Shown: piece after piece, positions 1 to 39,547 of the stretch
Layout of the letters: each line of letters begins with the position of its first letter
Position numbering within the stretch: position 1 is the stretch's first letter
Virus record (IMG/VR): IMGVR_UViG_3300020000_000038
Coordinates: 1 to 39,547 of that record
Origin: a virus
Length of the DNA: 39,547 nucleotides
Direction: 5' to 3' (one strand)
Made by a program: the position numbers and the translations under genes
The notes under the pieces: model-generated
What the model was told of the DNA's origin: nothing
Seen by the model: the letters and a program-made list of their open reading frames with translations, nothing else
Databases searched by the model: none

Positions 1-2712
1 TTCATTGGCAAACATTCCTGTGCTTTTTGCATTAATAACAGATTCACCAGCACTTAAATTAGTATTTATATTATCGCTTGTTGCATCACCAGTACCACGC
101 AAACCAATAACACCGCTGGCATAGTTTGGTTTTTTTACTTCTGGACTTTTAGTTGCAGTAATTTGTTTAACAGCTTTAAATCCTTGTGTAATTGCTCCGG
201 CTGCTGCAATAGCACCCAATGCTGGTCCGACTACTGGAATACCTGACAAAGATTTATAAGCTGATACAGCACTTTGATACGTGTCAATTGTTGTTTGTGC
301 AATTGCCGCTGCCTTTCCTGCCGCACTTTCAGCCCCAAATATTGAGGCCAATGTTCCAAAGGCATCACTGGCAAGCTTTATTTTATTAGCCTGTTTGGCA
401 TCTTCAATCTGTTTATCTAATTCAGCGTATTTTTGATTAATTAAGGATATGTCGGCTCCAGTTTTTTCAGCGTTTGCAACTTCCTGTTGTCTTTTTATTT
501 CATTTTGGGCTGTTTCAATTTCGGCCTGTGCAATAAAATTTTCTTCTTGAATAACCTTTTGGTTTTCTAAATCTGCTAATTGTTTTTCCTGATCGGCAAC
601 TTTTCTATCATTAGCCAATTTTTCGTTTGCCAATCGGTTAGCTTCATTTAAATCGTTTACCCTTTTATTATACTCAGTTTCGGTTATTTCTTTATTGGCT
701 AACCTTACACCTTCATATTTTAATTGAGCTTCTAAATCGGCTTGTAATGCAGCTTGTTTTATTTTAGCCTGTTCATCTGAAAGGAATTTATCACTATCTA
801 ATATTCTTTGATTTTTTTCTAATTGAATATTTAATTCAATGTCTGCGTTTTCTATAGCTAATTCCGCATTTTTTTGGGCGAAATCATTTGCAATAGCAAG
901 CTTTTCCGTTTCGTATTGGGTCTTTGTAAGTTTTCCTTTTGCAAATCTTAAATCAGCGTCTTTGTTTTCTTTGTCGAACAGCTCCTTATTAAATTTATAC
1001 TCTTCCTCGGCTGACTTTTTGGCAAAACCTTGCTTTTCAACAAATAAATCTATTTCGTCACGTGACTGTTGTAGTAATCTTTCTAAGGCTTTTTCGTCTG
1101 CTTGTTTTTTCTTTTCGGCAGCCTGCTGATCTGCTTGGGCTTGTTTTTCTCTTTTAGCTTTTGCATCTTCAAAAAGTTTATCCTGAGCATTTTGGTTTTT
1201 TTCCAAACGTTTTGAAGCTTCGGCATCAATAGCAATTTTACCTAATTCAGCTTTTTTAATGGCTTCTAAATCGGCTTCGGTTATTTTTCCTTTATTTAAT
1301 AGATATGTTCCATAAGCCAAAGTATTGGCCTGTAAATTCTTAATCTCTTGTTGAGATAATTGACCTTTTATTTCAGCATTTTTTATAGCCTGATTTAATT
1401 CAGCATTTGCCAAATTAGAACGCTGTTTGTAATTAGCCTCTTCAATCGCTTCTGCTTGTTGTAAAAAAGCAAGTCTTTCTTTTTCGGTTAGAGTTCTGTT
1501 TTTGGATTTTATAATAAGTTCATCATATTGCTGGGAAGCTTTTGCGTTGGCAACTTCCTGAGTGTTTTGCAAATCTGCTAAATCTTGTTGAGCTTCTTTT
1601 AATTTTGCAGCCTGTGAAGCTGCCCTTCCCATACTATCACCCAATCCATCAAATGACAAAGTAGCAATTGCACTACCTAAAACTCTCACGGCTGCGCCAA
1701 TCGCTGCAAAACCCTGTTCTATTTTATCAATTAACGGGTCTAAATCTTTTAAGTACGAAAATAAAGCTCCTAAGCCAACAATTATCAATCCAATACCTGT
1801 AGAAGCCAAAGCAACTGTAAAGGCTTTTAAACCAACTGTCGAAGCCCCTGTGGCTACGGTTACCGCCTCCGATGTAGTGGCTAAAGTTGCATTTGCAATG
1901 GCCTGTTCCTCTGTTGCTACGGCATTAGTAGTTCCCGCAACTGTATTGGCCTCTGTGGCTGTAGTAGATGCAAACATTTTAACTACAAAATTAGCCACAT
2001 CACTACTGGCTTTAGATACTGTTGAGCTAAACGCTTCGGTTGCATCACGCGCCCCCTGAGCATCAATTCCAAATTTATTTAAAACAGAATCAACACCTTG
2101 TAAAGCACTTTGATAATTACCAACGTTCATTTTTTGTTTGGCTGTCTCGCTGGAATTATCTTTGATGAACTGAGTGTTTTTGTCCATCTGAGAATTAAGC
2201 TGTTTTAACAAAGTGGCTTCCTCTTCAATATTTGGGTTTAATTGATTAGCCACGTTGTTTAACGCTATATTGGCAGCCCTCGCATCATTCTTATTTTTAA
2301 TCTGTTTGCCTAAAGCCTCATTTCCTAAGTCAATCAAAGACTTGCTTTTACCCTCGGCATCTTGATAGGCTTTTATCTGCGTGGTGGTTTGGTTTAATTC
2401 TTTTCGAACAACTCCCATCTGAACGGCTCGGGCTTGCTGGCTTTTAAATGATTCTTTTTCTGTTGCGTTTAATTCAGCTAATTTTTTATTGTTTTCATCA
2501 ATCTGTTTCGTGTTGTCGCCTGTTGCCTCTGTTAATAGTTTTTGTTTCTTTTCAAGTGCTGAAATTTCTGAGGCGGTCGCTTTGGCTTGGTCTGCTTCTG
2601 CCTTTTGGGCTTTGGCTAAATCAAAATAAGCATCTTGCAACTCATCTAAACTTTTGACAAGCCTTTGAGTATCTAAATTGAATGTCGCTAAATTTATTAC
2701 CTCTCCTGCCAT
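1..2712 (-). CDS. Tape-measure protein, N-terminal 904 residues (continues at the other end of the window)
   Basis: ATG at 2712 opens a frame with no stop down to base 1, giving 904 codons. The protein is mostly Ala/Glu/Lys/Gln-rich coiled coil. It has a hydrophobic stretch at about residues 290-325 (GLKAFTVALASTGIGLIIVG) and another near 795-850 containing IPVVGPALGAIAAAGAI. These features and the length are typical of a siphophage tape measure, which sets tail length and helps DNA entry. It ends in ...GESVINAKSTGMFANE, a stretch I expect near the end of such proteins in Bacteroidota phages, so only a short C-terminus is missing; this appears at 39338-39547. It starts 4 bases after the stop of the 633-aa tail gene. 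Confidence 0.85.
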   Translation of the reverse strand, partial: MAGEVINLATFNLDTQRLVKSLDELQDAYFDLAKAQKAEADQAKATASEISALEKKQKLLTEATGDNTKQIDENNKKLAELNATEKESFKSQQARAVQMGVVRKELNQTTTQIKAYQDAEGKSKSLIDLGNEALGKQIKNKNDARAANIALNNVANQLNPNIEEEATLLKQLNSQMDKNTQFIKDNSSETAKQKMNVGNYQSALQGVDSVLNKFGIDAQGARDATEAFSSTVSKASSDVANFVVKMFASTTATEANTVAGTTNAVATEEQAIANATLATTSEAVTVATGASTVGLKAFTVALASTGIGLIIVGLGALFSYLKDLDPLIDKIEQGFAAIGAAVRVLGSAIATLSFDGLGDSMGRAASQAAKLKEAQQDLADLQNTQEVANAKASQQYDELIIKSKNRTLTEKERLAFLQQAEAIEEANYKQRSNLANAELNQAIKNAEIKGQLSQQEIKNLQANTLAYGTYLLNKGKITEADLEAIKKAELGKIAIDAEASKRLEKNQNAQDKLFEDAKAKREKQAQADQQAAEKKKQADEKALERLLQQSRDEIDLFVEKQGFAKKSAEEEYKFNKELFDKENKDADLRFAKGKLTKTQYETEKLAIANDFAQKNAELAIENADIELNIQLEKNQRILDSDKFLSDEQAKIKQAALQADLEAQLKYEGVRLANKEITETEYNKRVNDLNEANRLANEKLANDRKVADQEKQLADLENQKVIQEENFIAQAEIETAQNEIKRQQEVANAEKTGADISLINQKYAELDKQIEDAKQANKIKLASDAFGTLASIFGAESAAGKAAAIAQTTIDTYQSAVSAYKSLSGIPVVGPALGAIAAAGAITQGFKAVKQITATKSPEVKKPNYASGVIGLRGTGDATSDNINTNLSAGESVINAKSTGMFANE

Positions 2713-2716
2713 GACA

Positions 2717-4618
2717 TCATTTGTTTATTTTAATAAACTCACCACTTGAAAATTGTCCTTCTTGAAAATCAACTTTATTACATACATAATACGCATTTTC
2801 CTGTTTGAAATAAACAGGGCGTGTTAAATCCAAACCTAAAAAATCAACCTCAGTTACATTTAATTGAATATTATGGATTCTAAAATTTGTAAAAATTTTT
2901 TGATATTCTGAATAATAATTAAATATAGCCTCTTCGAATAAAGTATTTGTGTTTATCCCAATTGGAATACTGGAAACAACCGTTTCATCCTGTAATTTTT
3001 CAGATATTAATTTAAAGGAATCTGTTATTATATTTTTACGAATGAAATAGAAACGACCAGACAAACCTTTATAGCTTATTTCCACAACACCATTATTATC
3101 TTTTGGTTCGGCCTCCCATATTTTATATTGATTAGTACTAAATCCCAGAAAATTTGTAACTATTTTTTTATCAGGTGCATAAATTTTAGATTGTACTAAT
3201 ATTTTTTGATCTTCTAAGTTTTTATTATACATGTACAAATAGCCATCGCCAGAAGTATCGGTATCTACATTGTTTTTTAATTTAAAAATATTTTTTTGGG
3301 CGTAGTCATTTTGATAAATTTCTCCTTTTCGTTCTATAAAACAATGTGAATAATCCTGAGCAAAACTAAAATCCACTCTATTGCTTAAAGGAATGAAATT
3401 AACAGTATTAGTCTCTTTATTATAAACTGGTGTTAAACCAGTTCGCCAAATTTGTTCTTTAATAAAATCAGTTATTAAAAAGTCTTTAAATTCATTTTGC
3501 AAGGACGTAGTGCCTAAATCTGTTTTAGATATTAAAAAATCAGTATGATGATGATGCCATAAATAAAATCGGTATGCCATATTGCTTACATACTGAGCTG
3601 ATTGGATTCTTACTTCTATTATATCCCCTTTGTCGCATGCATGGTTAAATATTACTTCTCGATCTAAACCGACTTGATCGCCCGGCAATTCCCCTCCTAT
3701 TAAAGTTCCTATTATAATTCCGTTTTTTAAAATATAAACATATACATCAAAATAAATACTTGATGAATGAACGAAAAATTTATATTCCGCATACATTGCT
3801 ATTTTAAGATTAAAATTATAAGTTGTTGATTCTGGTATTACATATTTCCAGTTATCAATTAAATTTCCTTCTATAATAATATCCGAATCCCAAAAATAAT
3901 TATATGTTGGTTCTGGTATTCCTGCAATTGTAGTGCGTCTATTGGTTATGTATAGACCTTTATTTAATGTAGCTATCAATTCGTCGGACTGTCCTTCTGA
4001 CACATCTTTTGGATAGGTAATATAAAGACCATCTAAATAATCTAAATAAGTATAATCACAATTAAATCCAAATGTTGAAAATATTAATTCCCAAAGTTTT
4101 TTAATAGAAAAACAAGGTGTTAAATAATCAATATTTATTCCATCTTCAAACAAGGTTTTCCCCCCATAGTCTGCAATTATGTACTGATAATAATCATTAG
4201 TAAAGCTATCCACAACAGTGTCTAATGTTTTTTCATGATTAAAATTAGATAAGTCTAAGTCTTTCCCTAACGTTCTGTTTTGAATAGCTTTAAAAAAATC
4301 AATCATACCATCAACAATCCCGCCTTTGTAATTATTTTCAGTGCTAGCAACATTATACCATCCTTTTGATATTAAATCAAAGCCATGAACTTTTAATGTA
4401 GCTTCATTTTTTATATATGGCATTTGCGAACTGTCTCCGCTTATACCTAAGAATTGCATAGTTTGTGTGTTTGCTGGTGTTTTTTCAAATTCAAACGAAT
4501 TTGTATAGGAACATGATACTACGGCTAAATCAAAAATGTCTGAAATTTGTTTAGTGTATTTTATTGCTGTTCCTTTTGGAAGCTCTATCTTATTATTATT
4601 AATTGTTAATTCGCCCAT
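2717..4618 (-). CDS. Large tail/baseplate protein, 633 aa
   Basis: Probable tail-tip or baseplate hub protein, inferred from its size and its position directly before the tape measure. The sequence is beta-rich and aromatic, with no signal peptide or membrane segment. It opens with MGELTINNNKIELPKG and has a central Thr/Tyr-rich part including a run of four histidines near residues 355-358. I recognise no catalytic motif. Its start overlaps the end of the 286-aa gene by 13 bases, which implies translational coupling. A distal-tail or Tal-like role is plausible but rests on context alone. Confidence 0.65.
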   Translation of the reverse strand: MGELTINNNKIELPKGTAIKYTKQISDIFDLAVVSCSYTNSFEFEKTPANTQTMQFLGISGDSSQMPYIKNEATLKVHGFDLISKGWYNVASTENNYKGGIVDGMIDFFKAIQNRTLGKDLDLSNFNHEKTLDTVVDSFTNDYYQYIIADYGGKTLFEDGINIDYLTPCFSIKKLWELIFSTFGFNCDYTYLDYLDGLYITYPKDVSEGQSDELIATLNKGLYITNRRTTIAGIPEPTYNYFWDSDIIIEGNLIDNWKYVIPESTTYNFNLKIAMYAEYKFFVHSSSIYFDVYVYILKNGIIIGTLIGGELPGDQVGLDREVIFNHACDKGDIIEVRIQSAQYVSNMAYRFYLWHHHHTDFLISKTDLGTTSLQNEFKDFLITDFIKEQIWRTGLTPVYNKETNTVNFIPLSNRVDFSFAQDYSHCFIERKGEIYQNDYAQKNIFKLKNNVDTDTSGDGYLYMYNKNLEDQKILVQSKIYAPDKKIVTNFLGFSTNQYKIWEAEPKDNNGVVEISYKGLSGRFYFIRKNIITDSFKLISEKLQDETVVSSIPIGINTNTLFEEAIFNYYSEYQKIFTNFRIHNIQLNVTEVDFLGLDLTRPVYFKQENAYYVCNKVDFQEGQFSSGEFIKINK

Positions 4619-5466
4619 AACAAACTAGGATTAAATCTATAATTTAAATCAAGGTTTAAGCTAACCGAATAAACACGTTTTATATTATCCCTTTCAATAC
4701 TGTTTGATTTTAGAAATATCTTTTTCCAGCCTCCATTTTGATAAGCGAAAATATCAGGTGAAACAATCAAATCAAAGGCGTATTGTTTGTACTCTCTTGG
4801 AATTTTAGAATACACTTTTAAATCACTACTGCTTAGTGTTCCCAAATCAAGAAGATTATTATTTATTCCGACTGTTGAACCAAGGGGGTTTCCAGCTTCT
4901 TTTTCTGTGAAGCTCTCAAACAACCAATAACTATAACCGCCTTTTTGATTAAGGAATTTCAAATAAATATTATTGCAGCCCTTAATTCGTCTGTAATCAA
5001 TGTCGGTAACATCGGCAAGGTTCTGTTGTTCTATTACGTAGGTAGATGATAAGAAATAATCGTATGCAGGAAAACCAGACCACACGGGCAAAGTTTGATA
5101 TAATCTTAATGATTGGTTTGGTGATATTGTTTGGTTCGTGTCATTTGTTCTATTACCTCCACGCACGAAATCCTTAATTAAAACTATATTTTGACCTGTA
5201 TTGGCTGTAATTGATATTTGAATTTTAGTAGAATTATTGGTGCTGCCGTTTGGAACATCAAACAAAGCTTTTACAATTGATTGAATATTGACAAAAACGT
5301 TATTGTTTAAATCAACATAATTTACAAATGCAGTAGTTATTTTTGCATTTGATAAATTTGTGAAGATGAATTTAAAATATAATATTTGTTCATCGGCTTT
5401 TACATTAAACCAAATTTCGTTATTAATTAAATAACCGTTACTGTTTAAATCATTTGAAATTGTCAT
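4606..5466 (-). CDS. Tail protein, 286 aa (distal-tail/baseplate candidate)
   Basis: Beta-rich soluble protein, rich in Asn and Ser, with no transmembrane segment. It sits between a tail-completion-like gene and the large 633-aa tail protein and overlaps both neighbours (17 bases upstream, 13 downstream), so the three are probably translated together. Its composition and position fit a tail or baseplate component. It has no recognisable enzymatic motif. The exact role is unknown. Confidence 0.6.
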   Translation of the reverse strand: MTISNDLNSNGYLINNEIWFNVKADEQILYFKFIFTNLSNAKITTAFVNYVDLNNNVFVNIQSIVKALFDVPNGSTNNSTKIQISITANTGQNIVLIKDFVRGGNRTNDTNQTISPNQSLRLYQTLPVWSGFPAYDYFLSSTYVIEQQNLADVTDIDYRRIKGCNNIYLKFLNQKGGYSYWLFESFTEKEAGNPLGSTVGINNNLLDLGTLSSSDLKVYSKIPREYKQYAFDLIVSPDIFAYQNGGWKKIFLKSNSIERDNIKRVYSVSLNLDLNYRFNPSLLWAN

Positions 5467-5920
5467 GAATTTGCTTTTTTAATACCTCGCTTATCTCTGT
5501 CGTAAATCCCTCTCTCAATTGTGAGTATATATAATCGGCAACCTCTTTTGAATGTAGTATTTCAAGTAAATCAGTACCCTGTGGGTAATACTCGTTTCCT
5601 TCTTTTTCTAATTTTTTTGCAACTGCAAAAGCTACTGACTTCGCTTCGCTTCCACCTATTCCAAATTTTGCAGTTACCCAAGTTATTAATGGTGTTATCG
5701 GCGGCATCTTTCCTGGTCTTCTACCATGAGCAAGCCAGTACGTGTAGTCCATTCCCCATATTTGCCCAACTCCATTTACTACACGTGGCTCCAAACTTTC
5801 TAACCATTGGCCTGTGGCATTCATTCCTAATGAAATGAATTTTGGCTTTAAAAAATTATCAATAACGCCCTGCATTGTATGCAGTATCACTTCATCTGAT
5901 AATCTTATTTCTGTTGTCAT
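5450..5920 (-). CDS. Tail-completion / HK97 gp10-like neck protein
   Basis: 156 aa. The middle reads GQIWGMDYTYWLAHGRRPGK followed by MPPITPLITWV, a pattern typical of gp10-like neck or tail-completion proteins: a conserved aromatic-Gly-Arg-Pro-Gly-Lys-Met-Pro-Pro stretch followed by a Trp helix. Such proteins join the head-tail interface to the tail tube. It lies between small neck genes and tail genes and overlaps the next gene by 17 bases. The family assignment is from memory of the motif, not a search. Confidence 0.6.
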   Translation of the reverse strand: MTTEIRLSDEVILHTMQGVIDNFLKPKFISLGMNATGQWLESLEPRVVNGVGQIWGMDYTYWLAHGRRPGKMPPITPLITWVTAKFGIGGSEAKSVAFAVAKKLEKEGNEYYPQGTDLLEILHSKEVADYIYSQLREGFTTEISEVLKKQIHDNFK

Positions 5921-5922
5921 TT

Positions 5923-6108
5923 TTAAAATGATTCAACCCATACCAATTCAACCCGTTGATTTGTTCCTTTTATCGCAATGCCTTTTTTGCTATTACTTGG
6001 GTGATAGATCAAAACTTTTTTATAACCGCAAGGTTGTGACATGGGCCAATCTTTAACTGGCAAATGTTTTACTTCTTTTATATTAAAGCAACTAGAACTA
6101 CATTCCAT
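5923..6108 (-). CDS. Small structural-region protein, 61 aa
   Basis: A 61-residue protein with cysteines at both ends of its N-terminal half (ECSSSCF and PCGYKK). It is followed 2 bases later by the gp10-like gene and preceded 4 bases earlier by the 164-aa gene, so it belongs to the late operon. I do not recognise the family. Tight packing between neighbours and the lack of a better frame support it as real. Confidence 0.55.
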   Translation of the reverse strand: MECSSSCFNIKEVKHLPVKDWPMSQPCGYKKVLIYHPSNSKKGIAIKGTNQRVELVWVESF

Positions 6109-6112
6109 GATA

Positions 6113-6607
6113 TTATGTTATTTGAGTAAACGTATAATTAACCCGCCAACCGTTGTAATTATTATCTAAATAATTATGAATCAATAAAGCATCGCTAGGC
6201 ATTTCAACGTTTACGCTTGTAATACCTAAAATCTCGCAAGTGTCTAAAATGTTATTACAACCCAAACAAGTAATCAAAGGATAAAAAACAGTTTGCCATT
6301 TTGATTCATCAATAGGGTGATCTTTAATCTCATTATAATTATTGATTCCTAATTGTTTCGGGACCAAAGCATAAGTTGAAAAATTCCAAACACAAGTTTT
6401 TGAGGTTATTAATGAAGTAACGGAATTTCTTACTATAGCCTCTCTAAATTTTATATCTGTTAAGAACACATTAACACAACAATTTTCTGGCTGTACGATA
6501 TTGATTTGTGAAGGAACCAACGGAGCTGCAAACTCCCAACAAAAACCGCATTTGCTTTCATCGTTCCATTTATCAACTTGCTTTGCCCAAAAATCCACTA
6601 TATCCAT
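6113..6607 (-). CDS. Cysteine-rich neck/tail protein candidate, 164 aa
   Basis: Contains several cysteine pairs (CGFCWEF near residue 21, NCCVNVF near 42, TCLGCNN near 113). The C-terminus ends in beta-rich WRVNYTFTQIT. It lies between a 101-aa gene and the small 61-aa gene in the late operon, where tail terminators or head-tail connectors are normally encoded. I recognise no catalytic motif; a structural role is inferred from context. Confidence 0.6.
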   Translation of the reverse strand: MDIVDFWAKQVDKWNDESKCGFCWEFAAPLVPSQINIVQPENCCVNVFLTDIKFREAIVRNSVTSLITSKTCVWNFSTYALVPKQLGINNYNEIKDHPIDESKWQTVFYPLITCLGCNNILDTCEILGITSVNVEMPSDALLIHNYLDNNYNGWRVNYTFTQIT

Positions 6608-6616
6608 ATCATTTAA

Positions 6617-6922
6617 TTATAAATAATCATAAGTAATACAAACTTCTTTTGTTGTTCTTTTCTCATTATTATAGATAAAATCAAATTCTATTGTTCTCCA
6701 AAGTTGAATTAAAAAAGGAACGTCATTTACGTAGAATATCAATTGTTCTAACTCTGAATCACATTCACATCTAACATGTTCCTTTGCAAAATCTTCTAAC
6801 TCTTTCTTGCTCATACGATATCCGTATTCATTAAAAAACAAACCCATAACAAGATAGTCCCAAAATTTACCATCAAAATCTTTTGCTAACAACTTTTCTA
6901 CTGCATTTTCAATTACTCTCAT
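6617..6922 (-). CDS. Hypothetical late protein, 101 aa
   Basis: Acidic 101-residue protein. The N-terminal half is helical (NAVEKLLAKDFDGKFWDYLV) and the C-terminal half contains WRTIEFDFIYNNEKRTTKEV. Its ATG directly abuts the stop of the 174-aa gene. It is not recognised. Its place downstream of terminase suggests a neck or tail function. Confidence 0.55.
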   Translation of the reverse strand: MRVIENAVEKLLAKDFDGKFWDYLVMGLFFNEYGYRMSKKELEDFAKEHVRCECDSELEQLIFYVNDVPFLIQLWRTIEFDFIYNNEKRTTKEVCITYDYL

Positions 6923-7447
6923 TTATTTAATTGTTGCCCGTTTCTTTGCGATTTCGTATTTTAAAACTTCCATGTATTGTTTATCAAACAATTCGTTATA
7001 AGGCGTATTTCGTACTTTGTTGTACTTCCATATTTTACCGTGAGCCAGATTATCCAAAGTGTTTTTTATTCCAAACTGGTCAAGCTTATGTATTCCAGCT
7101 TGCACATCTTTAATGTCAGGGTTTGAACTGAGGTAGGTTGATTCAAGTTCCTGTATTGACTTTAATTCGTCTATGAGCCAAAGAATTACGCTCATTGCGG
7201 TATTAAGTTTTATCTTTTGAATGTCATTTATAAAATAATTTTGGCCCCTGTCTTTAAGCATTAAAAAAAACAAAGTTTCAAAATCTTGTTTGGTGAATAA
7301 TTCGGGTAAAGTTTCCTTCAAAAATCCCCATTTAAAGTATATAACACTCTCAAAATCAAAGTTAAACAATTTACTACATCGTTTTCCGTTTTTAACCAAA
7401 AATTTAAAGTCTGTCGGATTAATTAAAGATAATTTCTCATTCAACAT
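6923..7447 (-). CDS. Hypothetical protein downstream of terminase, 174 aa
   Basis: Mostly helical 174-aa protein that overlaps the end of the large terminase gene by 11 bases, so it is very probably co-translated with it. It is rich in Phe and Lys. The central part (NTAMSVILWLIDELKSIQ) is an amphipathic helix followed by a coiled-coil-like stretch. I recognise no motif. Head-tail connection or packaging support is possible from position alone. Confidence 0.6.
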   Translation of the reverse strand: MLNEKLSLINPTDFKFLVKNGKRCSKLFNFDFESVIYFKWGFLKETLPELFTKQDFETLFFLMLKDRGQNYFINDIQKIKLNTAMSVILWLIDELKSIQELESTYLSSNPDIKDVQAGIHKLDQFGIKNTLDNLAHGKIWKYNKVRNTPYNELFDKQYMEVLKYEIAKKRATIK

Positions 7448-8708
7448 ACCTACTTGATTTTATTTGAATTCTAGGTTTTAATTCAAAATACATTCTCATT
7501 GTGAATGCATCTAGCCTATCTGGGGAATGACCTATCAATTCTTTAATTTTTGACTTAGGCAATAATTGAATTTTATTGTCTTTGTCCAGTTCATATGATT
7601 GCAAACATTCAAATTCAGAAATAATATCTTCTTTAATCATTTCGCAATCAAAATAAATCATTCCTTTGTTTACCATGTCAGCTAATTCATAACCACATTC
7701 AGATTTAAGATTTTTATAATTTTTGCCTTTTATCGGGGAAGCGCCATTGTTAAACGGTTTGGCTTGTGATAAATAACCTCTTAAAAAAGAACCTAAACCA
7801 TCAGCATCATAAACTATATTTGATTGCTTAACTTTAAAAGTTTCCGCTTTATTCCGCAAAATATTCTCAACTTCTTTTGCATCGCATTTATCAATTTCAG
7901 TATAGTCTATAACTCTGAATCCTTCCCATATTATTATGACAAATTTATCAGAACCATGAAGTGCAATATCCGCTGTAATATATTTTTCACCTTTTTCAAC
8001 AAACGAATTAGTCCACATGGCATTAATAGCATCATAAGAGCATAATTGGTCTTGACTTTCTTGCTCTTCTGCTAAATACAATTGTTTAAAAACTTTGGAA
8101 GGTAAATCTTTTTGAGCCTGCAATATTTCTGATTCCTCCAAAATACCTTCATTAACGGCATCCCAAGCCGTTATTTTATAATAGGAATATTGTTTGTCGT
8201 TTTTAGCTTTTTCTTTTAACTGGTGCATCCAATTTGATACACCGCCAAAGTTTCCAATAAGTTTCATTTTGCCACCAGTTGCCGTTATTGTAGAACGCAA
8301 TGCATAAAACGCCGTTACTTTTGCTCGTGGGGCTTCATCAAACACACAACTATAAACATCTTCACCAAAAAGATTGTCGGGCTTCTCAGCTGATTTAAAA
8401 TGAATATGCGTTCCTATTGGAGTGGTTATAATTAGATTACTTTCGTTTATTTTATAAAGCCCTGTCTTTCTAACTTTTGCACGTAAACGATTAAATGCAA
8501 TTTTAGCCTGAGCGTAAACGGGAGCCACCCACCAATGATTATAATTAGGTTTGTTCCAATCAGCGTGAGCCTGTTCGTATATCCACCAAATATGAGAGAA
8601 TGTTTTTCCTACTTTGGTTGAAGCTTCTGTTATAGTAAATCGACTATCATTATAAAGAAATTTTTTTTGATAGCTTGTGAGATTTGGTTTTTTTATTAAA
8701 AGTTTCAT
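7437..8708 (-). CDS. Terminase large subunit
   Basis: DNA-packaging motor, 423 aa. The ATPase half has a Walker A at residues 31-36 (TKVGKT) and a Walker B at 121-125 (CVFDE). The nuclease half is RNase H-like, with acidic residues at D247 (ITADIAL), D301/D303 (VYDADGLG) and D397/D400 (HSPDRLDAF). Length is normal for the family. The ATG overlaps the stop of the small subunit gene by 1 base. It binds the portal and packages and cuts concatemeric DNA. Confidence 0.95.
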   Translation of the reverse strand: MKLLIKKPNLTSYQKKFLYNDSRFTITEASTKVGKTFSHIWWIYEQAHADWNKPNYNHWWVAPVYAQAKIAFNRLRAKVRKTGLYKINESNLIITTPIGTHIHFKSAEKPDNLFGEDVYSCVFDEAPRAKVTAFYALRSTITATGGKMKLIGNFGGVSNWMHQLKEKAKNDKQYSYYKITAWDAVNEGILEESEILQAQKDLPSKVFKQLYLAEEQESQDQLCSYDAINAMWTNSFVEKGEKYITADIALHGSDKFVIIIWEGFRVIDYTEIDKCDAKEVENILRNKAETFKVKQSNIVYDADGLGSFLRGYLSQAKPFNNGASPIKGKNYKNLKSECGYELADMVNKGMIYFDCEMIKEDIISEFECLQSYELDKDNKIQLLPKSKIKELIGHSPDRLDAFTMRMYFELKPRIQIKSSRYVE

Positions 8709-9118
8709 TAATCAGTGAAATCAATTTGAATGGGGTTTTCTCCACCCTCAAATACTTTAATTTCCCTATCCCCGTATTTTTTAGGATTAAGTTTTGAAGC
8801 TAACCATTTACGAGCATCATAACGCAAACGGCTTCTTTGAATCCATTCATTATTGGGAATTATTCCTTTATCTGTAATAATTGTGTCACGGCTTGTTTCG
8901 TCAACAATATCAAACATTTCATCTGCCAATGCATCGGCACGTAATTCTGTCGCGCGCGCGTATTGTTTCTGTTTTTCTGAATCTTCTTCTATCCAGTCAA
9001 AAAATCTACTTGATGATAATTTAACTTCTTTTAAAGCATATCGCAAAGATTTACCATTTTCAATTAAATCAAAAATAGAATTAAAAATAGTTTCCTTATG
9101 TTTTTTTGAATATGCCAT
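8708..9118 (-). CDS. Terminase small subunit
   Basis: 136 aa, directly upstream of the large terminase. The N-terminal part is helical and HTH-like (SLRYALKEVKLSSSRFFDWIEED), the middle reads YARATELRADALADEMFDIV, and the C-terminus has RLRYDARKWLASKLNPKKYG, a pattern typical of small terminases that recognise phage DNA. Its ATG overlaps the stop of the preceding 50-aa gene (TAATG). Confidence 0.88.
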   Translation of the reverse strand: MAYSKKHKETIFNSIFDLIENGKSLRYALKEVKLSSSRFFDWIEEDSEKQKQYARATELRADALADEMFDIVDETSRDTIITDKGIIPNNEWIQRSRLRYDARKWLASKLNPKKYGDREIKVFEGGENPIQIDFTD

Positions 9119-9270
9119 TATTTTATTTCAATTAATTCACAAACTTGCTTATCTATCAATTCTTTACAACGGTTAAGCGATACTTTATGCTCTTCAAAAG
9201 GCATCACCAACCTATCGAGTTGAATGTCGTAGTATTTTTTTATACATTTTACTAAAGCAGTTTTTTCCAT
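9118..9270 (-). CDS. Small protein between glycosyltransferase and terminase, 50 aa
   Basis: ATG at 9270 lies inside the end of the glycosyltransferase gene (19-base overlap). The TAA stop at 9118-9120 shares a base with the terminase small subunit start. The product begins MEKTALVKCIKKYYDIQLDR and is a single helical domain with three cysteines. Overlaps at both ends, with no better frame in the gap, make it a likely gene. Function unknown; possibly a terminase accessory factor. Confidence 0.6.
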   Translation of the reverse strand: MEKTALVKCIKKYYDIQLDRLVMPFEEHKVSLNRCKELIDKQVCELIEIK

Positions 9271-10184
9271 TTTTCAATCCCTGATTTATGTCTATGAGTA
9301 AAAACCTTTTTTACTAATAATTTTGGGGTGAAGTCCGATAAATCTTTTTTTATGATGTAACCGTTTTTCTTGTTTATCATTTCGCTGGCACTTGAATAGT
9401 CGGTTGTAATTACTGTAGTTCCCAAAACCAATGCTTCTAATAAAACAAAACCGAATGCTTCATAATCTGACAACTGTAAAAGAAAATCAGCGTTTTTAAT
9501 GAACGGGAACGGGTTTTCTACTTTACCATGAAATACCCATTCTTTTGGGGCAATTTTTTTTATATGATCTTCGTATTTTTTGTCATAACCGTTGCCAACA
9601 ATATGCCAGACGTAATCAATGCCTTTTAATTTTTCTGAAACCTTTAGCATCCGTTCAAATCCTTTTTCACTGGATATTCTAGAAACGGTAACAAGGGTTA
9701 ATTTTTTACTTTTTTTAGGTTCGCCAGCAAGTTCATGTATATTTGGGTTTAGCTCATTGTAAATTAAAATTGATTCTTTGTTATTTAACTGCTGATCTAA
9801 TTGTTCTTTGCAGGTTCGGCCAACAGCAATGTAGTTTTCAATATTTTCTTTTGGCAGTCTGCATTTCATATCGTTTAAGCATCCGTGAACCCACCGCAAT
9901 TCCTTCTTTGCTTTTATTTTATCTTTTACGCAATAAATAGAACAATAAACAACGGTATCAACTTCTATTTTTGTATAATTTAAATTAACAACAGAAGCAT
10001 GTTTACTCATACGGATTAACATTTCAATGTCAGAATCTTTTGCCGTGTAAGCAATTATTATTTCGTAATTGGTATGCAGCTTTTCAATTAAGTTAATTAT
10101 TGCAATTTCAACGCCTCCGATTGAATTAATATGGTGATAGTAAAAACAAATTTTTTTTCTATTAATTATGGGCGTTTTATTCAT
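9252..10184 (-). CDS. Family 4 (GT-B) glycosyltransferase
   Basis: 310 aa. The N-terminal Rossmann-like half begins KKICFYYHHINSIGGVEIAI, with the Gly-Gly-Val-Glu acceptor-side motif of GT4 enzymes. The C-terminal half has SRISSEKGFERML (residues 168-180) and the E-x7-E motif, E242 to E250, in EAFGFVLLE, used to bind the nucleotide sugar. It is somewhat shorter than bacterial GT4 enzymes (about 350-400 aa). There is no signal peptide or membrane segment. It lies inside the packaging operon, directly before the terminase genes. Substrates could be modified phage DNA bases, a virion protein or host surface glycan; nothing in the sequence decides. Confidence 0.88.
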   Translation of the reverse strand: MNKTPIINRKKICFYYHHINSIGGVEIAIINLIEKLHTNYEIIIAYTAKDSDIEMLIRMSKHASVVNLNYTKIEVDTVVYCSIYCVKDKIKAKKELRWVHGCLNDMKCRLPKENIENYIAVGRTCKEQLDQQLNNKESILIYNELNPNIHELAGEPKKSKKLTLVTVSRISSEKGFERMLKVSEKLKGIDYVWHIVGNGYDKKYEDHIKKIAPKEWVFHGKVENPFPFIKNADFLLQLSDYEAFGFVLLEALVLGTTVITTDYSSASEMINKKNGYIIKKDLSDFTPKLLVKKVFTHRHKSGIEKWKKLL

Positions 10185-10195
10185 TGAAATACCAT

Positions 10196-10396
10196 TTAAT
10201 TTTCAATTTCTGAATGTTCGTTATCTTTTATCAGTTCAATTAATAAATTGTGCTTTTCAGAACCAATTGGAAAACATTTGTAAAAACTTCTTATGTCAAT
10301 AGGAAGGTACCCGAAAAGATTGGTTAATCTGTCAATTTTTTTTTCCTGTATTACTTCTTTTGCAACCTCTAAAATCTCATCTTTATTCAACTCCAT
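10196..10396 (-). CDS. Small helical protein, 66 aa, first gene of the late operon
   Basis: Acidic, helical 66-aa protein containing LPIDIRSFYKCFPIGSEKHN, which resembles a short DNA-binding helical domain. It is the first gene after a strong terminator (10430-10458) and lies 11 bases before the glycosyltransferase. It could be a regulator or packaging accessory protein. Not confidently recognised. Confidence 0.6.
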   Translation of the reverse strand: MELNKDEILEVAKEVIQEKKIDRLTNLFGYLPIDIRSFYKCFPIGSEKHNLLIELIKDNEHSEIEN

Positions 10397-10429
10397 AATT
10401 CGAATCTTTTAATTACATAGTGAAATTAC

Positions 10430-10458
10430 AAAAAAAAAGCACTCATTATGAGTGCTTT
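10430..10458 (-). terminator. Intrinsic terminator ending the early operon
   Basis: A perfect 10-bp stem AAAGCACTCA / TGAGTGCTTT with a 3-base loop is followed, in the minus direction, by nine T. It separates the 107-aa gene from the late operon. A run of T also lies on the other side (seven T after the stem on the plus strand), so it may work both ways. Confidence 0.85.
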
Positions 10459-10491
10459 ATCTTTTTTTACGGTATGTAGCAGATTTATAAA

Positions 10492-10815
10492 TTAATAATC
10501 TTCTTCAATGCTTTGGTTTTGAAAATCGCCTTTATAAGATTTATGTTTTATCCAACGTCCAGCAGGGTCTTCTTTGCCATTCCAAACACTTAATGCAATT
10601 ATGGAATCAAGAGTAAATTCTTTGGGAAAACAATATCTGCCATAATACCCGATTTCGTCTATGCCGTAGCATAAACCAATGGTATAAATAAAATTTTGCA
10701 GTCCGCAGATTCCTTTTCCTTCGATTACTTTTAAATTGTAATAGCCATTTTCTTTTAAAAAGATTTCTAAATAATTTAATCGTTCTTGGTCAGTCATTTT
10801 ATTTAATAATTTCAT
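10492..10815 (-). CDS. Hypothetical phage protein, 107 aa
   Basis: The central segment (IYTIGLCYGIDEIGYYGRYCFP) and the following ALSVWNGKEDPAGRWIKHK resemble a small conserved protein I associate with Bacteroidota phages. It has no known function to my knowledge. An internal Met at residue 7 (10797) starts just after the previous stop and is an alternative start; the annotated start overlaps the 170-aa gene by 17 bases. It is the last gene before a terminator. Confidence 0.65.
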   Translation of the reverse strand: MKLLNKMTDQERLNYLEIFLKENGYYNLKVIEGKGICGLQNFIYTIGLCYGIDEIGYYGRYCFPKEFTLDSIIALSVWNGKEDPAGRWIKHKSYKGDFQNQSIEEDY

Positions 10816-11311
10816 CTATTAAATAAAAATCGTTTCCGAGGTCTTTAAGTCTGAAATAAGTTGACTGATTGCTTTCTTTTAGATTATATTTTTCTAAAAT
10901 AATTTCAACTATTCCACGATTTGAAACATTAAGCTTTGAATATTTTGAACTTGATATTTTTGCGGGTAAACCTTCTGTGTCTGTAACTTGAAATAAAATT
11001 TTCCCTTCTAATGCTCCAAATTTTAATTTTTTTTCTGAACCAAATTTTTTAGATAAAAAATGTGAAAAAGTGATTCTACCATTTTGTTTATTTGAATTTT
11101 TATCTGTTTTGTAATAAACCATTATTTGAAGCTTCTCTTCGTTATAACTTTTGTTTCTGTAATCTGGAATTTCAATCCATTCAATTTGATCTACAAATTC
11201 ATTTTGTGAAGAATCAGACAAATTAATTGGCTGGTCTTTTATATCAGGTGTTGGCGTTTCAATTTCATTTAATGTCGCTTCCTGTTCTAGTGTTTCGGTT
11301 TCGTTATTCAT
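10799..11311 (-). CDS. Hypothetical protein, 170 aa
   Basis: The first 45 residues are Glu/Thr/Pro-rich and probably disordered. A folded part from about residue 45 begins WIEIPDYRNKSYNEEKLQIM. It is beta-rich toward the end. It overlaps the next gene and sits 27 bases after the 70-aa gene. Not recognised; probably a DNA-metabolism accessory gene by location. Confidence 0.55.
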   Translation of the reverse strand: MNNETETLEQEATLNEIETPTPDIKDQPINLSDSSQNEFVDQIEWIEIPDYRNKSYNEEKLQIMVYYKTDKNSNKQNGRITFSHFLSKKFGSEKKLKFGALEGKILFQVTDTEGLPAKISSSKYSKLNVSNRGIVEIILEKYNLKESNQSTYFRLKDLGNDFYLIDEIIK

Positions 11312-11338
11312 TTTTTATGGTTTAAATTAATACTTAAA

Positions 11339-11551
11339 TTACTCAACTCTTACAATATTTCCTTTAATGCTTCTAAACCTTTTATCAGGAAACATTTTTT
11401 TTATTTTACAAAATAAAACTGAAAATGACCTATCAGCAAAATAATCATAATCATCCCTATTTTTTAGTATAAATTGAATTTTACTAAAACTATCCTCAAT
11501 TGCCATTTGTGAAAGTGCATCATATATCACTTTCGAATACTTATCTTTCAT
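11339..11551 (-). CDS. Hypothetical protein, 70 aa
   Basis: Basic 70-aa protein that starts MKDKYSKVIYDALSQMAIED and ends FRSIKGNIVRVE. Spacing to the metallo-beta-lactamase gene is 12 bases, so it is in the same operon. No motif recognised. Confidence 0.5.
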   Translation of the reverse strand: MKDKYSKVIYDALSQMAIEDSFSKIQFILKNRDDYDYFADRSFSVLFCKIKKMFPDKRFRSIKGNIVRVE

Positions 11552-11563
11552 TTCATTTCCGTT

Positions 11564-12310
11564 TTAAAACGGGGATTTGCCAAAGGGTATTTCCATCCCT
11601 CGGCTGGCCGATAGAACGGTTTTTGCAGTCAAATCCTCGATTTGTTTAACAAAATCTACTTCATTCGAGTTATTATCTGATAAATGTATTAATATTATAT
11701 TATTAACGTGCGATAAATCGTTACTTTTTAACAAATCCACACAATTTTCAATAGAAAGGTGCGAATCCAATATTCTGTTTTTTAGAAACAATAAGTTGTT
11801 TTTACTGGTGTATTTTTCATTAATGATTTCGTTTGAATAGTTGGCCTCAATTATAATGTTATTCAAGCCATTAAAGCGATAATCACTATATTTTGAATCG
11901 GTTATAAAAAGCACCTTTCCGCAATCGGGGTGGTAAATCAAAAACCCAAACGGTTCAACGGCATCGTGCCGAATATCAAACGGCTTGATTAAGAACCGCC
12001 CAAGCTGGAAGGATTGGCCGTGTTGCACGATGTGGGTGCGGGCGTTGTGTATTGTTGTGGTATCGGTTTTTGATGCCGTGCCTTTCGACATAAAGCAATT
12101 TATTCCCAGCGATTGCACTTTTTGCACTTGTTTAGCGTGGTCACCGTGTTCGTGCGTAATGATACAGCCGACCACCTTTTGAAGATCAAAATTTAAAGCG
12201 ATTTTCAATTGCTTAACGTTTATCCCCGCTTCAATTATCAAACATTCGTTTTGGTTTTCCAGCAAATAACAGTTGCCCGAACTCCCCGAGCCTAAAACAC
12301 GTAATTTCAT
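11564..12310 (-). CDS. Metallo-beta-lactamase-fold hydrolase
   Basis: 248 aa. Begins MKLRVLGSGSSGNCYLLE and has the zinc motif THEHGDH at residues 52-58. A further His (HDAVEPFG) and an Asp (FITDSKYSD) complete a likely two-metal site. It resembles YycJ-like and phage-associated MBL proteins, which are thought to act as nucleases. Here it lies in the same block as RecT and a Rad50-like ATPase, where an exonuclease would normally be, so a role in DNA end processing is a reasonable inference. Its start overlaps the stop of the GIY-YIG gene by 4 bases. Confidence 0.85.
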   Translation of the reverse strand: MKLRVLGSGSSGNCYLLENQNECLIIEAGINVKQLKIALNFDLQKVVGCIITHEHGDHAKQVQKVQSLGINCFMSKGTASKTDTTTIHNARTHIVQHGQSFQLGRFLIKPFDIRHDAVEPFGFLIYHPDCGKVLFITDSKYSDYRFNGLNNIIIEANYSNEIINEKYTSKNNLLFLKNRILDSHLSIENCVDLLKSNDLSHVNNIILIHLSDNNSNEVDFVKQIEDLTAKTVLSASRGMEIPFGKSPF

Positions 12311-12768
12311 TTCGCTGGCTGGTTTTCTAATTCATCAATCATTTTTTTCCATTCAATTTTAAGGTTTTTTAAACCTATTAATTCTAAATCTTTTTCCATA
12401 ATTGGCAACTGCATAAATATTAATTTATCCCCGTTTGTTATTTTTTTACGGCCAACGAGCAATCGGCTTTCTTCTGATAATTTGCCACTTTTATCATTTG
12501 ATTTTGTTAGTTTACAGTTTAGCCCGTTTTTCATAACATTAAACAAATCTTGATAGTAACGTTCTTTATCGTTCAATTCGGAAATTTCACATTCACATAA
12601 AATTTCAAACTGATGATTAATTGCACCATATTTTTCAAGTGATTTTTGCAATAGAAATTGACCTTTGGCTTTGTTTTTTTTATAGCCGTTCCACCTTCTT
12701 AAAATATTTATGCTTTGGCCAATATAAACCCGTTTTGTCGGGCTGGTAATCTTATAAATACCTATCAT
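12307..12768 (-). CDS. GIY-YIG endonuclease with a C-terminal domain copied from its neighbour's family
   Basis: 153 aa. The N-terminal GIY-YIG domain reads GIYKITSPTKRVYIGQS (residues 3-19), followed by the arginine in NILRRW and a Glu in NDKERYY. From about residue 105, GRKKITNGDKLIFMQLPIME and what follows closely parallels the 71-aa protein encoded just upstream. Probably a selfish homing-type nuclease. It starts inside the stop codon of that gene (ATGA). Confidence 0.85.
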   Translation of the reverse strand: MIGIYKITSPTKRVYIGQSINILRRWNGYKKNKAKGQFLLQKSLEKYGAINHQFEILCECEISELNDKERYYQDLFNVMKNGLNCKLTKSNDKSGKLSEESRLLVGRKKITNGDKLIFMQLPIMEKDLELIGLKNLKIEWKKMIDELENQPAK

Positions 12769-12980
12769 TTTTTAGTGCTTTTTTCAATTTCTTCTATGCT
12801 GTCGATAAGATTTATTTGGTTGTGAACCTTACCTTTATCAATGTTTTTAATTTCGGTCGCAACCGCTTTTTTAAAAATTTCCTCCAGCCTTATTTTTCCA
12901 ATCTTCTTAAAATCGTTTTCAGTTGTTGGCATTGGCGTATAAATTAATTTTGTGCCGTCCGTTTTTTTGTATCGTCCCAT
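12765..12980 (-). CDS. Small protein homologous to the GIY-YIG C-terminus, 71 aa
   Basis: Begins MGRYKKTDGTKLIYTPMPTT. Residues 1-40 align with the last 45 residues of the adjacent GIY-YIG nuclease: both have GR-K-(T)-G-KLI-P-E-D-IG-L-E-KK. The remainder is a charged helix. This may be a small DNA-binding module. Function unknown. Confidence 0.6.
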   Translation of the reverse strand: MGRYKKTDGTKLIYTPMPTTENDFKKIGKIRLEEIFKKAVATEIKNIDKGKVHNQINLIDSIEEIEKSTKK

Positions 12981-13018
12981 CTTTCTGATTTTTAGTTCAA
13001 TAGCAAATGTAATAAAAA

Positions 13019-13249
13019 TTAATTTAAATTAATTTTTATACACCCATAAAACGCACGGGCAAGCACATAAAAAAGCACAATCCAAACAACGGCAATCATC
13101 ACTTTTACGATAATCATAATAACGTTGATGAATAACATTTGCTTACGGAATGATTTATTAATTTGGTCAAGCCTTGTCAAGTGTTCCTTTTCGGCTTGGG
13201 TTAATTCTTTGGCTTCTTGTGGCTCGGGGCTTTCAATTGTTGGCTTCAT
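13019..13249 (-). CDS. Small membrane protein, 76 aa
   Basis: Charged N-terminal half (EPQEAKELTQAEKEHLTRLD) followed by one long hydrophobic segment (about residues 38-66: MLFINVIMIIVKVMIAVVW and on). Predicted single-pass or hairpin inner-membrane protein. It overlaps the end of the HTH gene by 17 bases. A holin role cannot be excluded, but it lies among early genes. Confidence 0.6.
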   Translation of the reverse strand: MKPTIESPEPQEAKELTQAEKEHLTRLDQINKSFRKQMLFINVIMIIVKVMIAVVWIVLFYVLARAFYGCIKINLN

Positions 13250-13463
13250 TCATTTTTTTGCGTTTTTCATAAATTATGGCATCAACGTAACGGTTAACCG
13301 TGCTTTCTTTCAATCCCGTAAGCTGGCTTATTTGCCAACTTTTATTCAAAATAACGCCTTTGTCATTGGTAAATCTAATTTTGCCAGTAAAATAGTTTTC
13401 AATCAATTGCTTTTGCTCATTGGTTAGCCTCTTGGGGCTGGGTGTATAATTAGAAAGTTTCAT
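13233..13463 (-). CDS. Small HTH-like protein, 76 aa
   Basis: Contains WQISQLTGLKESTVNRYVDA, which looks like a helix-turn-helix recognition unit, with a basic C-terminus. It is the first gene after the RecT terminator. Possibly a DNA-binding regulator. It is too short and too generic to assign further. Confidence 0.6.
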   Translation of the reverse strand: MKLSNYTPSPKRLTNEQKQLIENYFTGKIRFTNDKGVILNKSWQISQLTGLKESTVNRYVDAIIYEKRKKMNEANN

Positions 13464-13495
13464 AACTCGCTGATTTAATGTTAAATAAAATTAAT

Positions 13496-13533
13496 AAAAA
13501 AAGCGCAAACTTTACGGGGTTGCGCTTTTTTTT
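13496..13533 (-). terminator. Intrinsic terminator after recT
   Basis: AAAAAAAGCGCAA pairs with TTGCGCTTTTTTT across an 11-base loop. In the minus direction the GC stem is followed by a run of seven T. It lies 13 bases after the RecT stop. The A and T runs are symmetrical, so it probably works in both directions. Confidence 0.85.
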
Positions 13534-13545
13534 GGGTTTAATGGG

Positions 13546-14640
13546 TTAGAAATTAGGGTGTTCCGCTTCGTTTGTGTTGGCTGGTGCGTTACCCATTTCG
13601 TTAAACAGCGGGGCAACTGGTTCGGCTTGTGCTGGTTGCGCTGGCATATTGTTCGGCTGGGCTTCGTTTAATTGCTGGCTACCAACAATTTCGGCATCGT
13701 CAAAATCCATCACTTTTTTATTGGCATTTTGGGCAACCTCTTGGGCTAAATTTTCGCCCTCGTTTTCGCTGTATGTAATTGCGTTGGCCTGTTCCTCCAG
13801 CAAAAGGAAACGGGTTGCATATTCGTTCATTTTTTCGCTGGACAAAACGAAAGAATCAAAACAATGCCTTTTGATTGTTTTAATGCACATTTCTTCAAAC
13901 CAGCCGTCAACTTCTTCGGTTTTGGCTGTTTTTTGGCCACCCTTCCAAATAGCTTTTTCCCCGCCCCAAAATTCAACACTGGCATTTTTTGGCTTACGTT
14001 TTTCAATATCACGCAACGTTAAAACCTTAACCTCGTTTTTGCTTTCATCCTCAAAAATCTTCCACCAGTAACCGCCAACAATATCGCCTCGGTTGAATGA
14101 ATCGGTAACTTTATGTATTACCGTGTTCACTGGGTTGTCTTTATCCTTGATGATTTCTTGGAAATTGTCGTTGCTGTAAACCAGCTTAAAAACAATGTCT
14201 TTTGGGTATTCAATGGCAAAATTACGGGCTTTGGTTTCCATCCCCGCATAACCAAACATCGGGGTCAAATCATACTTGCCCAAAGCGTTGTTTTTAAAGG
14301 GTATGAAAAAAACCGAGTTTTTAAGGGAGCAATCAATCCCAATGCTGGAAAGGTCGGCCACATCTTGCGAAAGCTTATTCATATTTACATTTCCCCAGCT
14401 AATTTCCAAAGCATCACGGTACTGTTCACTCGTTTTTTGGCGTTTCAATTCGGCCGTTTTCAGCACCCCATCAATTACGATGAAGTACTTTTTTAATAAT
14501 TTGTTTTGAGCATCGGAAAACTTAACAGATTGATCTATTTTTAATACTTCGCTAATAACTCCGTTGGTGAAACGTTCTGCGAAACCCTGTTGTTCTATCG
14601 GGGCTTTAAATTCTGCTACTTGTGTGTTTTTTGCTGTCAT
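13546..14640 (-). CDS. recT: RecT-family single-strand annealing protein
   Basis: 364 aa. The core (residues about 60-290) shows RecT features: QYRDALEISWGNVNMNKLSQ near the start, NSVFFIPFKNNALGKYDLTP followed by MFGYAGM, then VIHKVTDSFNRGDIVGGYWW and a conserved helix around WFEEMCIKTIKRHCFDSF. The last 60 residues are Ala/Pro/Asn-rich and probably disordered. Such proteins anneal complementary single strands in phage recombination. No RecE-type exonuclease is recognised nearby; the Rad50-like ATPase and the MBL protein may serve instead. Confidence 0.8.
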   Translation of the reverse strand: MTAKNTQVAEFKAPIEQQGFAERFTNGVISEVLKIDQSVKFSDAQNKLLKKYFIVIDGVLKTAELKRQKTSEQYRDALEISWGNVNMNKLSQDVADLSSIGIDCSLKNSVFFIPFKNNALGKYDLTPMFGYAGMETKARNFAIEYPKDIVFKLVYSNDNFQEIIKDKDNPVNTVIHKVTDSFNRGDIVGGYWWKIFEDESKNEVKVLTLRDIEKRKPKNASVEFWGGEKAIWKGGQKTAKTEEVDGWFEEMCIKTIKRHCFDSFVLSSEKMNEYATRFLLLEEQANAITYSENEGENLAQEVAQNANKKVMDFDDAEIVGSQQLNEAQPNNMPAQPAQAEPVAPLFNEMGNAPANTNEAEHPNF

Positions 14641-14651
14641 ATTTTTTTAAT

Positions 14652-14870
14652 TTATTTTTTTTTACTGATGTTATTATCCGACATACCTAAACGGATTTCT
14701 TGTTGTATTCTTTCTTTGAAAGCATCATAAGATTCATCTTTCATTTCCTCAACAGGAACAACTGCGAAAGAACCTTCTTTGCCACGATTTACTACCAATC
14801 GTTGTGTATCGGCTATATCCAAATATTTTTTTATATTCTTTCTAAACTCTGAAACGCTGATTATTATCAT
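14652..14870 (-). CDS. Phd/YefM-type antitoxin, no toxin partner seen
   Basis: 72 aa. The N-terminus ISVSEFRKNIKKYLDIAD and then RLVVNRGKEGSFAVVPVEEM match the Phd/YefM fold, which binds DNA and neutralises a toxin through its C-terminus. The next gene downstream is RecT (11 bases away) and the upstream gene is a small membrane protein, so no RelE- or Doc-like toxin is adjacent. An orphan antitoxin could protect the phage from a host toxin or act as a regulator. Confidence 0.75.
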   Translation of the reverse strand: MIIISVSEFRKNIKKYLDIADTQRLVVNRGKEGSFAVVPVEEMKDESYDAFKERIQQEIRLGMSDNNISKKK

Positions 14871-14873
14871 ACC

Positions 14874-15086
14874 TTAATTTTTAAAATACAAGCCAATTAT
14901 CATTAATGCTAAAATTGCAAAACAAATTACAATCCACTTTATAATATCTGTTGATTTGTTGGTTGGTTTTTTTATTGGACTTGGTTGTAAATCTTGAATT
15001 GCTTTAATTAGCTTTAAAGCACTTTCACTTGAAAGATTTAATTCTTTAGTAAAAATATTGAACATAATAACTTTTGGATCACTCAT
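14874..15086 (-). CDS. Small C-terminal-anchored membrane protein, 70 aa
   Basis: The soluble part (LNLSSESALKLIKAIQDLQ) is helical. The C-terminus has one hydrophobic segment (IVICFAILALMIIGLYF) before a short Lys-Asn tail. It is the first gene of the short operon leading to the antitoxin and RecT and has a well-placed promoter at 15111-15142. Not recognised. Confidence 0.6.
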   Translation of the reverse strand: MSDPKVIMFNIFTKELNLSSESALKLIKAIQDLQPSPIKKPTNKSTDIIKWIVICFAILALMIIGLYFKN

Positions 15087-15110
15087 TTTTATTTATTTTA
15101 TTAGTTTCTA

Positions 15111-15142
15111 CAAACGTACAAAATTATGTACACTAAAACAAA
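15111..15142 (-). promoter_or_regulatory. Promoter for the membrane protein-antitoxin-recT operon
   Basis: On the minus strand TTTG (15139-15142) and TACGTTTG (15111-15118) are separated by 20 bases, matching the Bacteroidota consensus TTTG-N19..21-TAnnTTTG. The first gene begins 25 bases downstream. Confidence 0.75.
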
Positions 15143-15143
15143 T

Positions 15144-15171
15144 AAAATAGCAGTTATTAAACCGCTATTTT
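15144..15171 (-). terminator. Hairpin after the Rad50-like gene
   Basis: AAAATAGC / GCTATTTT arms with a 12-base loop containing the stop codon of the ATPase gene. In the minus direction it is followed by TTTTATTTG. It is a moderately strong terminator candidate; its tail overlaps the -33 box of the next promoter. Confidence 0.55.
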
Positions 15172-17184
15172 AATTTTTGTTTCAGTTCTTAATACTTGGT
15201 CTTCAGGGCTAACAACCAAGTTTATAATTTGGCTTTTACATTCTATTATGTCAGTTACTGATTCCCTGTTATCAATTATAATCGGGGCCGAAACTTGGTA
15301 AAACTCGCAAAGCATATTAATGATGTCTAAGCCAATATTAAGTTTGCCAGCGGTGTTGACGTTAGAGTAAGGCACACCATCTAAAATAGCCTCGCAGCAT
15401 TCAATTTCACCACCATTTATAAGGCTATCAAACATTTTGAATTTTACAAATTTAAGCTTGGCATTAATAGAACTTTCCAAGTGTTCAATTTTAACTTTAT
15501 TGAAATTGTTAATAATAAATTGTTCCCTTTCAAAATCTAAAATATGCTGAGAAAGTATGCTTTCTTCGGCCTGTAGTTTTTTAATTCTGTTGTCGGCAAG
15601 TTTAATTTGTTCTTTGTCATGCATTTTTTTGTTTAACTCGGTAATTTTCTCAGCTAATATCTTTTTTTGATCGGTTAACTCTGAAAAATCAATCTTTGGC
15701 ACTTCGACAATCGAAGCTTCTATTTCTACGATTTCAGATTTCTTTTGTTTGTAAAGTTCATCGGCTGCCAGCATAGTTTCAAAAATTTCGCTTTCGCTTA
15801 AAACAACGGTATTGGCCTGTAAGTTTTTAAATTCAGCTATCAATTTATTATTTTCATCCTGTAGCGTTTTAATTTTATCTTTTCCGTTTTCAACTCTTTT
15901 ATTCAGTGCCTCCATTTCTAATTGTTGACTGTTGAAAATTGATGTTAAAGATTTCCCAGCCTCGGAAATTTTAGAAAGCTCAATTTGTTTGGAAGTAATA
16001 AAATCCGACTGCATTTTAATTTTTTTGGCCTCAATGTCGGTCGCTTCAAAAGCACGTTTACAGGTCGGGCAGTCGAAACACTCATTATCAAAATTTAATT
16101 CCTTAGCGTTTTCCGTGTGCCACTGCTCCCGCTTTGCAATTATTTTATTATTGGTTTCTAAAATTTCACCTCCTAGTAATTCAATTTTACTGTTAAGAGT
16201 ATCTAAACCATTTTCGTAAGTTTTGATATTACTTTGATTTTCGTCAATCTTATTTTGAAAATCAATTAAATCTTTGTTTTGGTCTTCAACTTGCTTTTTA
16301 GCGTTAGATTTTAAAATACCTTTTTGCACTTCAATCCAACTTCTAAGGGTATTGATTTTTGATTTCAACTCATTGTTTTTCTCAATCTGAGTATCAAACA
16401 TTCCTGATTTATCCTGTATAGCTAAATCAATTTTATGAAGCTCCTCTGTTTTAATTTCGAGCATCAAACTAACCTGATTAAAGTCAATCCCTTCGGCCTT
16501 ACCTCTGACAACTTCATCAATTCTGGTGGGTATTGATTTTAATTCCTCTTTGGCTTTTTTAATGCTGGCTTGTTTTTCCTTGCTATATTCCTCTAAAGTT
16601 TTATTATTGCTCAATTTTGAAAAAAGTTTTTCAAATCCTTTGTTTCCTTTGGCTAACGCTTCGTCGGTAACTTTATCTGAAATTTTTATTAGCACCTCTC
16701 TACGGTCTTGCCATTTAAGCGACATGAAAGCATTAGGATTTGTGATTAATTTAAAAACTCCTTCGTCACAAATTAAATTTACTTTCTCCTGATATTCTCT
16801 GGCTGTTCCCATCGGCACATCATTCCAATAATGTTCAATAGTATTCCCTTTAAATACTGATAATTCAGCACCTTTAGGTTTTACCCAATTTTCTTTTAAG
16901 ACTTTTCTAAGTACAATAGTCTCACCATCTACAATCATAGTGGCTGTAACTTCGTGTTCTAGTTTTTCAATCACTTTATTGTTTTGGTCCAGCGTTTTAA
17001 GCTCAAAATCTTTGCGGTCTTGGCTGTCTTTACCAAAAAGAACCCAGTGCCAACCATCTGAAATTGTAGTTTTCCCTGCTTTATTCTGTCCATAAATATC
17101 AGTGTTGTGTTGAAAATCAATCGAAAGGCTTTTTATTCCTTTGAAGTTAACTAACTGTATATTTTTTAGTTCTATTATTTTCAT
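15157..17184 (-). CDS. Rad50/SbcC/RecF-like AAA ATPase
   Basis: 675 aa. Walker A is GQNKAGKTT at residues 32-40. A long coiled coil runs from about 200 to 570 with a zinc-hook-like CPTC at 372-375. The C-terminal part has a signature-like NTAGKLNIGLDIINML and the Walker B APIIIDNRES. The arrangement, ATPase head-coil-hook-coil-ATPase head, is that of SMC/Rad50 proteins that hold DNA ends. It is the main gene of an operon that starts with a 79-aa protein whose stop overlaps its start by 4 bases. It probably works with RecT and the MBL protein in recombination or replication. Confidence 0.88.
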   Translation of the reverse strand: MKIIELKNIQLVNFKGIKSLSIDFQHNTDIYGQNKAGKTTISDGWHWVLFGKDSQDRKDFELKTLDQNNKVIEKLEHEVTATMIVDGETIVLRKVLKENWVKPKGAELSVFKGNTIEHYWNDVPMGTAREYQEKVNLICDEGVFKLITNPNAFMSLKWQDRREVLIKISDKVTDEALAKGNKGFEKLFSKLSNNKTLEEYSKEKQASIKKAKEELKSIPTRIDEVVRGKAEGIDFNQVSLMLEIKTEELHKIDLAIQDKSGMFDTQIEKNNELKSKINTLRSWIEVQKGILKSNAKKQVEDQNKDLIDFQNKIDENQSNIKTYENGLDTLNSKIELLGGEILETNNKIIAKREQWHTENAKELNFDNECFDCPTCKRAFEATDIEAKKIKMQSDFITSKQIELSKISEAGKSLTSIFNSQQLEMEALNKRVENGKDKIKTLQDENNKLIAEFKNLQANTVVLSESEIFETMLAADELYKQKKSEIVEIEASIVEVPKIDFSELTDQKKILAEKITELNKKMHDKEQIKLADNRIKKLQAEESILSQHILDFEREQFIINNFNKVKIEHLESSINAKLKFVKFKMFDSLINGGEIECCEAILDGVPYSNVNTAGKLNIGLDIINMLCEFYQVSAPIIIDNRESVTDIIECKSQIINLVVSPEDQVLRTETKIKIAV

Positions 17185-17420
17185 GCTTTTTTAATTTTAA
17201 AGATTTTTTTTGCTTTTACTTCCTCTTTTAACTCAGTGTCAAACTTTGTAATTATACATACCTTGTTGACGTATGAGGAATTTCTTTTGGTTCTTGAAAC
17301 GGTATGGATTGAGACTTTTATCCAATCGTTTTTTGGGTCGTCGAACAATTCATTTATTGTGTCGTAGTTCCAAACTTCACCTGTTGCCCTTGATTCTAAT
17401 CTGTAAGCTAGTTTTTTCAT
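17181..17420 (-). CDS. Small protein ahead of the Rad50-like gene, 79 aa
   Basis: 79 aa, beginning MKKLAYRLESRATGEVWNYD. Contains VSIHTVSRTKRNSSYVNKVC and a Lys-rich end. Its stop overlaps the ATPase start (ATGA), so it is coupled to it. Not recognised. Confidence 0.6.
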   Translation of the reverse strand: MKKLAYRLESRATGEVWNYDTINELFDDPKNDWIKVSIHTVSRTKRNSSYVNKVCIITKFDTELKEEVKAKKIFKIKKA

Positions 17421-17440
17421 AATGTTAATATTTATAAGGG

Positions 17441-17448
17441 CAAATGTA
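17441..17448 (-). promoter_or_regulatory. Promoter -7 element (TACATTTG)
   Basis: TACATTTG on the minus strand matches TAnnTTTG and lies 20 bases before the 79-aa gene. I find no TTTG at the right distance upstream, so only half of the promoter is supported. Confidence 0.5.
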
Positions 17449-17491
17449 CAAAATAATTTTATTTATTTAGTAAATTAAAACAATAAAATAA

Positions 17492-17626
17492 TTAATTCAA
17501 TTGTACGGTTAAGTCGATCTTTGCAAGATATGATATTGTTTGCCATGCAGTGAAAAAATGTAATTCCCCTTCGTGGGTGACTACCGTATAAAATACGGCA
17601 GTTCTTTTGGTTTCTGTTACTTTCAT
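17492..17626 (-). CDS. Small early protein, 44 aa
   Basis: ATG at 17626, TAA at 17492-17494. The product begins MKVTETKRTAVFYTVVTHEG and then has HFFTAWQTISYL, a compact alternating pattern that looks like a folded small protein. It lies 11 bases after the next gene upstream. It is too short for firm support beyond spacing and composition. Confidence 0.5.
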   Translation of the reverse strand: MKVTETKRTAVFYTVVTHEGELHFFTAWQTISYLAKIDLTVQLN

Positions 17627-17637
17627 AATTTTTGGTT

Positions 17638-17838
17638 TTAAAAGTTTGTAAATATTTCAGTGTTTAAATTTGAGTTGTAAACGTGACCTGCATGTTTTTT
17701 ATATCCTTGCTCTTTTATCATTTTTCTAATTTCTTTTTGAGCATCTTTTTTTGTTTCAAAACTTAAAACACTAATCGTTTGTGTTGTTGTCATTGAGTAA
17801 GCAGATTCTAAAGTTTCGATTGTTAAAGTGAAAGCCAT
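17638..17838 (-). CDS. Small early protein, 66 aa (start revised)
   Basis: The product begins MAFTLTIETLESAYSMTTTQ and has KKDAQKEIRKMIKEQGYKKH. The frame also has an in-frame ATG at 17877, but that codon lies within the -7 element of the promoter at 17875-17906, so it cannot be the start. ATG at 17838 gives 66 aa and a leader of about 30 bases. Function unknown. Confidence 0.6.
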   Translation of the reverse strand: MAFTLTIETLESAYSMTTTQTISVLSFETKKDAQKEIRKMIKEQGYKKHAGHVYNSNLNTEIFTNF

Positions 17839-17874
17839 AATTTCTATTTTTTTATTTGTTTTATTTTGATGAAG

Positions 17875-17906
17875 CAAATATATAAAACTTATTTAAAACT
17901 ACAAAA
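17875..17906 (-). promoter_or_regulatory. Promoter for the 66-aa gene
   Basis: Minus strand TTTTG (17902-17906), 19 bases, TATATTTG (17875-17882). This is a full match to the flavobacterial consensus. It overlaps the downstream arm of a palindrome at 17892-17933. Confidence 0.8.
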
Positions 17907-17933
17907 TAAAATAATCTAAATTGTAGTTTTAAA
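17892..17933. repeat. 13-bp inverted repeat over the -33 box
   Basis: TTTAAAACTACAA at 17892-17904 and its exact reverse complement at 17921-17933, with a 16-base spacer. One arm covers the -33 element, so it is a likely operator for a dimeric repressor, or otherwise a weak hairpin. Confidence 0.7.
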
Positions 17934-17941
17934 TATAAACT

Positions 17942-18073
17942 TTAACATTTAACTTTAAGCTTCCAAACCCCAGCGGTGAACTGGTCTTTTTGTTCTATTG
18001 CAAAAGTCTCGTTTGTATAACTCACATTGCAAACCGTTGTTTTGCTGTTCGGGTAATTTTGTACTAGTATCAT
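17942..18073 (-). CDS. Small protein, 43 aa
   Basis: ATG at 18073 lies 3 bases after the stop of the 91-aa gene, and TAA is at 17942-17944. It begins MILVQNYPNSKTTVCNVSYT and continues TFAIEQKDQFTAGVWKLK. This reads as a plausible folded peptide. A competing 65-codon frame starts inside the 91-aa gene and looks less natural. Function unknown. Confidence 0.55.
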   Translation of the reverse strand: MILVQNYPNSKTTVCNVSYTNETFAIEQKDQFTAGVWKLKVKC

Positions 18074-18075
18074 AA

Positions 18076-18351
18076 TTAATCAGCGTTATAGATTCCGCAT
18101 CCGTACCAAGCTGCTGCGCCATCGTTATTGACAATACTTTTTTGATTTTCAATTTTAATTATCTGTAAAGCATTATAATAAACTGTTTCAAACCCAATCC
18201 AACGTTCAGATTTTATCAATTTATTCATTCTTACTACAACGGCCTTAAAACCTTTTTTTGTTTCCTTCCAAGCTTGTTTTAAAGCTTCTGAGAAAGTAAC
18301 TGTTTGCGTTTTGAAGATTGCCCAAGCTGTTTTAAAAATTTGTGATTTCAT
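18076..18351 (-). CDS. Small conserved-looking phage protein, 91 aa
   Basis: Begins MKSQIFKTAWAIFKTQTVTF and has SEALKQAWKETKKGFKAVV, an alternating Trp/Lys helical pattern I associate with short early genes of Bacteroidota phages. The C-terminus is AAWYGCGIYNAD. No function known to me. Confidence 0.65.
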   Translation of the reverse strand: MKSQIFKTAWAIFKTQTVTFSEALKQAWKETKKGFKAVVVRMNKLIKSERWIGFETVYYNALQIIKIENQKSIVNNDGAAAWYGCGIYNAD

Positions 18352-18395
18352 AATGATTTGTTTTTTAGTTCTAATAATTCTACTTTTTACAGGGC

Positions 18396-18551
18396 TTATT
18401 TAAGCCCTAATTGTTTTCTAAATGTTTCTTGAACTATGCTTTTTGCTTCTGAATCTGAAAATCCTATTGCTTTTGCTTTGTTTACTTGCAATAAGTAAAA
18501 GTTTTTTAATTCGTTTTCTGTAGTTCCTAGTAATTCAGCTAATTTTTTCAT
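18396..18551 (-). CDS. Small early protein, 51 aa
   Basis: ATG at 18551, TAA at 18396-18398. The product begins MKKLAELLGTTENELKNFYL and is fully helical, ending ETFRKQLGLK. It is preceded by a full-consensus promoter (18584-18615). The small helical domain could bind DNA. Not recognised. Confidence 0.6.
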   Translation of the reverse strand: MKKLAELLGTTENELKNFYLLQVNKAKAIGFSDSEAKSIVQETFRKQLGLK

Positions 18552-18583
18552 GGTGATATATTTTGTTTGTTGTTATCTGAGTA

Positions 18584-18615
18584 CAAATATAGAACCTTTA
18601 TTTGGATATACAAAA
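18584..18615 (-). promoter_or_regulatory. Promoter for the 51-aa gene
   Basis: Minus strand TTTTG (18611-18615), 19 bases, TATATTTG (18584-18591). Full consensus. Its -33 box sits in one arm of the palindrome at 18606-18637. Confidence 0.8.
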
Positions 18616-18637
18616 TAAAATTTTCTATTTTGTATAT
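18606..18637. repeat. 12-bp inverted repeat over the -33 box
   Basis: ATATACAAAATA at 18606-18617 and its exact reverse complement at 18626-18637, with an 8-base spacer. The left arm contains the -33 box of the promoter at 18584-18615, so it is a candidate operator. Confidence 0.7.
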
Positions 18638-18683
18638 TTTATTTCTTAAACATCTAATTTTAAGTTATTTATATATTAAAAAA

Positions 18684-18854
18684 TTATTGTCTTTTTTCTG
18701 CTATTCGTTGGTATCTTATATATAAATCAAAATAATACCTTTCGACAAACCCACATTCGGCATAAGTCTTGCCGTTGATGAACCAATGACCATCAATTAT
18801 TACAATTTCTAGTTTAATAGGAAGTTCTTTTTTAAGTTTTTCATAATCATTCAT
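18684..18854 (-). CDS. Small protein, 56 aa
   Basis: ATG at 18854 overlaps the TGA of the 40-aa membrane gene (ATGA), so it is the likely start; a longer in-frame start at 18926 would run through that gene. The product reads MNDYEKLKKELPIKLEIVII and then DGHWFINGKTYAECGFV. Not recognised. Confidence 0.6.
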   Translation of the reverse strand: MNDYEKLKKELPIKLEIVIIDGHWFINGKTYAECGFVERYYFDLYIRYQRIAEKRQ

Positions 18855-18973
18855 AAGCAATTGATAATCAATACAATTGCTATCAAAGAAAATAAAATTA
18901 AAAAGAAAATCAAAGCTAATTTGCACCGATTTTTAAACTGCTCCCATTCGTATTCATCCTCTAAATTTTCCAT
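18851..18973 (-). CDS. Small membrane protein, 40 aa
   Basis: ATG at 18973, 2 bases after the stop of the 111-aa gene; TGA at 18851-18853 overlaps the next start. Residues 1-18 are charged (MENLEDEYEWEQFKNRCK), followed by one hydrophobic helix (LALIFFLILFSLIAIVLI). Function unknown. Confidence 0.6.
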   Translation of the reverse strand: MENLEDEYEWEQFKNRCKLALIFFLILFSLIAIVLIINCL

Positions 18974-18974
18974 A

Positions 18975-19310
18975 TTAGGCTAATTTTTGATTAATCTGAC
19001 TGGTGATATTCCTTGCCATATTTGCATAAAAATGATCTGATTCATTGTCCTGATAACCCGACATAAATTTTTCCAATACAACAGCCTCATGGTATTTAAT
19101 CTTCAATTTATATTTTTTTCTTGTGTCAACACCATTGCTAGAATCAAATGAATGCTCCTTTTTTAGCACTTTTTGCGCTACATCAAAAATAATGCTCCAA
19201 GTAAAAAAATCCAGTTTGCTAATTGCTTTTAATGAAACTGGTCTGACTGCCTCAATGTTTCTGGAAATGTATATTATTTCGTCAACAGTTAATTTTAAAT
19301 CAATATTCAT
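18975..19310 (-). CDS. Hypothetical early protein, 111 aa
   Basis: Helical 111-aa protein that opens MNIDLKLTVDEIIYISRNIE. Spacing to the rep gene upstream is 56 bases. It ends with a helical NARNITSQ-like tail. No motif recognised; probably replication-associated by position. Confidence 0.55.
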   Translation of the reverse strand: MNIDLKLTVDEIIYISRNIEAVRPVSLKAISKLDFFTWSIIFDVAQKVLKKEHSFDSSNGVDTRKKYKLKIKYHEAVVLEKFMSGYQDNESDHFYANMARNITSQINQKLA

Positions 19311-19366
19311 TTTAAAGCGTTTTAAGGCGTTGTTTTTTATTTTATTGGTATTTTATTGGAAAAAAA

Positions 19367-20512
19367 TTATTCTTGTAATTGCGGCGTTCTGTGGTGCTGA
19401 TTTGGGGTTTCTGAAAACAAATCAGCACCGTGTTTTTGTTTTTTAAACCATTCAAAGAAATTTCGTTTGAATTGATTAAAAGAAAGATTGTTTAGATCAT
19501 CGTCTGAAATTAATTGGCCTGCATTGGCTAATGAATTTTGATAAAAACTTATTTCATTGTAAACAGCCTGAGAATTAAATTCAAATGGGTGGTTGCATTC
19601 TTTGTTAAATTTAATCCTAGCCGTTTCCAGTGCGCTGGCATCCGCTTGTAACTGCTCAACAAATCCCCGTGTTTTTTTATTGAAATTTTCAATAAGCTTT
19701 TCTCGTTGTTCCTTCATTTTTGGCGATGTATTTAAAACCGCTGATTTGGGTTGCGCTGATTTGAATGGCTTTTCTGAAAATTCATTTTCAACCCACTTAG
19801 GAACTAAATTTTGCCACTTCACAATTTTTTGGCCTCTGGCTTTGGTCCATCCTACGGATTCCCAATGATTGAAAAAGTTTTCAGCACTGGCTTTTATATT
19901 TCCTTTTTGAAAAAACAAAATAATATCATTGAGGGTGGGTGGCAAAAAATTTTCTTTTTGCCCACTCTCAATCTTTATTGTTTTATTATTTGTTTTATTA
20001 TCTGGTATTGTATTTACCATTTGGGATATTGACATTTTACCATTTGGTAAATTCTCATTTTCCTTTTTGGTATCTTCCATTTTCCCAAATGGTAAAATGC
20101 AATTTTCCTGCAAAAATGAATCAAATTGTTCGTTTGCCCCCTCAATATATCCATTTTCTAAAACAACTAAAGCAGGAGTTTTTAAAGTTAATTTCTTTTC
20201 TCTAATAAGAGGTTCATTGATACAATACCATTTGGTTCGGTCAAAATGTAATTTGTTATAATTTCCGCTTATTAAAACACCTTCTTTTTCCAACTTTATC
20301 AAAATAGTTGAAATCTGTTTTTCTGAAAAATAAGGGTAATATTGTTTGAATCCAGATATACTGTTGTAAGTCCAGTAATGGCCATCGTGGAAATTACGAT
20401 TGCTAGTTTTATTTTTAAAAATCCAAGAACGAATGTGATTTAAAATAACAGAACCATTAACACCAAATAATGTAGCTTCATCTACATCGAAATAATTTAA
20501 TTTAGTACTCAT
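19367..20512 (-). CDS. Replication initiator with N-terminal winged helix (phage O-like)
   Basis: 381 aa. Residues about 1-115 form a winged-helix-like domain: VNGSVILNHIRSWIFKNKTS, then HDGHYWTYNSISGFKQYYPY, FSEKQISTILIKLEKEGVLI and DRTKWYCINE. This matches replication initiators of the phage O/DnaD-like type. A Lys/Asn-rich linker follows and then a helical C-terminal domain (VGWTKARGQKIVKWQNLVP). The coding sequence carries four TACCATTTGG motifs, so the origin may lie inside the gene, as in lambda O. The start is immediately downstream of a promoter-rich intergenic region. Confidence 0.75.
   Translation of the reverse strand: MSTKLNYFDVDEATLFGVNGSVILNHIRSWIFKNKTSNRNFHDGHYWTYNSISGFKQYYPYFSEKQISTILIKLEKEGVLISGNYNKLHFDRTKWYCINEPLIREKKLTLKTPALVVLENGYIEGANEQFDSFLQENCILPFGKMEDTKKENENLPNGKMSISQMVNTIPDNKTNNKTIKIESGQKENFLPPTLNDIILFFQKGNIKASAENFFNHWESVGWTKARGQKIVKWQNLVPKWVENEFSEKPFKSAQPKSAVLNTSPKMKEQREKLIENFNKKTRGFVEQLQADASALETARIKFNKECNHPFEFNSQAVYNEISFYQNSLANAGQLISDDDLNNLSFNQFKRNFFEWFKKQKHGADLFSETPNQHHRTPQLQE
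19929..20235. repeat. Possible origin: iterons, AT-rich tract and hairpin inside the rep gene
   Basis: TACCATTTGG occurs at 20015-20024, 20038-20047, 20085-20094 (reverse orientation) and 20226-20235. Three of the copies are longer (TTTACCATTTGG). The motif is read in different reading frames in the copies, so it is not explained by a protein repeat. Next to it is a 40-bp tract almost without G or C (19973-20012), and beyond that an imperfect hairpin, TTGAGGGTGGG / CCCACTCTCAA (19929-19971). Iterons next to an AT-rich element inside an initiator gene are the lambda-type origin layout. Confidence 0.5.
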
Positions 20513-20548
20513 TTTTTTTACTTTTAATAGTTATTTTTTCATTTTTCA

Positions 20549-20579
20549 TTTGCATAACTCACCAAATTCACTATTTTTG
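20549..20579 (+). promoter_or_regulatory. Plus-strand promoter for a small RNA
   Basis: TTTG (20549-20552), 19 bases, TATTTTTG (20572-20579): a full match to the consensus, pointing away from rep. No ORF follows, so it probably drives the non-coding transcript at 20586-20782. CATTTGCA at 20547-20554 and its reverse complement at 20578-20585 bracket the promoter. Confidence 0.75.
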
Positions 20580-20591
20580 CAAATGGGAAAA

Positions 20592-20627
20592 TAGGTTGTG
20601 AAATCGGGTTAGGTTGTGAAATCGGGT
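20592..20627. repeat. Tandem repeat of 18 bp, two exact copies
   Basis: TAGGTTGTGAAATCGGGT at 20592-20609 and 20610-20627, in direct tandem. It lies just downstream of the plus-strand promoter and so at the start of the proposed RNA. It could be a protein-binding site or an RNA element. Confidence 0.85.
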
Positions 20628-20645
20628 ATTGTTATACAACAATAC
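20626..20645. repeat. 8-bp inverted repeat after the tandem repeat
   Basis: GTATTGTT and AACAATAC around ATAC, 20 bp in all. It could form a small hairpin in the transcript or act as an operator. Confidence 0.6.
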
Positions 20646-20756
20646 GTTTGGGAATAGCTTACTAAAAAGCTTCCGGATTTTAATAAGCAACGGTTTTAAT
20701 CTTTTTTTCTAAATTGGAGTGCCTGCCAAGAAACCCAAATCAAAAAATTTAAATTT

Positions 20757-20782
20757 AAGAGGCTTTAACGCCTCTTTTTTTT
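20757..20782 (+). terminator. Plus-strand intrinsic terminator
   Basis: AAGAGGC-type stem pairing with GCCTCTT across TTTAAC, followed by a run of eight T on the plus strand. The minus direction lacks a comparable T run, so it terminates plus-strand transcription. Confidence 0.8.
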
Positions 20783-20904
20783 GTGCCTATATTTTTTCAT
20801 TTTAACATATCATTAATTATTTAACTTATTTTTTTTTGAAAGGACAATAAAATTAATAAATTACTTTCAATCATTTAATTTTCAGCCTGTTAATTTTTGG
20901 GCAT

Positions 20905-21013
20905 AAAAAAACCTCCAATTTAAAGAGGCGTAGGGAATCTTTAAATGAAGGTGTTTTATGTCTTACAAACGGCTCAAAACTGTAAATCAATACAGTTCCT
21001 ACGCCGTTTTGAT
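20905..21013 (-). ncRNA. Candidate structured small RNA of about 110 nt
   Basis: A strong promoter (21019-21049) precedes it. The RNA can form AAACGGC/GCCGTTT (20967-20973 with 21003-21009) enclosing AACTGTA/TACAGTT (20978-20984 with 20991-20997). A terminator-like stem (20911-20925 with 20939-20952) is followed by seven T. The 13-base loop of that stem contains GGCGTAGGGAA in plus-strand reading, which pairs with TTCCTACGCC at 20996-21005, giving a pseudoknot or an alternative fold that competes with the first stem. No ORF is present. This looks like a designed regulatory RNA, not random sequence. Confidence 0.6.
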
Positions 21014-21018
21014 TTGGA

Positions 21019-21049
21019 CAAATATAAAATCATTTTTTGAAATACAAAA
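21019..21049 (-). promoter_or_regulatory. Promoter for the structured RNA
   Basis: Minus strand TTTTG (21045-21049), 18 bases, TATATTTG (21019-21026): full -7 match and a good -33 box. The predicted transcription start, around 21012, falls just before the structured segment. Confidence 0.75.
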
Positions 21050-21073
21050 CAAAAATGTTAACTTTTTTTAATA

Positions 21074-21340
21074 TTATAAAATTTTAATAAGTCCAGTGCC
21101 ATCAAAATAAACATCTGCAACAATCAATGTCCCGCTATCATTATCCATTATTCCAGCTTTAATAATATTTTTTACATTAGAATCAAATTCTTTTTGTTTA
21201 ACAAAAATTGCGTGTACCGAATTAATTTCATCAATAATCAGGTCAATAAGCTTTTGATCTGTAGTAATAATTTTAATCCCAAAATATCGAATCCCGACTT
21301 CTGTCATGCATTTATAATAAAAATCACAATCAATCTTCAT
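21074..21340 (-). CDS. Hypothetical protein, 88 aa
   Basis: 88 aa, beta-rich, with IDCDFYYKCMTEVGIRYFGI at the start and GTLIVADVYFDGTGLIKIL at the end. It overlaps the end of the HNH gene by 11 bases. Not recognised. Confidence 0.5.
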   Translation of the reverse strand: MKIDCDFYYKCMTEVGIRYFGIKIITTDQKLIDLIIDEINSVHAIFVKQKEFDSNVKNIIKAGIMDNDSGTLIVADVYFDGTGLIKIL

Positions 21341-21890
21341 TTTTTAATTTGTTTGCTGTAATTGTTTCTAACCTTTTTTGTGGGTTTGGATTCCATTTAG
21401 GTTCTTTCGCACTTCCCCATCTATTGCCGTATTTTTCCCGCCTTGTTTCCCAATGTTTTGTTGGGTTTTTTAATCTGTTTGGCTGGCTGCGTATTAAATC
21501 TAAATGTCCAATCCATCTGACATTATCCCAACGATTATTGGAATGATCTTTTACTATGTGTGTAGCATAAATCGCCCTTCCTTCCTTTTCAAGTTCTTTA
21601 ATATACTTTGGTTTTTTAACAAAATGATCTGCAACAGCCCTATGAATATAAATTGTTTTATTTTTTTTCACACCTTTTTTATCAGTAGCCACGATGCTGG
21701 TAAAAAAGAACGGTTCAATACCATTGGTTCTGGTGGCTTTTATTCGTTGAGGATATACTCTAAAATACTCCACACCATTGCGTACGCCTATTGAAATATT
21801 CCTTTCCAAAGATTTTATTCTACCAAAATTTGAAATTTGATAATGTTTTAAATCATAAAGACGTGTACAAAGTTCTATTTCAATTTTCAT
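21330..21890 (-). CDS. HNH homing endonuclease with NUMOD4-like domain
   Basis: 186 aa. The N-terminal NUMOD4-like segment contains YQISNFGRIKSLERNI. The HNH part has IHRAVADHFV and ATHIVKDHSNNRWDNVRWI, in which His/Asp-His, Asn-Asn and Asn-x-Arg-Trp match the HNH pattern. The C-terminus is Trp/Lys-rich and probably binds DNA. Such selfish endonucleases insert next to or into essential genes; this one lies between the RNA region and a small membrane protein. Confidence 0.85.
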   Translation of the reverse strand: MKIEIELCTRLYDLKHYQISNFGRIKSLERNISIGVRNGVEYFRVYPQRIKATRTNGIEPFFFTSIVATDKKGVKKNKTIYIHRAVADHFVKKPKYIKELEKEGRAIYATHIVKDHSNNRWDNVRWIGHLDLIRSQPNRLKNPTKHWETRREKYGNRWGSAKEPKWNPNPQKRLETITANKLKNED

Positions 21891-21901
21891 AGTATTTTGA
21901 A

Positions 21902-22096
21902 TTAATGTTTGCTATTGAGAAACCTATACATTTTTAAATTGTAGTTAGAAATTAAAAGATTTGTTGCTCCTAAAAACAAGTAAAACAAACCCTTTTCAAT
22001 AATTCCAAAATATAAATATACTATGCTTATTGATATAGTCCACAATGAAGCAAGTATAAAAATTAAAGTTAAAATCAGCGAAAATTTTCGAAACAT
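21902..22096 (-). CDS. Small membrane protein, 64 aa
   Basis: 64 aa with two hydrophobic stretches (FSLILTLIFILASLWTIS and IVYLYFG...LFYLFLGATNLLI). It has a short basic N-terminus and an Asn/Lys end. No motif. A role at the membrane during lysogeny or lysis is possible but unproven. Confidence 0.55.
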   Translation of the reverse strand: MFRKFSLILTLIFILASLWTISISIVYLYFGIIEKGLFYLFLGATNLLISNYNLKMYRFLNSKH

Positions 22097-22175
22097 TTCT
22101 ATAATATTTATTTAAATATAAAATTTTTTTACATCACATTGTTAATATTTTTTAACAGGAATTCAAAAATAATAT

Positions 22176-22183
22176 TACATTTG
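22176..22183 (+). promoter_or_regulatory. Plus-strand promoter -7 element (TACATTTG)
   Basis: TACATTTG matches TAnnTTTG and lies 32 bases before the 60-aa gene. No -33 TTTG sits at the right distance, so only this half is supported. Confidence 0.55.
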
Positions 22184-22214
22184 CGGACATCACAATCACA
22201 AAAACCATAAAAAT

Positions 22215-22397
22215 ATGTCTCAAATAGTAAATCTTGAAATTACAAAAGACGAAGCAATTTTGCTTAACTCTTGTCTTAATGCATGGAAAGTTATTATGTT
22301 TAAAGGAACCAGCGAAGACAAAGAAATAGAACAACAGGCAAAGGAAAACGGGATTACATTACAGCAAATTCAATCTAAAATACCTAAATTTATCTAA
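22215..22397 (+). CDS. Small plus-strand protein, 60 aa
   Basis: One of only two plus-strand genes in the window. Begins MSQIVNLEITKDEAILLNSC and is helical and acidic; the end reads LQQIQSKIPKFI. It has its own promoter element and its own intrinsic terminator (22425-22457). Isolation on the other strand is typical of genes expressed in the lysogen, but I do not recognise it as a repressor. Confidence 0.6.
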   Translation: MSQIVNLEITKDEAILLNSCLNAWKVIMFKGTSEDKEIEQQAKENGITLQQIQSKIPKFI

Positions 22398-22424
22398 TCC
22401 TAAAAGTTAAGATGTTTTTTTAAA

Positions 22425-22457
22425 CCTCGAATGTTGCTCAATCATTCGAGGTTTTTT
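22425..22457 (+). terminator. Terminator after the plus-strand 60-aa gene
   Basis: CCTCGAATG at 22425-22433 pairs with CATTCGAGG at 22443-22451, loop of 9, then six T on the plus strand. It also lies directly beyond the end of the ParB-like gene; there the T run is weak in the minus direction. Confidence 0.8.
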
Positions 22458-22465
22458 GTTTTTAC

Positions 22466-22855
22466 TTATATTTTTGATTTTGGAACGCTTATCAACTCAC
22501 CATGTGACTTTTCGTATTGCGTAATTGTTTTTTTTAAAGCCGAATTAATAATATCGGTAAGCGTTGTCAGTTCGTGGTGAGCCATAATCTTAATTTTTTT
22601 ATGTATTTCCTTAGATGTTAAAAGCGTTACCCTACTGTTATACTCAGTAACTTCTTTTTTAGCTTTTTCAACTGGTTTTTTTGTTTCTATTTCTTCAATA
22701 GACATATTGCTTACATGGCTAATTTTTGGAGTTTCTGTTTTTTGATCTTCATAATGTAAAACCGCTGGGATTTCCTTTGCTCCACGATCGCCAAAAAGAG
22801 CCTCATAACCGCTAGTCATATCCTTTGTTTTGTCTTTTGTGATAGTTGGTTTCAT
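22466..22855 (-). CDS. Ribbon-helix-helix partition partner (ParB-like) candidate
   Basis: 129 aa. The N-terminal half is charged and probably disordered. The C-terminal 55 residues (RVTLLTSKEIHKKIKIMAHH followed by LTDIINSALKKTI) look like a ribbon-helix-helix DNA-binding domain. Its start overlaps the ParA stop by 4 bases, the usual parAB arrangement. It is the probable centromere-binding protein for the repeat arrays at 24178-24413. Assignment rests on context and fold pattern. Confidence 0.6.
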   Translation of the reverse strand: MKPTITKDKTKDMTSGYEALFGDRGAKEIPAVLHYEDQKTETPKISHVSNMSIEEIETKKPVEKAKKEVTEYNSRVTLLTSKEIHKKIKIMAHHELTTLTDIINSALKKTITQYEKSHGELISVPKSKI

Positions 22856-23604
22856 TTTTTATGTCTTTTAATGATTTCTTTTGAAAGTTCTTTGTAATCC
22901 TCAGCACCGTTGCTAGCTGGGTTGTATCTGAAAATATCCTGTTGAAATGCTGGTGCTTCTGCTAATGAGACATTATCTCTAATTTTAGATTCAAACAGTT
23001 CGTTTGGAAAATATTTAGTTACAATATCCAATGTTTTTTTGTTTAACTTTTTCCTACTATCGAATTGAGTTAAGAAAACGCCGCCAACGATTAAATTTGG
23101 GTTTAGCCTTTTTGTCATTAGCTTAATTGTGTTTATCAGTTCCGATAAACCTTGTGTAGCTAAAAATTCAGACTGCAACGGAATGATTATTTCATCTGAG
23201 GCCGTGAACGCATTGAAAGTTAAAAGCCCCATCGCTGGCGGGCAGTCAATCAAAATATAATCGTAATTGTGTTTTATTGGGTCAATGATTTCTTTTAAAT
23301 AAAATTCCCGATCCATTTTAGTACTAAGTTGAATTTCAATAGCTGCTAAATCAATTGTGGCAGGTATTAAATAAAAGCCTTTCAATATTTCAATTGGCTG
23401 TATTTTATAATGCCCACACAAAGCACCATAAATGTTATTTTCTGCTTTCACAACTCCTAAAGATAGACTTAACGAGGATTGCGGGTCTAGGTCTATAATT
23501 AATACTTTTTTCTTTAATTGGTTTAAGGCTGAGCCAATGTTTATTGTTGAAGTGGTCTTTCCCACGCCTCCCTTAGCATTCGACAAGGATAAAATTTTCG
23601 TCAT
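22852..23604 (-). CDS. parA: ParA partition ATPase
   Basis: 250 aa. Deviant Walker A at residues 11-18 (KGGVGKTT) in MTKILSLSNAKGGVGKTT, then VLIIDLDPQSSLS and YILIDCPPAMG. It lacks an N-terminal HTH, so it is the short (type Ib) class. It moves plasmid copies to daughter cells together with a DNA-binding partner, here the adjacent RHH protein. It supports maintenance as an extrachromosomal element. Confidence 0.95.
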   Translation of the reverse strand: MTKILSLSNAKGGVGKTTSTINIGSALNQLKKKVLIIDLDPQSSLSLSLGVVKAENNIYGALCGHYKIQPIEILKGFYLIPATIDLAAIEIQLSTKMDREFYLKEIIDPIKHNYDYILIDCPPAMGLLTFNAFTASDEIIIPLQSEFLATQGLSELINTIKLMTKRLNPNLIVGGVFLTQFDSRKKLNKKTLDIVTKYFPNELFESKIRDNVSLAEAPAFQQDIFRYNPASNGAEDYKELSKEIIKRHKK

Positions 23605-23631
23605 AGGTTTAGTTTTAATTTTGGGTTTATT

Positions 23632-23874
23632 TTAATTTTGGGTTCTTTTTAAAAAGTATTTTGAAACTTGATTCATTAGACTTTCAAATATTTTCATTGC
23701 TTCATCTTCTGGTAGTTGTCCCGCATCATCACGGAGCAAAATCAAAATTTGACCAACTGCTCCATAAAAAGCTTGCCTAGTTTGAATTTTCTGTTCTGGG
23801 TGCATTGTTTCCTCGCTCAATGCTACCCGTTTTAAATAAAGTTGATATTGGTATTCTAAATTGAATTTTTCCAT
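23632..23874 (-). CDS. Hypothetical protein before parA, 80 aa
   Basis: Helical 80-aa protein (MEKFNLEYQYQLYLKRVALS, then AFYGAVGQILILLRDDAGQL). It is 27 bases before ParA, so probably in the partition operon. It resembles a small protein I have seen in other Bacteroidota phages, but I cannot name it. Confidence 0.55.
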   Translation of the reverse strand: MEKFNLEYQYQLYLKRVALSEETMHPEQKIQTRQAFYGAVGQILILLRDDAGQLPEDEAMKIFESLMNQVSKYFLKRTQN

Positions 23875-23886
23875 ATTGAAAAGGTT

Positions 23887-24144
23887 CTATTTTTTATCAC
23901 TTGAAATATAGTTTGGAACTTTTATCGTAGTTGGTAACCCACATTGATTACAACACCATGTTTCCCCTATTCTAGTTTCACAAACACAATTCTTTGAAAA
24001 GTCATATTTGAATTGTTCAGCATATTTTTCCATGGCTGTAGCAGTACAAAGCCAATAATCACTATTTGTCATGTCGTTTGGTTTATAACCATCAAAACCT
24101 AATTCAATTAAAACTTCTTTAAAAATTTCATGTGCTGATTTCAT
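23887..24144 (-). CDS. Small zinc-binding protein, 85 aa, first gene of the par operon
   Basis: 85 aa. Cysteine pairs CVCETRIGETWCCNQCG (about residues 54-70) look like a zinc site. The N-terminal half is helical. It is the first gene after the repeat arrays and so lies just beside their possible operator. Function unknown. Confidence 0.55.
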   Translation of the reverse strand: MKSAHEIFKEVLIELGFDGYKPNDMTNSDYWLCTATAMEKYAEQFKYDFSKNCVCETRIGETWCCNQCGLPTTIKVPNYISSDKK

Positions 24145-24177
24145 GCGGTAAATGTTTTTTATTAATATTATACATGC

Positions 24178-24286
24178 AATATTACAAATATTTTTTTAAC
24201 ATACAATATTACAAAAACATATTTGTAATACTTAGCATAAAATATGTATTTGTAATATTTGTAACATTTACCATATTTGTAATATT
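24178..24286. repeat. Array of TTTGTAATATT motifs (partition site / operator candidate)
   Basis: The 11-mer TTTGTAATATT, or a one-base variant, occurs at 24222-24232 (TTTGTAATACT), 24249-24259, 24258-24268 (TTTGTAACATT) and 24276-24286. In reverse orientation it occurs at 24178-24188 and 24205-24215 (AATATTACAAA). The array fills the region upstream of the par operon and would overlap its promoter. It resembles a centromere and operator region for the RHH protein. Confidence 0.7.
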
Positions 24287-24323
24287 ATATGAATGAGTAA
24301 TATTTAGGAAATCCATAAAAATG

Positions 24324-24413
24324 CGTACAATGCGTAAACAACGTACTCAAATACGTAAACCTGTATCAAATCCGTACAAAAAAAATACGTAACCCGTACG
24401 TTATCTATACGTT
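24324..24413. repeat. Cluster of CGTA sites
   Basis: CGTA begins at 24324, 24333, 24342, 24354, 24373, 24388 and 24395, often as GCGTAAAC, ACGTAC or ACGTAAC. A further TACGTTA ends the cluster. Seven copies in about 75 bases is far above chance for an A+T-rich genome. It lies between the TTTGTAATATT array and a strong hairpin, so it may be a second protein-binding site, for example iterons or a centromere. Confidence 0.6.
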
Positions 24414-24423
24414 AGTTACTATT

Positions 24424-24470
24424 AAAAAAGTGGGTAACAAAACAGTTACCCATTCGTTGCCCACTTTTTT
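24424..24470. terminator. Hairpin with nested alternative (bidirectional terminator)
   Basis: AAAAAAGTGGGTAAC at 24424-24438 pairs with GTTGCCCACTTTTTT at 24456-24470 with one G-U pair, leaving six A and six T at the ends, as in a bidirectional terminator. GGGTAAC at 24432-24438 can instead pair perfectly with GTTACCC at 24445-24451. The two structures exclude each other, so it could switch. Confidence 0.65.
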
Positions 24471-24480
24471 ATAAACGATT

Positions 24481-24513
24481 GAAGCCACACCGTTTTATTG
24501 TGGGTGTGGCTTC
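24481..24513. repeat. 11-bp hairpin
   Basis: GAAGCCACACC at 24481-24491 and GGTGTGGCTTC at 24503-24513 form a stem with an 11-base loop and no T run. It adds a second strong structure right after the terminator. Confidence 0.6.
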
Positions 24514-24659
24514 CTGCTCGCATAGGGATTTCATTGTTACTATCTTTTCATCGGTTGTTTTATTAGGCTGTTGCATTCTGAAACAACAAAATCGAATGTA
24601 ACCCGCTTATACACGGCAACGAAAAAACATTACTTTCCCCTCTCTTTGTGGTACTGTTA
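24514..24659. other. Spacer without a convincing gene
   Basis: The 146 bases between the hairpin and the end of the 131-aa gene have no promoter or ORF that I trust. A 35-codon frame (ATG at 24576) runs through the hairpins and is doubtful. Confidence 0.6.
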
Positions 24660-25055
24660 TTAATAAATTGGTGTTTCTGGTTTTTGTAATGCTTGGTAAT
24701 GAGAAAATCTTGTAATTTTATTGCCTATGTATTTTGGATTGAAGTGTTGTAAAGTAATTAATTTTGTATTTCTATTGAACCAATAATATTGACCTTTTAT
24801 TTTCGGAAAATCGGCTTCACTTTCTATTTTTATCCAGCCGTTGTTTTCTTCGATGCCTTGCAATGATTTTGGCCTAATTGAATGAGCGTTGTTAATTTGT
24901 GATTCACAAGGAATTTCGTTTGTCAATTGAATTATTAACATTAGGTTTTCATGTCCTATTTTAAGCTTGTCTAACCAGCCATTAACATCAATGAAATGTT
25001 TGAAAAATTTATAATGAACTCCGTATGCTTCTTGTATTTTTTTTTCTTTTGTCAT
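24660..25055 (-). CDS. Hypothetical protein, 131 aa
   Basis: 131 aa. The C-terminal part contains NNGWIKIESEADFPKIKGQY and ends RFSHYQALQKPETPIY, a pattern of small phage proteins of the DUF551-like type. The N-terminal half is charged and helical. It begins 5 bases after the stop of the zinc-ribbon gene. Function unknown. Confidence 0.6.
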   Translation of the reverse strand: MTKEKKIQEAYGVHYKFFKHFIDVNGWLDKLKIGHENLMLIIQLTNEIPCESQINNAHSIRPKSLQGIEENNGWIKIESEADFPKIKGQYYWFNRNTKLITLQHFNPKYIGNKITRFSHYQALQKPETPIY

Positions 25056-25060
25056 AATAA

Positions 25061-25231
25061 TTATTTATGAAACTTATTGCAGAACCCGCAATAAAGGTTT
25101 TTTATATCTTCTGGGTTGTAGCTGATTTTTCCGCACGTAAGGCATTTAATGCCGTGCTGGTGCATCCGTTCGGATATTATTATTTGATAACCTCTTTTAA
25201 TGTCGTTTGCTGTTGGCTCTTTATTTTCCAT
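25061..25231 (-). CDS. Small zinc-ribbon protein, 56 aa
   Basis: ATG at 25231, TAA at 25061-25063. The product reads MENKEPTANDIKRGYQIIIS, then CLTCGKIS and CGFCNKFHK: two Cys-x-x-Cys pairs separated by about 15 residues, a treble-clef or ribbon zinc site. A plus-strand ORF on the opposite strand is a shadow. It probably binds nucleic acid. Confidence 0.65.
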   Translation of the reverse strand: MENKEPTANDIKRGYQIIISERMHQHGIKCLTCGKISYNPEDIKNLYCGFCNKFHK

Positions 25232-25248
25232 CGTTTCAGTAAATCATA

Positions 25249-25470
25249 TTAAACCCATGTTTCAACTATTTTTTTATCATCGCTTTCGTCTCTAGGTATG
25301 GCATATAATCCCATTTGCCGAAGTGCGCTTCTAATTTTATTCAAATCCGAACCAATCATAATAATATTCATTGCTGTAGGTTCGTTATCGGGTGGTACAA
25401 CTTCCCACCTACGGACAACGTATGTATCAGGATAATCGATAGGGCTATTGTAAACAGTGTATAAATTCAT
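25249..25470 (-). CDS. Small phage protein, 73 aa
   Basis: Starts MNLYTVYNSPIDYPDTYVVR and ends PRDESDDKKIVETWV. Its Arg-Arg-Trp-Glu stretch and the ...VETW end recall a short conserved protein in several phages of this phylum. It is 2 bases before the Cys-rich gene's stop. Function unknown. Confidence 0.6.
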   Translation of the reverse strand: MNLYTVYNSPIDYPDTYVVRRWEVVPPDNEPTAMNIIMIGSDLNKIRSALRQMGLYAIPRDESDDKKIVETWV

Positions 25471-25472
25471 AT

Positions 25473-25769
25473 TTAATAAACATTAAAAGTTATTTCTTCG
25501 CCATGACAATATAATTTACCACGATGCCAGCACGTGCCTCTATTACTTTTAGACCTATAATGAGAGCATTCAGATTTTTTGCACATTGATCTTTCAATTA
25601 TTTCTAAATCATGCGTACACCAAACAACATCCTTTGTGTCGTTATCTGGCAACGCTTCAATTAATGTAATCTCTTTTAAATCATCATTTTTAGCATCGCA
25701 CAAATGACTTTCCAATGTAGTACACATTGTATCATCAATTGATTTGAAGTATAATTTTTGCTTTGTCAT
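25473..25769 (-). CDS. Cysteine-rich protein, 98 aa
   Basis: Contains MCTTLESHLC, WCTHDLEI, MCKKSECSH and TCWHRGKLYC, several Cys and His residues likely to bind zinc. Acidic N-terminal half. No known family recognised; possibly a small regulator. Confidence 0.55.
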   Translation of the reverse strand: MTKQKLYFKSIDDTMCTTLESHLCDAKNDDLKEITLIEALPDNDTKDVVWCTHDLEIIERSMCKKSECSHYRSKSNRGTCWHRGKLYCHGEEITFNVY

Positions 25770-25778
25770 GTCTTAAAT

Positions 25779-26162
25779 TTAATCAATTATTTTTTCGGCA
25801 ACATTTAAAATACCTATCTTGTTATTTTCCCGCCTTTCAATCTCAACTATACATTGAGACAACTCAGATTTAAAACCAAAAAGATTCATTATTTCTTGAA
25901 CTATTGCGGGATGTGGAATGGTTTTACCTTTGTTGATTGATATTGAAAGATGCTTTAACTTATATTCGGCCATAATATCAATAGTAAAAACAATTTTAGT
26001 GCCAAATCGATCAACTAAATAATAACCTTTAATGTCTCCCGCCATTGGTTTGGCTCCGTTCATCATATCTAAAATATCATCTACATATAATGGGTTCGCT
26101 TCTGCAAATTCAACTACATCTTTAACTCTTTGTATAAAATTTGGTTCAATTATAAATATCAT
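25779..26162 (-). CDS. Hypothetical protein, 127 aa
   Basis: Soluble 127-aa protein with FAEANPLYVDDILDMMNGAK and later SQCIVEIERRENNKIGI. It lies 9 bases after the GIY-YIG gene in the recombinase operon. Not recognised. Confidence 0.5.
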   Translation of the reverse strand: MIFIIEPNFIQRVKDVVEFAEANPLYVDDILDMMNGAKPMAGDIKGYYLVDRFGTKIVFTIDIMAEYKLKHLSISINKGKTIPHPAIVQEIMNLFGFKSELSQCIVEIERRENNKIGILNVAEKIID

Positions 26163-26171
26163 GCTATTTTA

Positions 26172-26612
26172 TTAAAGGTTTAAATAAATATTATTTGATT
26201 TATGATCCATTTCTATTTCGTATTTTGTAAGCTCTACATCAGGCATGTTACAAACATTATTATATTCACAATTAAAAATAGGCTTAAATTTCTTAATTAA
26301 AAAAATCTCAACTATTTCAACCAAATCGCTTTCAATTTCACAAAAAGAAAAATATTTATAATATTCCCTTTTTGCCAAAGTCAATCTGTTTTCATATTTT
26401 TCAAAATCTTCAATCCTATCAAATTTTAAAAATAAGTGTTTTCTTAGTCGTTGTCTGATGCAATTTTTTGATTTTCCAACATAAAGAAGTTCTTTGCTTT
26501 GATTATAAAAAAAATAACAGCCCTTTGTATTTCCTTTCGGCAAATTTTTTTCTGAAACTTCCAACAATCCAGAAAAATTGTCAATCTCATATTCAAGTTT
26601 TAATCCTATCAT
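26172..26612 (-). CDS. GIY-YIG endonuclease
   Basis: 146 aa. The GIY-YIG-like domain begins CYFFYNQSKELLYVGKSKNC with the following IRQRLRKHL. A later Glu in LVEIVEIFLIKKFKPIFN completes the usual site. The first residue of the motif is Cys instead of Gly, so it is slightly degenerate. It starts in the stop codon of the recombinase (ATGA). Confidence 0.75.
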   Translation of the reverse strand: MIGLKLEYEIDNFSGLLEVSEKNLPKGNTKGCYFFYNQSKELLYVGKSKNCIRQRLRKHLFLKFDRIEDFEKYENRLTLAKREYYKYFSFCEIESDLVEIVEIFLIKKFKPIFNCEYNNVCNMPDVELTKYEIEMDHKSNNIYLNL

Positions 26613-27190
26613 TTTTTTCTTTTTCCGCTTAAGTTTAAATATAATTCGTTCAGTTCCTCTTGCCTAATACCTAAATAAGTTCTGGTCGTTTTTAAATCCC
26701 TATGATTAAATAAATCCATTAAGTAAATCAAACTTTTTTCACTTTCATTATTATTTTTAAATATTCTACGCCCAAAAGATTTTCTAAAAGTATGAGTACT
26801 GATATTTAACCCCTTTTTGATATCATCGGCAAAAATTTCTTTGAAAGTAGAATTTAGATGCTGGACTGAAACAACGGTTTTCTTTTTGCTCAAAAAAGGA
26901 CTGCCAGTATATTCAGGTTTTATGATTTCGTGTATTTCATCATTAAAGGCAATCGTTTTTTTCTTCTTGGTTTTTTTCTCAATAATGTTAATTGTTTTGT
27001 TTCTTAAATCTTCCCACGTTAACGGCAAAACATCTGAGGAACGCAAGCCAGTATTTGTTGCAACAACTATGTAATTTGAAATGTATTTTGTTTTTGGGTC
27101 TTTTGACAAATCACGAGCAACACCCATTAAATAATTATAATCCAAATAATCTGTTTTTGTTTCCTTTTTTTTCTTTTTCGTTGTTTCCAT
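26609..27190 (-). CDS. Short tyrosine recombinase (catalytic domain only)
   Basis: 193 aa, while integrases usually have 300-400. The catalytic domain is complete: R50 in NTGLRSSDVL, Lys in the KKTKKKK segment, H133-x-x-R136 in THTFRKSFGRR, H163 in LFNHRD and the nucleophile Y172 in RTYLGI. The N-terminal core-binding domain is absent; only a basic leader remains. Next to it lie four TAATATTCA repeats. It could be a multimer resolvase for a plasmid-like phage or a reduced integrase. Confidence 0.85.
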   Translation of the reverse strand: METTKKKKKETKTDYLDYNYLMGVARDLSKDPKTKYISNYIVVATNTGLRSSDVLPLTWEDLRNKTINIIEKKTKKKKTIAFNDEIHEIIKPEYTGSPFLSKKKTVVSVQHLNSTFKEIFADDIKKGLNISTHTFRKSFGRRIFKNNNESEKSLIYLMDLFNHRDLKTTRTYLGIRQEELNELYLNLSGKRKK

Positions 27191-27212
27191 ATTTTTTTTT
27201 TCAAAGATACAA

Positions 27213-27361
27213 TTTAATATTCAGTATCTACACAAATATAACACATATTGAATATTAAAACATTTATAGCCCTTGTAAAATAAGCTAACTTACTAAAATA
27301 TAAAATGTTAACAAAATTACATTTTCTAATATTCACTTACTGTAGTATCTGAATATTAAAA
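27213..27361. repeat. Four TAATATTCA/TGAATATTA motifs by the recombinase gene
   Basis: TAATATTCA at 27215-27223 and 27327-27335; TGAATATTA at 27249-27257 and 27350-27358. The outer copies are part of a longer imperfect inverted repeat (27213-27232 and 27341-27361; TTTAATATTCAG and CTACA shared). The first two flank the promoter element at 27233-27240. They could be recombinase core sites (att or resolution site) or operators. Confidence 0.65.
27233..27240 (-). promoter_or_regulatory. Promoter -7 element for the recombinase (TATATTTG)
   Basis: TATATTTG on the minus strand, 42 bases before the gene. A second TATCTTTG lies at 27202-27209, only 11 bases before the ATG, and is less likely to be used. 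No clear -33 box. The TAATATTCA repeats surround it. Confidence 0.5.
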
Positions 27362-27375
27362 AAATAGATTCAAAA

Positions 27376-27403
27376 AAAACCGCCAAAATAAATCAGCGGT
27401 TTT
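27376..27403 (-). terminator. Terminator after late region 2
   Basis: AAAACCGC at 27376-27383 pairs with GCGGTTTT at 27396-27403 and is followed on the minus strand by a T run. It closes the transcript that ends with the 117-aa gene. Confidence 0.75.
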
Positions 27404-27433
27404 CAGAAATTAAAACTTTGGACGGACTTTAAT

Positions 27434-27787
27434 TTATGTTTTTGAATATGTTTTTGGTCTTGATTGAGGAACATGATTTGAAACTTCCTCAATATCCTTA
27501 ACATCGATTTCGTTGATTACATTTTCTTTTTTTAAAGTTTCTAAATCTGAAAAAGAAACATTAAACTTTTTTTTAAGCAATTCATTTTCGGCTTGCAAAT
27601 TTTCAATTGTAATACTTCTTGCAGTATTTTCCAATTCGAGTTCATCCGCTTTAACCATTTTTTGTTTTATCATTTGCCCAGTAAGCAAAACGGATTGGAC
27701 ATCTTCTTTTTTAAAACATCTGCTTTGGTATGCTCCTTCGATAACACTGTCTAAAAATTCACTTAATTGTTGCGTTTCCATTTTCAT
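27434..27787 (-). CDS. Coiled-coil protein, 117 aa, last late gene
   Basis: Mostly coiled coil (NTARSITIENLQAENELLKK, then FSDLETLKKENVINEID). No signal or membrane segment. It ends with the terminator at 27376-27403. Function unknown. Confidence 0.55.
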   Translation of the reverse strand: MKMETQQLSEFLDSVIEGAYQSRCFKKEDVQSVLLTGQMIKQKMVKADELELENTARSITIENLQAENELLKKKFNVSFSDLETLKKENVINEIDVKDIEEVSNHVPQSRPKTYSKT

Positions 27788-27815
27788 TTATTTTTAAGTT
27801 ACTTAAAGGTATAAA

Positions 27816-28001
27816 TTATTTATTTTTTTTCTTTTGTTTTTGCATTATAATTGCCGTGTCTTTTTTAGAAGCCGTGTCTTTTGCGTTTTTGTTAACTTCC
27901 ATTTTTGGATTAAATTCTGGTGAAAAATGTAAATGCGTATGACACCCATCTACAATAAACAGAATAAAAATAAAAATTAGTATTATTTTTAATTTTAACA
28001 T
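27816..28001 (-). CDS. Small lipoprotein, 61 aa
   Basis: Signal peptide KLKIILIFIFILFIVDGC with the lipobox cysteine at residue 20. The mature part is short and Lys-rich, with no acidic residues right after the cysteine. A small lipoprotein near the end of the late operon is the usual place for an outer-membrane spanin, so a lysis role is possible, but there is no adjacent inner-membrane partner. Confidence 0.6.
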   Translation of the reverse strand: MLKLKIILIFIFILFIVDGCHTHLHFSPEFNPKMEVNKNAKDTASKKDTAIIMQKQKKKNK

Positions 28002-28013
28002 TTCAGATGTATT

Positions 28014-28724
28014 TTAACAATAATAGATGTCTTTAACTTGCCCAAAATCGTTGATTAAATAGCTAATATTATTATTTACACAATTAATATAGTTATTACC
28101 ACCAAAAAAAGGTTCTGTAAGTTCCCTATCATTATAAAAAACGGTGTCTATAACTGGGTTTATCCTGTTGGTATAAACAACATCAAGGTCTTGCGTAATA
28201 ACTGAACAGCTTGTCATTTTATTTGCGGAAAGCGAATCTTGATTGAAATCAAAAGCAAAATACTCACCATCATCTAATAGCGTTATCATTAAAACATTAT
28301 TAGACATATAACTATTAGGGTCTGAAAAACTATTATCTGCAATTATCCAATACGAATATGCAGTATTTGGGCTAAGCCCAGTATCTACATAACTATATAT
28401 ATCCCCAGCTAAATTTGCTATTATAACATTATCCCTATATACATGATAAGCTCCATTTTCTTGGTCAACTACATTATTCCAACTAAAACTATTTGAAGTT
28501 GAAGTACTATTGCCAGCAGTCAATATAAAAACAAGTGTATCATGTGAGTAACCGTACCAATCATTTGGTAGTACATAAGGACCACCCGCATTAGCCTTGT
28601 TTTTAGGGGTTGAACCATTTATAGCCAATGCCCACAATGCGCCCCACTCTCTAGGTTGTACAGCTATTCCCAACTCATTCATTATTTGATCGGTGCTTAT
28701 AGCACCACTAGAAGGAAGTGCCAT
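28014..28724 (-). CDS. Tail protein with a fibronectin-like segment, 236 aa
   Basis: The start, MALPSSGAISTDQIMNELGI, resembles the N-terminus of tail proteins I associate with this phage group. The middle is fibronectin-type-III-like (NGAYHVYRDNVIIANLAG, then DTGLSPNTAYSYWIIADNS). It follows the large fibre gene by 3 bases. Probably a receptor-binding or tail-tip accessory protein. Confidence 0.65.
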   Translation of the reverse strand: MALPSSGAISTDQIMNELGIAVQPREWGALWALAINGSTPKNKANAGGPYVLPNDWYGYSHDTLVFILTAGNSTSTSNSFSWNNVVDQENGAYHVYRDNVIIANLAGDIYSYVDTGLSPNTAYSYWIIADNSFSDPNSYMSNNVLMITLLDDGEYFAFDFNQDSLSANKMTSCSVITQDLDVVYTNRINPVIDTVFYNDRELTEPFFGGNNYINCVNNNISYLINDFGQVKDIYYC

Positions 28725-28727
28725 TTT

Positions 28728-31700
28728 TTAAAGTTTTAAAGTGTCTCGTAAATGATTAAGTTCATATTTTAATTCTTTTATAGCCTCAACTAAAACGGCA
28801 ACCATAACTTGATAATTAACAGATTTTAATCCTTCTGGTGTGTCTTGTGTTTTAACTAACTCAGGGAATACTTTCTCTAAATCCTGCGCAATAAAACCAA
28901 TTTGATTTTTATCTTTAGTATCAGTTCTATCGAATTTAATACCTTTTACTTTCAATATTTTTTCTAATGAATTTTGTAATGGCTGGATATTGGTTTTTAA
29001 TCTTTCGTCTGAACTTGCAGTGACTGTTCCAGTTGCAAGTATATTACCGCCAACATGAAGTTTTTCAGTTGGGAAAGTAGTTCCGATACCTATATTAGTT
29101 GTTGAATCATTAATAAAAAGAGTATCAACACCAGTTGAATTTGTGAAATTTAACCCTTTATTTGTGGCATTGTAATATATTTGAGCAAAATTTGTAGGAG
29201 ATGAAAGTCCAATAACAAAAGCATTTGTTTGAGAGTTTAAATGTATTCCACCAACTACTTCTAATTTTGTTAGTGGATTAGTAGTGCCAATCCCAACGTT
29301 GCCATTTCCTAGAATAGTCATTCTAAGATTACTTTGAGTAAGAAAACTTAATGGTAAATTTCTACTTTCATTAAAGTAAGAACCACTAATATCACTTACA
29401 ATTTGCATTGCTCCAGTTGAACCAACTTTCATGTCTATAAGACAACCTCCGCCAGCTAATGACAAAGACCTATAACCCGTAATATCTGTAGGTGTTGTAG
29501 TCCCAATACCTACATTGCCGTTAGGGTCAATTCTAATTCTTTCCACACCGGATGTTAAAAATGTAAAATCCAATGCATCTAAATATAATGTCTTGTTAGC
29601 GTTAGCGGCATCATTATAAGTAGAAATATAGACTCCCTCACTAGCATTTATAAATCCTATATTATGGTCACTTCCAACATTTATTTGAAATTTTGCTGAG
29701 GGTGCTGGTGTTGTAGTACCAATACTTACATTTGTACCATTATCATAAATTACACTATCGGTTTGAGTTGTGGCCCCACTCCATTTTACTATTCTATTTG
29801 CTGTTCCTGTTCCGCTTATTCCCCCACCTATGGCATCTAATTGTGCTTTTGTTACAAAATGATTCGCAGCTGTTGCATTCGCACCAGATACATGACCTCC
29901 TAAATCTATTGTTACTAGTGGAAATGGGTTTATATCTACACTACCTGCTCCAAAATATAATTTATTTGATATATCTATACCTATTGCCCATCCAACTTGA
30001 CCCTCTCTAGTTAAACCATAATAGTTATAATTATTTGTATCTGATAATCTAGTTACAGATATAATACCGTAAGGGTCATTATTTGCACCCCCCATAGTAA
30101 CTGCTATTTTAGCGCTAGGAACTAATATATCTCCATCAAATATACTAGTACCACCAACTCTAAATTTAACTCCCGCTGTATTATTAGTTGTTCCAATTAA
30201 TACGTTACCATTAAAATAATTGTTTGCAGTTCCTTGAAAGTAAGCATTCCATTTTCCTGTTCCAGCAGATACATTTGTCTCTATACCTCTTGAAATTGCA
30301 CCTCCTAATAAGTCACCAATTCTTACGCCCCACGCATTTAAATTATTATTTTGTGGGTTAAAAGTGGAATCAAATGCAATGTAATTTGTTATCGTATTAG
30401 TATTATTGAGCAATATAGGATTAGTACCCCACGCAATATAAGTTCCTATTGTTCCAGTTCCCGCTCCCGACAATTGTACTTTTGCAGTCGTAAGACCAGT
30501 AATATTTCCTGAGTTTCCGATTTGAGGATTTAACGTCAATACATTAATAGTTCCATTATAGGCAGTTGATTTATTAAATACTATTGATTTCTCAAAACCA
30601 TTTATTTGACCCCCAGAAAAACCATCCTCATTATATTGTATTGCATCTCTTTGGATTAATCTACTGGTGTTGTCTGTTCCTGTTAACACAATTGTTCGGC
30701 CTGTTGTAGTGTTCCCACTTGGCAAAACTCTTGTGGTAATTCCACCAATAAAATTATTTATATTAACAATTCCTCCTGCTCCAATACCGCTGTCAGTAAT
30801 TGAACTATTTACAAAACTGGAAGCCCCTTGTTTTACGACAGTATTTAAAGTCAATCCTGTTTGATTTTGTTTAGCATTCCAGTTCGCAATGTCTGCTGAT
30901 GTTACGTGTAAAAATGCTGGGTTGTCATTTTTACCTGATAATAAATCATGCGATGTAACACCCACACTTGAACTTGATGAAGTAGATGTACTAGGTTGAA
31001 AATAAAAATCGTTAGGGTCTATTAATTGTGAGCCGTTTGCATTTGTTCCTGCTCTCAATAAAAATTTACCTAATGTTATGGCATCCCCAGCGGGTAAAAT
31101 ATCAGGAAAAACAACAGAATTTAATCCAGCCAAGGCATCATCTCTATTTGCAAAAATGGCATTAACCCCAAATTGAGGTGTATTAACTGTTGAAGCTTTT
31201 GTTTGTATTACCATTGTTCCCGTAACCGTTACCAATAGCCTATAAACCTGATAAGAAGTATTTGCAACAGAACCAGCCCCAACAACCCCGCTTGCTAAAT
31301 ACCATTGAGCTGGGTTTATAGTTGTAGAAAGTGCAATATTAACCGCTAATGAAGTAATGTTTGGGACTGCAAATAAAAACTGCATAGGGTTTGGATTAAC
31401 CGTATCAGCAACCGTTAAATAATTTGGGTCAAATTTATTATTTGAATAATTAATAGAATTTTTAGAAAAAGAAACGCCTCTGTTCCCAAATGAAATAGAT
31501 GCAGCACCAGAAGGAACTATATAACCGCTAGCAGATACCTTCCTATCTTTGTCAACTGGATTATTATAGGCTATATCTGGGAAGTATTTTGCTGAAACAA
31601 TAGTATAAGTACCTCCCGCATTTTGAACCAACAAACGGGCCATGTAGCAAATATCCAAATCATAAACTTTCGATGTTCTGTAAACGGTATTACCTAACCT

Positions 31701-32585
31701 ATCTAAGCCTACATAGAAAATCCCACGCGTCCCAGCGGTTAATGGTGTATTTGTTGCGTTAACAACAAAAACTTTATCCCCATAATCATGAATAAAATCA
31801 GCGATTAAATTAGCTGGTACATCTGGCAAAACATCATTTATAAAAAGTATTCTATCGCATTGGGTAATAGTTAATGTGTCCGCTGGTGCAATAGTCAATA
31901 CCGAAACATCGACATCGGGTCTTATAAGCCCCGTTTGATATAAATCTTTGATGTTTATTTTACTGATTTTAAAGCCCGAAATTAAATTAGATTCTGTATT
32001 ATTTAATTGTTCTTGAACATTTGCGCCAGTAAGATAAATTAAACTCGGAATAGCTGGGACTTGAATTGCTGTTGTTTGATGTGGGTTTTCAGTATCATCA
32101 ATATGGGCATCCAAATCAGTTTGATCGGCCTTGGTATTAAATAAAACCATTAAATCAAGTTGATTGCTTATATCCCCTGTAATACTTCCCCATTCATTGT
32201 TAGTGTCTTCACCACTCATAACCCAAGCGAAAGCATTAAATTGCCATAACTGTATAGGCAAATCATCTTGGTCAACTTGTAAATAAAAATCGGCTGGTTT
32301 ATAGGTAGGTGGTGGTGTTACGTTTGGGTCATCCATACCAGTATATAACTGAACCCCGTTGTTTGTTATATCATTGAAGTTATTTTTTAATGAATTAATA
32401 GCTTCAACAATTGTTTCTTTTTCATCAGTTGTCAATGCCTCTAAATCACCAATAGTGTTATTTGTAAAATCGGTTAATAAAACTAAAATAGGGTTTAATA
32501 CTTCGGCAGTAATTTCATTGTTATGATTAGTAACAATGAATGTGTTTATCTGTGTAATTACCTCTGAATATGTAGGTGTTGCCAT
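28728..32585 (-). CDS. Tail fibre with S74 auto-chaperone domain
   Basis: 1285 aa. N-terminal part about 60 residues of helix (MATPTYSEVITQINTFIVTN), then long beta-rich segments. The C-terminal third contains NVGIGTT-P repeats (at least four), typical of trimeric fibres. The S74 intramolecular chaperone has the dyad S1192 and K1197 in SDERLKTNIQ, followed by IGFIAQDLEKVFPELV. Cleavage there would free the chaperone (about 94 aa). It is the probable receptor-binding protein. Confidence 0.9.
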   Translation of the reverse strand: MATPTYSEVITQINTFIVTNHNNEITAEVLNPILVLLTDFTNNTIGDLEALTTDEKETIVEAINSLKNNFNDITNNGVQLYTGMDDPNVTPPPTYKPADFYLQVDQDDLPIQLWQFNAFAWVMSGEDTNNEWGSITGDISNQLDLMVLFNTKADQTDLDAHIDDTENPHQTTAIQVPAIPSLIYLTGANVQEQLNNTESNLISGFKISKINIKDLYQTGLIRPDVDVSVLTIAPADTLTITQCDRILFINDVLPDVPANLIADFIHDYGDKVFVVNATNTPLTAGTRGIFYVGLDRLGNTVYRTSKVYDLDICYMARLLVQNAGGTYTIVSAKYFPDIAYNNPVDKDRKVSASGYIVPSGAASISFGNRGVSFSKNSINYSNNKFDPNYLTVADTVNPNPMQFLFAVPNITSLAVNIALSTTINPAQWYLASGVVGAGSVANTSYQVYRLLVTVTGTMVIQTKASTVNTPQFGVNAIFANRDDALAGLNSVVFPDILPAGDAITLGKFLLRAGTNANGSQLIDPNDFYFQPSTSTSSSSSVGVTSHDLLSGKNDNPAFLHVTSADIANWNAKQNQTGLTLNTVVKQGASSFVNSSITDSGIGAGGIVNINNFIGGITTRVLPSGNTTTGRTIVLTGTDNTSRLIQRDAIQYNEDGFSGGQINGFEKSIVFNKSTAYNGTINVLTLNPQIGNSGNITGLTTAKVQLSGAGTGTIGTYIAWGTNPILLNNTNTITNYIAFDSTFNPQNNNLNAWGVRIGDLLGGAISRGIETNVSAGTGKWNAYFQGTANNYFNGNVLIGTTNNTAGVKFRVGGTSIFDGDILVPSAKIAVTMGGANNDPYGIISVTRLSDTNNYNYYGLTREGQVGWAIGIDISNKLYFGAGSVDINPFPLVTIDLGGHVSGANATAANHFVTKAQLDAIGGGISGTGTANRIVKWSGATTQTDSVIYDNGTNVSIGTTTPAPSAKFQINVGSDHNIGFINASEGVYISTYNDAANANKTLYLDALDFTFLTSGVERIRIDPNGNVGIGTTTPTDITGYRSLSLAGGGCLIDMKVGSTGAMQIVSDISGSYFNESRNLPLSFLTQSNLRMTILGNGNVGIGTTNPLTKLEVVGGIHLNSQTNAFVIGLSSPTNFAQIYYNATNKGLNFTNSTGVDTLFINDSTTNIGIGTTFPTEKLHVGGNILATGTVTASSDERLKTNIQPLQNSLEKILKVKGIKFDRTDTKDKNQIGFIAQDLEKVFPELVKTQDTPEGLKSVNYQVMVAVLVEAIKELKYELNHLRDTLKL

Positions 32586-32587
32586 GA

Positions 32588-33211
32588 CTAATAATTATTA
32601 AAATCATTATTGAAATCATCATTAAAATCACCGTGAGGCGTGAAGGAAACATTTTCAAATAAATTATCAAACGCATCGTCGTCACCTTCATAAATAAAAG
32701 GCAATTCATCTTCTAAAGCATCTGACAACGAAATCAATTTTATTATTGCACCGCCTCCAGAATTTTGCGGGTCAAAGGTGTAATTTGAAGTAGTCATTCC
32801 GTATTCAAAACCGTAAATTTCTACAGTACCATCATAAAGCTGCAAGGCGCAAAAATAATCGGCATAATCCAATTGTTTTAAGGTGCATTTTACGATTTCG
32901 TTTACTCCTAATACGTTAATGGTGATTGCATGGCTGTATTGTGGTACGCCCTCCACTAATGACTTTTCCACCGTTCCAAAAATTGTAGCAGAATTTTGAG
33001 CCGTTGAAAAAAGGAAGCCTGATAAATCAGGTTTTAAATTAAATAAAACTTTATATCTACATTCGTAAACATCATCAATAGAAACCTTACTTGTAAGAAT
33101 TAGTTTATTTAATACATCGTCCCTATTAATTAAAACGGCTTGTTGATAATAATTTTTTACAATATTACCACATGATAAGTCAAGTCCGTTTCTTAATGTT
33201 TCGCAGCTCAT
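32588..33211 (-). CDS. Structural protein B, paralogue of 35668-36267
   Basis: 207 aa. It shares with the 199-aa gene at 35668-36267: a start with Cys and LKNG/LRNG-D-SC, YYQQAVLIN-DV, YGFE-G-TT and a Gly-Gly-Gly region near residue 150. Here the end is a long acidic, Asn/Asp-rich tail (DFNDDFNNDFNNY). The pair flanks the portal gene and probably makes a tail-tube or connector protein. It follows the 198-aa gene with a 4-base overlap. Confidence 0.7.
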   Translation of the reverse strand: MSCETLRNGLDLSCGNIVKNYYQQAVLINRDDVLNKLILTSKVSIDDVYECRYKVLFNLKPDLSGFLFSTAQNSATIFGTVEKSLVEGVPQYSHAITINVLGVNEIVKCTLKQLDYADYFCALQLYDGTVEIYGFEYGMTTSNYTFDPQNSGGGAIIKLISLSDALEDELPFIYEGDDDAFDNLFENVSFTPHGDFNDDFNNDFNNY

Positions 33212-33804
33212 TTGTTTACATTTGTACTTTTAAATCCGTAACCTTTTGCTTTTGTTGTTCCGCAATTAGCACCGCACTTACAATTTGAAGGTGGACAATG
33301 CGTGTAGGTATAAACATCTGAATTTTGACAAATAAATCTTTGTGTTCTACCAAAAGAAATTAAGCCCATGTTTCTGTATTTATCTGAAAATTGTTCCAAT
33401 TCCTTTAACGGTTTTGGTATTGAAAACTCGTTTGTTTTTTGCACCAATCCGTTAGGGGAATCCGAAAAACCGTTCAAAATAATATAACGTGAATAACTGT
33501 AGTAGGCTAATATTTTATAAACACCCTCAAAGTTTTTTAACTTTCCGTTGCAGTCAACAAAAGTGCCACCTTCTAATAATTCTTTTTTCAAGTCATAATC
33601 TAAAGGCTGTTCTGGCTTTGGTTCATCAGCTTCATCATAAAATCTTATTTCATTATCTATGGCCTCAATGTCAACCCAAAAATCACAAAACAATTCTGCT
33701 AAATCAAAATTAGATGCTTCATTTTCAGCAATACATAATTTTGAAAGGTCACAATGTTGAGCTATAATTCCCAAACATTTATATTGTTGTGGTTGAAGAT
33801 TCAT
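33208..33804 (-). CDS. Hypothetical neck-region protein, 198 aa
   Basis: 198 aa. It has NMGLISFGRTQRFIC and a Cys-rich end (CPPSNCKCGANCGTTKAKGY). The N-terminal half is acidic. It overlaps the portal end by 26 bases and the next gene by 4 bases, so translation is coupled. It resembles a small protein between portal and tail genes in related phages, but I cannot name the family. Confidence 0.6.
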   Translation of the reverse strand: MNLQPQQYKCLGIIAQHCDLSKLCIAENEASNFDLAELFCDFWVDIEAIDNEIRFYDEADEPKPEQPLDYDLKKELLEGGTFVDCNGKLKNFEGVYKILAYYSYSRYIILNGFSDSPNGLVQKTNEFSIPKPLKELEQFSDKYRNMGLISFGRTQRFICQNSDVYTYTHCPPSNCKCGANCGTTKAKGYGFKSTNVNK

Positions 33805-35197
33805 TTTCTGTTGTTTTTTCGGGATTTCCTAAAAGTGCATCGGCAACTTCTCTAGTGAATCCGTAAATTTCTGTGAATATTGTTATAGCACTTTGATAAT
33901 CGGTTAATCCTTGGCTGTATGAAGTTTGAACCTGCAAAACGCCTGTAACACCACCAACAGAACCACGCAAATTTGCCTGAGCCTCTTTGGTGGCATCATC
34001 AACTTGAATTTCTTGGCCCGTTGTTATAAGTTCTTTTGCTGTAATATCTACTATAGGAATAATTTTACAGTCAAACCCAAGATATTTTAAAGTTTTTTCC
34101 AATTCGTTACGCTCTTCAAAGGTTTGTTCTGTGTAAAACTTTTTCATTTCTATGTACGTTTCAGATTGCGTGCCAAATAAAGAGGTCTCAGATTTTACAA
34201 GCTGCTCAGGAACATTATTTGCAGCCGAATAAATATTACTTTTAATAGTTGCTTTTGTTTCAGAAAACATTTTTTCATCTATTTCGCCTTTTATTTGTCC
34301 TACTTTAAAAATTTTGTCAATATCATCCACCGCCCCAATAGATAAATGATATGTACCACCTACATTTTCAGAACCTAACCACAAAGCAACGTCTTCTTGT
34401 ACTTTTTTTTCTGCCTCTTCGTCAAGTCCCGCCGTTACAACGTATGTCTTACCTAAAAATCCTGTTCTTACTTGTCTGTTGATATACAATGCAATTCTGT
34501 ATTCAGTATCTAAATCATTATAAACAGCATCAAAAGGTGATAAAGCGTATTTAAACTCAGGGGTTAGATTCATGTAATAGACTTGGCCTCTGTAATAAGG
34601 AAGCATTGTTGCAACATCTGGATTTTCTTCTATACCGCCTGCATCTTTATAATCGTTTTGTATTTGTTCTAAAATAACAATAGGGTTTGGATTATATGGG
34701 TAATACCAAACGGCATCATCTGTTGTTTTATTCCAACTTGAAGTTTTTGTTTTTTCACAATCTTTAAACCAATATTTTGTGATATAATCGTTATCGTCTT
34801 CTTTGCCTATTCTGCATTTTGTATATTCGAGTATGTCTAAAACAGGCGATAATGTAGGTGCACCGTTTATGCTTTGCCCTATGTGAAAAAAAACACCATA
34901 TTGTCGAGCTATATTAGTGGAAGCTATTTTAACAATCGTAGATAAATTATAATTTTTTGTTTCATTTACAACAATATCTTTTTCAACTCCTTTACCTGAA
35001 ATGTATTTAGCAAATATTTTTGATGCTGATTTACCCGTTGGGCTGTTCAGTATTGCCAATTCTATTTCATTAGGGTAAAGATTATTTTCTCCATTGTAAT
35101 AAATAGTTTGGCTCTTATCCTCGAACAGTTTTACAATTCGGGAATAAAGCTCAATAAATTTGGCTCTGAATTTTCCAACTGTTTTAGTATTTTCCAC
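33779..35197 (-). CDS. Portal protein
   Basis: 472 aa, the expected length for a portal. It starts MENTKTVGKFRAKFIELYSR and has a long helical region and a typical mid-segment FSETKATIKSNIYSAANNVP. The Gly/Gln-rich C-terminus (GSVGGVTGVLQVQTSYSQG) precedes a Thr/Glu tail. Located between the capsid block and neck genes, it is the entry ring for the terminase. Confidence 0.75.
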   Translation of the reverse strand: MENTKTVGKFRAKFIELYSRIVKLFEDKSQTIYYNGENNLYPNEIELAILNSPTGKSASKIFAKYISGKGVEKDIVVNETKNYNLSTIVKIASTNIARQYGVFFHIGQSINGAPTLSPVLDILEYTKCRIGKEDDNDYITKYWFKDCEKTKTSSWNKTTDDAVWYYPYNPNPIVILEQIQNDYKDAGGIEENPDVATMLPYYRGQVYYMNLTPEFKYALSPFDAVYNDLDTEYRIALYINRQVRTGFLGKTYVVTAGLDEEAEKKVQEDVALWLGSENVGGTYHLSIGAVDDIDKIFKVGQIKGEIDEKMFSETKATIKSNIYSAANNVPEQLVKSETSLFGTQSETYIEMKKFYTEQTFEERNELEKTLKYLGFDCKIIPIVDITAKELITTGQEIQVDDATKEAQANLRGSVGGVTGVLQVQTSYSQGLTDYQSAITIFTEIYGFTREVADALLGNPEKTTENESSTTTI

Positions 35198-35200
35198 TTT

Positions 35201-35662
35201 TTACTGTTTTTTTCTACCTCTTGGTTTAATTGTTTTCGATTCAAAAATTATTTCTTTTTTTTCTTCAACAATCGGAGTTTCTTTTTTTGATGGAAAATTG
35301 AAAAGCTTTTTTCGTTCTGCTATTTCTTCGGGCGTTCCATTTGAAACATATTCTTTTATAAAATCATCAGTTAGAATATTGTCGTAAAGGCGATACGTTT
35401 TACCGTTTTTATGATAGGTTAAAATTTTACCCTGTACTTTTTTAATAGTTATTTTATTTGACATAATTTTTAATTTTTGTGTGAAAGGTTTTTTTTTAAA
35501 ATAGAAGTTTTTTAATTTGTTCCAATCCGAATCAAAGGAACAGCCAGCGCAATTAGGTGAGTAGTTAAACGTTTCTTTAAAAAAATCTATGTATAAATGC
35601 ATAAGGTTAGAATCTCTCCTAACCTTATGTTTATCGATTGATATTAAGTCATCAATTGTCAT
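35201..35662 (-). CDS. Hypothetical protein between capsid and portal, 153 aa
   Basis: Two parts. Residues 1-60 contain YSPNCAGCSFDSDWNKL with a Cys-Ala-Gly-Cys motif. From Met67 (MSNKITIKKVQGKILTYHKN) a Lys-rich second part begins that could be an independent start. The ATG is 3 bases before the portal stop region and follows the 199-aa gene by 5 bases. Not recognised. Confidence 0.55.
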   Translation of the reverse strand: MTIDDLISIDKHKVRRDSNLMHLYIDFFKETFNYSPNCAGCSFDSDWNKLKNFYFKKKPFTQKLKIMSNKITIKKVQGKILTYHKNGKTYRLYDNILTDDFIKEYVSNGTPEEIAERKKLFNFPSKKETPIVEEKKEIIFESKTIKPRGRKKQ

Positions 35663-35667
35663 ATTGC

Positions 35668-36267
35668 TTAAACACTTGGCACACCGTTATCAAAATTAGA
35701 ATCAAAGTCCGCACCTTCACCACCATCAACAGCAGACTTGTAAACCAAAGGCACTAAATTTTCGGGCGCAATATCCAAAGAAGATAAAACAACAGCCGTA
35801 CCACCTCCACCTTCCTGTACATCATAAGTAAAATCGGCTGTCGTTAAACCTTGTTCAAAACCATATATTTCAACCGTTCCATCTGTAAACTGATAAGCCA
35901 CAAAAACTCTTCCTTTGCTCAGTGCATCTAAGATACATTTCGATTCCTCGTCTGAGCCTGTTATAAGTATTTGTGCATTGTGTTTGTATTGAACAAACCC
36001 AAGGTCAGATACCGACTTATCAAAGTACCCTTTATAGGAACTTCCCGCCTCGGGTCCAGTAAATCTATATCCTGTTTTGCCTGTTTTCAAAGAAAACTCA
36101 ACGCTGTATTTACACGTTGGGTCTTCCTCTGTTGGCTTATTAATTGTAAAAGTATCTACATCGGCTTTGTTGATTAAAACAGCCTGTTGAAAATAACGTC
36201 TTAAGGGAGCAACACAAGAAGCATCCTGACCGTTTTTTAAAGAACCACAAACGCTAGTAATTGCCAT
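35668..36267 (-). CDS. Structural protein A, paralogue of 32588-33211
   Basis: 199 aa. Shares with the 207-aa gene: CGSLKNG-D-SC, RYFQQAVLINKADV, FTDGTVEIYGFEQGLTT and a GGGG stretch. Sits between capsid and the 153-aa gene. Likely a tail-tube or head-associated protein that was duplicated. No membrane segment. Confidence 0.7.
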   Translation of the reverse strand: MAITSVCGSLKNGQDASCVAPLRRYFQQAVLINKADVDTFTINKPTEEDPTCKYSVEFSLKTGKTGYRFTGPEAGSSYKGYFDKSVSDLGFVQYKHNAQILITGSDEESKCILDALSKGRVFVAYQFTDGTVEIYGFEQGLTTADFTYDVQEGGGGTAVVLSSLDIAPENLVPLVYKSAVDGGEGADFDSNFDNGVPSV

Positions 36268-36284
36268 GTCTTTTTATTTTAAGG

Positions 36285-37355
36285 TTAAACGCTTGGGCTT
36301 GCTGTCTCAGCTCCTAAATACACATACTCATTGGTAACTAAAGAAGCTCCAACGTTTGCACCGCCTTTGATATAAATCATGTCATCATCTTGGGAATACC
36401 AAATTGAAAAAGCAGGCAATTGGTCCAATTCAGATGTACCAATTAAGATGTTTGTGCTTGATGTTAGAATTGCTCGGTATGGATTGCCCAACGCAAATGT
36501 TGAAATTATGCCGTCAAACTCACGGTGAACGTGAATATTAACACCAAATAGTTTTAAGTTGGCATCAATTGAAAAGGTTCTTTGTGCTGTTAGTCCATCA
36601 GGTGAAAAACATTCGCAATTAATTCCTGTTCTGTCTCCCATTGAATTTAACCAAGCCACCAAAACAGATGCCATTGCTTGTGTCATTTCAATTTGGGCTG
36701 TTGCAGGATTCCACCAAGGGGAAAGGGATGCTATTTGGTATGCTTCTGTAAAATATGCGTAAAGTGCTTCGCCGGTTAAACCAGAACCAAGTGCGTTTTC
36801 AGCAATTACAATTTTAACCCCGTCCATTGCTTCGGCTTGGGTGAAAATACCGTCATTAGCTTTTAAGTAAATGCTGGGTGAAGCAGTATCACCAAACCAA
36901 ACCTGACGCCAAATTGAAGCATTTAAATTGTTTTGGAATATATCAGTGATATAAGTAATTAACGCACTGTTTAAGTCTGCATCACCAAAAACACGTTTGT
37001 ATTGATTCCAAAACAGTAAAAAGTTTTCATCAAACGTATTGATACAAATTGGAATTTTACAGGCAATCATTCCTAAATCCCAAGTTTTTGCGCCAAAACC
37101 TAAATCTAAATCACATGCTGGTATTTCACAATTAGTTGGGTCTTTATAAGGGAATGAATCGTACTTAGGTGCTTTGGATAGAATGGGTACAACTTGCCCT
37201 GTTCTAACCCCTGTAATAATTTGGTGTCCTTCGGCTATATCGCCAACTTCAAAAGCACTTGAATAAACAGCCTGTGAAATATCTATGGTGTCGGCTGGCA
37301 CTAAACCGTTTACCAATGCCAATATTTCTGTGTCGAAATTATGTGTAATTGCCAT
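36285..37355 (-). CDS. Major capsid protein
   Basis: 356 aa directly downstream of the prohead protease. HK97-like order is supported by position and by a long central helix/beta mix: DLGFGAKTWDLGMIACKI, NTFDENFLLFWNQYKRVF and SPWWNPATAQIEMTQAMASV. No motif alone is decisive. It follows the protease gene by 2 bases. Confidence 0.8.
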   Translation of the reverse strand: MAITHNFDTEILALVNGLVPADTIDISQAVYSSAFEVGDIAEGHQIITGVRTGQVVPILSKAPKYDSFPYKDPTNCEIPACDLDLGFGAKTWDLGMIACKIPICINTFDENFLLFWNQYKRVFGDADLNSALITYITDIFQNNLNASIWRQVWFGDTASPSIYLKANDGIFTQAEAMDGVKIVIAENALGSGLTGEALYAYFTEAYQIASLSPWWNPATAQIEMTQAMASVLVAWLNSMGDRTGINCECFSPDGLTAQRTFSIDANLKLFGVNIHVHREFDGIISTFALGNPYRAILTSSTNILIGTSELDQLPAFSIWYSQDDDMIYIKGGANVGASLVTNEYVYLGAETASPSV

Positions 37356-37357
37356 TT

Positions 37358-38440
37358 TTATTTAGTTTTAAGTTTTATCATTTGTGCAACCGCTTTTGAA
37401 GTTTTTGAAGGCTCAGGCGTTGGCTCGTTAATTCTCGGAGTAGGTTTACCGTTTACTGGGGCTGGTCGTGACATTGCTTTATATCCTGCAATAGTTACAT
37501 CCTTAGCTTTGTTTTGAGCTGATAGTTCAGTTACTTTATTTGTGCTGGCTTCCAACTGTTCAGTAAGAAGTTTGATAGTTGCGTTTGCCTCCGCTAAATC
37601 TGTTTCTTCATCTTCATTGGCTAACATTTCTGGAATTATCTCAGTTAATTCCCCAGCAACAAAAACATAGGTTTCACCGCTAGGTAAAATATAATCACCA
37701 TCAGCATCAACCCCATCATAGTAAGCCTTGTCACCAACAGCAACAACCGCATCATCTGCCAACTCATAAAAATCTAACTCGCTCCCGCTGGCGGTTGCAA
37801 CTAGTTTATTGGACATTAACCCCAATATTTTAGCTGCATTAGCAAGTATTTGTTTTGCTCTTTTGTTCATTGTGTTTGGTTTAATATTAGTAGTAAATCG
37901 TTTCAATGCCACGGGTCTTAAAACTTCCTCGATAGCGGTTGCAAAGCGCATTTTTTTTGCTTCTTTGGGAGTTATTGATGTTTCGTTTTCCATTAACTGT
38001 AAAGCCTCTTCTTTTGTTAAATCAGTATGTAGGGCGTAATGTTGAGCAATCTTATTATTGCAGGTTTTAAGTTCAACTGAGGTGCGTAGTAATTCTTTTG
38101 AATCGCCAAGGGTATAACACCACGCATTATGTAGAAAAGGGTTTGTGTTTTCGGTTAATATCCTTTCGTCACCAGCTAAAAAGAACACCGTTGCAATTGA
38201 GGCAACAAAGCCCTCTCCAAATGTTTGAACCTTTGCGTTGTTTTCTCGGGCGTAACGTCTTAGTTCATTGTAGATATCAAATCCAGTTTGAACATCACCG
38301 CCCATGGAACGGATTCTGACTTTTATATCTTTTCCGTGCGCCTGTTCTAATTGATTTTGAACATTGGAAAGGTTTATAAAACCATCGCCAAAGTCTTCTT
38401 CAAAAGGAATAACTTCACCGTATATCTTGATTTCGTGCAT
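37358..38440 (-). CDS. ClpP-type prohead protease fused to a scaffold-like tail
   Basis: 360 aa. ClpP-like half: GGDVQTGFDIYNELRRYAR, nucleophile S81 in GFVASIATVFFLAGD and H104 in NPFLHNAW. From Met191 (MNKRAKQILANAAKILGLMS) follows a second domain with beta-rich GDYILPSGETYVFVAGELTE, a coiled coil (ATIKLLTEQLEASTNKVTEL) and a Pro/Lys tail. This is the protease-scaffold layout; Met191 could give a separate scaffold product. It processes the capsid and itself during head assembly. Confidence 0.88.
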   Translation of the reverse strand: MHEIKIYGEVIPFEEDFGDGFINLSNVQNQLEQAHGKDIKVRIRSMGGDVQTGFDIYNELRRYARENNAKVQTFGEGFVASIATVFFLAGDERILTENTNPFLHNAWCYTLGDSKELLRTSVELKTCNNKIAQHYALHTDLTKEEALQLMENETSITPKEAKKMRFATAIEEVLRPVALKRFTTNIKPNTMNKRAKQILANAAKILGLMSNKLVATASGSELDFYELADDAVVAVGDKAYYDGVDADGDYILPSGETYVFVAGELTEIIPEMLANEDEETDLAEANATIKLLTEQLEASTNKVTELSAQNKAKDVTIAGYKAMSRPAPVNGKPTPRINEPTPEPSKTSKAVAQMIKLKTK

Positions 38441-38576
38441 GTTAGGAAACTTTTAATAAAATTACGCACGGATATAATTGAAGGGTTGATTTTCATTTAT
38501 AACTTATTTGTCAAATGAAAAGAGGGTATAAAATAAACTTTAACATAAAATATACAATTTAAATTATTTTATTTTG

Positions 38577-38584
38577 CATATTTG
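38577..38584 (+). promoter_or_regulatory. Promoter -7 element for the lipoprotein gene
   Basis: CATATTTG, one mismatch to TAnnTTTG, lies 23 bases before the lipoprotein ATG. No clear -33 box. The region is very A+T-rich and is shared with the upstream side of the protease gene. Confidence 0.45.
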
Positions 38585-38607
38585 CACTTTAATTTAAATA
38601 TTATATT

Positions 38608-38847
38608 ATGAAAAGATTGATTTTATTATCCGTTGTTGTTTTGATGATTTCCTGTTCTAAAGATGATGATAATCCAAACAAAGAGGAATGTCACGTAGTA
38701 ACAGACAAACACCGTGTTTTTGAAAATGATAAATACATCTATTATTTTACATTATCTGACTATGGAACAAAAGAGGTTTCCGCTTCTAAGTATGCAGAAA
38801 TAAATAAAAATGAATCTTATTGTTTTGGTGGCACGCCAAAGTATTAA
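38608..38847 (+). CDS. Lipoprotein on the opposite strand (moron candidate)
   Basis: 79 aa. Signal peptide MKRLILLSVVVLMISC with lipobox cysteine at 16. The next residues are SKDDD; acidic residues at this place direct lipoproteins to the surface in flavobacteria. Two further cysteines (C28 and C72) could form a disulphide. It is encoded against all its neighbours, has its own promoter and overlaps the HTH gene tail-to-tail by 4 bases. It is a candidate surface protein that blocks superinfection. Confidence 0.75.
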   Translation: MKRLILLSVVVLMISCSKDDDNPNKEECHVVTDKHRVFENDKYIYYFTLSDYGTKEVSASKYAEINKNESYCFGGTPKY

Positions 38848-39074
38848 ATATTCTTTTTCATTTCTGAAACGGCACGTATAACGGTTCGTTCAGATACTTT
38901 GAAATTTTTAGCAACAGTTTTATACCGTTGCATTTGGGATTTTTCATATTCAGTTGCTTGCCAACTCCTAAAGATGTCGTAATCTGACATAACAGATAAC
39001 GGCATCTTTCCAATTTTAACCAATGTTTTTACAACTCCCATGTTTTTACTTAAATAGTCAGCTACCTTTGCCAT
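38844..39074 (-). CDS. Small HTH protein, 76 aa
   Basis: 76 aa. The C-terminal part is a helix-turn-helix: RYKTVAKNFKVSERTVIRAV, then SEMKKNI. The N-terminal half is basic and helical. It overlaps the zinc-ribbon gene by 13 bases and so belongs to the tail operon. Probably a regulator or a small terminase-like DNA-binding protein. Confidence 0.65.
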   Translation of the reverse strand: MAKVADYLSKNMGVVKTLVKIGKMPLSVMSDYDIFRSWQATEYEKSQMQRYKTVAKNFKVSERTVIRAVSEMKKNI

Positions 39075-39351
39075 CTCTCACACTTCACAATTGACTGTCT
39101 TAATTTATAGGACAATGTGCAACCGCAATCATCACACATTTTATTTGATAACTCCACAATTCGAGGGTCTTCTACTCTAAAAAAAAAATAGGTTCATCAA
39201 CATACATCTCACAACCAACACACGTATTTTTTCTCTCAATAGCTAAACCCTCTGTTTGTGAATCAGGGTGTTTAAAATTATAAACGCCTATTTTAACAGG
39301 GTCAATCCCTTTTTTAATTATTGTTTTTACTTTCTTATTAAAACTTCGCAT
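39062..39351 (-). CDS. Zinc-ribbon protein broken at a 10-base homopolymer
   Basis: Frame 1 from ATG 39351 gives MRSFNKKVKTIIKKGIDPVK and later CVGCEMYVDEPIFF, then a stop at 39172-39174. One extra T in the T10 run at 39179-39188 would join it to a second frame, RVEDPRIVELSNKMCDDCGC and LSYKLRQSIVKC, ending TAG at 39062-39064. Together the two halves give two Cys-x-x-Cys pairs and a coherent protein of about 96 aa. The overlaps with neighbours at both ends also fit. Either a sequence error, a true mutation or programmed slippage on the T run. Confidence 0.6.
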
Positions 39352-39547
39352 CTGCCATCACTTTACGATCATCACTTAAACTCTTAATTCCATTTTGTGA
39401 ACCTTTTGCAGTTCCAGCCTCGGCACCAACAGCCACGGCCTCGGCAATAATCTGAGCCATTTGCGAATTATTGGCGTTGCTATCAATTTGATTTTGATTT
39501 AAAATATTTGAAGCTCCATTTATACCAACACCCCCACCAGCTTGATT
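39338..39547 (-). CDS. Tape-measure protein, C-terminal part
   Basis: The frame enters the window at its last base and stops at 39338-39340, 69 codons. It reads NQAGGGVGINGASNILNQNQ and continues to DDRKVMADAKF. This is in the same frame as codon 904 at base 1 and completes the tape measure. In related proteins I expect a few residues between FANE and NQAGGG, so a short stretch may be missing at the join. It overlaps the zinc-ribbon gene by 14 bases. Confidence 0.75.
   Translation of the reverse strand, partial: NQAGGGVGINGASNILNQNQIDSNANNSQMAQIIAEAVAVGAEAGTAKGSQNGIKSLSDDRKVMADAKF

Follow-up and report, generated by a model that had tools for sequence, protein, structure and literature searches.

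The window, meaning the whole stretch of DNA analysed here, is IMG/VR virus record IMGVR_UViG_3300020000_000038 (39,547 bases). Alongside structural phage genes (terminase, portal and head protease), it encodes RecT, an integrase, ParA and a replication initiation protein (PHROG 11233). Almost every gene of the window is carried on the minus strand. The site under study, which we call RNA-A, is intergenic. An earlier note had placed it between the rep gene and an HNH gene; the rep side is as described (19367-20512), and the other flank is an 88-aa gene (21074-21340) that itself adjoins the HNH/NUMOD4 gene. The element had also been described as having no ORF, and the ORFs across it are at most 39 aa. 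The main features are:

19367-20512, minus strand: rep, replication initiation protein (PHROG 11233, E = 9e-30), on the strand of RNA-A and downstream of it
22852-23604 and 26609-27190, minus strand: ParA and integrase, in a phage that also has its own Rep
20905-21014, minus strand: RNA-A, a structured RNA of ~110 nt, running from a predicted +1 at ~21014 through the T run
21019-21047, minus strand: promoter, with TTG in the −33 region (21047-21045), an 18-nt spacer and the −7 box TATATTTG (21026-21019; consensus TAnnTTTG)

The combination of ParA, integrase and its own Rep in one phage suggests a phage-plasmid or an integrating element; the phage probably exists as a plasmid in Bacteroidota hosts. 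To our knowledge, replication control has hardly been described for Bacteroidota phages that may live as plasmids.

We assessed which strand encodes the RNA and where the transcript is likely to begin. The flavobacterial sigma-A −7 box is TAnnTTTG and spans −12 to −5 (PMC9723704). Because the box covers these positions, RNA-A is predicted to start near 21014, ~5 nt past TATATTTG, with AAUCAAAACGG as its 5' sequence. The full promoter claimed in the earlier note is thus present, but it is of the Bacteroidota type; an E. coli-type promoter scan showed nothing unusual. The promoter, helices and terminator of that note were all found, and the strand, which it left unnamed, fits as the minus strand. 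We also considered the plus strand as the source of the RNA and rejected it. It folds (z = −4.6), as expected from the inverted repeats, but neither a promoter nor a terminator of its own is present there, and no plus-strand TAnnTTTG box reading into 20905-21014 was found. Searches for a tRNA or tmRNA were negative.

The minus-strand fold reached −37.0 kcal/mol (z = −5.3), and none of 200 shuffles folded equally well. Its elements are:

20967-21009, minus strand: P1 hairpin, lower stem AAACGGC/GCCGUUU (21009-21003 with 20973-20967) and upper stem 20999-20991 with 20984-20976
20905-20952, minus strand: P2, an intrinsic terminator, stem 20952-20938 with 20926-20911, loop UUCCCUACGCC (20937-20927) and U run 20911-20905 (T7)
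20998-21005, minus strand: 5' strand of P3 (a), GGCGUAGG, inside P1
20927-20934, minus strand: 3' strand of P3 (a'), CCUACGCC, in the terminator loop

P2 with its T7 run was also called independently as a minus-strand terminator. P3 is an 8-bp helix between the P2 loop (20934-20927) and the 5' arm of P1 (21005-20998). P3 and P1 are mutually exclusive because both use the same 5' segment (a). P3 also excludes the upper P2 stem, but the 7-bp lower part of P2 could form alongside it as a pseudoknot. Loop-to-upstream complementarity of at least 8 bases (matches of 8 to 10 nt) is rare: among 509 terminator-like sites from 380 kb of other loci, it occurred at 2.

Two related loci were used for comparison. 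L011 (contig IMGVR_UViG_3300023260_000003) was found by a Rep search; its Rep is 73% identical, and a similar RNA lies in the matching place (3300-3409). L076 (contig IMGVR_UViG_3300049491_000611), reached via a ParA search, holds a third copy of the RNA (3075-2964) beside a Rep that is 47% identical. Both homologs fold with z = −5.3, and both have a TAnnTTTG-type box in the matching position. Conserved in the window, L011 and L076 are this box, ATCAAAACGG at the predicted start, CCGTTT, AAAACACC and the GG-T6 terminator end. We compared forced folds at the moment when the loop segment has just been transcribed. P1 and P3 were nearly balanced, at −21.0 and −21.1 kcal/mol in the window, −19.4 and −21.0 in L011, and −21.7 and −23.1 in L076; the window values agree with the earlier proposal that the loop pairs with the 5' strand of the first stem, so that two folds compete. 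Once P2 is complete, P1+P2 is favoured (−34.7 to −40.6 vs −23 to −26 kcal/mol in the three phages), and in this fold a' is open within the 11-nt P2 loop.

Three side observations concern the proteins of these loci. The Reps of the window (19367-20512, minus strand) and L076 (1569-2615, minus strand) share their C-terminal part and differ in their N-terminal part; we read these different N-terminal parts beside the same RNA as an initiator domain swap. A conserved small gene of ~60 aa, opposed to the other genes, is present in the window (22215-22397, plus strand), L011 (1958-2140, minus strand) and L076 (3510-3692, plus strand); its window copy had no family match. A Cys-rich (zinc-finger-like) small protein is encoded at differing locations in L011 (3531-3758, plus strand), where it sits between RNA-A and rep, and in L076 (6643-6924, minus strand).

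To assess covariation, we counted P3 pairs on ungapped conserved blocks from the window, L011 and L076. The AAACGG/CCGUUU pairing of P1 is invariant in all three. The P3 strands have changed on both sides (GGCGUAGG/CCUACGCC, GGGUUAGG/CCUAACCC and GGCCUCGG/CCGAGGCC, respectively). P3 varies more than either P1 or the lower part of P2, yet it is always self-complementary. In P3, 3 of 8 pairs carried compensatory changes, and in the lower P2 stem 1 of 7 did (4/15 in total); 100% of cells were paired. The lower-stem change in L011 is U-A to G-C; P2 also shows a U-G to C-G change, which is G-U-compatible on the minus strand. Only 1 of 500 shuffles reached the covariation score, and slid controls gave at most one both-sided pair. 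Across the three phages, own a/a' pairing was −15 to −19 kcal/mol vs −3.5 to −9 for foreign pairing.

The earlier note had named absent covariation in the helices as the result that would speak against an RNA gene; P3 and P2 covary across the three phages. Its coherent RNA gene is upheld, in that promoter, helices and terminator are conserved together in all three. Covariation from three homologs is modest in depth but clean. Because of the compensatory changes, the conserved promoter and terminator, and the rarity of such loop complementarity in the background (2/509), the predicted transcript RNA-A is a genuine, evolutionarily conserved structured-RNA gene.

The leader between RNA-A and rep contains two further predicted features:

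20584-20784, plus strand: RNA-B (predicted, ~200 nt), antisense to the rep leader, with promoter TTG 20550-20552, N19 and TATTTTTG 20572-20579, and a terminator at 20757-20776 with a T run to 20784
20765-20800, minus strand: mini-ORF MKKYRHKKKRR, located in the rep leader and overlapping the RNA-B terminator at its end

The promoter and terminator of RNA-B are also present in L011 and L076, and the L011 terminator stem has a compensatory change. In the window, RNA-B contains two copies of GGTTGTGAAATCGGGT. The Lys/Arg-rich mini-ORF (10-11 codons) recurs in L011 at 3760 (plus strand; (GTG)KKYKNKKRDG) and in L076 at 2870 (minus strand; MKKCRHKKRG). RNA-B and the mini-ORF, together with Rep and ParA, suggest RNA-based replication control of a phage-plasmid.

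We searched more widely for relatives. No Rfam (release 15) family was found at the gathering threshold in the window, L011, L076 or L012, a more distant phage contig described below. Sub-threshold matches over RNA-A (E up to 10) were at chance level, with E of 0.14 or worse and scores far under gathering. Phages and plasmids searched by DNA similarity yielded no homolog. Matches to the pattern GGCGTAGG...CCTACGCC were coding, tRNA or unrelated only, and a pattern scan of genome contigs gave no real match among those listed. In linker and 5' pattern searches, L011 and L076 were the sole real matches amid chance ones. When 396 genomes from a single order, the one to which a Chryseobacterium genome belongs, were scanned with the covariance model under strict filters, 6 weak matches appeared in 5 genomes, and P3 was absent in the four matches that were inspected. 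Within the same 396 genomes, no RNA-A-like RNA was found near distant Rep relatives, and a ParA search gave hundreds of matches with no recognisable phage kin. The Bacteroides phage reps that we inspected are located inside operons. RNA-A is a covarying RNA family of rep-bearing, plasmid-like Bacteroidota phages, absent from Rfam and tied to their rep genes.

L012 is a phage contig of 70 kb; its Rep shares 37% identity with the query, and the contig gave weak covariance-model matches. At 3314-3590, immediately ahead of the rep operon, it holds a tandem pair of RNAs that each end in a terminator and share a scaffold. Each is preceded by a TAnnTTTG box, and each has a hairpin loop complementary to its terminator loop (GGUGAGAG/CUCUCACC and GUGGAAG/CUUCCAC), so the kissing loops differ in sequence. 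The next gene starts ~15 nt past the T run of the second RNA, and rep lies behind that gene. We treat these RNAs as having the same architecture as RNA-A, with homology unproven. With L012 included, own a/a' pairs ranged from −10 to −19 kcal/mol overall vs −2 to −9 for all cross pairs, and the two L012 paralogs were also orthogonal to each other.

The best explanation, which we favour tentatively at somewhat under an even chance, is that RNA-A is an attenuator-type RNA that controls rep by conditional transcription termination. Transcription would begin ~5 nt after TATATTTG, and the nascent a segment would be either held in P1 or paired with a' (P3). If a is kept in P1, the P2 terminator would form and an RNA of ~110 nt would be released. 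Should P3 form first, it would block the upper half of P2, and polymerase could continue through the rep leader into rep. We infer that rep is transcribed from the RNA-A promoter and that P3 is antiterminating, rather than stabilising a pseudoknot of the finished RNA. Attenuator-like behaviour is suggested because P1 and P3 are near-equal in the nascent RNA and P1+P2 is far better once the terminator is complete. All five RNAs (window, L011, L076 and the two in L012) precede a rep gene and share its strand. In the window, L011 and L076 alike, that strand shows no further TAnnTTTG box with a −33 element between RNA-A and rep, so rep may well be transcribed through RNA-A. Against this reading, ~390 nt separate the terminator from rep in the window, and a non-consensus rep promoter farther downstream of RNA-A is possible. 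In addition, P3 need not antiterminate, because it is compatible with the 7-bp lower stem of P2 in a pseudoknot. Overall, RNA-A probably helps set the amount of phage replication protein. The copy-number control raised in the earlier note is plausible, since the phage has Rep, ParA and integrase and the RNA always precedes rep; that part of its proposal stays an interpretation.

The main rival, which fits almost as well and which we regard as a serious possibility, is a free-standing trans-acting sRNA. The finished 110-nt RNA, with P3 as a pseudoknot, would bind phage or host mRNAs or a protein, and its adjacency to rep would reflect module linkage. The promoter and strong terminator of RNA-A are conserved together and would suit a finished sRNA equally well; the strong, stable fold and the separate promoters of the L012 tandem copies also speak for it. 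The conserved single-stranded AAUCAAAACGG and the linker ending AAAACACC are candidate binding sites. However, RNA-A is always beside rep, and the best trans target tested was the rep leader itself, through a striking 11-nt match (CCAAATCAAAA), part of which precedes the predicted start. Pairing in trans between RNA-A and either the rep leader or RNA-B was rejected as a candidate mechanism, as the energies were not consistently better than those of shuffles in the three phages.

A self-regulated form of the rep attenuator is unlikely on present evidence. Here, terminated RNA would accumulate with copy number, and its loop a' would bind a of the next nascent transcript and drive termination, with the variable P3 giving specificity between related elements. 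The open position of a' in the P1+P2 fold, the variability of P3 beyond P1 and the lower P2 stem with self-complementarity always retained, the orthogonal pairing between phages and between the L012 paralogs, and the plasmid state suggested by Rep and ParA are all consistent with such sensing. But any sequence-unconstrained helix would look alike, a is partly buried in P1, and the pattern comes from three homologs only. If self-sensing is true, one RNA species would do the work that in plasmids usually takes two, the leader of an mRNA and a distinct antisense RNA, and the fast-changing P3 would define incompatibility groups among phage-plasmids.

A DNA-level role, as an operator or replication-origin structure, is very improbable. 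The element does contain a nearly perfect inverted repeat of ~24 nt near rep, but a promoter and T-run terminator are conserved on one strand in all homologs, the P2 change from U-G to C-G is compatible with G-U pairing on the minus strand, and the L012 arms lie in separate hairpins. Least credible of all is that the upstream gene simply has an ordinary terminator whose complementarity arose by chance: a terminator is present and the upstream genes are on the same strand, but a promoter sits between gene and terminator, and the loop match, found at 2 of 509 background sites, occurs in all three homologs with compensatory changes, so that the covarying helices already disfavour it.

Several known systems bear comparison with this locus. 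In IncFII and IncI plasmids, rep is controlled by an antisense RNA and a leader peptide (CopA-tap-repA and Inc RNA-repY-repZ). The predicted antisense RNA-B over the rep leader and the conserved short ORF just before rep are similar, but this likeness concerns RNA-B and not RNA-A, and the host phylum and Rep family differ. The independent transcribed regions and Rfp sRNAs of Flavobacterium psychrophilum are, like RNA-A, short and structured, and belong to flavobacteria, which use TAnnTTTG promoters (PMC9723704); unlike RNA-A they are chromosomal, and they are likened here by description, not sequence.

A further parallel, which speaks for the attenuator reading, is with rep-leader attenuators of the pT181/pIP501 type. 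The pT181 plasmid attenuator follows the same principle, with its antiterminator inside a 5' hairpin, and an antisense RNA is complementary to that hairpin (PMC4878617). Set beside pT181 by architecture rather than sequence similarity, RNA-A likewise lies upstream of rep and has a 5' hairpin with a candidate antiterminator opposed to an intrinsic terminator (PMC4878617). Unlike the pT181 type, RNA-A has no antisense RNA gene opposite it; the predicted RNA-B covers a downstream part of the leader, with its predicted end at 20784. Because an antisense RNA to the 5' hairpin was not found, we describe RNA-A as working like a rep attenuator, not as being a pT181-type system. It also differs in the partner of its candidate antiterminating segment, which is the terminator loop and not the 5' strand of the terminator stem. 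This architecture, in which a terminator loop pairs with a 5' hairpin, offers a direct and simple way to test RNA-based control of copy number and, if P3 is the specificity element, a set of naturally orthogonal RNA switches.
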